Of a stretch of 41,494 nucleotides of DNA, positions 1 through 41,494 are shown piece by piece (the first letter of the stretch is position 1; each line of letters starts with the position of its first letter). Origin of the DNA: a bacterium (lineage in GTDB: Bacteria > Armatimonadota > Chthonomonadetes > Chthonomonadales > JAMCWF01); assembly GCA_021842405.1 (NCBI GenBank), contig JAKBZR010000002.1, forward strand, positions 52,757-94,250, written 5' to 3'. The position numbers were made by a program, and so were the translations under genes. A model generated the notes under the pieces. The model searched no databases, had not been told where the DNA came from, and saw nothing but the letters and a program-made list of their open reading frames with translations.

Positions 1-20
1 AATATCATATCCGATTCGAG

Positions 21-1181
21 GTGCCAAAGTTGGACATCGCGCTGAATTTTCCAGGCTGTCATCGTCACGGCGGCGTCGAGCGGATTGTCTATGAATGCAG
101 CCGCTATCTGGTCGGTAAAGGGCATCGGGTGACGATCTACGCCCAAGAATGGGAGCCGCTGCCGCACCCCGACATCAGTTATCAACTCATTCGCAGCAGC
201 CCTTCGGCTTGGCTCAATCCAACGCTTTACTATCGTGGCTTGAAGAGCGCATTATCTTCGCATCACCACGACCTGATCGTTGGGTTTGGCGCCGAGTGCA
301 TTGGCGATATAATCTGGACTAGCAGCGTTCACCGTGCATGGATTTCAAGTGATCTCAATTGGATGACCCACACCGCGCGACGGCTTCATCCCAAGCACCA
401 GATCATTCTCAAGATGGAGAAACGCCTGTTTACTCAGGGTGACTGGAGCAAACTGATAGTCTCCACTCAAGCCGTTGCCGCTGATTTAAACCGGTTATAC
501 GGTGTGGATTTTGGTAAAACTGAAGTCGTTCCCAACGGTGTCAATTTTCAGGAGTTTGACCCCGTTCAATATCAATGGATGGGTAACCGGATTCGCCGAC
601 ATCTTTCGATTCCTGAGGGGGGCGTCATAGCCCTGTTTGTCGGTTATGATGCGGAACGTAAAGGTTTGCCGACCATGTTGCAAGCTGCCAGCACAATCAA
701 AGAAAAAAGACTCTATCTAATTGCAGTCGGATTGAGGAATATCCGCCAATACCGCCTGTTAGCCGATCAGCTTGGTATCGGTAATCGCTTCATCGCGCTG
801 GCCCCGATTTCACCGATAACCCCCTATTATGCCGCCGCCGATTTTTTCCTACTGCCAACCCGCTATGAGGCGATGTGCCTTGCCATCCTGGAAGCGCTGG
901 CAATGGGATTACCGGTTATCACCAGCAACATCCCAGGAGCAAAGGAAGCGATCACTCATCTTGAAAACGGATTGCTTATCAGCGATCCCCGCTCCGTAGC
1001 GGAGGTCGTCGGTACAATACGCATTCTCCTCGATGATGAAATCCGGCACCGTATGCAAGCCAACGCCCGCCGATCAATCGCGAATTGGAGTTGGGACCAA
1101 GTTTTTCGCGATGCGGAACAAATTTTTATAACAACGATTCAGGAGAGATCCGCTTGCACCTATCTGGAAGGTTCAACCTGA
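21..1181 (+). CDS. GT4-family glycosyltransferase 1
   Basis: Retaining GT-B glycosyltransferase that probably adds a sugar to a lipid-linked oligosaccharide during exopolysaccharide assembly on the cytoplasmic face. The N-terminal acceptor domain has the family's glycine turn HGGVER at residues 16-21. The C-terminal donor domain has LFVGYDAERKGL and the E-x7-E signature in YEAMCLAILEAL, followed by MGLPVITSNIPG. At 386 aa it is full length for the family. The GTG at 21 gives a normal N-terminus, but no in-frame stop lies between it and the window edge, so a few upstream residues cannot be excluded. The next gene starts one base after its stop. Donor and acceptor cannot be read from the sequence. 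Confidence 0.9.
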   Translation: MPKLDIALNFPGCHRHGGVERIVYECSRYLVGKGHRVTIYAQEWEPLPHPDISYQLIRSSPSAWLNPTLYYRGLKSALSSHHHDLIVGFGAECIGDIIWTSSVHRAWISSDLNWMTHTARRLHPKHQIILKMEKRLFTQGDWSKLIVSTQAVAADLNRLYGVDFGKTEVVPNGVNFQEFDPVQYQWMGNRIRRHLSIPEGGVIALFVGYDAERKGLPTMLQAASTIKEKRLYLIAVGLRNIRQYRLLADQLGIGNRFIALAPISPITPYYAAADFFLLPTRYEAMCLAILEALAMGLPVITSNIPGAKEAITHLENGLLISDPRSVAEVVGTIRILLDDEIRHRMQANARRSIANWSWDQVFRDAEQIFITTIQERSACTYLEGST

Positions 1182-1182
1182 A

Positions 1183-2328
1183 ATGAACGTTTTGCACATC
1201 ACCGATTCAAACGTTTTTTGGGGCACTGAACATGCCATTTTATCGCAGGCAATGGCTTTGCGAGAGGCCGGTGTCACGGCGCACATAATGGCACCGCTCA
1301 ACTCCCCATTGAGCCGTAAGCTTAACGACACGGATGGCTGCCTCCTAGTTCCGGCCAGTGCATTCAAGGGAGCAAAAATCGTGATGGAGCTGGCTAATTT
1401 GCTGTGCAATGGTCGGTATCAAATTCTCCATGCCCACAACGGGCGCACCGCATTTCAGGCTGCATTGGCCGTTTGTTTGGCGGGTAAAGGCCGGTTCGCC
1501 TACACTCAACACTTTCTCAAACCGCGGCATCTACAATACACCGCTTCAAAACCCATTCGGCGGTACGTTCATCGCTGGGTCAACCGGCAGGCATCCCTTA
1601 TTGTCGCCGTCTCTGAAGCCGTAAGAAGGAGTATTCTTGCACGCCAGGACGCCCCTGAAAATCGAATCGTAACCATCTATCCCTTTTTGCGCAACCAACC
1701 GGAGCGGCAACCGCCCGGCGCCCATAACCATTCCATCAACACAGCATCAAATTGCGAAGCGGTTATCTTGGTGCTATCGAGGCTGGAAAAGGACCGGGGG
1801 GTGGATCTCTTCATTCGAGCCTTTTCCTATCTGCAAATCCCGGCAGAGGCGATGATCGTTGGGGATGGTTCGGAGCGCGATTCGCTGAAGCTGCTTGTGA
1901 GGGATCTCAATCTGGAGCGCCGAGTGCGGTTTGCCGGTTATCAATCCGATCCGAGTCGGTGGCTGGCCAATGCCGACATCGTTGTTTCGCCCTGCAAATC
2001 GGAGGCATTCGGCCTTGCCATCTTGGAGGCGATGACGGCCGGCAAGCCGGTTATCGCGGTGGATGCCGGCAGCGCCCCCGAGCTCATTCTGGACGGCGTT
2101 TCGGGGCGGTTAGTTCCACCCAACGACCATCGAGCGATGGCGGCTGTATTGGACCAGTTGATATCATCGCCTTCCGAACGATGCAGACTGGGCGCTAACG
2201 CATCGAAAATCGCATCGGAACGCTTTTCGGCTCAGGAGATGGTCTTGCGTCTTAAAAGAGCTTATGAACTAATTAATACCGGATCAGTTTTGTTTCAGCA
2301 AACTTTTGTTGGGAAACTGATTCTTTGA
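1183..2328 (+). CDS. GT4-family glycosyltransferase 2
   Basis: Second GT-B glycosyltransferase of the row, 381 aa. The N-terminus (MNVLHITDSNVFWGTEHAI) is the usual first strand of a GT4 enzyme, with a less glycine-rich turn than its neighbours. Donor-side motifs are VILVLSRLEKDRGVDLFIRA and the E-x7-E motif in SEAFGLAILEAMTAGKPVIA. The ATG is one base after the previous stop, so the two genes are almost certainly co-transcribed and probably translationally coupled. The likely role is addition of one sugar of a surface polysaccharide repeat unit. The specificity is unknown. Confidence 0.9.
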   Translation: MNVLHITDSNVFWGTEHAILSQAMALREAGVTAHIMAPLNSPLSRKLNDTDGCLLVPASAFKGAKIVMELANLLCNGRYQILHAHNGRTAFQAALAVCLAGKGRFAYTQHFLKPRHLQYTASKPIRRYVHRWVNRQASLIVAVSEAVRRSILARQDAPENRIVTIYPFLRNQPERQPPGAHNHSINTASNCEAVILVLSRLEKDRGVDLFIRAFSYLQIPAEAMIVGDGSERDSLKLLVRDLNLERRVRFAGYQSDPSRWLANADIVVSPCKSEAFGLAILEAMTAGKPVIAVDAGSAPELILDGVSGRLVPPNDHRAMAAVLDQLISSPSERCRLGANASKIASERFSAQEMVLRLKRAYELINTGSVLFQQTFVGKLIL

Positions 2329-2343
2329 TCCTTCAATAAAGAT

Positions 2344-3549
2344 ATGAAAGTACTTGCCATCTCTCATACCAGCATCAGCTACCAGGCCGGCATGGTTCGA
2401 TACGATGCGCTGGCTCGTTTAACAAAATGGCAAATCAAGGTTATAGTCCCTCATCGCTGGAATCAATACGGCCACTGGGTAAAGCCGGAGCTGGAACCCA
2501 TCTCCGAAGCCCAGAGGAGTATATGCCGGCTATTTACGCCACCGATTCCCCAAGTATTTAAGCGAGGAATGGCGTGCCAGTGGTACCTTTCGTTTTACGG
2601 CCATCTATTAGCCCGGCAAATCAGAGATTTTCAGCCTGATATCTTAGATATTTGGGAAGAGCCCTGGAGCTTGATGGCGGCGCAAGCGACTGACCTTTGC
2701 CGTAAATTCGCACCGCATTGCCGAATCGTTATTGAAACCGAGCAGAACTGTATACGCCTTCTGCCACCCCCATTTCGCTGGTTTCAATCCAACACCTTAA
2801 AGCGTTGCGATATGGCTATCGCGCGTTCAAAGGGCGCTGCGGATCGTCTTAGATTTCTTGGTTGGCAAAAACCAATTCGCCTAATCGGGAACGGAGTGAA
2901 TACGGTCTTCTTTCAGCCATTCCATCCCAGTGAGTATGAGCACGACCACCCGTTCACGGTGGGATACGTGGGTAGATTGGCGCCGGAAAAAGGGGTTGAT
3001 ACGCTACTCCACGCTATGACACGGCTTCCCGATGACATTCATTGCATCCTGATCGGTGCTGGGCCGCAAGAACCTTTCCTACGCCGAATGGTGAATCGGC
3101 TCGGATTATCCGATCGGGTTCAATTTACAGGATATCTGCCATTCAGCGAATTGCCTGCTGCCTACCGACAACTCAGTTTGCTGGCGATGCCGTCGAGAGA
3201 AACGGCAACCTGGCGCGAGCAGTTCGGGCGATCAGGCGCGGAGGCGATGGCATGTGGAATACCGGCGATTGGTTCCAGAACCGGTTCAATCCCAGAGCTG
3301 TTGTGCGAGGAAGGATTGCTCTTCCCGCCTGATCACCCGGAACAACTGGCGCAGCTTATTCTCAGCTTGCGAATTAATCGTGAAAAACGAAAATACCTTG
3401 CAGCAAATGGGCGATCGCGGACGGTGCAGCGGTACTCTTGGTGGCAAATCGCTTGCCAACTCGCCGAATCGTTTGAGGCTTGCCTTGATATGAACTCAGG
3501 CAACTGGATGGGTCTTAAAGCATTACCAATAAAAGCAGAAATGAAGTAG
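2344..3549 (+). CDS. GT4-family glycosyltransferase 3
   Basis: Third GT-B glycosyltransferase, 401 aa. The donor domain begins near VGYVGRLAPEKGVDTLLHAM and carries the E-x7-E motif in WREQFGRSGAEAMACGIPAI. The N-terminal half (SYQAGMVRYDALAR, then KVIVPHRWNQYGHW) resembles the Fringe-like half of GT4 enzymes that begin with an 'S-x-x-x-R' segment rather than GG-x-E. The gene lies 15 bases after its upstream neighbour, with only a weak purine stretch before the ATG, and the next ATG follows its stop with no gap. It is probably part of the same polysaccharide operon. The substrate is not determinable. Confidence 0.9.
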   Translation: MKVLAISHTSISYQAGMVRYDALARLTKWQIKVIVPHRWNQYGHWVKPELEPISEAQRSICRLFTPPIPQVFKRGMACQWYLSFYGHLLARQIRDFQPDILDIWEEPWSLMAAQATDLCRKFAPHCRIVIETEQNCIRLLPPPFRWFQSNTLKRCDMAIARSKGAADRLRFLGWQKPIRLIGNGVNTVFFQPFHPSEYEHDHPFTVGYVGRLAPEKGVDTLLHAMTRLPDDIHCILIGAGPQEPFLRRMVNRLGLSDRVQFTGYLPFSELPAAYRQLSLLAMPSRETATWREQFGRSGAEAMACGIPAIGSRTGSIPELLCEEGLLFPPDHPEQLAQLILSLRINREKRKYLAANGRSRTVQRYSWWQIACQLAESFEACLDMNSGNWMGLKALPIKAEMK

Positions 3550-4644
3550 ATGAGGATCGCAATCGTTCATGACTATTTAATGCAGATCGGCGGAGCAGAA
3601 CGAGTATTGCGGGCGCTGTTGCAGCTCTATCCCGACGCAGTTTGTTACATACCGGTATTCAATCACCGGTTACTGAAATCCCAATTTGACGGGATTGATG
3701 TGGTTCCCTCGTTCTTGCAGCATTTTGCCCACCGCTTCACCTACAAGTTGATGCTTGGCCTTTACCCGGTTGCGATCGAGGCCTATGATCTTCGCCATTA
3801 TGATGTGGTTATCAGCAGTTCCAGCAGCTTTGCGAAAGGAGTTATCACCACCCCCGATACCATTCACATCAACTATTGCCACACCCCATCTCGATTTATC
3901 TGGCGTTACCATGATTATCTAAACGAGCAAGATATGTCCTTTCAACAGCGAATTATCGCTCGCAGCCTGATCGGCAGACTGCGCAACTGGGATTACATTG
4001 CCGCTCAGCGGGTGGATTACTACATTGCGAACTCCCACAATGTGTCCCGGCGAATTCAAAAACATTACCACCGTACCGCCACCGTAATCTATCCACCGGT
4101 AGAGGTGGAACGGTTTCATCCAGAGGAGGCGAATCAGGGTGAGTACTACCTCATCGTGTCGCGATTGCTGCGCTACAAGCGCGTTGACCTCGCCATAGCC
4201 GCTTGTAAACAGCTTAATGTGCCGCTCATCGTGATTGGCGATGGTCCCGATATGCGGCGATTGCGACGGATGGCCGGCCCAAAAACGAAATTCCTCGGTT
4301 ATGTAACCGACACAGAGGTTACGAAAGCGATGGCTCACTGCCGTGCATTGCTGTTGCCGGGCGAAGAGGATTTCGGCATCACCTCACTAGAAGCGATGGC
4401 GAGTGGGCGGGCGGTCATTGCGTACGGCCGGGGCGGCGCGCTGGAGACGGTAACTCCCGGCTTGACCGGCCTCCTTTTTTACGAACAAGCAGTGGATTCG
4501 ATGGTTGAATGCATGCAAGAGTTTGAAAAAGTGGATTTCGATTCAAGGCGCTTAAGAGCTTGGGCGCAACGTTTCGATGTCAGCGAGTTTAAGCGGCAGA
4601 TTAAAAGCTTTGTGGAGGATCATCAACTGTTGCCGTGCCGGTAA
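3550..4644 (+). CDS. GT4-family glycosyltransferase 4 (mannosyltransferase-like)
   Basis: Fourth and last enzyme of the row, 364 aa. The N-terminus MRIAIVHDYLMQIGGAERVL and the segment NYCHTPSRFIWRYHDYL are typical of the WbaZ/MtfB-like GT4 subgroup, many of whose members are mannosyltransferases. The donor half has YLIVSRLLRYKRVDLAI and the E-x7-E motif in EEDFGITSLEAMASGRAVIA. Its ATG directly abuts the previous stop. The mannosyl assignment rests on subgroup resemblance only. No polymerase, flippase or initiating phosphosugar transferase follows it, so this is the 3' end of the cluster. Confidence 0.9.
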   Translation: MRIAIVHDYLMQIGGAERVLRALLQLYPDAVCYIPVFNHRLLKSQFDGIDVVPSFLQHFAHRFTYKLMLGLYPVAIEAYDLRHYDVVISSSSSFAKGVITTPDTIHINYCHTPSRFIWRYHDYLNEQDMSFQQRIIARSLIGRLRNWDYIAAQRVDYYIANSHNVSRRIQKHYHRTATVIYPPVEVERFHPEEANQGEYYLIVSRLLRYKRVDLAIAACKQLNVPLIVIGDGPDMRRLRRMAGPKTKFLGYVTDTEVTKAMAHCRALLLPGEEDFGITSLEAMASGRAVIAYGRGGALETVTPGLTGLLFYEQAVDSMVECMQEFEKVDFDSRRLRAWAQRFDVSEFKRQIKSFVEDHQLLPCR

Positions 4645-5034
4645 CCCTCACTTGAATAGGAGCGGCACTGGATTGGTTAGCGTTGGGGCATCTGGAGCCG
4701 GGCCCCGACACGCCGGCCATTCAGGTTCCGGAGGCGTTTGTGCAACGCATTGGGAGCACAACCTGGATGTATCTTTTTTACGCTTGTCAGATCGGCGGCA
4801 ATCCGTACAACTGGCGCTACAACCGCGTTTGGGTTATGCGCCGCCAAATCAGCGTCGGTGAAATCCGTTTCCTTCGTCGTTTGTGGCGTGAACGCTTTGG
4901 AAAAACGAACTCCTCGCCTCACCCAGCGCGCCCCGGTTCTCACTCCCGCCCGTGAGCCGCCTCTCATACAGAAACGGCCAAAGTCCTGGTATCGCTTGCC
5001 TTAGGAAAGAGTTCTCGACGGGTGAGAGAGGGAA
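4645..5034. other. Gene-poor stretch between the glycosyltransferases and tRNA-Val
   Basis: About 390 bases with short overlapping open frames on both strands, none of which I recognise. One plus-strand frame from about 4656 to 4955 has a Shine-Dalgarno-like AGGAG near its beginning and reads with some protein-like character (…VPEAFVQRIG…, …NPYNWRYNRVWVMRR…), but it ends in a proline- and serine-rich low-complexity tail. It may be a decayed gene or repeat. No convincing terminator for the GT operon is visible. Confidence 0.4.
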
Positions 5035-5072
5035 TTATGCAGCAGGGATCAAGTTGGCCAACTCGTGCATAA
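5035..5072 (-). terminator. Inverted repeat just downstream of tRNA-Val
   Basis: TTATGCA at 5035-5041 pairs with TGCATAA at 5066-5072. Between them lies a separate perfect 12-bp palindrome, AGTTGGCCAACT, at 5052-5063. It sits 23 bases past the tRNA 3' end in the tRNA's direction of transcription, so it may help end or process that transcript. There is no clear U-run, so a classical intrinsic terminator is not established. Confidence 0.35.
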
Positions 5073-5094
5073 CTGCGTCCAAAACGGCTCAAAC

Positions 5095-5169
5095 TGGTGG
5101 GCGGTACTGGATTTGAACCAGTGACCTCTTCGGTGTGAACGAAGCGCTCTCCCACTGAGCTAACCGCCC
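5095..5169 (-). tRNA. tRNA-Val (anticodon CAC)
   Basis: The minus strand folds into a standard 75-nt cloverleaf including an encoded 3' CCA. The acceptor stem is GGGCGGT/ACCGCCC, the D arm GCTC/GAGC, the anticodon stem CTTCG/CGAAG, and the T arm ACTGG/CCAGT with loop TTCAAAT. The anticodon loop TTCACAC has T33 and places CAC at positions 34-36, reading the valine codon GUG. The discriminator base is A, as expected for tRNA-Val. A strong promoter lies upstream at 5213-5241. Confidence 0.97.
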
Positions 5170-5212
5170 TTGATTTTGTGAAATGATTTGCATCAATTGA
5201 GTTACGAACCGC

Positions 5213-5241
5213 ATTATACTTCCCATCCACCTCAAAGTCAA
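5213..5241 (-). promoter_or_regulatory. Sigma-70-type promoter of tRNA-Val
   Basis: On the minus strand, TTGACT (5236-5241) and TATAAT (5213-5218) are separated by exactly 17 bases. The predicted start near 5206 leaves a leader of about 37 nt before the mature tRNA 5' end at 5169. Confidence 0.8.
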
Positions 5242-5272
5242 GGTTGCGGAGTGACGTAGTCCTTCAATTCGT

Positions 5273-5302
5273 TTGACAAACGGCACGGTTGGCGCTTATA
5301 AT
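5273..5302 (+). promoter_or_regulatory. Consensus sigma-70 promoter of the ammonium transporter gene
   Basis: TTGACA (5273-5278) and TATAAT (5297-5302) are both perfect consensus hexamers, 18 bases apart. The start near 5309 would give a leader of about 138 nt before the TTG start at 5447. It is divergent from the tRNA promoter, with the two -35 boxes about 31 bases apart. I see no sigma-54 type -24/-12 element, which nitrogen-regulated amt genes often have. Confidence 0.8.
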
Positions 5303-5315
5303 ATGATCACTCCCA

Positions 5316-5389
5316 CGATGAAGTCGGGTAGCCCATAATCGGGCACTTTACTGACATCGCCCGTCCCGCCGGTGCGCTGTGCTGCGCAC
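5316..5389 (+). promoter_or_regulatory. Structured 5' leader of the ammonium transporter mRNA
   Basis: The leader can form GCCC/GGGC (5331-5334 with 5341-5344). Alternatively CGGGC/GCCCG (5340-5344 with 5359-5363) can form, and the two are mutually exclusive because they share bases. CGATG/CATCG (5316-5320 with 5355-5359) is also possible. A separate perfect hairpin GTGCGC/GCGCAC (5372-5377 with 5384-5389) stands before the ribosome-binding site. It matches no leader family I recognise, and regulation is inference only. Confidence 0.35.
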
Positions 5390-5446
5390 TTTCTCCTCGT
5401 TGTCGAGAGACTGGCCAATCACATCTCCACGGAGGAGCATTTTCAA

Positions 5447-6766
5447 TTGAGGAAATCTCTTGCAACCGCCGCACTGTGCGCGGCGGGAATCGTCAGTCTG
5501 GACTTGCCGGCGCTGGCCCAAGCTGGATCACCGAGCAAGATTGATACCGGCGATACCGCCTTTATGTTGATCTCAGCCGCTCTGGTTATGCTTATGACGC
5601 CAGCTCTGGCTCTCTTTTACGGGGGTATGGTACGCAGCAAAAACGTGCTGGGCACTATGATGCAGAGCTTTATGGCGGTTGGAGTCGTAACCGTAATTTG
5701 GGTTCTTTGGGGCTACAGCCTCGCGTTCGGACCCGATTTTCATGGCTTTATCGGTAGTTTAAGTTGGTTCGGACTGCTTCACGTCGGGGTCAATCCAAAT
5801 CCCGACTATGCGCCAACCATTCCTCAGCAGACCTATATGGTCTACCAGATGATGTTTGCCATCATCACTCCGGCGCTCATCAGCGGTGCGATTGCAGAAC
5901 GGATTAAGTTCAGCAGCTTCTTGATCTTTATCACACTGTGGGTCACGATGGTCTACTGCCCGATCGCCCACTGGGTGTGGGGGCACGGCGGCTGGCTGGG
6001 CCACCTGCACGCGCTGGATTTTGCCGGCGGCACCGTTGTCCACATCAGCTCAGGCATATCGGCGCTGGTGCTGGCGCTGATGATCGGGAAACGGCATCGT
6101 GAACAGGACGAGACGATGCGCCCCCACAATCTCACGATGACCCTAATCGGCACCGCCCTGCTCTGGTTTGGCTGGTTCGGTTTTAATGGGGGCAGCGCGC
6201 TGGCTTCCGGAGCGCTGGCGACCAGTGCATTCGTGGCAACGCACATCGCTGCCGCCGCGGCCGCCCTCTCCTGGATGTTCATCGAGTGGAAAGTATACGG
6301 CAAACCGACCGCGTTGGGCGCCGCTTCCGGCGCAGTGGCCGGTTTAGTCGCCATCACTCCGGCTTCCGGTTTCGTCAGCCCCATCTCGGCGCTCATCATC
6401 GGGGCGGGGGTTTCATTTGCCTGTTTCTTCGCCGTTTCATTAAAGCCTCGCTTTGGCTACGACGATACCCTCGATGTATTCGGCGTCCACTGCGTGGGTG
6501 GGACCTTCGGCGCCCTGGCAACCGGACTGTTTGCATCGGTAGCCATCAATGCGGCCGGCCAAAACGGCCTCTTTTTCGGTAATCCGGCTCAACTCGGCAT
6601 TCAAGCCATCGGTGTCGTTGCGACTTTGGCTTACGCATCCATCATGACATTTATCCTGGGTAAAATAATTGACAGGACAATCGGGTTGCGTGTGAGCTTG
6701 GGTGAAGAGCTAGAAGGCTTGGATGAGAGCCAACATGGAGAAACCGGCTACGTTCTTGAAGTGTAG
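5447..6766 (+). CDS. amt: Ammonium transporter (Amt family)
   Basis: Trimeric inner-membrane channel carrying ammonium/ammonia. The chosen start is TTG 5447, because GGAGGAG at 5431-5437 is nine bases upstream and the product then begins with a clean signal peptide (LRKSLATAALCAAG…PALA) as in many Amt proteins. A longer frame from 5372 would run through the leader hairpin. The 439-aa product has about 11 membrane segments after the signal. The two conserved pore histidines are visible as His199 (GGTVVHISSG) and His348 (FGVHCVGGTFG). The C-terminal tail GLRVSLGEELEGLDESQHGE is the conserved cytoplasmic regulatory tail. No PII gene (glnK) is adjacent, which is unusual for amt loci. An inverted repeat at 6781-6824 closes the gene. 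Confidence 0.95.
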   Translation: MRKSLATAALCAAGIVSLDLPALAQAGSPSKIDTGDTAFMLISAALVMLMTPALALFYGGMVRSKNVLGTMMQSFMAVGVVTVIWVLWGYSLAFGPDFHGFIGSLSWFGLLHVGVNPNPDYAPTIPQQTYMVYQMMFAIITPALISGAIAERIKFSSFLIFITLWVTMVYCPIAHWVWGHGGWLGHLHALDFAGGTVVHISSGISALVLALMIGKRHREQDETMRPHNLTMTLIGTALLWFGWFGFNGGSALASGALATSAFVATHIAAAAAALSWMFIEWKVYGKPTALGAASGAVAGLVAITPASGFVSPISALIIGAGVSFACFFAVSLKPRFGYDDTLDVFGVHCVGGTFGALATGLFASVAINAAGQNGLFFGNPAQLGIQAIGVVATLAYASIMTFILGKIIDRTIGLRVSLGEELEGLDESQHGETGYVLEV

Positions 6767-6780
6767 GCTCTATTCGCTGA

Positions 6781-6824
6781 GCGTGATGTGGGCTGAAGCA
6801 GTATTTGTTCATCCCACATCACGC
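6781..6824 (+). terminator. 12-bp perfect inverted repeat after amt
   Basis: GCGTGATGTGGG (6781-6792) and CCCACATCACGC (6813-6824) are perfect reverse complements with a 20-base loop, 15 bases after the amt stop. The following bases are A- and G-rich rather than a T-run, so this could be a Rho-independent-like terminator, an mRNA-stabilising hairpin or a protein site. Position favours transcript end formation. Confidence 0.6.
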
Positions 6825-6889
6825 AAAGGGATCTCATAAAATATCTCCAAACCTACACATATAATAGCGATCCGACCTTTACATATTCA

Positions 6890-8494
6890 ATGGCTCATTA
6901 CGACGTACTCATAAAAAACGCCAACGTTTTTGACGGCTCCGGCGCACCGCCGTTTCAAGCCGACATCGGTATCCACGATAACCGCATTGCCGCCATTGGC
7001 GACCTTTCTACCGATACGGGTGGATTGATTTTTGCTGCGGCCGGGCTGAGCGTGGCACCCGGCTTCATCGATACGCACACCCACTCCGATATGAGCGCCC
7101 TCTACAACCCCTCAATGACCAGCATGATCAGTCAGGGCGTGACCACCCAGGTTGTAGGCAACTGCGGGTTGTGCCTGGGAATGACCACAAAAGACCCTCT
7201 TTTCATCTTTGAGCAGCGCTGGCAGGCTGCATACGGGGTTGAAATAAGCTGGTCCAGCCTCACTGAAAACCTGCGCCGGGTTGAGGAGAACGGGATTGCA
7301 ACCAACTACCTCACGCTTGCAGGCCACGGAACGCTCCGTAAGAAGGTGATGGGATTGCAAGATCGTCAGCCCGATTCGTCCGAGCTAGAGCAGATGAAAA
7401 AGGAATTGGCTGAAGCGATGGAGGCCGGCGCTTGGGGAATTTCGACCGGGCTCGAGTATCCACCCTCCGCCTTCGCAAAGCTCGATGAGTTGGTCAGTTT
7501 AGCTGAGGTTGTCCAAAGATACGGCGGCATCTATGCTTCTCACCTCCGTAACGAAGGTGACTACCTCCTCGAATCGGTTGAGGAGGCGATCGCGATTGGT
7601 GAGCGAGCGGGAATTCCGGTGCAGCTCTCCCATCACAAAGCGGAAGGTCGCCAAAACTGGGGTAAAGTGGATCAGACGCTGGAGCGTGTCATGCAGGCGC
7701 GGACCGCTGGCCTCGATGTTCAACTCGATCAATACCCATATACCGCCTTCATGACCTCGATGAGCGTTCAGTTCTTACCGCAATGGGTAAATGAAGGTGA
7801 TCATAATGCGACGATTGCTCGATTAAAGGACCCGGTCCAGCGTGCTGCCATTTTAGAGGAGATCCGCCGGTGCCATCCAGATTGGGACGATATGTCCGAG
7901 GATTCAATTTGGTATCAGGTCATGATCGGGGTGTGTCGCAGCAACCGTTCGATCCAGGGTCATACTGTCGCCGAATTAGCTGCCCAAGATCGCAAAAATC
8001 CGATCGAGTACATTCTCGATATCATCCTGGCTGAGCGGAATATGATCAGCGCGATCAACTTTGCCATTAGTGAGCGGGACATCGAGCGCGTGTTGCGTTT
8101 CCCTTACACGATGATCGGCTCTGATGCGGTGGGCGCTCATCCGGATGGCAAGATGCTTGAAGATCGCATTCACCCCCGCTGTTACGGCACCTTTCCCCGC
8201 GTGCTCGGTCACTATGTCCGTGATCGGCAGGTTATTACCGAAGCGGAGGCGATCCATAAGATGACCGGCATGCCGGCAACTCGGCTGAAATTAAAGGACA
8301 GGGGCTTTCTTAAACCATCCTATTTTGCCGACATCACCATTTATGATCCAGCCCTCATAACGGATAAAGCGACCTTTGAAAATCCACACCTCATTTCCAG
8401 CGGCATCGAGGCGGTCTTCGTAAACGGGCGATTGGTATTCCGGGACGGTGAAATGCTGGCGGCTCGTCCCGGTATGGTTTTGAGGCATAACTGA
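6890..8494 (+). CDS. N-acyl-D-amino-acid deacylase (D-aminoacylase), amidohydrolase superfamily
   Basis: Predicted metal-dependent amidohydrolase that removes the acyl group from N-acyl-D-amino acids. The 534-aa length is typical. The N-terminal beta-sandwich (YDVLIKNANVFDGSG) leads into the metal-binding HxH in FIDTHTHSD (His63, His65). Further family motifs are VVGNCGL near residue 95, YASHLRNEG, IPVQLSHHKAEG and the C-terminal IGSDAVGAHPDG with HPRCYGTFPRVL. The ATG is preceded by TATAAT at 6860-6865 but no good -35, and no Shine-Dalgarno sequence is visible. D-amino-acid scavenging or peptidoglycan salvage is a plausible role, but dihydroorotase-like relatives cannot be fully excluded. 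Confidence 0.9.
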   Translation: MAHYDVLIKNANVFDGSGAPPFQADIGIHDNRIAAIGDLSTDTGGLIFAAAGLSVAPGFIDTHTHSDMSALYNPSMTSMISQGVTTQVVGNCGLCLGMTTKDPLFIFEQRWQAAYGVEISWSSLTENLRRVEENGIATNYLTLAGHGTLRKKVMGLQDRQPDSSELEQMKKELAEAMEAGAWGISTGLEYPPSAFAKLDELVSLAEVVQRYGGIYASHLRNEGDYLLESVEEAIAIGERAGIPVQLSHHKAEGRQNWGKVDQTLERVMQARTAGLDVQLDQYPYTAFMTSMSVQFLPQWVNEGDHNATIARLKDPVQRAAILEEIRRCHPDWDDMSEDSIWYQVMIGVCRSNRSIQGHTVAELAAQDRKNPIEYILDIILAERNMISAINFAISERDIERVLRFPYTMIGSDAVGAHPDGKMLEDRIHPRCYGTFPRVLGHYVRDRQVITEAEAIHKMTGMPATRLKLKDRGFLKPSYFADITIYDPALITDKATFENPHLISSGIEAVFVNGRLVFRDGEMLAARPGMVLRHN

Positions 8495-8664
8495 TATCAC
8501 GACCTGCCAATTATCCGATGATGGAGTGGTTGGGCTTAGCAATTGGGGTGAAGATTACCCCTCCCTCTCCGAGACCGCGCGCTCTACCGCAAGAAAGCGC
8601 TGGTGAGCGACAATCCCGACTCCTTACCTGCGTTTTAGATAAAAGCTCCGATTTCTTCTAAAAG
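8495..8664. other. Convergent intergenic spacer
   Basis: Spacer between the deacylase (+) and the small minus-strand gene. It holds two weak hairpins: GGGGT/ACCCC (8545-8549 with 8557-8561) and TTTTAGA/TCTAAAA (8633-8639 with 8657-8663). The latter is A/T-rich and could end transcription from either side. No gene is supported here. Confidence 0.35.
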
Positions 8665-8883
8665 TTACCTGGCCTGCATTCCGTTTTGTTCGATCGCACC
8701 CGCGGTTTTGTACTGGGAGTTGATCCTGGCTGCAATGTTGGGCGTCTGCCCTGCACGGGGCACAAAGAAATGCACGATCGAGTCCGCTAATGGCTTTCGC
8801 AATGCGAAGACGGCCAAAATGAGCACGATTCCCGATACGATAAGGGTCACGGTCCGAGAAAAGGGCCATCGCTTCAGTGTCAT
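8665..8883 (-). CDS. Putative small single-pass membrane protein (72 aa)
   Basis: I do not recognise a family. The 72-aa product starts MTLKRWPFSR, then has one hydrophobic segment (VTLIVSGIVLILAVFAL, about residues 12-28), a short basic break and a polar C-terminal tail. A positively charged N-terminus before one helix fits a small inner-membrane anchor. The start is supported by AGGTGG eight bases upstream on the minus strand. It is monocistronic, with long non-coding DNA on its 5' side. A second minus-strand frame overlaps it without a comparable start signal. It could be spurious. Confidence 0.5.
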   Translation of the reverse strand: MTLKRWPFSRTVTLIVSGIVLILAVFALRKPLADSIVHFFVPRAGQTPNIAARINSQYKTAGAIEQNGMQAR

Positions 8884-9182
8884 CTTATTTCCACCTTTGA
8901 CGCGCGCCGAACTGACAAGTTCCTGTCACCGTCTGCCATCTAAGCCCGTTACCTTAAGAATTCGATAAGATAAAAGGGCTGTTCCGACTCGACCTTCAGC
9001 AACGAAATGGTACAGCAAACGGACAATATACGCATTGGGGAACATAACCGCAAACCTAAAACATCTTGCATAAGCGGTTAGAAAATGATGAACCCTCAAA
9101 TTACCGGATAATCTCCGGCCTACGATTTTTCAATGAGCTCAGTTGCTGACCGTTCCAGTATTAGTTCTGGATGACAATTGAT

Positions 9183-9203
9183 TGACAAATGGAGACTTTG
9201 TCA
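9183..9203. promoter_or_regulatory. 7-bp inverted repeat, operator- or hairpin-like
   Basis: TGACAAA (9183-9189) and TTTGTCA (9197-9203) flank a 7-base loop, giving a compact dyad typical in size for a repressor operator. TTGACA at 9182-9187 overlaps its left arm and TATACT follows at 9211, but their 23-base spacing is too long for a normal sigma-70 promoter. Confidence 0.4.
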
Positions 9204-9216
9204 TCTCACTTATACT

Positions 9217-9284
9217 ATATGACGCATTTCGGTTGGAAAGGTTTCAATGGAATTTTTCGGATGAAAATATGATGTGCGTCATAT
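9217..9284. repeat. Long-range inverted repeat ATATGACGCA … TGCGTCATAT
   Basis: The 10-bp arms at 9217-9226 and 9275-9284 are perfect reverse complements separated by 48 bases. They could be two half-sites for a looping regulator, the arms of a long hairpin, or the ends of a tiny element. No gene lies between them. Confidence 0.55.
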
Positions 9285-9352
9285 TTACGACGCTCAATAG
9301 CCATAGCGTGGGGGGCTTGAACTTCGGATGGACTAGCAGGATATTCGATTGA

Positions 9353-12300
9353 TTAAGGATGCTCTCGGCGGTAAAGATCAGCAACCTCACCAGAGGACAA
9401 CGCGCGGTCGTAAAGCCGTAAATCAGCGATTTGTCCTAACACCTGATACATATCGCCTCGATCGGTGTACTGACCGACAACCATGCCGCCATTCCATTGA
9501 GAGGCCGATGGGGTGATGTCGGTCCGCTCACCCGATAACTTCCCATTGATATAAACGCGCATCGTATGGCCGTCAAAGACCGCCACCAGGTTATACCACT
9601 TGCCGGCTTGGATCCGGCCGGTATCCAGCACGTTTCCATTGCCGATGTAAAAACGGACGCCACCCGAGAACACCTGCAAGAAAAACCCGTCCCCGTCCCA
9701 ACGGCCGGCTGAAACGATAACCGGCATCTGCGCAATCCGGTTGAACTTCACCCAGATAGACAGCGTGATGGCATTGTTAAGCTGGAAAATTGGATGGGGC
9801 GCAAAGGTTACCGCTCCCCCTGAACCAAGCAATAGCGCTTTGCGGCCGGTTTTGGTGGTTACAAATGAGAGAGTGCCTTCCGGCGTCCCGATTGTTCCCT
9901 GGTCTGATTTCAGATTTCCATTAAATGAAACTGAAAGAACGGGGTTTTGTGAGGCCAAAAGAGGAGTGACTGTTACGGGAGCCGAGATTGCACCCTTCTG
10001 GCCGTATTGGGTTAGGCTTTGAACCACGAATTGATAAGGGGCGTTTGCCTCCAAGCCGGTGACCAAAAAAGTATCGGCGTCGGCTTGCGCAATCCGGGTA
10101 TAGCCGGAGACGCCCGGTTCTTTCCGATAGACCTCATAATTATGGACTGGATATGGGAGCGGATTCCAGGTGAGGCGTACCGATCCGGCACCCGGTGATC
10201 CTTTAAGTCCGGAAATCAACGGCGGCGGGGGAAAAGTAGGGGTGTGCACGGTGATTACGCTCCAACCGGAGGTTCCACCGGCGATACCGACCGGTTGTAC
10301 AGCATAGGTTAATGAGGAGTTCCCCAGTGCCGTTGCGTCATAATATCGGTCGCTAATCCAGGAACCGATCATGGTGGCGTTCGATGGGGTAATTGAGCGG
10401 CCCGCTGCTCGCCAGATCTGATACCGAATTGCGCGGTCGGAATCTTGACCCGATGCCCATTGCAACCTCACCGTGTAGGGCGCGGTGACGGTCGCGGTCA
10501 AATCTTGAACTGGATGCAGCTTGCGTGAGGGCGCGATTTTCCGAAGGCGGAGCGGATAAGATGTGACGCCGATCACGGTATAGAGCTCTTTTGGGTAACC
10601 GGTTGGTTTTTCAAGGCGATGCCCCGCCCCATCGGTCGCTTCAATATAAAACTCCAGTCCCTGCGTTGTGACGGCGGAGCCGGGAATGGTGGCAGTGTAG
10701 CAATCGCGAAAAGTACGCTTCATCTCGAGCGGCTGAAACTTTGATGCCCCAATCGTCCGATAGTATAGGTATCCACGCGGGTGAATAGCTTCGCCAACGA
10801 TATAGGCACGAAAAGTGAGCGGCATCCCAGCCGGTGATTCGGACGGCGGCCTTTTAAATACCAAACGAAATGGAATTGTCGGTTGAGCTGAGCTCGGGAT
10901 CGGATCCATTTCCAACAGCTTCCCAATTCGATCACGAAGGTGCCGATAGGCGGCAACCGCCTTCACGTTGATCGTCGCCAATACGCCCCAATCGCTGCGG
11001 GTTGATAGAAGGTGGCTGTACGATCGTATAGCCTGACCGAGCGGCGCCTCTTGAATTTGGAGCCAGGCTTCATGCGCCAGCGATCTAGCTTGACTGATAT
11101 GATTGTCGGCGAGCAGTTGCTGCGCCCGATCGGTCAGTGATTGGGCGCTGGTGATCAGCAGCGCGGCTTTATCGTAGTTGGTAAGCCAATCAATGGTGTA
11201 AATCAGGTGATCTAAGTGAGAGAGGTATTGGAGTTTACCAGCCGTCTCATCCCGATGGCGGATCGCCTGGAGTCGCCCTTTTATCTGAGAAAGGATCGCC
11301 AGATTTTGTGGTTTTGGAAGCTGGTTGGGGATGCTAAACCACTGAAAATTGCCGCACTCCGTTTGACCGGATCCGCCGGTCCATCGCGGCCCCAACGCTT
11401 CCAGCTCTTGCATAATACGGCTCATTTCAGGCGCATCGGCCGACCCGAAATCCCGGTTCGCGTAATTCCACCAGAACTGCGAGGTCGTCAGTTGAGGGTT
11501 CCAGGCAAACTGGTAGGTATAGGCGGCCACTCGCTCCACGCCTCGGGTACGCCAGTGGATACCCAGTATACCTTGACAACCCTTTTGGAGCGCGTCCGGT
11601 AGAAGATGGGAAAACGGCGTCACGTTACACTGAGGAGCCCACTGGTCTTGCCGGCCGAGGTGCCCGTTGCCGGGCGGTGCGCCATCCGATTCAAACCAGG
11701 GAATAGCCCAGCGTTGGCGGGTTTGCGCCAGCTTCCCGTAGTTGACGCTTACACCCGGGTCCCAAGCCGGATTGATGTTGTCCAGCGCATCGAAGATGAC
11801 GCCTTTCGGCAGCAGGCGATCGAAGCCAGGAAAGAAATCAGAAAAGTGATCCCAGCGATCCCCACCCCATCCGCCGATCATTAATTGAGCGTGAGGCGCA
11901 ATGACTTTCAAAATGCGATAGGCCAATTGATAGTAAGCGGCCATTCGCGCCGCTTCATCAATTTTACGATCGTTCCCCAGGTAGGCGAAATCAGGATACC
12001 ACCTGTGGATGAGAACATTGAGGTAGGAGCCGGGAGGCGGCGGCGGATTATTACCCTGTGCCCACGCTTCCGGTTCCCACAACCAAACGTAATTCAGCAT
12101 GGGGTAATGGCGGATCAGCGCAGTTAGCCGGGCCTCTAAACGCTGCTGCTCATCCAGATTGGTAGGATCGCCGGAAAGCTCGAAGCCGATGGCAACCTTT
12201 AAACCCCGCTCGCGAGCGTAGGTCAGCGCTTCAGCCATCAGATGTTGGGCGCGGCGGATCGCATCCTCGCGATTTTTTGCCAATGTGGTGGCCCTCGAAC

Positions 12301-13183
12301 CAAACGCATTGGATCCATAAAAATTGCCGGTGCCAAAACCAAAGCGGGCAGTGGCCAACCCTTTGACCGTGCCCCATCCGTAGGTCTTCGAGGTAACCAG
12401 CGACTCGCCATCCACCAGTTTTCCCTGCCAAGTATAGGCTCCAAACGGTTCTGAATCGTAGGAGTGAAATCCGATGAAGTTCGCCTTCATCTTAACCATC
12501 TGGTCAATGAAGAAGCGATAGTCGTTGATATTCCAGGTGGTTGGACTATCCAAAAAGTTAAACCAAGGCAGGCTGCCCCGTATCCGAAAAGCCGGCTGTG
12601 AATATCGGCTCATCGGCGTGAATTTTAATGGGATATTGTCACCCGGTAGTGCATCGCCGCCCATATAAAATCCGATGCCCAGCTTGTCCAGCAGGGTGTA
12701 GGCGGCGTAAAGCGCGCCGATCGGTTTCCGGGAGAGCAATAGGATGGTCGGGATATTATGGCGGTTGCCAATCTGAATTAGAAAACCTTCGCCTTTACCC
12801 ACACGAACTCGTTGAACATCATCCGGAAGCAGGTGCAGATAACGACCAATATGGTCAATCGTGCCCAGGATAATCGCTGGGCGGTGTTGATTGTGCGGAA
12901 TGGGCAGGCGATGGATGGGCAAACGTTTTTCCGAAACCCGATAGCAGTAGACCTGCAGCGCCTGCGCCGCCTGTTGCTCAAGTGGACTGGCGGTTGGGCT
13001 GAGCCAGATAACAGCACCGGAAAAGTTGAGCGACGGCGCAACGGCGGAGTGAGTAGCGGCTTGAGCGCCAGTCGCTATCGCCGATAAAACGGTTAAACAA
13101 CAGATCGCCCCGTGCCATGGCGTCCCAAACCTAGATATCCCGCCGTTTACGCCCTTTCGAGAGGTGGATCGCACTCGCTGCAT
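9353..13183 (-). CDS. Large secreted glycoside-hydrolase-like protein with FN3 and LamG domains
   Basis: 1276 aa with an N-terminal signal peptide ending near ATGAQAATH. Residues about 50-175 resemble the alpha-glucuronidase/beta-hexosaminidase N-terminal fold (AIILGTIDHIG, then GALYAAYTLLDKLGIGFYMG). A TIM-barrel-like region follows to about 560 (MVKMKANFIGFHSYD, LNYVWLWEPEAW with acidic candidates). Two fibronectin type III domains lie at roughly 900-990 and 995-1090, and a C-terminal LamG/concanavalin-like domain (LSIWVKFNRIAQMPVIVSAG … GQIADLRLYDRALSSGEV) completes it. The likely role is extracellular polysaccharide binding and cleavage; no GH family can be fixed. The ATG at 13183 leaves only one base after the AAGGAG, so GTG at 13174 is an alternative start. 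It lies six bases after the upstream partner gene. Confidence 0.8.
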   Translation of the reverse strand: MQRVRSTSRKGVNGGISRFGTPWHGAICCLTVLSAIATGAQAATHSAVAPSLNFSGAVIWLSPTASPLEQQAAQALQVYCYRVSEKRLPIHRLPIPHNQHRPAIILGTIDHIGRYLHLLPDDVQRVRVGKGEGFLIQIGNRHNIPTILLLSRKPIGALYAAYTLLDKLGIGFYMGGDALPGDNIPLKFTPMSRYSQPAFRIRGSLPWFNFLDSPTTWNINDYRFFIDQMVKMKANFIGFHSYDSEPFGAYTWQGKLVDGESLVTSKTYGWGTVKGLATARFGFGTGNFYGSNAFGSRATTLAKNREDAIRRAQHLMAEALTYARERGLKVAIGFELSGDPTNLDEQQRLEARLTALIRHYPMLNYVWLWEPEAWAQGNNPPPPPGSYLNVLIHRWYPDFAYLGNDRKIDEAARMAAYYQLAYRILKVIAPHAQLMIGGWGGDRWDHFSDFFPGFDRLLPKGVIFDALDNINPAWDPGVSVNYGKLAQTRQRWAIPWFESDGAPPGNGHLGRQDQWAPQCNVTPFSHLLPDALQKGCQGILGIHWRTRGVERVAAYTYQFAWNPQLTTSQFWWNYANRDFGSADAPEMSRIMQELEALGPRWTGGSGQTECGNFQWFSIPNQLPKPQNLAILSQIKGRLQAIRHRDETAGKLQYLSHLDHLIYTIDWLTNYDKAALLITSAQSLTDRAQQLLADNHISQARSLAHEAWLQIQEAPLGQAIRSYSHLLSTRSDWGVLATINVKAVAAYRHLRDRIGKLLEMDPIPSSAQPTIPFRLVFKRPPSESPAGMPLTFRAYIVGEAIHPRGYLYYRTIGASKFQPLEMKRTFRDCYTATIPGSAVTTQGLEFYIEATDGAGHRLEKPTGYPKELYTVIGVTSYPLRLRKIAPSRKLHPVQDLTATVTAPYTVRLQWASGQDSDRAIRYQIWRAAGRSITPSNATMIGSWISDRYYDATALGNSSLTYAVQPVGIAGGTSGWSVITVHTPTFPPPPLISGLKGSPGAGSVRLTWNPLPYPVHNYEVYRKEPGVSGYTRIAQADADTFLVTGLEANAPYQFVVQSLTQYGQKGAISAPVTVTPLLASQNPVLSVSFNGNLKSDQGTIGTPEGTLSFVTTKTGRKALLLGSGGAVTFAPHPIFQLNNAITLSIWVKFNRIAQMPVIVSAGRWDGDGFFLQVFSGGVRFYIGNGNVLDTGRIQAGKWYNLVAVFDGHTMRVYINGKLSGERTDITPSASQWNGGMVVGQYTDRGDMYQVLGQIADLRLYDRALSSGEVADLYRREHP

Positions 13184-13189
13184 GCTCCT

Positions 13190-15373
13190 TTATTGATAAA
13201 TGAAGGTAACGGAAGCTTGGCATGGCACGGGAGTCCTCAGCGGCATCGCCTCTTTGGAATAGGTGAGCACGTATCGGCTAGTGGCCTCATTCGCTTGGAC
13301 GGTCAGCGTATGAGAACCGGGTTTCAACCCCGATAATGACAAAACATAGTGAGACGCATTGATGTTTCGGCGAATTAACTTATGGTCTAAAAACAGATTG
13401 AATGAACGAGCCGGTGCGCCGATCTCATTCCAATCCACGTCAATTGAGCGTCCGGATACCTTATTGTTGTAATCCGGGTTGCCGATTGCAAGGATGGTAT
13501 CGTTCGGCCTGGCTTGATGGTAAAGATTTACCAGCGCCCGCGTCAAATTCTGGTAGTAAAATCCCCAACCTCCACAACCGCGGTAGGCGCAGTCGGTCAA
13601 CGACGTCGGCTCGATGTCATTGCTAAGCGGGATATTGTAGCAGTCCACGTACTGGTCGTGTTTGGGGCCGTATCCGGCTCCAATCGGTTGACCGGCAAAC
13701 TCGTTCCACTGGCAAATGAACAGGAATCGAGGCCGGTACTTCTCCGCCGTTTTGAACTCCTCGATGTAGGTAGTTCCGCCGCGACGGGCGACCGCCTGCG
13801 GGTAAGTCCATCCTCCATCACCGAAGAACGCGATGGTGATGGTCAGCGCCTCCGGTTTTCCATCATAATAGGTTGGAATGGGGTGGATGACGCCGTCCAT
13901 CCACGACCAATAACCAGCCTGCACCGCCTGCTTATTGAACTGCAATTGGCTCGCCATCCATCGAACGGTGAACTGAGCCGTGTCAATTGGCGGCTTGCCG
14001 GCGAGAAAGGCAGGTCCTCCACCATTGAATGGAACGATAAGCGGCTTGCCCCGGTAGTAAACCCAAAGGCCTTTATACTTGGGATTCTGGATATAATGCC
14101 GGTAGATCCAATGCATCTCCTCATTTAATGCCGTCATTGTGGTGGTAGGACCGTTGTCCAAACCAAGAAGCAGCGTAACCTGCGGCGTGGGAATGCCTTG
14201 TCGGCGCATTTCGGCGTAGGTATCGAGAAGCAATGTCGTAGATTGAATAAGTTGATCCACACCGGGCGCACGCTCGCTCCAGTGTTGCTTGCCCCACAGG
14301 TTATTCGACCAATCTATCAGCAGAAAGTCTATGCCTGCTCGGTCGAGCCAGAGACAATGCTGGCGGATCACATTGCGATTGTAAGAATCGTAGTAACCAA
14401 TCAACGGTTCCGATTCAGCCGTGCGCCAGTCCGCGTTTAACGGGGTAAACCAAGGCTCGTACTCAATGCCTACGCGATGGCTCGGGTCTACTTTCACGCG
14501 GATGATGCTCCGATTAACTCGAACGTTGATTGCATTGGATAGGTAGGCTTGCTTCGGAAGCGGACCTCCAACTGGAAATCGTTGTTTCGGAGACATGCCG
14601 GGCCATCCGACGATGGTGCTTCCCCAAACACCTTGCCCGACCGGCGCAATGATAGTTGACGCTTCCCCATGGACATTAGAAGGAGTCGGCCACCCGGACG
14701 GCTCAGTTGACATCACCAGCCATGAACGATCGGTCGGTAAGACCCAATACCGGTTGCCGCTTTGTATGGTCAGTCTAGCCAACAATCCGGCCGGCCCGGT
14801 TCCATTAAATGCCTTTACCGCCAGCACGTTCAGACCCTTTTTGAGCCATCTTTGCAAACCGATCACGTGATGGACCTGCTGCAGATTGGTTCCGCTGGCC
14901 ACCAAATGGCCGTTGAGATAGGCGTTAAAGGCATCGTCACAGGTGATCAGCATGGTGGCTGAGGAAACCTTGGATTTTATGGAAAATCGCTTGACAAAGT
15001 AAACCGTTTGTTGATCTTGAGTCACGCTGCTCCATATCCAGTCGGCGGCCGGTATGAAATGCTGGGGTACTCCCGCCACTTGAATATGCGCTACTTCTAC
15101 ATTAGGTAACGGGATCAGAAACGTGGCCGATCCGCGCCGGTTCGTCGTTGCCGTTGCCCCCCATTGATAACCGTCTACGTATGGCCACAACTTTAAATTG
15201 GGTACTGGGTGATGCTGATCGGAGATGGCGGTGGCGGTGAGCACAATGGTTTGCCCCATCCCGATCACCGTCTGTTTTGAGCTGATGTGAATCCGCGGAG
15301 CCGCATTTGCACCGATTATGCTGTAGAGTAAAAGGCTCCCAATGATTGTATTACGAACGATTTGTGATTTCAC
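13190..15373 (-). CDS. Secreted GH99/GH71-like putative glycoside hydrolase
   Basis: 727 aa, GTG start with GGAGG seven bases upstream. Signal peptide to about residue 24 (LLLYSIIGANA). Residues 25-105 look like an Ig-like domain (IVLTATAISDQHHPVPNLKL). Residues about 110-215 resemble a galactose-binding/jellyroll module (ATMLITCDDAFNAYLNGHLV). The barrel from about 290 has VGIEYEPWFTPL, GYYDSYNRNVIRQHCLWLDR and AGIDFLLIDWSNN, and later RPRFLFICQWNEFAG, a pattern shared with GH99- and GH71-like enzymes. A C-terminal beta domain follows. It probably acts with the 1276-aa protein six bases downstream. Family membership is by motif resemblance, not proven. Confidence 0.75.
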   Translation of the reverse strand: MKSQIVRNTIIGSLLLYSIIGANAAPRIHISSKQTVIGMGQTIVLTATAISDQHHPVPNLKLWPYVDGYQWGATATTNRRGSATFLIPLPNVEVAHIQVAGVPQHFIPAADWIWSSVTQDQQTVYFVKRFSIKSKVSSATMLITCDDAFNAYLNGHLVASGTNLQQVHHVIGLQRWLKKGLNVLAVKAFNGTGPAGLLARLTIQSGNRYWVLPTDRSWLVMSTEPSGWPTPSNVHGEASTIIAPVGQGVWGSTIVGWPGMSPKQRFPVGGPLPKQAYLSNAINVRVNRSIIRVKVDPSHRVGIEYEPWFTPLNADWRTAESEPLIGYYDSYNRNVIRQHCLWLDRAGIDFLLIDWSNNLWGKQHWSERAPGVDQLIQSTTLLLDTYAEMRRQGIPTPQVTLLLGLDNGPTTTMTALNEEMHWIYRHYIQNPKYKGLWVYYRGKPLIVPFNGGGPAFLAGKPPIDTAQFTVRWMASQLQFNKQAVQAGYWSWMDGVIHPIPTYYDGKPEALTITIAFFGDGGWTYPQAVARRGGTTYIEEFKTAEKYRPRFLFICQWNEFAGQPIGAGYGPKHDQYVDCYNIPLSNDIEPTSLTDCAYRGCGGWGFYYQNLTRALVNLYHQARPNDTILAIGNPDYNNKVSGRSIDVDWNEIGAPARSFNLFLDHKLIRRNINASHYVLSLSGLKPGSHTLTVQANEATSRYVLTYSKEAMPLRTPVPCQASVTFIYQ

Positions 15374-15411
15374 GAACTGTCCTCCGATTAACTGGTAAGG
15401 AAACGATATTT

Positions 15412-15429
15412 ACATCCATTAGTGGATGT
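15412..15429. promoter_or_regulatory. Dyad at the MITE border upstream of the secreted-hydrolase pair
   Basis: ACATCCA and TGGATGT flank TTAG (15412-15429), centred about 45 bases upstream of the GTG start. The right arm is the terminal repeat of the neighbouring mobile element, so the palindrome was created at the insertion boundary. An operator role is possible but unproven. Confidence 0.3.
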
Positions 15430-15592
15430 TGAAAAATACTAACACCCATCGGATCGTCATTCCGGGGCCGCAAAGCGGAACCCGGAATCCAGAACATGCG
15501 CATATCTACCTGCCGATAGGCAGGGAACTGGATTCCCGCTTTCGCGGGAATGACGATGTGGCAGTCGCCAGCGACTTTTTCAACATCCTCTT
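15421..15592. mobile_element. MITE-like element, family A, copy 1
   Basis: About 172 bp bounded by inverted terminal repeats: GGATGTTGAAAAA on the left (15423-15435) and TTTTTCAACATCC on the right (15576-15588), each edge next to a TA dinucleotide. Internally ATTCCGGG/CCCGGAAT forms one hairpin, CCTGCC/GGCAGG another, and ATTCCCGC/GCGGGAAT (15532-15539 with 15544-15551) a third. It has no coding capacity. The right end supplies the TAA stop codon of the adjacent minus-strand gene. It shares ends with the element at 17581-17960. Confidence 0.8.
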
Positions 15593-16301
15593 AATGAAGC
15601 ACCGCGTAGGCCAGCAGATTGGCGTTGATATATTCGGCGTCGGCGATCTCATCACCTCCACAACAGCAGCAATTGTGGGCGTGCCGGGTATCGTTTAAGC
15701 CATCCGGTGAAAAAACCAAGACCAGCTTGTTATGGTAGCTCCAGCCGTAAATCTTAGCCGGCGGCGCGCCCGGCAGCGCATGAACGGTTTGGGTATCGGG
15801 AACGGTGTAGATCAGGTGAAAGATCGGGTTGCTTATCGGGATTGGCTGCAGCCGGGCGCCTGGAAAACAGCGCGCAAACTCCTCGCGGAAAGATTTGGCC
15901 CATGTCTGATCCGAACAGCCGGCTGAAGCAACTAAAAATCCTCCGTGCGTTAAGTAATATCGGAGTTGATTTCTCTCCGAAGCGCTCAACTGAAAGGAAC
16001 CCTGCCCCGACATAATGGCAAAAGGATAGTTCATCAAATCCGGGCTCGACAGTTTCACTCGGTGGAAATGGGGGTCGGTCTTGATGCGTGTCGCGCTCGA
16101 TAGCAGCGTGAGAAAGCGATCGCTGAAGCAGATCGAGGAGCGGTTGATGTTATAAATCAAGCTGGCGCACTGGATGCGGTTTCCGGGAATCAATGGCCGC
16201 GGGTCGGCCAGGATATGCTGAATGGCAGCAGCCGTAATCAGCCCGATAGCAATCAGCGCAATCGCACTTTTCACCAAGTCAGGCCAGCCCCTGGAATCCA
16301 T
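15591..16301 (-). CDS. DUF4159-type membrane-anchored protein
   Basis: 236 aa from ATG 16301, four bases after the stop of the upstream gene; GTG 16304 is equally possible, and a longer frame to 16400 would overlap that gene by 95 bases. A single N-terminal membrane segment (AIALIAIGLITAAAIQHILA) is followed by a domain with CASLIYNINRSS, LMNYPFAIMSGQG, YYLTHGGFLVASAGC and an unusual cysteine run NCCCCGGDE near the C-terminus. This layout matches DUF4159 proteins, usually found in MoxR/DUF58 clusters of unknown function. The last codon is followed by a TAA that belongs to the mobile-element end, so the original C-terminus may have been altered. Confidence 0.7.
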   Translation of the reverse strand: MDSRGWPDLVKSAIALIAIGLITAAAIQHILADPRPLIPGNRIQCASLIYNINRSSICFSDRFLTLLSSATRIKTDPHFHRVKLSSPDLMNYPFAIMSGQGSFQLSASERNQLRYYLTHGGFLVASAGCSDQTWAKSFREEFARCFPGARLQPIPISNPIFHLIYTVPDTQTVHALPGAPPAKIYGWSYHNKLVLVFSPDGLNDTRHAHNCCCCGGDEIADAEYINANLLAYAVLH

Positions 16302-16305
16302 CACC

Positions 16306-17547
16306 TTACCGCGAATGGCGCCCTCCAGTTGCCACCGCTTTGAAGTAGGCGGCATCCAGTTGGCGGTATTCAGGCGGGCAGCCCAAAGGTGCCGCCCCAA
16401 TCGGCGTCGGCGCTTGACCGGCCGGCTCAGTAACCCGCTCCGCCTGAATAGAACCGGGTGCTGGTAAGGAACTATTTGTATTCGATTTCATTCCGATTCC
16501 AGTGTCCTGATTGCCGGACGAGTGGTTCACGTTAGCAATCATCTTTCCGCTCCGGTTGGCGGTGGATTTACCGGTGCTTTGCTTTATCCGGCCGTTAGGT
16601 TGCTCATGCCGCTTGGATTTTCCTGCCCAATGAGATGAGATCGTTAACGATTGGTGCAGCATCTTCCCGGACCTTTGATGAGACGGTCGGCCGCCCGATT
16701 GCAAAACGGGATGGAGGACCCGGATCGTTACCCAACAGCTGCGGCCAGTTTCTCCCTGTAGTTGAATGGAAGTATCGGCCAGCAGATGCTTGAGGGTGAA
16801 GCGATAGGTTCCATCCGGCTCCGGCATAAGGGGGGCGCGGCTGGGCGTGCCGTTTCCGCTTTGAGACACCAGGTCAAGGCGATCCGGTAATTTCCCGCCC
16901 AGCGTCGCTCGGAATGAAACCTCCCCTCCCCGGCCGACAACTGGGTTGGAGGGGCTGATGTGAAAATCGGTCCAGGTGAAGGGCGGCGTTCCCTCCCACG
17001 AAAGCAAAAAGCGGGGAACCTCGAAACCAAAAAAACGCGGGCAGATCGGTATGGGCAGAAGGGCCATCAGCAGGATAGTCAGCAATTTGCGGATTATTGG
17101 GCGTTGCCATAAGGGGCAATTATCTTGGAACTGTTTGACCAAAGGAGCTGCCGCCGCTTCAGCCCGTGCAATCTCGATCCGCATCAAGCCTGCGGTTGTC
17201 GGTGAAATGGGCTGCGATAGCCGGCTTGAAAAATCGCAGGCGTTAATGAAGGCGTTTTCCAGCTCAGCGTTTTCGCTGTCAATCCGCCGTACCGCCGCCG
17301 AAATCTCGGATTCAGGCGTAACTTTGACGAGGTAACCCGCATAGGCAATGCTCGCTAACAGAATCCCGTCCACGATTAACCGAAAGATAATTGGTAAGCC
17401 GACCTTGGCGTCCAGCAGCATAACCCCATAGATGCCGGCCACTGAAAATAAGAAAAAGCGAACGGCCAGTCTATTTCGGCGCCGGTGAGCGGTCTCCCAG
17501 GCCAGCCGGCTTGTCAACGGATGCATATCATGAACGGTAACGCTCAT
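16306..17547 (-). CDS. Membrane protein, DUF4175-like
   Basis: 413 aa. Two hydrophobic segments near the N-terminus (RFFLFSVAGIYGVMLLD and LIVDGILLASIAYAGYLV) and a third around residue 160 (LLTILLMALLPIPICP) precede an extracytoplasmic beta-rich part (SPSNPVVGRGGEVSFRATLG). A long Ser/Lys/Asn-rich low-complexity region follows. The C-terminal PPEYRQLDAAYFKAVAT resembles the end of DUF4175-like proteins. No strong Shine-Dalgarno is seen; a palindrome CGAATAATTCG abuts the ATG. It is coupled to the DUF4159 gene downstream. Its presumed upstream partners (MoxR, DUF58) are absent, because the mobile element begins 33 bases upstream. Function is unknown. Confidence 0.6.
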   Translation of the reverse strand: MSVTVHDMHPLTSRLAWETAHRRRNRLAVRFFLFSVAGIYGVMLLDAKVGLPIIFRLIVDGILLASIAYAGYLVKVTPESEISAAVRRIDSENAELENAFINACDFSSRLSQPISPTTAGLMRIEIARAEAAAAPLVKQFQDNCPLWQRPIIRKLLTILLMALLPIPICPRFFGFEVPRFLLSWEGTPPFTWTDFHISPSNPVVGRGGEVSFRATLGGKLPDRLDLVSQSGNGTPSRAPLMPEPDGTYRFTLKHLLADTSIQLQGETGRSCWVTIRVLHPVLQSGGRPSHQRSGKMLHQSLTISSHWAGKSKRHEQPNGRIKQSTGKSTANRSGKMIANVNHSSGNQDTGIGMKSNTNSSLPAPGSIQAERVTEPAGQAPTPIGAAPLGCPPEYRQLDAAYFKAVATGGRHSR

Positions 17548-17706
17548 CGAATAATTCGGTTGCAGACGCTCTCGTTAGATTTAGGAGGTTGTTGAAAAAG
17601 TCGCTGGAGCCCGCCGCTTCGTCATTCCCGCATGGCTCCACTCCAGTGGAGTGGATGGCGGCAATCCAACAACACGATAACTCCCGAACTGACCGAACGA
17701 ATCGTC

Positions 17707-17751
17707 ATTCCCGCATGGCTCCACTCCAGTGGAGTGGAGCCATGCGGGAAT
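17707..17751. repeat. 45-bp perfect palindrome
   Basis: Arms of 22 bp (17707-17728 and 17730-17751) are exact reverse complements around a single central G at 17729. It is built from the CATTCCCGC REP-like motif plus a GGCTCCACTCC segment. The 17621 copy holds only the left arm and part of the right one. Confidence 0.85.
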
Positions 17752-17795
17752 CCAGTCCTCTGCCTACCGGTATGCAGGGATGCGGATGGTCTTTT

Positions 17796-17883
17796 GTCAT
17801 TGCGAGAAGCCGCGAAGCGGCGACGAAGCAATCTCCTCTTTGCCGAAGGGATTGCTTCGCTCCCTGTGGTCGCTCGCAATGAC
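17796..17883. repeat. Nested REP/MITE with GTCATTGCGAG ends
   Basis: GTCATTGCGAG (17796-17806) and CTCGCAATGAC (17873-17883) are perfect inverted ends of an 88-bp palindromic unit with GAAGCAATC/GATTGCTTC inside. It sits within the larger family A element. A fragment of the same unit occurs at 19997-20023 inside another element. Confidence 0.75.
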
Positions 17884-17934
17884 CTGTCTGCGTGCGGACA
17901 CGCACAGGCAGGCGGAATGACAACCCGGTGGATT

Positions 17935-18129
17935 TTACCGTATTTTCCAACATCCTCTTAGAGTTAAAAATGCGCTGAGCAACTGCATTCTACACGATTT
18001 TCGGTTCATTGGGAACCGCCGGTTGGCGCTGGCTGCCGATCCGATCATGAATATGGCAAACCCTATACCGGTGCTGCGAATAAACCGGATCGTGAATTGA
18101 AAGCTCTTCCATGGCTTCCAGAGCATCAT
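17935..18129 (-). CDS. Doubtful 64-aa frame overlapping the thioredoxin-like gene
   Basis: The ATG overlaps the TGA of the upstream gene (ATGA) and is preceded by GGGAGGAG at a spacing of four bases, an excellent initiation context. The product (MMLWKPWKSFQF…) has one weak hydrophobic segment and its last part runs into the mobile element. Another frame through the same bases reads more like protein (HDALEAMEELSIHDPVY) but lacks a placed start. I do not recognise either. It may be a truncated or decayed gene. Confidence 0.2.
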   Translation of the reverse strand: MMLWKPWKSFQFTIRFIRSTGIGFAIFMIGSAASANRRFPMNRKSCRMQLLSAFLTLRGCWKIR

Positions 18130-18377
18130 GATTCTCCTCCCAATTCCAACTGAACGAGGCGCTTGATCTCTTCGGTGGAGGGCACCCTCCCACTAAACCG
18201 AACCTGCTCGTTGATGACTAAGGCCGGGGTCGCCATAATTTTGAACTTCATGATCTCCTGGATGTCATCCACCATCTCGACCTCGACATCGAGGCCCAGC
18301 TCTCGAACCGCTTGTTGTGTGTTGGCGAAAAGCCGCTTGCAGTTTGGACAACCGGTGCCTAAAACTTTTAGTTTCAC
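18126..18377 (-). CDS. Thioredoxin-like small protein (glutaredoxin-like, CPNC)
   Basis: 83 aa with the redox motif CPNC at residues 10-13 right after the first beta strand (MKLKVLGTGCPNCKRL) and the cis-proline segment MATPALVINEQV. The rest matches the short thioredoxin-like proteins commonly encoded beside ArsP/UPF0718 permeases. These are thought to supply reducing power or handle metalloid thiols in the cytosol. It starts 15 bases after the permease stop and presumably belongs to the arsR-permease operon. The glycine-rich end (ELGGES) coincides with a strong ribosome-binding site for a following frame. Confidence 0.9.
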   Translation of the reverse strand: MKLKVLGTGCPNCKRLFANTQQAVRELGLDVEVEMVDDIQEIMKFKIMATPALVINEQVRFSGRVPSTEEIKRLVQLELGGES

Positions 18378-18392
18378 TGAACTGTCATCTCC

Positions 18393-19490
18393 TTAAAACA
18401 AAAAATTGAACAGATATCCGACCAAAATGATCCCAACCGCGACGACCGACACAAAGGTGATGATGAGCGGCAGCTTCAATACTTTGCGGAGAATGATCGT
18501 TTCGGGAAAGGAGAGACCGATCACCGACATCATAAAGGCCAAAACGGTGCCCAGCGAGGCGCCCTTTTCGAGCAGCGCCTGCACGATCGGTATGATGCCG
18601 GCCGCATTGGAGTACATCGGCACCCCGATCAACACGGCGGCTGGCACCGACCACCACACCGAGCCGCCCATTAGATGGGCCATATAGTTTTCCGGAACAT
18701 AGCCATGAATGCCGGCGCCGACCGCGATTCCGGCCAAGACGTAAGGCCAAACCCGCCCCACAATATCATGAACCGCCTGTTTACCCCGATCTATCCGGTC
18801 TAGCCACAATATTCGCTCGAATTCTGGTTCCTCACTGCTAACCGTAATCTGATAGACCCATGGCTCGACAAATCGCTCCATGTGGAGGCGGCCGATTACC
18901 CAGCCCGATACCGCCGCGATAGCCAGCCCGGTGCCAGCATAGATTGCGGCGACGCGCCAACCCATCAAGCCGAACAGCATCACCAGCGCCACTTCGTTCA
19001 CCATTGGGGATGCGATCAGAAAAGTGAAGGTCACGCCCAGCGGCACCCCACTCTCCACAAACCCGATGAAGAGAGGAACGGCCGAACAGGAACAAAACGG
19101 GGTCACCATGCCCAATGCGGCGGCCAATATACTACCGATCGCTTCGCGGCGACCGGCCAAAATTTGACGAGTGCGTGCCGGCGTGAAAAAGGATCGGATA
19201 ATGCCCACCACGAAGACGATCAACAGCAATAGCATTAAGACCTTGGGCGCTTCAAACAAAAAGAACTGAACCGTATTTCCGGCTCGGTGATGGAGATCAA
19301 GATGAAACAACCGGGTCGTCACCGCAGTGGAAATTGGATTAAGGCTGAAGTAGAGGGCGATCCAGGCAATAAGAATGGCGATCAGAATGGCTGCGATAGA
19401 CGCATATCTCATCAAAGGCGCAATCGTCTCATACAAAGAGTGTTCGCTGTCCGGTCCGGATTGGTGAGATGTAGTTGAATACTTGCTCAT
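18393..19490 (-). CDS. UPF0718/ArsP-family permease
   Basis: 365-aa inner-membrane permease with about 8-10 hydrophobic segments. The signature TPFCSCSAVPLFIGFVE (a CSC motif in a membrane hairpin) is characteristic of the PF03773 family, and the second half repeats a similar helix pattern (GVPMYSNAAGIIPIVQALLE). ArsP members export trivalent organoarsenicals; others in the family have unknown cargo, so the substrate is inferred from the neighbouring ArsR and thioredoxin-like genes. Between it and arsR (19491-19533) the minus strand has TATAAT, so a second promoter may exist there. Confidence 0.9.
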   Translation of the reverse strand: MSKYSTTSHQSGPDSEHSLYETIAPLMRYASIAAILIAILIAWIALYFSLNPISTAVTTRLFHLDLHHRAGNTVQFFLFEAPKVLMLLLLIVFVVGIIRSFFTPARTRQILAGRREAIGSILAAALGMVTPFCSCSAVPLFIGFVESGVPLGVTFTFLIASPMVNEVALVMLFGLMGWRVAAIYAGTGLAIAAVSGWVIGRLHMERFVEPWVYQITVSSEEPEFERILWLDRIDRGKQAVHDIVGRVWPYVLAGIAVGAGIHGYVPENYMAHLMGGSVWWSVPAAVLIGVPMYSNAAGIIPIVQALLEKGASLGTVLAFMMSVIGLSFPETIILRKVLKLPLIITFVSVVAVGIILVGYLFNFLF

Positions 19491-19533
19491 TTGGTAAAAC
19501 TATCAAATTATACGGCAAAAAAAATAGCGGTGT

Positions 19534-19854
19534 TTAGCCGATCATACTGGCAACGCGGCCGCTCTTCTCTGCATCCGACTGGATGACCATGTTGACGCAA
19601 CTAAAAAAGTCCAGGATACAGGGCACCGCAAGCCGATAAAAGACCTGAGCGCCGCTGCGCCGATCAATCACGATATGGGCGGATTTCAGGACGGAAAGGT
19701 GCTTCGAAACGGTTGAGATATCAGATCCAATCATTTCCTGTAGGGCAGCCACGCTTTTTTCGCCGGATGAAAGCGTATCCATAATCATCAGTCGGCTGGG
19801 ATTCGCCATTGCTTTGAGGATGCGGGCCCGATATTCGTATATCTCACGATCCAT
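19534..19854 (-). CDS. ArsR/SmtB-family transcriptional regulator
   Basis: 106-aa winged-helix repressor. The first helix ILKAMANPSRLMIMDTLSSG is the classic ArsR start, the recognition helix lies in ISTVSKHLSVLKSAHIV, and the wing is RRSGAQVFYRL. It has two C-terminal cysteines (VPCILDFFSCVN) but lacks the CVC pair of classical ArsR in the DNA-binding helix, so the inducer, if metal or metalloid, would bind a different site. AAGGG is seven bases before the ATG. It probably autoregulates the operon from the promoter at 19894-19922. Confidence 0.9.
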   Translation of the reverse strand: MDREIYEYRARILKAMANPSRLMIMDTLSSGEKSVAALQEMIGSDISTVSKHLSVLKSAHIVIDRRSGAQVFYRLAVPCILDFFSCVNMVIQSDAEKSGRVASMIG

Positions 19855-19893
19855 TTATATTCCCTTTTTCGCCTTAATTATTTCTTGTTTGGT

Positions 19894-19922
19894 AGTATGA
19901 CCAATCACGCAAATTAAGTCAA
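19894..19922 (-). promoter_or_regulatory. arsR promoter abutting a mobile-element target duplication
   Basis: On the minus strand, TTGACT (19917-19922) and CATACT (19894-19899) are separated by 17 bases. Five of the six -35 bases lie in the 8-bp target duplication next to the MITE at 19926, so the element lies directly upstream of the promoter. Confidence 0.6.
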
Positions 19923-19925
19923 GAG

Positions 19926-20099
19926 GTAAGAGTTCAGGTTTACGGGAATGATTTTCGTTCGACCCCACCCCAGCCCTCCCCGCAAGCGGGGAGGGTGTCA
20001 TTGCGAGCGAAGCGAAGCAATCTCATTCACCACTCCTCTCTCAGGATTGGGAAAAGAGTTCCCTGTCTGCATAAATTACCCAGAGAACTGAACTCTTAC
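19926..20099. mobile_element. 174-bp MITE with perfect ends and 8-bp target duplication (IS66-like ends)
   Basis: The ends GTAAGAGTTCAG (19926-19937) and CTGAACTCTTAC (20088-20099) are perfect 12-bp inverted repeats, flanked by identical direct repeats GTCAAGAG at 19918-19925 and 20100-20107. IS66-family elements characteristically start with GTAA and make 8-bp duplications, so mobilisation by an IS66-type transposase is the best inference. The interior holds CCCTCCCCGC/GCGGGGAGGG and a GTCATTGCGAG REP fragment, but no gene. It separates divergent arsR and the cyclophilin operon. Confidence 0.9.
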
Positions 20100-20107
20100 G
20101 TCAAGAG

Positions 20108-20383
20108 TATTCCCCCTCTTTACCTTAGCTTTAGCTTGCAATGAGAATTTTAAGTATGTTTTGGAGTGGAGGGACAAACTCGGTGATTTGGCACATAGGG
20201 TTTATGGCGTCAAGATCATCCCCGCCTCTCAGACCTGCCTGTCTATTGGTAGGCGGGTTGAGTCCCATATTCACGCTCCCTATTCCTGAACCATTGCGAC
20301 CAGTAAGGCCGGTTGACAAACGGTAGCCGAATATGGAACGATTCAACCCAGTTTCGAGCGCTTTAGATTAGAGAGGAGAGCTT
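20108..20383. other. Non-coding upstream region of the cyclophilin operon
   Basis: No gene is supported. It contains an imperfect CCTGCCT/AGGCGGG hairpin near 20234-20257 and a long-range inverted repeat at 20255-20349. TTGACA occurs near 20313, but no well-spaced -10 follows, so I cannot place the operon promoter. Confidence 0.4.
20255..20349. repeat. Long-range imperfect inverted repeat
   Basis: GGGTTGAGTCCCATATTC (20255-20272) pairs with the segment 20329-20349 (GAATATGG … GATTCAACCC) with one mismatch and a short bulge; the loop is about 56 bases. It lies immediately upstream of the cyclophilin ribosome-binding site and may be a leader structure or the relic of a small element. Confidence 0.45.
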
Positions 20384-21034
20384 ATGCGAAGCTTGCGATG
20401 GGTGATTGCGGCGGTCGTATTAATGCTGATTATAGCCATATTAACTGAAAAAAGTCATCACATGAAATCGGGAGTACAGGACACCTCCGATACGAATACC
20501 ACGACTACGCCCACAGCACCTAAACAGACCCATTTTGCCAACATCACCGCTTGGCCAGATAAATTACAAAAAGGCCAAATTCTGGCCGTCATGAAAGTGC
20601 AGGGTCGCGGAACGATTGATATCGCATTGATGCCGAAGGAAGCCCCTAAAACAGTGGCTCACTTCGTCCAGCTCTGCAACGAAAAGTTTTATAATGGGAT
20701 ACTGTTTCATCGGGTAGTGCCCCATTTTGTGGTGCAGGCTGGTGATCCGCAAACTAAAACCGAAGGAGTCAATGGTCCCAATATCGGAAACGGCGGGTCG
20801 GGACATCCCATCCCGTTTGAAGTGAACAATCTCCCCAATATAACCGGCTCGATGGCGATGGCCCTCTCCGCTCCCCGATCGAACACCGGCGACAGTCAAT
20901 TCTTTATTGATCTAACCGATAACGCATCACTAAATGGGGACTATTGCGTTTTTGGTCATGTGATCAAGGGGATGAGCGTGGTGGATCAGATTCAAAAGGG
21001 CGATAAAATCATTTCCCTGGCTATACAGAAATGA
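20384..21034 (+). CDS. Membrane-anchored cyclophilin-type peptidyl-prolyl isomerase
   Basis: 216 aa, GGAG five bases before the ATG. The N-terminal segment WVIAAVVLMLIIAILTEK anchors or exports the protein, followed by a Thr/Pro-rich linker and a cyclophilin domain from about residue 60. Conserved features are FYNGILFHRVVPHFVVQAGDP (catalytic Arg in FHRV), GSGHPIPFE, MAMALSAPRSNTGDSQFFI and YCVFGHVIKGMSVVDQI. It should catalyse proline cis-trans isomerisation in the periplasm. The next gene overlaps its stop by four bases (ATGA). Confidence 0.93.
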   Translation: MRSLRWVIAAVVLMLIIAILTEKSHHMKSGVQDTSDTNTTTTPTAPKQTHFANITAWPDKLQKGQILAVMKVQGRGTIDIALMPKEAPKTVAHFVQLCNEKFYNGILFHRVVPHFVVQAGDPQTKTEGVNGPNIGNGGSGHPIPFEVNNLPNITGSMAMALSAPRSNTGDSQFFIDLTDNASLNGDYCVFGHVIKGMSVVDQIQKGDKIISLAIQK

Positions 21035-21615
21035 TCCGTAAGTGGCACCTTTTCCTTCTGTTACTTCTTTACCCATCGGTCTCCACTGCACAATCGCCGA
21101 TAGCCGCGTCACCACCGGAAGTACTAATCCGGATAGCCGAACGCGGCAATGTATTCCTTAAGTTAAATCCAAAAGCAGCGCCGTTGACCTGCGCTCATTT
21201 CCTATCGCTGTGCCGTCATAAATTTTACGACGGCATCCTGTTTCATCGGGTCGTGGCTGGAGTACTGGTTCAGGCAGGGGATCCCCAGACCAAGACGAAG
21301 GGTGTCAATGCGCCCGGCATCGGAACCGGCGGCTCCGGCCACCCGATCCCCTTTGAAAAAAACAATCTGGTCAATGACACCGGCACGATCGCGATGGCCT
21401 TATCGTCGCCCCGCTCAAATACCGGTGACAGCCAGTGGTTTATCAATCTCAAACCCAATCACGAATTCGATGGCGATTACTGCGTTTTCGGCTATGTCGT
21501 TAAGGGGATGAGCGTTCTTCGCCATGTCACAGTGGGTGACAAAATCATCTCCATTCAGCAGATTCATTCCCAGCCCGGCAATTCGCCGACTCATGTAAAA
21601 GGAGCCTCTCATTGA
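21031..21615 (+). CDS. Second secreted cyclophilin-type peptidyl-prolyl isomerase
   Basis: 194 aa with a cleavable-looking signal peptide (WHLFLLLLLYPSVSTAQS). The domain keeps the catalytic motif ILFHRVVAGVLVQAGDP and GSGHPIPFEKNN, MALSSPRSNTGDSQWFINL and YCVFGYVVKGMSV. It is clearly a tandem paralogue of the upstream gene, with which it shares long identical stretches such as RSNTGDSQ, but it appears soluble rather than membrane-tethered. ATGA overlap indicates translational coupling. Two differently localised copies suggest a division between membrane-proximal and free periplasmic folding. Confidence 0.93.
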   Translation: MIRKWHLFLLLLLYPSVSTAQSPIAASPPEVLIRIAERGNVFLKLNPKAAPLTCAHFLSLCRHKFYDGILFHRVVAGVLVQAGDPQTKTKGVNAPGIGTGGSGHPIPFEKNNLVNDTGTIAMALSSPRSNTGDSQWFINLKPNHEFDGDYCVFGYVVKGMSVLRHVTVGDKIISIQQIHSQPGNSPTHVKGASH

Positions 21616-21902
21616 GCGAGCAGCCGATAAATTGCGTGCGCATGCAAGCGATTGCAATCGGTCGAGTTCAAGGCGTAGGGTATCGAGCTTGGATTCAAAG
21701 AATCGCCGGTGGATTGGGGTTGACCGGCAGCGCTGCAAATCGGTGGGATGGGGCGGTTGAGGTTGAAGTGCAAGGCGATCCGGATGCGGTGGAACGATTT
21801 CTTCACGTTTTAAATATCGGACCTTCGGCCGCCCACGTCAAGGAAGTTCGCACCAATCCGATTCCTATCGTACCGGATGAAAATGAATTTGCTATCCGCT
21901 GA
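21612..21902 (+). CDS. acyP: Acylphosphatase
   Basis: 96-aa cytosolic enzyme that hydrolyses acyl phosphates. The active-site loop GRVQGVGYRAW contains the catalytic Arg25, and Asn43 is in SAANRWDG; VEVEVQGDPDAVERFL completes the ferredoxin-like fold. The start is TTG 21612, eight bases after GGAG and overlapping the previous TGA (TTGA). The 10-residue N-terminal extension before MQAIAIGRV is short. Its 3' end overlaps the following lipoprotein gene by 26 bases. Confidence 0.92.
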   Translation: MSEQPINCVRMQAIAIGRVQGVGYRAWIQRIAGGLGLTGSAANRWDGAVEVEVQGDPDAVERFLHVLNIGPSAAHVKEVRTNPIPIVPDENEFAIR

Positions 21903-23286
21903 TCCCAAAATCTCGTCTCATTATCGCCGAGATGATAAAACGGGTGGCAACCGCTCGCGCACCATTAATCGGCGGCGATTTCTCGCTTTTGCACTATCCG
22001 CTGTTCCTCCCCTATTGGCCGGCTGTCGCGATTCAAGTCAGTCCAACGGAAAGGTTAGCTTGCGATGGGTAGTGGATCCCAGCCCGATTCGACCCAAGCA
22101 GATCGCCCTTTTTGAGAAAAGGTATCCCGATATCCAGGTCGTCAACGATCCGGACGCCGATCCAACCATAGTGTTGACGCAACTGGCCGGCGACGTTCCT
22201 CCCGACGTTTTCACCATCTACACGCCCGATTCGGTGAGATTGTTTGCCAGCAAGGATGTCCTCCTCGACTTACGCCCCTACGTCAAAGCGGCCGGTGTTC
22301 AGATGAGCAATTTTTGGCCCCAATTGAACATCTATATCTATCGAAACGGCAACCCGCAAGACCAGATTTTGGGCTTTCCAGATAACTGCGGCCCTTATGT
22401 GCTTTTTTACAACAAGCGTATGTTTCGGGCGGCCGGACTCCCATTTCCCACCGATAACTGGACCTGGCAGGATTTTTTGAGCGCGGCCATCAAACTCACG
22501 GTGAGGGATCGGTACGGGCGCCCAATGCAGTATGGATTGGTCAATACGCCGGAAGCGCTGCCGCTGATTATGATCTGGCAGAACGGCGGCTCATTTTTCA
22601 ACCAAGACGGCACCCGCTGCACGATGGATTCGGCGGCAGCCAAGGCGGCGGTTCAGTTTTGGGCTAACTTTCGCTTGAAGTATAAGGTGATGCCCACCTC
22701 TTCCGAGGAACAGAGCATGGCCTCCCTCGGCGGATGGGCCGGCCCATTGAATCTTTTCAAGGCAGAAAAGGTGGGGATGGTCATTACCGGCCGCTGGCTG
22801 AGCATTATGTGGCGTCAAAACCCCAATCTGGACTGGGATATCGCGGCGATACCCCACAGCAAATTTCGAACCACCTTGCTGGGCAGTAAGATATATGCCA
22901 TTCCTAAGGAATGCCGGCACCAGCAAGATGCCTTTAAATTCTTAAAAAATATCATCAGCCCGGCGGACGAGATGCTGGTGGCCGATTACGGCGATGGGAT
23001 TCCCAGCGTGAAATCGGTGTGCTACAGTAGGCAGTTTTTATTTAACCCGAAATACCCCAAAGAGCGTAAAAACTGGCTGTACCTACAACAGATGCGCTAT
23101 GCCCGCCCACCCGAGTTTTCACCTTGGATACAGCAGCTCGATGTGGATACCATCCGTACCGACGAGTACGACCGTATTTGGCAAGGCTCAAGCGGAATCA
23201 GCCCACTTCAAGCGTGCGAAGATATCACGCGCCGCATAAACGAGATCATTCAGCGCAATCGCGCCAATCCCAATCTGCTTTATTAA
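21877..23286 (+). CDS. Extracellular solute-binding lipoprotein, ABC family 1
   Basis: Sugar-type periplasmic binding protein, 469 aa. The N-terminal region has a Tat-like NRRRFLAFALSAVPP followed by the lipobox LLAGC, so it is probably exported folded and lipid-anchored. The mature part has family 1 features: FEKRYPDIQVVND, PPDVFTIYTPDSVRLF, VLFYNKRMFRAAGLP with TWQDFLSAAIKL, and MVITGRWLSIMW. The start is uncertain (ATG 21877, ATG 21883 or TTG 21889 are all weakly supported) and lies inside the acylphosphatase gene. No ABC permease or ATPase genes are adjacent, so it must use components encoded elsewhere. Oligosaccharide uptake is inferred. Confidence 0.9.
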   Translation: MKMNLLSADPKISSHYRRDDKTGGNRSRTINRRRFLAFALSAVPPLLAGCRDSSQSNGKVSLRWVVDPSPIRPKQIALFEKRYPDIQVVNDPDADPTIVLTQLAGDVPPDVFTIYTPDSVRLFASKDVLLDLRPYVKAAGVQMSNFWPQLNIYIYRNGNPQDQILGFPDNCGPYVLFYNKRMFRAAGLPFPTDNWTWQDFLSAAIKLTVRDRYGRPMQYGLVNTPEALPLIMIWQNGGSFFNQDGTRCTMDSAAAKAAVQFWANFRLKYKVMPTSSEEQSMASLGGWAGPLNLFKAEKVGMVITGRWLSIMWRQNPNLDWDIAAIPHSKFRTTLLGSKIYAIPKECRHQQDAFKFLKNIISPADEMLVADYGDGIPSVKSVCYSRQFLFNPKYPKERKNWLYLQQMRYARPPEFSPWIQQLDVDTIRTDEYDRIWQGSSGISPLQACEDITRRINEIIQRNRANPNLLY

Positions 23287-23402
23287 GCGGCCGACCCGCG
23301 CGTATTAGCCTCTCGAAATTGGCTGAACAAATCTTAGGGTATGGAAGTTTTGCCTCGTGTGTTTGAAATGGCACGCATTTTGCAATAATAAGGGTGTTGG
23401 GA

Positions 23403-24044
23403 TCACGATTGCTTTTGAGATGCCTTCCAGGTACGCAACCGATCCAGTTCAAGTGCCACCAAAGTTGCAGGCACATCAGCGAGCATAGCGACCTTGTCAA
23501 TTACACGGGCGAGATTGCGGTCAACCAACTCATCGGGATCCGATGGGTAAAGCGTATCCATCGCATCGCTGATTGAATAGACGGCGTTAACTAGATAGCG
23601 CGCTTTTCCTTGCGGCAACTGCCGGTAAGGCGTTTGAGCGTAGGAGCGAGAAATCTCATCATAGAGGACGTCCCAAGATTGTGTAACGGTATCTTGGCGA
23701 GCGCTCTGTTCGTAAGCGGCTTCCCGCAGAGCGGTGATTTTAACTTCGTTCTGCTTGAGTGTTTGCCAATCTTGCAGGGTTTCGCCCTCAATCAGTCGAA
23801 ATGTCATGGGAGAACCGGCATTCGTGGAGAGCTCTTTTTCAATTGCAATTCGAGTTTCAGGCTGACGGAGTAAGCTGGAAAGATTGAAGACGCTCGAACT
23901 TAAACCGATAATTAAGATATCGTCCTCAATCGTGATTGGGGAGACGGCTTCAAGCGCCTGCCAAGCCGTTCGACTGTTTACGCTGTCCTTGATTGGATTC
24001 AGTGATTTTGACCAGAGTTCGGCGGCAGAAAGTAGATTAGGCAT
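23403..24044 (-). CDS. Protein with a DnaA domain I-like N-terminus
   Basis: 213 aa. The N-terminal about 85 residues (AAELWSKSLNPIKDSVNSR, then AVSPITIEDDILIIGLSSSV and LLRQPETRIAIEKEL) follow the helix-helix-strand pattern of DnaA domain I, which mediates protein-protein contacts at the replication origin. The remainder is helical (ITALREAAYEQSARQD, ARYLVNAVYSISDAM) and has no AAA+ motif or DNA-binding domain, so it is not DnaA itself. AGGAG lies about nine bases upstream of the ATG, and a near-consensus promoter is at 24105-24134. It is monocistronic. The assignment is by pattern only; function is unknown. Confidence 0.7.
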   Translation of the reverse strand: MPNLLSAAELWSKSLNPIKDSVNSRTAWQALEAVSPITIEDDILIIGLSSSVFNLSSLLRQPETRIAIEKELSTNAGSPMTFRLIEGETLQDWQTLKQNEVKITALREAAYEQSARQDTVTQSWDVLYDEISRSYAQTPYRQLPQGKARYLVNAVYSISDAMDTLYPSDPDELVDRNLARVIDKVAMLADVPATLVALELDRLRTWKASQKQS

Positions 24045-24104
24045 CGGTGTACGCTCCTGAAACTCGAAGATTTTGTTTTGGGTGAAACTAAACCCATTAA
24101 ATGG

Positions 24105-24134
24105 ATTATACTGACGTAAGAATTAGTTCGTCAA
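24105..24134 (-). promoter_or_regulatory. Promoter of the DnaA-like gene
   Basis: On the minus strand, TTGACG (24129-24134) and TATAAT (24105-24110) are 18 bases apart. The predicted start near 24098 gives a 5' leader of about 54 nt. The same region serves as the upstream area of the divergent polysaccharide export gene, for which no clear promoter is visible. Confidence 0.75.
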
Positions 24135-24234
24135 GCCGGTTGCCGGCGATTCACGAGTGGATTGAGCGAGGCCGAATGATTGGCGCGGGGCACAGCTTAC
24201 CTTGGCGAGCTATCGAAGGAGGAGTATCAAGTAT

Positions 24235-25563
24235 ATGCGATTAGTACAAAGCGTTGGAGCAATACTGGCGTTGGTATCCATCGTCATTGCAATGGGTGTG
24301 AGCGCCCAAGCGCAGCAGGTTCCGGCCGCACCCGCCGCGCCAACAGGACCAGCGGCTCTGAATTTCGGGGGCGGGGCTAATTTCAATCCCGATCAACCGA
24401 TACGGCCCGGCTTTGTGGTTGCGGTTACCACGTTGGGAGAGCCGGATTGGACCGGCCAATACCTGGTGGATCAGAGCGGCAATATTCAGATGAAGCTGGT
24501 CAACACCATCAATATACTTGGCCTATCCGCTTCCGAGGCTCAAGACAAGATAGCCGCGCTGTTGAAGCAATATATCGTGAATCCCAAAGTAACGGTCAGT
24601 ATTGTATCGGTCCCCCAACCGATCGTCTTCCTATCCGGAGCGGTTCCCCACCCTGGACCTACTCAGATTACTCAATCGGTTCGTTTGGCCGATCTGCTGA
24701 CAACTTCCGGTTGGACTGATAGCGCCGACCTCACCCATATCCGCATCGTTTCCCGGGATCAAAAGGGAAACATAACGATGCACATCTACAATTTCGCAAG
24801 TTGGCTCAAGCCATTACCCGGCCAGTTGCCCGATGAGTCGCAAAATCCGCTCCTGCATGATCGCGATCTCATCTACGTGCCGATTAAAGTACTGCCCGGC
24901 AGCGGCGTAGTGACGGTCGAGGGGGCGGTGGTCAAACCGGGCCCGGTTGATATTCGAATCGGTGTCCCGTTTACCGTTCGTGAGGCAATCAGCGCAGCGG
25001 GCGGCCCGATTATGGGCAGTGTGACCGGTGCGGGTGCCGCCGCCGCTCCAACCCAGATGGTGGAGGCAAATCGTTTGGAAGTGTCGGTCCAGCGATTAGG
25101 AGAATCGAAACCATTATCCATCAACATCGCGAAAGCAGAGCAAGGAGACCCGGTCAATAACATCGCCCTGCATGACGGCGACGTGATCTATGTGAAACAA
25201 TTACCGCGCCGTGACTACTACAACATGGTCGGCGGATTTATGCTACCGGGTCGCAAATTTTACTCTCACACGATCACGCTTACCCAGGCAATTGGCGATG
25301 CGGGTGGCGTTCTCCCCTACTCCAAGCTCAAACAGGGCCGAATTTACCGCCATCCGGTTAGCGGAAATCCTTTGAAAACGCAGATCATCGCGTTTAATTG
25401 GGGCAAGATTCGATCCGGCAAGGAGCCCGATATCGAGCTTCAACCGGGCGATACGATTGAAATACCGGCCGGCCGACCGTCCACCGCACCGAGCGCACTG
25501 CAGGTGCTGGGCGCGATGGGCAGCTTGGCGTTCTTCATCAGCGTGCTGACTCGCGGGTACTGA
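24235..25563 (+). CDS. Polysaccharide export protein (Wza/BexD-like, SLBB domains)
   Basis: 442 aa from ATG 24235, chosen because AGGAGGAG (24217-24224) lies ten bases upstream; an in-frame start at 24202 lies before that site. Signal peptide to about VSAQAQQ, a Pro/Ala-rich linker, then a Poly_export domain (IRPGFVVAVTTLGEPDWTG, LSASEAQDKIAALLKQYI) and three SLBB-like repeats (VFLSGAVPHPGPTQI, VTVEGAVVKPGPVDI, MVGGFMLPGRKFYSH). The C-terminal ALQVLGAMGSLAFFISVL is a membrane helix, as in Wza. No lipobox cysteine is seen. It would form the outer-membrane exit channel for the polysaccharide made by GT4-type enzymes. A 12-bp hairpin follows. Confidence 0.9.
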   Translation: MRLVQSVGAILALVSIVIAMGVSAQAQQVPAAPAAPTGPAALNFGGGANFNPDQPIRPGFVVAVTTLGEPDWTGQYLVDQSGNIQMKLVNTINILGLSASEAQDKIAALLKQYIVNPKVTVSIVSVPQPIVFLSGAVPHPGPTQITQSVRLADLLTTSGWTDSADLTHIRIVSRDQKGNITMHIYNFASWLKPLPGQLPDESQNPLLHDRDLIYVPIKVLPGSGVVTVEGAVVKPGPVDIRIGVPFTVREAISAAGGPIMGSVTGAGAAAAPTQMVEANRLEVSVQRLGESKPLSINIAKAEQGDPVNNIALHDGDVIYVKQLPRRDYYNMVGGFMLPGRKFYSHTITLTQAIGDAGGVLPYSKLKQGRIYRHPVSGNPLKTQIIAFNWGKIRSGKEPDIELQPGDTIEIPAGRPSTAPSALQVLGAMGSLAFFISVLTRGY

Positions 25564-25593
25564 TACTGAGGGTTTAATCAGCAGCGACAATTC

Positions 25594-25625
25594 GGGCGAT
25601 TAGCGCCTCCAATCGCTAATCGCCC
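25594..25625 (+). terminator. 12-bp perfect hairpin after the export gene
   Basis: GGGCGATTAGCG (25594-25605) and CGCTAATCGCCC (25614-25625) pair perfectly over an 8-base loop, 31 bases after the stop. A short T-run (ATCTTTTG) follows about ten bases later rather than directly, so termination is probable but not canonical. Confidence 0.65.
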
Positions 25626-25908
25626 TGATGGCATCTTTTGTCACAACGATGATATGGCGATTGGAGCCTATCGTGCGCTCTGTGAGCTTGGTTTGAGGGT
25701 CCCAACCGATGTCGCACTCGTCGGGTGCGACGGCATTGAGGATACCGAGTACCTGGAAAGGCCCATTTCAACCATCGAGCAGCCGATATCAGAGATGTGC
25801 GCCCTGGCATGGGACTTTCTCCAACGACGCATTCAGGAACCCAACCATCCCCCTCAACGCGTGGTATTACAGCCCAAATTGGTAATCCGGGCATCCTCAC
25901 AACGTTGA
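25618..25908 (+). pseudogene. C-terminal remnant of a LacI-family regulator
   Basis: An open frame from 25618 reads NRPDGIFCHNDDMAIGAYRA, then LCELGLRVPTDVALVGCDGI, IEDTEYLERPISTIEQPISE and RVVLQPKLVIRASS. This is the last ~95 residues of a LacI/PurR-type periplasmic-binding-fold regulator. The helix-turn-helix and most of the sensor domain are missing, and the beginning of the match coincides with the right arm of the terminator hairpin. No start with a ribosome-binding site is present. It is best read as a decayed gene left by a rearrangement. Confidence 0.8.
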
Positions 25909-26140
25909 GCCGGCTTTTCAAAGGGGGTGAGAAGAAAAGAATAGATAACTTTGTAGCATATTACGGCTGAGAAGTAACCATTCAATGAACTCTTACTCTC
26001 CTCCAAATCAAGAATCTAAATAGCCCGTGCGGTGGTAAAATGTACCTAGTATAAGTACAGGCTGCAACTCCTTCTATTCCCAATCTCTGGATGAACTGGA
26101 TATTCGAGCGGCAGCCTAATTTCGTTCAATGGAGGGGAAA
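25909..26140. other. Upstream region of the aldo/keto reductase gene
   Basis: No gene is visible. GTAC…GTAC flank CTAGTATAA around 26041-26065, a small dyad with a TATAA core that might include the reductase promoter. GAACTCTTAC near 25987 matches ten bases of the MITE terminal repeat but no element can be drawn from it. Confidence 0.3.
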
Positions 26141-27109
26141 ATGCAATACACCAAGTTGGGGCGGACCGGGTTGAAGGTCAGTCGGCTCTGCCTAGGTACC
26201 ATGAATTTCGGTCCGCTAACCACCGAACCGGATAGCTTCGCGATCATGGATCGCGCCTTGGAGCACGGGATAAACTTTTTTGACACCGCTAATGTTTATG
26301 GCTGGAAGAAGGGTGAAGGCGCAACCGAGCAGATTATCGGTCGCTGGTTTGCTCAAGGCGGCAATCGGCGGGAGAAAGTGGTTTTAGCGACCAAAGTATA
26401 TGGAGATATGGGCGATTGGCCCAATCAGTCACGGCTTTCAGCGTTGCACCTACGCCACGCCTGTGACGAAAGCCTACGCCGATTGAAAACCGACTACCTC
26501 GATCTCTATCAGATGCACCACGTGCACCGCGAGACTCCCTGGGAAGAGATCTGGCAGGCGATGGAGGTACTAGTTCAACAGGGCAAGATCCTCTACGTCG
26601 GCAGCAGCAACTTTGCCGGCTGGCACATCGTACAGGCCAACGAGATCGCAAAAAGCCGCAATTTCCTCGGTTTGGTTTCGGAGCAATCCATCTATCACCT
26701 CATGAACCGCCACATCGAACGAGAAGTCATTCCAGCTTGCCAGGCTTATGGGCTTGGTATCATCCCATGGAGCCCGCTGGCCGGGGGCCTGTTGGGTGGA
26801 GTAATTGAAAAGGCGAAGGAGGGCCGGCGTGCCTCGGAAGGAATACAGAAAACGCTGGAGCAAAACCGGGAAAAGATTGAAGGATGGGAAAACCTGTGCC
26901 GGGATATGGGTGAAAAACCGGCCGATGTGGCCCTCGCTTGGATGCTTCAAAATCCAGCCATCACCGCTCCGATTATCGGTCCGCGCACGCTGGAGCAGTT
27001 GGACGGCTCACTGCGCACCCTTGAAATAAAGTTGAGTGAAGAGATCAACAAGAAGATCGACGAGCTGTTCCCTGGTTATCGCACCGCACCGGAAGATTAC
27101 GCTTGGTGA
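26141..27109 (+). CDS. Aldo/keto reductase
   Basis: 322-aa NADPH-dependent oxidoreductase of the TIM-barrel aldo/keto reductase superfamily. The start is ATG 26141, five bases after GGAGG; an in-frame ATG at 26129 precedes that site. The catalytic tetrad is present: Asp48 and Tyr53 in DTANVYGW, Lys85 in LATKVYGD and His126 in LYQMHHVH. The phosphate-binding region is PIIGPRTLEQLDGSLRTLEI. GTMNFGP and WSPLAGGLL are typical of the YajO/general stress protein 69-like group. The substrate is unknown; detoxification of carbonyls is the usual proposal. It is monocistronic and ends at a strong hairpin. Confidence 0.95.
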   Translation: MQYTKLGRTGLKVSRLCLGTMNFGPLTTEPDSFAIMDRALEHGINFFDTANVYGWKKGEGATEQIIGRWFAQGGNRREKVVLATKVYGDMGDWPNQSRLSALHLRHACDESLRRLKTDYLDLYQMHHVHRETPWEEIWQAMEVLVQQGKILYVGSSNFAGWHIVQANEIAKSRNFLGLVSEQSIYHLMNRHIEREVIPACQAYGLGIIPWSPLAGGLLGGVIEKAKEGRRASEGIQKTLEQNREKIEGWENLCRDMGEKPADVALAWMLQNPAITAPIIGPRTLEQLDGSLRTLEIKLSEEINKKIDELFPGYRTAPEDYAW

Positions 27110-27131
27110 TACCGGAAGCGCTCACAATGGG

Positions 27132-27181
27132 TCAGTCCGCTGGTTTGACAACCGGATGCGTCTGTCAAGTCAGCGGACTGA
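27132..27181. terminator. 19-bp hairpin between convergent genes
   Basis: TCAGTCCGCTG (27132-27142) pairs with CAGCGGACTGA (27171-27181). The stem continues through two G-U wobbles into TTGACA/TGTCAA (27145-27150 with 27163-27168), with a 12-base loop. AGCGCT palindromes lie just outside. No T-run is present on either side. It could serve as a bidirectional transcript end for the reductase and scpB genes. Confidence 0.6.
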
Positions 27182-27211
27182 GTAGCAGAAGCGCTAAACA
27201 CGAAGGCGATA

Positions 27212-27772
27212 TTATTGATTGTCGGCGGTGGCGGCAAAAAACGAGGGCGCTGAAACCAGAGCCGGCGGCTCTGCAGTTAAATCCATCTGTGGCAGGTCAG
27301 TAAGCTCGTTTAATCCGAAATAATGTAGAAATTCAGGCGTTGTCTTATAGAGAATCGGACGCCCGATGGTTGGTTTCCGCCCCGCCTCCAAAATTAAGTT
27401 TCGGTCGAGCAACGTTTTGATCACCCCGGTGCTGGTGACGCCGCGTACCGCTTCAATTTCGGGTTGGGTGATCGGCTGGCGATAAGCGATAATGGCCAGC
27501 GTTTCCAGTGCAGCGCGTGAGAGGCGGTTCCCATTGCGTGTCACCAAGCGCCCGATCGTTTCAGCGTGTTCCGGGCGGGTAGCCAGTTGATAACCACCCG
27601 CAATCTGCACCACTTGCAGGCCGCTGCCGTTCGCATCCAAACGCTGTTGGAGCGCCTCAACCGCCGACTGAGCGGTATTTGGCTCTACGTTCAGAGCAGT
27701 CGCCAGATCCTTAATCGCTACCGGCTCGCCGGCAACGAACAGCACGCATTCAACCGCTGCCGCCAAACTCAT
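27212..27772 (-). CDS. scpB: Segregation and condensation protein B
   Basis: 186-aa winged-helix partner of SMC and ScpA in the condensin complex that compacts and segregates the chromosome. Recognisable features are AVECVLFVAGEPVAIKDLAT, the first winged helix (VVQIAGGYQLATRPEH), LSRAALETLAIIAYRQPITQ (the ScpB signature) and IGRPILYKTTPEFLHYFGL. The C-terminal ~25 residues are Ala/Pro-rich and variable. Its ATG overlaps the scpA stop by four bases (ATGA), showing coupling. Confidence 0.97.
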   Translation of the reverse strand: MSLAAAVECVLFVAGEPVAIKDLATALNVEPNTAQSAVEALQQRLDANGSGLQVVQIAGGYQLATRPEHAETIGRLVTRNGNRLSRAALETLAIIAYRQPITQPEIEAVRGVTSTGVIKTLLDRNLILEAGRKPTIGRPILYKTTPEFLHYFGLNELTDLPQMDLTAEPPALVSAPSFFAATADNQ

Positions 27773-28584
27773 GGTAAAACTCCAGCCAGCTCAGGGGATT
27801 CCTTTTCAGCAATCACCGCGTAATGGCCGTTATGGTCATTATATGTTTCGTTTCGAGAGAGCCATATTGTGCCATTAATCTCTTCTTGCCGCACCAAGAT
27901 TTTGTTCTGACGGATGAGCTCCAATAGCGACAGGAAAGTCATCACGATATCATAGAGCGCCGAACCGGTATCGAAGAGCGCCTCAAATGGAATTGATGTC
28001 TGTAAGCCGTCAATCCGGCGCCAAATTTCCGCCATTTTCAGCCTGAGGGTAATTCTCCGGGTCGGTGTGATGGTGGTCGTGGGCACTTCATTGGTGACTT
28101 GCTCCAGTAACCGACCTAAAGCTCTGACCAACACCCCTACGTTGCTGGTTTCGAGTTGCACTGGGAGCGCGTAGTCCTCCGGGTTTTCGGATGCGGCGCG
28201 AAAGAAGATATGGCGCCTCTCCTCCTCCATCCGCTTCAACTCGTCGGCCACCCCGGACAGCTTTTCATATTCAATTAATGCTTGCATCAACTCTGCGCGA
28301 GGGTCGTCATCCGGGTCATCCTTCGTTGAAGGGGGCTGTGGGAGAAGCATTCGTGATTTGATCTCAATAAGGGTTGCGGCCATCACCAGATACTCCCCCG
28401 CGATCTGAAGATCCAGCGATTCCCAGAGAGCCATCATATCCAGATATTGCTGGGTGATTTCAGCGATGGGAATATCGGCAATATCGAGTTGATTGGCCCG
28501 AAGCAGATGCAGCAGGAGATCCAGCGGTCCCTCAAAAGCGGGAACCCTCACCAGCAGTGGAAATGTAGAAGTCGTCATCACCAT
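27769..28584 (-). CDS. scpA: Segregation and condensation protein A
   Basis: Kleisin subunit of the SMC-ScpAB condensin. FPLLVRVPAFEGPLDLLLHL begins the family's N-terminal SMC-head-binding domain, and LVMAATLIEIKSRMLLP and the C-terminal winged helix (FLSLLELIRQNKILVRQ) complete it. The start is taken as ATG 28584 (271 aa), seven bases after the -10 box at 28592-28597; ATG 28578 is an alternative. Longer frames to 28671 would start upstream of the promoter. No Shine-Dalgarno is present, so translation may be leaderless. Confidence 0.93.
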   Translation of the reverse strand: MVMTTSTFPLLVRVPAFEGPLDLLLHLLRANQLDIADIPIAEITQQYLDMMALWESLDLQIAGEYLVMAATLIEIKSRMLLPQPPSTKDDPDDDPRAELMQALIEYEKLSGVADELKRMEEERRHIFFRAASENPEDYALPVQLETSNVGVLVRALGRLLEQVTNEVPTTTITPTRRITLRLKMAEIWRRIDGLQTSIPFEALFDTGSALYDIVMTFLSLLELIRQNKILVRQEEINGTIWLSRNETYNDHNGHYAVIAEKESPELAGVLP

Positions 28585-28591
28585 GAGCTTC

Positions 28592-28620
28592 ATCATACCA
28601 GCCTGCGGCTTTATTGTCAA
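28592..28620 (-). promoter_or_regulatory. scpAB promoter
   Basis: On the minus strand, TTGACA (28615-28620) and TATGAT (28592-28597) are 17 bases apart. The expected start of transcription coincides with the scpA ATG at 28584. The -35 box is ten bases from the -35 box of the divergent promoter at 28630. Confidence 0.8.
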
Positions 28621-28629
28621 TTCGACATC

Positions 28630-28658
28630 TTGACTTCCCGTCGCTAGACGGTTAGAAT
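28630..28658 (+). promoter_or_regulatory. Promoter of the TPR-hsp20-lon gene row
   Basis: TTGACT (28630-28635) and TAGAAT (28653-28658) are 17 bases apart; transcription should start near 28665, giving a leader of about 27 nt that contains GGAGG before ATG 28692. No CIRCE or sigma-32-like heat-shock element is seen. Confidence 0.75.
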
Positions 28659-28691
28659 TTGTATAAACCATGTAGAACGGAGGTGGGAAAG

Positions 28692-29327
28692 ATGCGAATT
28701 CGGCTGATAATGGGAATTGGTATCCTCATCATTGTACTGGCTATTGTCTACCGCGTCTTTTATGGCATTCCATCCAAGATGGTGGCGGATCACCACTTTG
28801 ACCTCAGCGAGTACTACTCTCACCAAGGCAACTGGTCAATGGCGGTCAAGGAGATGCGCAAGGCGCTGGAATACGATCCACACTACGTGCAAGCCCGGGA
28901 TGGTCTTGCCGCCCTTTATGATGAAAACGGGTTGCAAACCCAGGCTGAAGAGGTATACTTAAAGGGATTGGCGCTGGATCCCAAGAGCGAATTCCTTCAC
29001 TACCAGCTTGCTTCGTTTTATCAGTTGCACAAACGATACCCGGAAGCGATACAACAGATGTTATATTGCCTAAAATTGAAGCCGAATAATATAAATGACC
29101 TCCTTGTCTTGGCGCTTCTCTATGATCGTAATCGCCAGTATCCGGAGGCGATCCAGGCTTTGAAACGACGCTCGGCATTGGCGCCCAACGATGATTTGAG
29201 CTTGCACGATATCGCCCGAATTGAGCGTGAGATGCGAGCTTCCACCACTCGAAAACCGGTCACACATCCCAATCCAAATAGCGGGTCCGCTCGACTGCAT
29301 CCCGTATCGAGTCATACTGCCAACTGA
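28692..29327 (+). CDS. Membrane-anchored TPR protein
   Basis: 211 aa from ATG 28692, eight bases after GGAGG; an in-frame start at 28659 lies before the transcription start. The N-terminal helix LIMGIGILIIVLAIVYRVF anchors it, and the rest is about four tetratricopeptide repeats (SEYYSHQGNWSMAVKEMRKA, AALYDENGLQTQAEEVYLKG, ASFYQLHKRYPEAIQQMLYC, ALLYDRNRQYPEAIQALKRR). TPRs bind peptides or partner proteins. A Pro/Ser-rich tail ends it. It leads an apparent operon with hsp20 and lon, which suggests an adaptor or scaffold role in membrane-associated protein quality control. The partner is unknown. Confidence 0.9.
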   Translation: MRIRLIMGIGILIIVLAIVYRVFYGIPSKMVADHHFDLSEYYSHQGNWSMAVKEMRKALEYDPHYVQARDGLAALYDENGLQTQAEEVYLKGLALDPKSEFLHYQLASFYQLHKRYPEAIQQMLYCLKLKPNNINDLLVLALLYDRNRQYPEAIQALKRRSALAPNDDLSLHDIARIEREMRASTTRKPVTHPNPNSGSARLHPVSSHTAN

Positions 29328-29341
29328 GATCAATTAAAGCA

Positions 29342-29815
29342 ATGAACTTAAAAAACTACCGTGAAATTGACATCCTAAAGCAGATGGAATCCGAAATGCA
29401 ACGCCTGGCCGATGAAGCGCTGAGAGGTTTTTTCGCTGACATTCCCTCGCCCAATAAATTCTGGCAGCCGCGCGTGGATGTCCACGAAACGGCAACTGAA
29501 ATTGTCGTCAAGATCGAGCTGGCAGGGGTTGCTCCCGATCAAATCAATGTCTCGATATCCGATGATGACCGCCTGTTGACGATCTCGGGCCAACGGGTTG
29601 AGCAGGATGTTGAGCGCCGAGATCGAATTCGCTGCTACCAGTTGGAGATATACTTTGGACCGTTCGAGCGGACGGTTGTGCTGCCAGCCGATATCCATCT
29701 CGATAAAAACAATATCAGCGCCACCTATTCGGACGGCTTTCTGGTTGTGGTGCTACCCAAGCTGGAAACACCACCAATCGAAAAACGCAGGATACCGATC
29801 AACGATCTGGGCTAG
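29342..29815 (+). CDS. Hsp20-family small heat-shock protein
   Basis: 157 aa. The alpha-crystallin domain covers about residues 40-145: FWQPRVDVHETATEIVVKIE, LAGVAPDQINVSISDDDRLL, YFGPFERTVVLPADI and the conserved ATYSDGFLVVVLPK. The C-terminal RRIPI contains the I-x-I motif that docks subunits into oligomers. It is an ATP-independent holdase that keeps unfolded proteins soluble. It starts 14 bases after the TPR gene with only a weak ribosome-binding site, and lies just upstream of lon, whose clients it could deliver. Confidence 0.95.
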   Translation: MNLKNYREIDILKQMESEMQRLADEALRGFFADIPSPNKFWQPRVDVHETATEIVVKIELAGVAPDQINVSISDDDRLLTISGQRVEQDVERRDRIRCYQLEIYFGPFERTVVLPADIHLDKNNISATYSDGFLVVVLPKLETPPIEKRRIPINDLG

Positions 29816-29853
29816 TAATCCGATAATTGGATGCGGAGCAAATTAAGACGATT

Positions 29854-32349
29854 ATGACCTCCACAAAAAACGATACGACGAATGAGCAGCCGACCATCAC
29901 GGATCTGCTCGACCAACTGGATAACGATCCGGAAAACCGGAACAATCTACCGGATGAGTTAAACCTTTTGCCGCTCCGGGAAGTGGTCATCTTTCCGGTA
30001 CTGGTCGCCCCACTGGGCGTTGGTCGCGAGAATTCGGTTAAGCTGGTGAACGCTTCCGTGGTAGGTGGCAACCGGTTAATCGGTGTTGCAACACTGCGGG
30101 ATCCATCGGTTGAAAATCCAACCCTTGATGACATTTATCCCGTTGGTACCGTGGTTGCCATTCGAATGATGGGTCAAACCTCAGAAGGAATCCGGTTGAT
30201 CGTACAGGGGTTATCCCGATTTCGTGTTTTGGAAGCAATTCAAACCACCCCCTATTTGCGGGTTCGAATTGAAACCATACCGGAGCCCGAAATTCCCCAG
30301 GATAAAGATACAGCGATGGAGATTGAGGCTCTTCGTCGCCAAATCGGTAACCTCTTCAAGCGTGCGGTCTCTCTCTCACCTGAACTACCCGACGAGATGC
30401 AGGGCCTTGTGAATAATGTGGAGGATCCTCGCACCCTGACCGATCTAATCGCTGGTCAGACGCCCCGATTGACGACTCCTGAACGCCAGGAAATTCTGGA
30501 GACCATTGATATCCAAGCACGAATGACCAAACTGATGGAGCTACTGGCTCGCGAGGTTCAGGTGTTGGAGCTCGGCAGCAAGCTCGAATCACAGGTGAGC
30601 ACCGAGTTGGGCAAAAGCCAGCGGGAGTACTACCTTCGCGAGCAGATGAAGGCCATTCAGAAAGAGCTCGGTGAAGGCGATGATCGCACTCAAGAGCTTG
30701 AGGAGCTAAAAGAGAAAATCGAGGCAGCCAAAATGCCGGAAGAGGCCTTAAAGGAGGCCAACCGTGAATTAGACCGCCTTTCGCGAATGAATCCCGCCGC
30801 GCCGGAGTATACCGTCTCTCGAACCTACATTGATTGGCTGGTCGCGCTTCCATGGGCTGTTTTTACGGAGGATAACCTGGATATCAGCGCGGTGAAAGAG
30901 GTGTTGGACGCCGATCATACCGGCCTGGATAAGGTAAAGGATCGAATACTGGAGTTTTTGGCCGTCCGAAAATTTAAAACGGCCGGCACCATGCGACAGC
31001 CGATCCTCTGCTTTGTGGGACCACCCGGTGTGGGCAAAACTTCACTGGGTAAATCCATTGCCCATGCAATGGGAAGAAAGTTCATTCGCATCTCACTCGG
31101 TGGGATTCGGGACGAAGCGGAGATCCGGGGTCACCGCCGAACCTATATCGGCTCATTGCCCGGACAAATCATCCAGGGAATTCGCCGCGCCGGCTCAAAC
31201 AATCCACTCTTCATGCTGGATGAGATTGACAAGGTTGCAGCCGATTTCAGAGGTGACCCGTCATCCGCGCTGCTGGAGGTACTCGACCCAGAGCAGAATA
31301 ACTCCTTCCGCGATCACTACCTCGAAGTCCCTTTTGACCTGTCTAAAGTGCTGTTTATCACTACCGCAAACATTCTCGACACAATCCTACCTCCATTGCG
31401 TGACCGAATGGAGATCATCGAGATTGCTGGATACACTGAAGAAGAAAAAGTCGCTATCGCCAAACAACATCTGGTTCCGAAGCAGATTGCTGAGCACGGA
31501 ATCGAGGGGCGCATCGAGTTCACCGACGAAGCCCTTACCCAGATTGTGCGGTTTTACACTCGTGAGGCCGGAGTACGAAATCTGGAGCGGGAGATCGCGA
31601 CGATCTGCCGCAAAGCAACTCGCGCATTCGCTGAAAATAAATTGGAAAGCCTCGTTGTTACCGCGGACCAGGTGACCGAGTACTTAGGCGTACCACGGCT
31701 GGATATTGAAGAAGCGGTTCATCGAGCATCACAGCCGGGCGTTGCGATCGGATTGGTCTGGACACCGGTCGGTGGTGACATTATTTTTATTGAAGCGACC
31801 GCTATGCCGGGTGAAAAGGGCTTTAATTTAACCGGCCAACTGGGTGATGTGATGCGCGAATCGGCACAGGCGGCTTTGAGCTACATTCGAGGCCATATTG
31901 AGGATATCCAGGCGCCGGTTGACTTTTACCAAAAGCATGACATCCACATCCATGTGCCGGCCGGTTCAATCCCAAAGGATGGTCCCTCAGCCGGAGTAAC
32001 AATGGTTACTGCACTCGCTTCCCTCTTTTCCGAGCGGCCGGTTAAGCCACTGCTTGCTATGACAGGAGAAATCACCCTATCCGGAAAGGTGCTTCCGATC
32101 GGCGGCGTTAAGGAAAAGGTTTTAGCGGCTCGACGAGCCGGCATCAACACGGTGATCCTGCCGGAACGAAATCGCAAAGACCTGCTTGAGGATGTACCGG
32201 AGGAGGTTCGCAAAGAGCTTAAGATCGAGTACGTCAGCACCATAGAAGAGGTTCTCCGCTTGGCGCTGGAACCGGCCCCAACCGCTGCAAACGATGTCTC
32301 AACCAACAAACCGAAAAAAATCAAGTCGGATGCGGCAGCGGTTGCTTGA
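29854..32349 (+). CDS. lon: Lon protease (ATP-dependent, LonA type)
   Basis: 831 aa from ATG 29854, or 840 aa from TTG 29827; neither has a good Shine-Dalgarno. The N-terminal LAN domain (LNLLPLREVVIFPVLVAPLG) is followed by a coiled-coil stretch (SQREYYLREQMKAIQKELGE), the AAA+ module with Walker A GPPGVGKTSLG from about residue 389 and Walker B LDEID from about 455, and the serine protease domain. The catalytic dyad is Ser712 in PKDGPSAG and Lys755 in GGVKEKVLAARRAG, 43 residues apart as in E. coli Lon. It degrades misfolded and regulatory proteins in the cytosol. The C-terminal ~25 residues are low complexity and lysine-rich. Confidence 0.97.
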   Translation: MTSTKNDTTNEQPTITDLLDQLDNDPENRNNLPDELNLLPLREVVIFPVLVAPLGVGRENSVKLVNASVVGGNRLIGVATLRDPSVENPTLDDIYPVGTVVAIRMMGQTSEGIRLIVQGLSRFRVLEAIQTTPYLRVRIETIPEPEIPQDKDTAMEIEALRRQIGNLFKRAVSLSPELPDEMQGLVNNVEDPRTLTDLIAGQTPRLTTPERQEILETIDIQARMTKLMELLAREVQVLELGSKLESQVSTELGKSQREYYLREQMKAIQKELGEGDDRTQELEELKEKIEAAKMPEEALKEANRELDRLSRMNPAAPEYTVSRTYIDWLVALPWAVFTEDNLDISAVKEVLDADHTGLDKVKDRILEFLAVRKFKTAGTMRQPILCFVGPPGVGKTSLGKSIAHAMGRKFIRISLGGIRDEAEIRGHRRTYIGSLPGQIIQGIRRAGSNNPLFMLDEIDKVAADFRGDPSSALLEVLDPEQNNSFRDHYLEVPFDLSKVLFITTANILDTILPPLRDRMEIIEIAGYTEEEKVAIAKQHLVPKQIAEHGIEGRIEFTDEALTQIVRFYTREAGVRNLEREIATICRKATRAFAENKLESLVVTADQVTEYLGVPRLDIEEAVHRASQPGVAIGLVWTPVGGDIIFIEATAMPGEKGFNLTGQLGDVMRESAQAALSYIRGHIEDIQAPVDFYQKHDIHIHVPAGSIPKDGPSAGVTMVTALASLFSERPVKPLLAMTGEITLSGKVLPIGGVKEKVLAARRAGINTVILPERNRKDLLEDVPEEVRKELKIEYVSTIEEVLRLALEPAPTAANDVSTNKPKKIKSDAAAVA

Positions 32350-32392
32350 GCGAATATCAGACATACAATTTAACCGGCGGCGGTTCTAACGC

Positions 32393-33589
32393 ATGCCACT
32401 CAGCGCGCGAAAAGAGAACTATTTAGCCCCTTCTCAACGCCTTAATCAGTTTGTTGCCTGGATGTTCGCCTGGTCGTTCCTTTTCATTTTCATTGACGCT
32501 CCTCGCTTGTACGCCATTCAATTTAATTTTAAGTATCCTCCGAGACTTACGGAATCGCAGGTCGCCGAGCTCGGTAAACGGGCGCTACCGGTCACCTTGC
32601 TGAATGCCAGAGGTTTCATCATCACCCCCTCGCCTCAGCCACCTTCCTACCTGGATCCGAATTCCGGTGATTCCTACGACGCCACCGTTTACGGTTACAT
32701 TGATAACCCTATATTGGGAGTGACGCCGCGCTTTGCCGCCCACTGCTCGCGACTGGCTGATCTACCGCTTGCTCGAAAAACCGTCAATCTCCTTTTATTG
32801 CTTTGGTCTGAAGTTCATACACGATTGGGTTTAGATCACAACTTAAACAACCGCGTCGTGCAAGTATGGTTGACACGCGACGGACCGGCCGGCGGTGAGG
32901 AATCGGATGGCCAGGTTTTTCTAACCGGCATATTACACCCTCGCATTCCGGCCGAATGGATTCGTGAGATCGCCCATGAGTATGGGCATTTAATGCTGGC
33001 ATCGCCCTCCGGTTATTCCAAACCGGAAAGCTGGGCCAATGGAGTGTTGGGAGAGCGCCTGTTTATTCACTGGCTTGAGCAGGACGTGGAGAATAAAAAG
33101 ATCAACGCCGCTTCGTTGCCGTTTGGTGGATTAAACGACTTGAAATATTACTCCACAAGGCAAGTGAATCCGCTCATTGCCCAAGCGGAAGCAGCAGGGA
33201 TCTCCGAGCGAATACTGGCCGGACACAACTTGGCCGCCTTTAACGCCTTTACCGAGCTGATCGTAGTGATTGACCAGCAGTTCGATATGCCCACTTTGAA
33301 CGGCAGTCCGCTGACCGCATTCGATTATGAGCGCTCGCTTTTTACGGTGTTAAGCACTCGCAATGAATTCGAAATTAACTTGCCATTCGATCTATCGAGA
33401 ATGGCTCTGCTTTTGCCTAAAGGAAAATGGAGGGTGAACGGCCCCTCAACCGATATTGAATCGTCGAAACCGCGCCCTACTTTCCAACTTAATCGGGGCA
33501 ACGTCGTAACTATCCCATCGGACGGCTGGTATATCCTAAAGTGGCGAAAATCATCCAACCCCGGACGGTTGATCTTACGGAAGTTGTAG
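32393..33589 (+). CDS. Putative secreted HExxH metallopeptidase-like protein
   Basis: 398 aa. A hydrophobic N-terminal segment (VAWMFAWSFLFIFIDAPRLYA, about residues 21-41) looks like a signal peptide or anchor. The core has IREIAHEYGHLML, an HExxH zinc site (His195, Glu196, His199), followed 22 residues later by GVLGERLF with Glu221 as a possible third ligand, the gluzincin arrangement. The C-terminal region looks beta-rich (WYILKWRKSSNPGRLILRKL). I recognise no named family. A small hairpin AACCG/CGGTT lies in the 43-base gap after lon, and no Shine-Dalgarno is obvious. It is likely co-transcribed with lon and may be an extracytoplasmic peptidase; activity is not shown. Confidence 0.75.
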   Translation: MPLSARKENYLAPSQRLNQFVAWMFAWSFLFIFIDAPRLYAIQFNFKYPPRLTESQVAELGKRALPVTLLNARGFIITPSPQPPSYLDPNSGDSYDATVYGYIDNPILGVTPRFAAHCSRLADLPLARKTVNLLLLLWSEVHTRLGLDHNLNNRVVQVWLTRDGPAGGEESDGQVFLTGILHPRIPAEWIREIAHEYGHLMLASPSGYSKPESWANGVLGERLFIHWLEQDVENKKINAASLPFGGLNDLKYYSTRQVNPLIAQAEAAGISERILAGHNLAAFNAFTELIVVIDQQFDMPTLNGSPLTAFDYERSLFTVLSTRNEFEINLPFDLSRMALLLPKGKWRVNGPSTDIESSKPRPTFQLNRGNVVTIPSDGWYILKWRKSSNPGRLILRKL

Positions 33590-33667
33590 CCCTCTCTAGA
33601 ATTATGGTGAACTCATCTTTGAAACGGCATTGGCCAGTAAATACGCTCCGCTGCTCGATCTTTAGCA

Positions 33668-34984
33668 TTATCTGCCCAGTAATCTTATCAACGCTCGGGC
33701 GAGCATACTGGGATCGTGGCGCACCACATCGGTCTGGCTGATATAATCGCCCGCCACCGGTCGGAGCTCCAATGCGCGGATACGGTCGCAGTCGGGCTCC
33801 ACCAGGGTAGAGCCGGACTTTAAGTACTTATCAAGCAGCTCTTTATTAGGTCGTGCTATGTTCACCATAACGTAGTCAAATATCCGATAGTGAACGTGCC
33901 GCTGAATGGCTTTCACATGTTCGGAGGCGGCGTAGTGATCGGTTTCGCCCGGCTGGGTCATTACATTGCAGACGTAAACCTTCTTTGCCCGCGAGCGATG
34001 GATGGCGGCTGCGATCCCATCTACCAGCAGGTTTGGGATAATGCTGGTAAATACGCTGCCTGGCCCGATCACGATGAGATCGGCCAGCTCGATTGCCTCC
34101 ATCACCTCCTCCACCGGCTCCGCATTTGGGGGCTCCAATCCAATTCGCCGAATTCTTAACGGCGAGGTGGCAATCGCGGTCTCTCCCGTTATCAAACTGC
34201 CGTCCCCCATTTCAGCCTTGAGCTGTACCAGCGCCTTAGTGGATGGCAGCACTCGGCCCCTTATATTTAAAACCCGGCTGGTCTCACGAACCGCTTTCTC
34301 AAAGTCGCCACCATTTATTTCGGCCATCGCGGCAATTAAAAGATTGCCGAATGCATGATCACGCAGCCCTTCACCGTTTTGTCCGTGTCGAAACCGGTGC
34401 TGAAATAACTGAGACATGGTTGGCTCCGCATCGGCTAGAGCCATGAGGCAGTTTCGGATATCACCGGGAGCCGGAATATCGAGATCACGCCTTAGCCGGC
34501 CAGAGCTGCCACCATCGTCGGCGACCGTAACCACCGCCGTGATATTGCTGCTGTATCGCTTCAATCCGCGTAATAATGTGGAAAGGCCGGTGCCGCCGCC
34601 GATCACCACGATCTCCGGACCGGCGGCCAGCATTCGGCGCTCGAAGATTGCATTGACCAGATGAGCGCCGCCGGAAGGGCTGATTGCGCCCGTAATTGAG
34701 CTTGCGATTTCGTGCGCCGCAAAAAGAACCAGTAGAATGCCCAAAAGAATCAGCCCAATCCCCACCGGGCTGGAAAGCAATACCGAATAGATCGGGCTAT
34801 GCTTGGTAAATGGTAAGGCCCTCACGATCCGATTAGAGATGACCAGCATGTCCAGCGCTTTCCCATGAGTGAGAGCTGATATCCCCAGTTGTGCCACCAG
34901 TAGACCGATCAGACTGAGCGCGATCCATCGCTTGATCCGCATCCCTGGGTAAAACCATTTCACCGTCGTGCCTAACTTGTTCAT
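33668..34984 (-). CDS. yvcK: YvcK family protein (CofD-like) with N-terminal membrane anchor
   Basis: 438 aa. The CofD-like core starts near residue 124 with VVIGGGTGLSTLLRGLKRY, and has TVADDGGSSGRLRRDL, DIRNCLMALAD, DHAFGNLLIAAM and VIGPGSVFTSIIPNLLV. YvcK binds UDP-GlcNAc and links central carbon metabolism to cell-wall synthesis in Bacillus and mycobacteria. Here about 90 residues precede the core, with two hydrophobic segments (WIALSLIGLLVAQLGISAL and GIGLILLGILLVLFAAHEI), so the protein is membrane-tethered, unlike the soluble B. subtilis protein. The ATG overlaps the rapZ stop (ATGA). Confidence 0.95.
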   Translation of the reverse strand: MNKLGTTVKWFYPGMRIKRWIALSLIGLLVAQLGISALTHGKALDMLVISNRIVRALPFTKHSPIYSVLLSSPVGIGLILLGILLVLFAAHEIASSITGAISPSGGAHLVNAIFERRMLAAGPEIVVIGGGTGLSTLLRGLKRYSSNITAVVTVADDGGSSGRLRRDLDIPAPGDIRNCLMALADAEPTMSQLFQHRFRHGQNGEGLRDHAFGNLLIAAMAEINGGDFEKAVRETSRVLNIRGRVLPSTKALVQLKAEMGDGSLITGETAIATSPLRIRRIGLEPPNAEPVEEVMEAIELADLIVIGPGSVFTSIIPNLLVDGIAAAIHRSRAKKVYVCNVMTQPGETDHYAASEHVKAIQRHVHYRIFDYVMVNIARPNKELLDKYLKSGSTLVEPDCDRIRALELRPVAGDYISQTDVVRHDPSMLARALIRLLGR

Positions 34985-35865
34985 TTGCGCCTTTCGTTCA
35001 GTTTGAGATCGCGGGCCAGGTCACGATGCCGCAGCACAACCTTCCACTTTTTCTCCTTGAGGTACTCAAAAAGATCCATGGCCAAGCTGACGGAACGATG
35101 GCGTCCACCGGTGCATCCGATCGCAATGGTTACATAAGCCTTTCCTTCGCGAGTGTACTGATCTAAGGCCATCCCCACCAGATCCTGCACTTTTTGATAA
35201 AAAGGGGATGTGTTTGGATCCTGGGCGATGAATTGGCGCACCGCCGGGGCGGTTCCATCTAGGCGAGAAAGCTCAGGAACGTAGTAGGGATTCGCAAGGA
35301 AGCGCACATCAAACATCAAATCGGCATCGGCCGGCACCCCATATTTAAACCCAAACGACTCAATTAGCACTCGCGGCCCGAAGCCGACCACCGGATTCAA
35401 CAGGGAAATAATCGCATTTCGGAGATCACCGGTTCGAAAGTCGGTGGTATCTATCAAACAATCGGCGATCTCACGCAGATCAGCCAGCATATTCCGTTCG
35501 GCGAAGATCGCTTTCGATACGCCGTCGGTTCCGGGAAAATAGAGCGGATGGGTGCGCCTTGTCTCTTTAAAACGCCTCAGCAGCACCTCATCGCTGGAAT
35601 CCAGAAATATAAGGGTGATACGGACGCCGAGGTCTTTAAGCCGAATGAGTTCCGGTCTTAAAAACAAGAGATCGCGACCAGCCCGTGAATCGATGCCGGT
35701 TGCAACTCGTGAATGCCGGCTTGATTTGGAGACATCAAGAAGTGTTCGGAGCATCCGCGGGGGTAGGTTATCAATCGCGTAATATCCCATATCCTCCAGG
35801 ATATGCAGCGCGGTTGATTTGCCTGCGCCCGACATTCCCGTTACAATGACCAGTCGAAAATTCAC
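34981..35865 (-). CDS. rapZ: RapZ/YvcJ-family nucleotide-binding protein
   Basis: 294 aa. Walker A GMSGAGKST at residues 10-18, MGYYAIDNLPP, THPLYFPGTDGVSKAI, and the C-terminal domain with FGFKYGVPADADLMFDVRFL and IGCTGGRHRSVSLAM. In E. coli RapZ guides RNase E to GlmZ sRNA and senses GlcN6P; in Bacillus the homologue is a GTP/ATPase next to yvcK. The start is GTG 35865, four bases after the preceding stop. Its neighbour yvcK overlaps by four bases, so the two products are probably made in step, consistent with linked cell-envelope metabolism. Confidence 0.97.
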   Translation of the reverse strand: MNFRLVIVTGMSGAGKSTALHILEDMGYYAIDNLPPRMLRTLLDVSKSSRHSRVATGIDSRAGRDLLFLRPELIRLKDLGVRITLIFLDSSDEVLLRRFKETRRTHPLYFPGTDGVSKAIFAERNMLADLREIADCLIDTTDFRTGDLRNAIISLLNPVVGFGPRVLIESFGFKYGVPADADLMFDVRFLANPYYVPELSRLDGTAPAVRQFIAQDPNTSPFYQKVQDLVGMALDQYTREGKAYVTIAIGCTGGRHRSVSLAMDLFEYLKEKKWKVVLRHRDLARDLKLNERRK

Positions 35866-35869
35866 CGCT

Positions 35870-36223
35870 TTAAATCCGATTGTTTAAAATGTAATTGAGC
35901 AACCAGCCCACGAAGCCCATTAAGAGGGAGCCTTCTAAGCTGGCCAACGCGCTTTCCACTCGAAATCCGGGCAGAAAAAGGCCGGAGCCGACCAACCAGA
36001 AAAGAAATGCATTGATCACAAAGGAAAATAGGCCAAACGTCATACAATTGAGGGGAAAGGTAAATAGTTTTAGGATCGGCCGGATAAAAGCGTTGACAAA
36101 GCCCAGCAAAATCGCCGCCTCAACCGCGGCAAGCAAACTGGTTACCTTCACTCCCGGCACGATCCACGAAACTACCAGCAGGGCAAAAACGCTTACGACG
36201 AACCGGATCAGCCATTTTCTCAA
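35870..36223 (-). CDS. Phage holin family 4-type small membrane protein (YvlD-like)
   Basis: 117 aa with four hydrophobic segments (RFVVSVFALLVVSWIVPGV, VTSLLAAVEAAILLGFVNAF, MTFGLFSFVINAFLFWLVG, GSLLMGFVGWLLNYIL). The NAFIRPILKLFTFPLN segment is the PF04020 signature. Despite the family name, chromosomal members are not phage genes; they are small membrane proteins of unknown function. The chosen TTG start at 36223 lies one base after the uvrC stop, with GGAGAG about 11 bases upstream inside uvrC; ATG 36250 would overlap uvrC by 26 bases. It separates uvrC from rapZ in the otherwise conserved gene order. Confidence 0.85.
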   Translation of the reverse strand: MRKWLIRFVVSVFALLVVSWIVPGVKVTSLLAAVEAAILLGFVNAFIRPILKLFTFPLNCMTFGLFSFVINAFLFWLVGSGLFLPGFRVESALASLEGSLLMGFVGWLLNYILNNRI

Positions 36224-36224
36224 C

Positions 36225-38078
36225 TTAACTTGCTCTCTCCTTTTTTTCATCGTCCTCAGGATGTAAATAGCGGTAAAGCTTTTCCGCCGCCGGCCTAGAC
36301 ATCTTTTCAGTGCTGGCCAACTCGTCCAGCATGGCCGCTCGCAAACCATCCAGCGATCCAAATCGGCGAATTAACTCCTTGCGGCGCACTGCACCGATGC
36401 CGGAAACCTCATCGAGTTTTGAGAAGGATTGCCGCGCCGACCGTATTTTTCGATGATAAGTGAGAGCAAAACGATGCGCCTCATCCCGAATGCGTTGAAC
36501 CAGATGCAGTTCGGCCGAGCCGCGTGGCAAAATCACTGGATCGCTTCGGTCGGGTATGAATAGGTACTCGAACTGCTTGGCTAGACCAGCGGCCGGCAAA
36601 TGGATTTTCAAATCTTCCATTGCAGCGAGTGCCGACGAGAGTTGCCCTTTCCCCCCGTCCACGATGATCAGATCGGGCATGCGGGCAAATTTAGGGTTAT
36701 CCTTTTGCGATTCGCCCAGTCGCCGCGTGATCACCTCACGCATCATCGCGAAATCATCCGGCGTCTCTTCATGCCATCTTATTTTAAATCGCCGGTACTC
36801 GCTCTTCGCCATCTCTCCCCCTTCACAGACGACCATCGAGGCGACCGGCGCGGAACCTTGAAAATTGGAAATATCGAAGCATTCGATCCGTTGAGGGGGA
36901 TTGGATAGCCCGATCGCCTCCGCGAGTTGGAGAAGTGAGCGCTGGTTCCTTGCCTCTTTATCCCGTTGATCCATCATGATCTGCTCGATCGCCAGTTTGG
37001 CATTTTCAGTCGCCATATCCACCAGCCTTTTCCGTTCGCCCCGCTTTGGTGTCAGCAGCTCCACCTTTGATGCTCGGCGGCCTCGCAGCCAGCTTTCGAT
37101 GATCTGACTCTCCTCAATTTCGACCGGCAGCAGCACCTCACTGGGGATCGAGGTGGCGGTCTGATAAAATTGTTTGATAAACTCCTGCACCGCAATGGCC
37201 GGCGATTCGCCGTTCACCCCGTCCAGAATGAAGTGGCGCTGTCCGACCAATCGCCCACCCCGAACATAAAACATTTGAACGCAGGCGCTTTCGTTTTCAG
37301 CCACCATCGCCACTACATCCTGGTCCACTGCTCGCTCCGAGATCACCTTTTGGCGCTCCATCAACTCTTCCAGTGCCGATAACTGATCCCGCAAGCGGGC
37401 GGCTTGCTCGAATCGGAGCTCCTCAGATGCTCGCTCCATCTGGCTGCGCAGATCCCTCGCCAACCGGCTTTGCTTCCCCTCCAGAAACGCAATCAGGTCG
37501 TTTACGGAACGGCGGTACTCCTCTCCGTTGGCCAGACCGGCACAAGGCGCCAAACACTGACCCAGGTGATAATACAGACATGGCTTTTGAACCGGCCGCC
37601 CGTCAAACTTTTTGCCGCACGTAACGATTGGAAAAATGCGATTCATCAAGTCCATCGTAGCATAAATGGCGCGGGTGCCGGTGTAGGGACCGAAATAACG
37701 GTTGCCATCCGACTTCATGTGGCGGGTCACAATCATTCTGGGGAACGGTTCGCTGGTCGTCACGCATAGGTAAGGATATTGCTTGTCATCTCGCAGGCGC
37801 ACATTGAAATAAGGGCGATACCGCTTAATTAAATTGCACTCCAGCACCAGCGCTTCCAACTCCGATTCGGTCACCAGGAACTCAAGGTCATGCACGCTGC
37901 GAACCAATCGGGCCACTTTGAGCGTGAGATTTGCTGAAGGCTGGAAGTAGGAGCGCACCCGCGAGCGGAGGCTGACCCCCTTTCCGATGTAGAGCACCTC
38001 CCCATTTTCCCCTTTGAATAGGTAAACGCCCGGCTTGGCCGGCAAATTTTGCAGCTTTGCGCTCAGCTTGTCGTTCAC
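36225..38078 (-). CDS. uvrC: Excinuclease ABC subunit C
   Basis: 617-aa nuclease of nucleotide excision repair. The N-terminal GIY-YIG domain ([19 protein letters not shown]) makes the 3' incision, the UVR motif ([20 protein letters not shown], about residue 220) binds UvrB, and the RNase H-like domain with [20 protein letters not shown] and [17 protein letters not shown] makes the 5' incision. A helix-hairpin-helix pair ([20 protein letters not shown]) ends it. Length is normal. The GTG start overlaps the uvrA TGA (GTGA), so the two subunits are translationally coupled. Confidence 0.97.
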
Positions 38079-40978
38079 CGAGACGCCTCCAACGCAACTC
38101 CATCCTTTTCTGCAACCACTGCCCGGTTTTCCTGTTTTTGCAGCATCCGCCGAATAAAACGACCGGTGTAACTCCCCTCCACTGCAGCCACCTCTTCCGG
38201 TGTCCCGGTCGCTACAACACGGCCTCCCGCATCGCCGCCTTCCGGACCCAGATCAATGATGTAATCGGCGGTCTTGATGACATCTAAATTATGCTCAATC
38301 ACGATGACGGTATTGCCGGCGTCCACCAGCCGATTTAATATGTCTAACAGCTTTTCAATGTCAGCGAAATGCAGGCCGGTCGTCGGCTCATCTAAAATAT
38401 AAAGGGTACGGCCGGTACTGCGCCGGCTCAGTTCGGTAGCCAGCTTAACCCGCTGAGCTTCGCCTCCAGATAGGGTGGTTGCCGGTTGCCCCAATCGAAT
38501 GTAGTCCAGCCCCACGTCATGCAGGGTTTCAAGCTTCCGACGTATGCGCGGAATTGGGTTGAAAAACTCCAGCGCCTCCGCCACCGTCATGCCCAGCACA
38601 TCGTAGATGTTTTTCCCCTTGTATTCCACCTCCAGTGTCTCGCGATTGTAGCGCTTTCCTTTGCACACCTCGCAGGCGACATAGACATCGGGCAAAAAGT
38701 GCATCTCGATTTTAATGATGCCGTCTCCCCGACACGCTTCGCATCGGCCACCCTTCACATTGAAAGAAAACCGCCCCGGCTCATATCCGCGGGCGCGCGC
38801 CTCCGCCGTCATCGAGAACAGCTCGCGAACTAAGTCAAACGTTCCGGTGTAGGTTGCCGGGTTGCTGCGCGGAGTGCGGCCGATCGGTGACTGGTCAATA
38901 TCAACGATCTTGTCAATCTGATCAACGCCTTCGATGGCGTCGTGCGCACCATAGATATGGTTGGTGCCATTGATTTCGTTGGTTAAGCTAGGATAGAGCG
39001 TCTCCTGAATGAGGGTGGACTTACCCGATCCGGATAGGCCGGTCACGCAGATAAACACTCCCAGCGGGAAGGTCACCGATATATTTTTTAAATTGTTTTG
39101 CCTCGCATTAACGATCGTAATTCGGGCCGAGTCCGGTTTGCGTCTCATGGCCGGAATTTTGATCTCGCGAATGCCGGCCAGATACTGCCCCGTCAGTGAT
39201 TCGGGGGTTGAAATCACATCCTGCACCGTTCCGTGAGCCACCACCCGACCACCTTTCTCACCGGCGCCCGGCCCAATGTCAATGAGGTGATCGGCGGCCA
39301 GCATCGTCTCTTCATCATGCTCCACCACAATAATCGTATTTCCAAGGTCTCTCAACTGCTGAAGGGTAGCCAACAGCTTGAAATTATCCCGTTGGTGAAG
39401 CCCGATGCTCGGCTCATCCAAAATGTAAAGCACGCCCATCAATCCGGAACCGATCTGAGTAGCCAATCGGATTCGTTGAGCTTCGCCACCAGCCAACGTG
39501 GCGGCCGGGCGGTCCAGCGTCAAATAGCTCAATCCGACATTGACCAGGAAACCCAATCGGGTGCGTATTTCTTTAATGATTTGGTGAGCGATCAGCTCAT
39601 CCCGCGCCGACAAATGAAGATCGTTAAAGAGGCGATCCGCCTCCTCAATCGAAAGAGCGGCGACTTGGGCGATATTCATCTCACCGATCGTAACCGCCAA
39701 CGATTCCTTTTTCAATCGAGTCCCATTGCAAGCGGGACAGGGATGAGCGGTGCGATATTGCTCCATATCTTCACGGATTTGTTCCGAGCTGGTCTCTTGA
39801 TACCGGCGCTCCATCATTTTTATCACACCGGGCCAATCCGCATCGTAAGTCCGGGCTCGATTATCTCCCCAACGACTACGAAAAGTAATTGTAACCGGTT
39901 CTGGAGAGCCATACAGAAGGATATCTTTTATTTTTGCAGGCAGCTTCTTAAACGGGATCGCAAGGCTCAATCCATACTGCTTTGACAGCCCATTCAGCAG
40001 TGCTGATGTATACTCGTGGTACCCCGCCTCCCCCTTCCGAGCTAGCAAAGAAACCAGCGCCCCTTCGTTGATAGAAAGATCTGGGCTGGGTATCAAGCGA
40101 TCGGGATCAAACTCGATATGGACACCCAGCCCGTGGCACTCCGGGCAGGCGCCGTAGGGGCTGTTGAACGAAAATGAGCGCGGCGCGATCTCCTCCAAGC
40201 TCACACCGCATACCACGCAGGCAAAGCTTTCAGAAAATACCAACTCCTCGCCGCCGATGAATTCCACTCCGACGACACCTTTGCCCATTTTAAGCGATGT
40301 TTCGAGACTGTCTGCCAGGCGGCGCTCAATGTCGGGCTTTAGAATCAGACGGTCTACCACCACATCAATCCAGTGATTCTTGTACCGATCCATCTCAGGT
40401 AAATCGGACTCAGTCAGGTCTATCACTGATTTGTCCACTCGAATACGGCTGAATCCGGAGCGCCGGATATCTTCCATCTCTTTGCGAAATTCGCCCTTAC
40501 GGCCCCTGACCAACGGCGCAAGTATCTGGAATCGCGATCCGGCTTCACGGGATAAGACCTGATCCACAATCTGCTCTATCGTCTGCTGGCTGATCGGTCT
40601 TCCGCAATTGGGGCAATGCGGCTTGCCGATCCGGGCAAAAAGAAGACGGAGGTAGTCATAAATCTCGGTTACGGTGGCTACGGTGGAGCGCGGATTCTTG
40701 GTGGTGGACTTTTGATCAATGGAAACGGCCGGCGAAAGACCTTCAATGTAGTCCACATCCGGCTTTTGCATCTGGCCCAAAAATTGGCGAGCGTAGGCGG
40801 AGAGCGATTCCACATAGCGGCGCTGCCCTTCCGCAAATATGGTGTCAAAGGCGAGGCTGGATTTTCCACTGCCGGACAGACCGGTAATGACAACCAGCTT
40901 ATCGCGAGGAATGTCTATATCAATGTTTTTAAGGTTGTGTTCACGAGCACCCCGAATTCGTATTGAATCGAGCGGCAT
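38075..40978 (-). CDS. uvrA: Excinuclease ABC subunit A
   Basis: 967 aa from ATG 40978, eight bases after GAGGG; a longer frame to 41050 reaches past the promoter. UvrA is the dimeric ATPase that finds damaged DNA and loads UvrB. Two ABC modules show Walker A motifs ([20 protein letters not shown] and [13 protein letters not shown]) and signature motifs ([18 protein letters not shown] and [16 protein letters not shown]). Zinc sites are CVVC … CPEC and CEAC … CEVC. An upstream CPNC is also present. No uvrB is in the window. It is the first gene of the uvrA-uvrC-yvlD-rapZ-yvcK row. Confidence 0.97.
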
Positions 40979-41016
40979 TGTCAAACCCTCACTCAATCGT
41001 CGTTTCGACTCAATCG

Positions 41017-41047
41017 ATTCTAGCATATTGCAAGTTTTCACCGCCAA
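41017..41047 (-). promoter_or_regulatory. Possible uvrA promoter with extended -10
   Basis: On the minus strand, TGCTAGAAT (an extended -10, TAGAAT at 41017-41022) follows TTGGCG (41042-41047) by 19 bases. The -35 is weak and the spacing long, as expected for an extended -10 promoter. No LexA-type SOS box known to me is visible. Confidence 0.5.
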
Positions 41048-41060
41048 CACTTCGATGAAA

Positions 41061-41494
41061 GTAAGATTTCAGTTTTATGGGAATGATTTTCGTTCGCGCC
41101 CACCCCAGCATTCCCCTAGTACTGCAATGTTATCGGGGAATCAATCTACTAGCCTGCGAGCTGCCTCAGAGCCGCGAGCGTGAGCAAGCGTACACACTGA
41201 CTGTTTATGCCTAACGATAATCCCATTCTCGTTCTCCACGTCATCACCCGACCGGTTAACGGGGGCGCGCAGCAGAACACGATCGCCAACGTGCTAATGC
41301 TATACCGCTCCGCTCGCTCACGCTCGCGGCTCCGCCCTCAGCATTCCCCTAGTACTGCAATGTTGTCTGGGAATCAATCCCTGTCTTCCCAAGCCCTCTC
41401 CCAGGATCGGCAAAGAGTAGGAGGGAGCGCCTGCTGCCTAAATTACCCAGAAAACTGAACTCATTCGGCTACTCTTCCGTCGTTTCAAGGTTGG
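41061..41494. mobile_element. Composite repeat related to the 174-bp MITE
   Basis: The left end GTAAGATTTCAG (41061-41072) and the right end CTGAACTCATTC (41455-41466) match the ends of the element at 19926-20099, as do GGGAATGATTTTCGTTCG and TAAATTACCCAGA next to them. Inside, a 42-base block beginning CAGCATTCCCCTAGTACTGC occurs twice (from 41105 and from 41339). A 17-bp inverted repeat (GAGCCGCGAGCGTGAGC and its complement) lies between them. No flanking target duplication is seen. A glycosyltransferase fragment lies in the middle. Confidence 0.7.
41207..41309 (+). pseudogene. 5' fragment of a GT4-family glycosyltransferase
   Basis: The ATG at 41207 opens MPNDNPILVLHVITRPVNG and continues GGAQQNTIANVLML, the typical first strand and glycine turn (LHVITR…GGAQ-x-N) of a GT4 enzyme. 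After about 34 codons the frame runs into the repeat sequence (YRSARSRSRLRP encoded by a palindromic unit) and loses any resemblance. No ribosome-binding site is clear. It is either a gene interrupted by the repeat or a captured fragment; the rest may lie beyond the window. Confidence 0.7.

Follow-up and report, generated by a model that had tools for sequence, protein, structure and literature searches.

Two adjacent bacterial genes for putative secreted glycoside hydrolases with likeness to GH99 and GH67

The closest described systems for protein A, the smaller of the two proteins considered here, are GH99 and the GH71 alpha-1,3-glucanases, which belong to one superfamily. EW[H/G]E is given as the catalytic motif of GH99 (PMC11025385), and the GH71 dyad D/E-x-x-E appears as DYGE in two reports (PMC12394665, PMC11025385). 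GH99 and GH71 are reported to share this dyad but to differ in mechanism, 1,2-anhydro retaining versus inverting (PMC12394665). PmGH99 is one member of cd11575 GH99_GH71_like_3 (PMC13421300). The cd11575 label covers uncharacterised bacterial relatives. Compared to the GH99 endo-alpha-1,2-mannosidases/mannanases BxGH99 and MANEA, A has in common the first dyad Glu (E558) and the IEP motif (E588), but it lacks both the second dyad Glu and a recognisable HIEPY motif, and has an additional loop of about 30 residues bearing D577 and D586. Where GH99 has EW[H/G]E, and GH71 and PmGH99 have DYGE, A carries EFAG.

For protein B, the comparison is with enzymes of a different kind. In GH67, the catalytic acid lies in the motif NSEGQPGP, and there are base residues in addition. 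B shares its N-terminal domain with the GH67/GH115 alpha-glucuronidases, and hhalign sets its E372 opposite the Glu of NSEGQPGP, the only residue of the motif to align, but the C-terminal modules differ. With the GH20 hexosaminidases B shares a GH20b-type N domain and the start of the barrel (RG...N..H.YD), but not the Asp-Glu pair: the residue before Glu372 in B is Pro371, and no Asp precedes the Glu in the alignment rows. A literature search on GH67 residues and on the multi-domain make-up yielded nothing useful.

With slightly better than even confidence, we regard A and B as two secreted glycoside hydrolases, divergent variants of known superfamilies, acting on a plant-type complex glycan. 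A more far-reaching alternative, possible but doubtful in our view, is that A founds a GH family of its own in the GH71/GH99 superfamily and B founds a second family. The general acid of A would then have shifted from E-x-x-E into the inserted D...S-x-D-I-E-P loop, a change that probably altered mechanism and linkage specificity, while B would combine a GH67N domain and barrel with an E372/E498/D500 centre outside the described GH families.

Table 1. Features of the genes for A and B, in positions of the window (the whole stretch of 41,494 nucleotides that was analysed).
Feature	Residues	Position	Strand	Basis
Protein A gene, 727 aa, secreted GH99/GH71-superfamily protein		13190..15373	-	ORF and relatives
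A, signal-peptide-like N-terminus	~1-25	15299..15373	-	hydropathy; predicted
A, Ig-like (Big) domain	~31-89	15107..15283	-	weak Pfam Big_3_5/Big_1; predicted
A, CBM67/lectin-like domain	~109-255	14609..15049	-	PDB profile matches, invariant D146 D147
A, GH99-like catalytic domain	~300-612	13538..14476	-	hhalign, PDB profile, Pfam on members
A, codon of E558, first Glu of GH99 EWHE	558	13700..13702	-	alignment
A, D577...D586-I-E588 motif, candidate relocated second acid	577-588	13610..13645	-	alignment; putative role
Protein B gene, 1276 aa, secreted GH67N-linked barrel protein		9353..13183	-	ORF and relatives
B, signal-peptide-like N-terminus	~1-42	13058..13183	-	hydropathy; predicted
B, GH67N/GH20b-type N-terminal domain	~57-190	12614..13015	-	Pfam, PDB profiles, hhalign
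B, probable (beta/alpha)8 catalytic domain	~191-631	11291..12613	-	alignments; predicted fold
B, codon of E372 (WLWEPE), candidate acid/base	372	12068..12070	-	25/26 rows
B, codons of E498-S-D500, candidate base/nucleophile pair	498-500	11684..11692	-	24/26 and 26/26 rows
B, post-barrel region, possibly helical	~632-830	10694..11290	-	aligned with relatives; putative structure
B, first FN3-like domain	~894-985	10229..10504	-	NCBIfam CbhB 893-1089 and PDB profile matches
B, second FN3 domain	~998-1072	9968..10192	-	Pfam PF00041
B, LamG domain	~1120-1268	9380..9826	-	Pfam PF13385, 2e-25

The initial annotation had described two large proteins with signal peptides, encoded six bases apart, and this layout is borne out (Table 1). 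The start codons are GTG for A, with GGAGGA upstream, and ATG for B. At the junction, the TAA of A is directly followed by AGGAGC (bases 13184-13189) and then by the ATG of B. Since this 6-bp gap holds the ribosome-binding-like site of B, the genes would be expected to form a two-gene transcript unit. In a hydropathy scan, hydrophobic segments at residues 10-21 of A and 26-37 of B were compatible with signal peptides.

Relatives occur in other genomes, with identities over most of the length of 35-57% for A and 29-47% for B, so both are real genes. The two families recur within the phylum, and B was found in 9 of the 20 A-family genomes, versus 20 of the 271 genomes without A (Fisher 2e-5, uncorrected for ancestry). 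The families thus co-occur, yet in all eight other genomes that have both, A and B lie on different contigs. Only this window has them side by side, and the “pair” is therefore not a conserved unit; this part of the earlier interpretation has to be abandoned, while the domain and family likenesses and the acidic motifs stand. Viral contigs were covered by two scans, neither of which returned a relative. URO-D genes (identified from clusters, with Pfam on some) lie near 6 of the 20 B loci that were fetched but near none of the 20 A loci; a link of B to URO-D/demethylation was rejected as background, the 10 genomes checked carrying 16 to 86 URO-D genes each.

By Pfam, the flanking genes in the window encode an ammonium transporter, an amidohydrolase, a DUF4159 protein and one protein without a match. 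There are no catabolic CAZymes among these neighbours, an observation that counts against glycan degradation. Elsewhere the window holds four GT4 glycosyltransferases and one polysaccharide export protein, which would suit a role of A and B on the organism's own exopolysaccharide or envelope glycan instead of food glycans. We consider such a role improbable, since the GT4/export genes lie on the opposite strand at a distance of over 4 kb, and relatives of A and B adjoin catabolic CAZymes in other genomes. In genome G033 (locus L074), the genes that come after A on its strand encode GH43, GH79C, a GH42-like protein and GH116; in G034 A likewise belongs to a run of genes on one strand that includes GH43/GH79C, and in G205 (L103) B adjoins a pectate-lyase-fold gene and GH127.

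Protein A consists of a weak Ig-like domain, a CBM67/lectin-like domain and a GH99-like domain. As the initial annotation had noted, no clear family assignment exists for either protein: B reached no catalytic Pfam or NCBIfam cut-off, and A had no catalytic match in either collection, the gathering score of GH99 PF16317 not being reached. The same Pfam family was weakly matched by 7 of 20 A-family members (best E 0.0028). When a profile of 20 A relatives was compared by hhalign with 17 GH99s of the phylum, the probability was 98.8% (1e-16), versus at most 0.6% for the controls (GH67, GH20, 20 column shuffles and the reversed profile). Against PDB GH99 structures, the A profile gave 4acy at 4.7e-4 and 6zdc at 0.017. 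The proposed GH99/GH71 likeness is thereby upheld, and A shows distant homology to GH99 over about residues 319-560. AlphaFold2 gave a pLDDT of 32 for the A barrel alone, too low for a usable model. Of the 23 long A matches, the 20-row alignment leaves out three, G030:C84 (in-frame stop), G031:C118 and G254 (L031). A 30-row set adds 10 shorter relatives, several further matches not being included, and 5 of the 17 GH99 sequences were placed in it.

The CBM67-like domain, which goes beyond the initial annotation, as does the missing second dyad Glu, matched the PDB profiles 6t0q (7e-28) and 3w5m (SaRha78A CBM67, 2.2e-17). The two-domain fungal lectin 6t0q/6kbj, which we take to be that of Pleurotus ostreatus, matches residues ~109-255 of A. 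SaRha78A has Asp-Asn in 3w5m where A has Asp-Asp, D146 D147, invariant in 20/20 relatives; D179/N180 of SaRha78A are presumably the rhamnose-binding residues. Its module is joined to GH78, while that of A is joined to a GH99-like barrel.

In the 30-row set, D354, E508, E558 and D586 are kept in every relative, E588 in 29, and the D577 position holds 28 D and 2 E. The motifs singled out earlier, WNEF (E558) in A and WEPEAW (E372) in B, are both invariant in close relatives. The second Glu of the EWHE dyad is missing from all 30, with no acid three residues past E558. This loss could equal lost activity, in which case A, and perhaps B, would be a catalytically dead glycan-binding or scaffold protein with a barrel kept for binding only, as the lectin and Ig modules around it might suggest. 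We find this distinctly unlikely, because invariance of the four acids across several architectures is unusual for dead enzymes, and because of the GH43/GH79C runs in G033 and G034.

Protein B combines a GH67N domain and a probable barrel with an Ig/FN3/FN3/LamG tail, in agreement with the GH67N, FN3 and LamG domains recognised initially. One fn3 exceeded the Pfam cut-off (9.8e-9), and the CbhB match supports a two-FN3 stretch. GH67N on B itself scored 16 bits, under the 24.3-bit cut-off, but was matched by 12 of the 18 B-family members (best 8.9e-13). The alignment of B relatives unites the window protein with 17 of the 20 B loci that were fetched, L053 (truncated) and L099 and L101 (in-frame stops) being left out. 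The B profile matched PDB entries of GH67 (1gqi, 1.3e-10) and GH115 (7pxq, 6e-6), and in hhalign the whole profile scored 97.6% with GH67 and 95.4% with GH20, versus 8.2% for the GH99 control and at most 1.4% for shuffles. Kinship of the N domain with GH67/GH20/GH115 is solid.

The 97.6% comes mostly from this domain, because the barrel alone, set beside the GH99 control, scores weakly: alignment A4 gave 33% for GH67, 0.7% for GH20 and 16.9% for the control, and alignment A5, which leaves out L113, L123 (truncated) and L128, gave 18%, 72% and 2.2%, respectively. Barrel-only PDB searches returned one chance-level match with A4, and with A5 weak GH20 matches that ranked under a designed protein. 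AlphaFold2 on the N-domain and barrel, aligned with L013, reached a pLDDT of 32, again too low for a usable model. Kinship of the barrel with GH67/GH20 is weak, and E372, E498 and D500 are its best catalytic candidates. That B is an alpha-glucuronidase-like functional analogue of GH67/GH115, removing (4-O-methyl)glucuronic acid, would fit the GH67N domain, the alignment of E372 and the lack of a GH67M PF07488 match in the window's genome (13 of 291 genomes have one), but we give it little credence given the weak barrel-only match, the missing rest of the motif and the lack of any PF07488 match among the 18 B-family members.

If A and B are indeed two secreted glycoside hydrolases, the CBM67-like lectin domain of A would bind the glycan and the GH99/GH71-type barrel would cut it. 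E558 may keep the role of first dyad acid, and the second acid, three residues on in GH99 and GH71, may have moved to the D577/D586-I-E588 loop, with D354 and E508 as further candidates. In B, the GH67N-type domain would support the barrel, E372 could act as acid and E498/D500 as base or nucleophile, and the Ig/FN3/LamG modules may hold the substrate. Together with other secreted hydrolases, A and B would trim a plant-type glycan rich in arabinose, uronic acid and rhamnose.

B represents a second widespread secreted family with a barrel that has no assignment. In A, half of the usual catalytic pair has been lost and other acids have been kept, and this gives A a modest appeal as a place to look for a new activity. 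A group that carries only the first acid along with other conserved acids would offer a direct test of a change of mechanism within the fold.

The two ORFs listed in the table encode real, conserved and probably secreted glycoside-hydrolase-like proteins: protein A is a GH99/GH71-superfamily variant with an altered dyad (the catalytic acid pair of those families), and protein B a GH67N-linked putative barrel without family assignment. The ORFs are separated by 6 bp on the minus strand, with A as the upstream gene. A good ribosome-binding-like sequence precedes the start of A, and AGGAGC lies between the A stop codon and the B ATG. Because the listed B ATG (window 13183) is only one base off the ribosome-binding-like AGGAG, the GTG at codon 4 may be the true start of B. 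Secretion of both proteins is suggested by their N-terminal hydrophobic stretches. Residue numbers refer to the full ORFs; positions in alignments A1 (B and 17 relatives) and A2 (20 relatives of A) are one lower, since their references start at codon 2.

Features of the A/B pair and of the A-headed gene run in genome G033
Feature	Coordinates	Strand	Description
A	13190-15373	-	ORF, 727 aa
B	9353-13183	-	ORF, 1276 aa
G033 run after A		same strand	GH43, GH79C, GH42-like protein, GH116

The source of the window, a 3.5-Mb draft genome, was compared with 291 genomes of its phylum. The C-terminal 446 residues of A found matches in 28 of these at 1e-10, and residues 45-894 of B in 47 at 1e-6. A long A match was present in 20 genomes, a B match at 1e-50 in 29 and both in nine, including the window's own; in all eight others the two families lie on separate contigs. 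Two further GH99-like proteins of the window's genome, at loci L002 (contig C132) and L004 (contig C54), carry the same altered dyad as A and have no CBM67-type Pfam match. One in-frame TAG each was seen in three relatives of A or B: L081 (7928-10018), L099 (8834-11209) and L101 (6602-9040). For L081 and L099, the two cases compared, the corresponding codon in a same-genus relative is a sense codon. Sequencing error or pseudogenes could account for these TAGs; recoding is less likely. URO-D (PF01208) genes are strongly expanded in the ten genomes searched, with 16 in the window's genome and up to 86 in G257.

Pfam and NCBIfam returned no catalytic family match for A. Its best NCBIfam match, far under the cut-off, was the N-terminal part of an alpha-L-rhamnosidase (residues 107-254, 5e-16), and over the same stretch the PDB match was 6t0q (8.5e-16), the lectin of Pleurotus ostreatus. 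The 20-relative profile matched CBM67-type/lectin structures (6t0q, 7e-28; 3w5m, 2.2e-17) and GH99 structures (4acy, 4.7e-4; 6zdc, 0.017), and seven of the 20 family members have a weak Pfam GH99 match. In hhalign the A profile matched 17 GH99 sequences of the same phylum with 98.8% probability (E 1e-16), placing WNEF of A on the GH99 NEWHE motif, while GH67, GH20, shuffled and reversed controls all stayed at or below 0.6%.

According to published work, GH99 enzymes from all domains of life conserve EW[H/G]E, while DYGE is the mark of GH71 (PMC11025385); a D/E-x-x-E dyad is common to both families despite different mechanisms (PMC12394665). DYGE is also carried by a bacterial protein that is uncharacterised and bears the label cd11575 GH99_GH71_like_3 (PMC13421300). 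Given the hhalign match and a motif that differs from both EW[H/G]E and DYGE, A is placed by its sequence in the GH99/GH71 superfamily, yet outside both families. E558, which matches the first Glu of the GH99 motif, is present in every row of a 35-row alignment (30 GH99-like and five GH99 sequences). GH99 has a second Glu three residues further on, whereas none of the 30 GH99-like rows has an acid there. A second catalytic acid of A, if any, would therefore have to be sited elsewhere than in GH99. D354, E508 and D586 are each found in 30/30 GH99-like rows, E588 in 29/30, and at position 577 28 rows have Asp and the other two Glu; among these five, only E588 is matched in all five GH99 rows. 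The D577...D586-I-E588 segment is an insertion at the site of the second Glu and IEP of GH99, and we infer that it is the first candidate for the putative second acid.

Pfam matches of B were LamG (2e-25), fn3 (9.8e-9) and a sub-threshold GH67N; among 18 B relatives, GH67N was found in 12 (best 8.9e-13) and GH20b in six. Against the PDB, the B profile matched the GH67 N-domain of 1gqi (1.3e-10) and the GH115 structure 7pxq (6e-6). The whole profile aligned by hhalign to 13 GH67s of the phylum at 97.6% (columns 35-567) and to 20 GH20s at 95.4%, against at most 1.4% for shuffles and 8.2% for an unrelated GH99 profile. The barrel alone scored weakly: 33% with GH67, 0.7% with GH20 and 16.9% with the GH99 control in alignment A4, and 18%, 72% and 2.2%, respectively, in A5. 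From this difference between whole-profile and barrel-alone scores, the relationship of the B N-domain to GH67/GH20-type N-domains is firm, and the barrel itself is inferred. The barrel assignment is helped by the order GH20b/GH67N then barrel, which is already known (PMC4449183). Distant B relatives (L115, L116, L118, L122) have a malectin domain inserted within the barrel region.

Conservation in B was counted over 26 rows that include distant relatives, several with such an insertion: E372 25/26, E498 24/26, D500 26/26, E245 25/26, H240 24/26 and E335 23/26. In hhalign E372 is aligned to the Glu of GH67 NSEGQPGP, the residue that serves as the acid in GH67. In GH20 an Asp directly precedes the catalytic Glu, whereas no Asp precedes E372. 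E372 with E498/D500 is most likely the catalytic centre of B, as predicted from these alignments. Two predicted structure models (pLDDT 32 each) were set aside.

Near A and B in the window are a DUF4159 gene, a 413-aa gene, an ammonium transporter and an amidohydrolase. The 413-aa ORF (window 16306-17547, minus strand) shares the orientation of A and B, lies directly upstream of the DUF4159 gene and has no Pfam match. Farther away are glycosyltransferases and a polysaccharide exporter: four consecutive GT4 glycosyltransferases and a Poly_export/SLBB protein (window 21-4644 and 24202-25563), which form an exopolysaccharide locus. Elsewhere, a protein that combines NACHT and FGE-sulfatase domains, a defence-like architecture, lies close to a B relative (L097, 2817-5777, minus strand).

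Uncharacterised groups of such glycoside-hydrolase-like proteins are numerous, and the overall interest of A and B is therefore moderate. Genomes G033 and G034 both have A at the head of a run of genes on one strand, and the genes of the two runs belong to the same clusters. In G205, B lies between a pectate-lyase-fold gene and one that has no Pfam match, and a GH127 is close by. These CAZyme neighbours, a thin basis, suggest plant-type glycans rich in arabinose, uronate or rhamnose as candidate targets of A and B.
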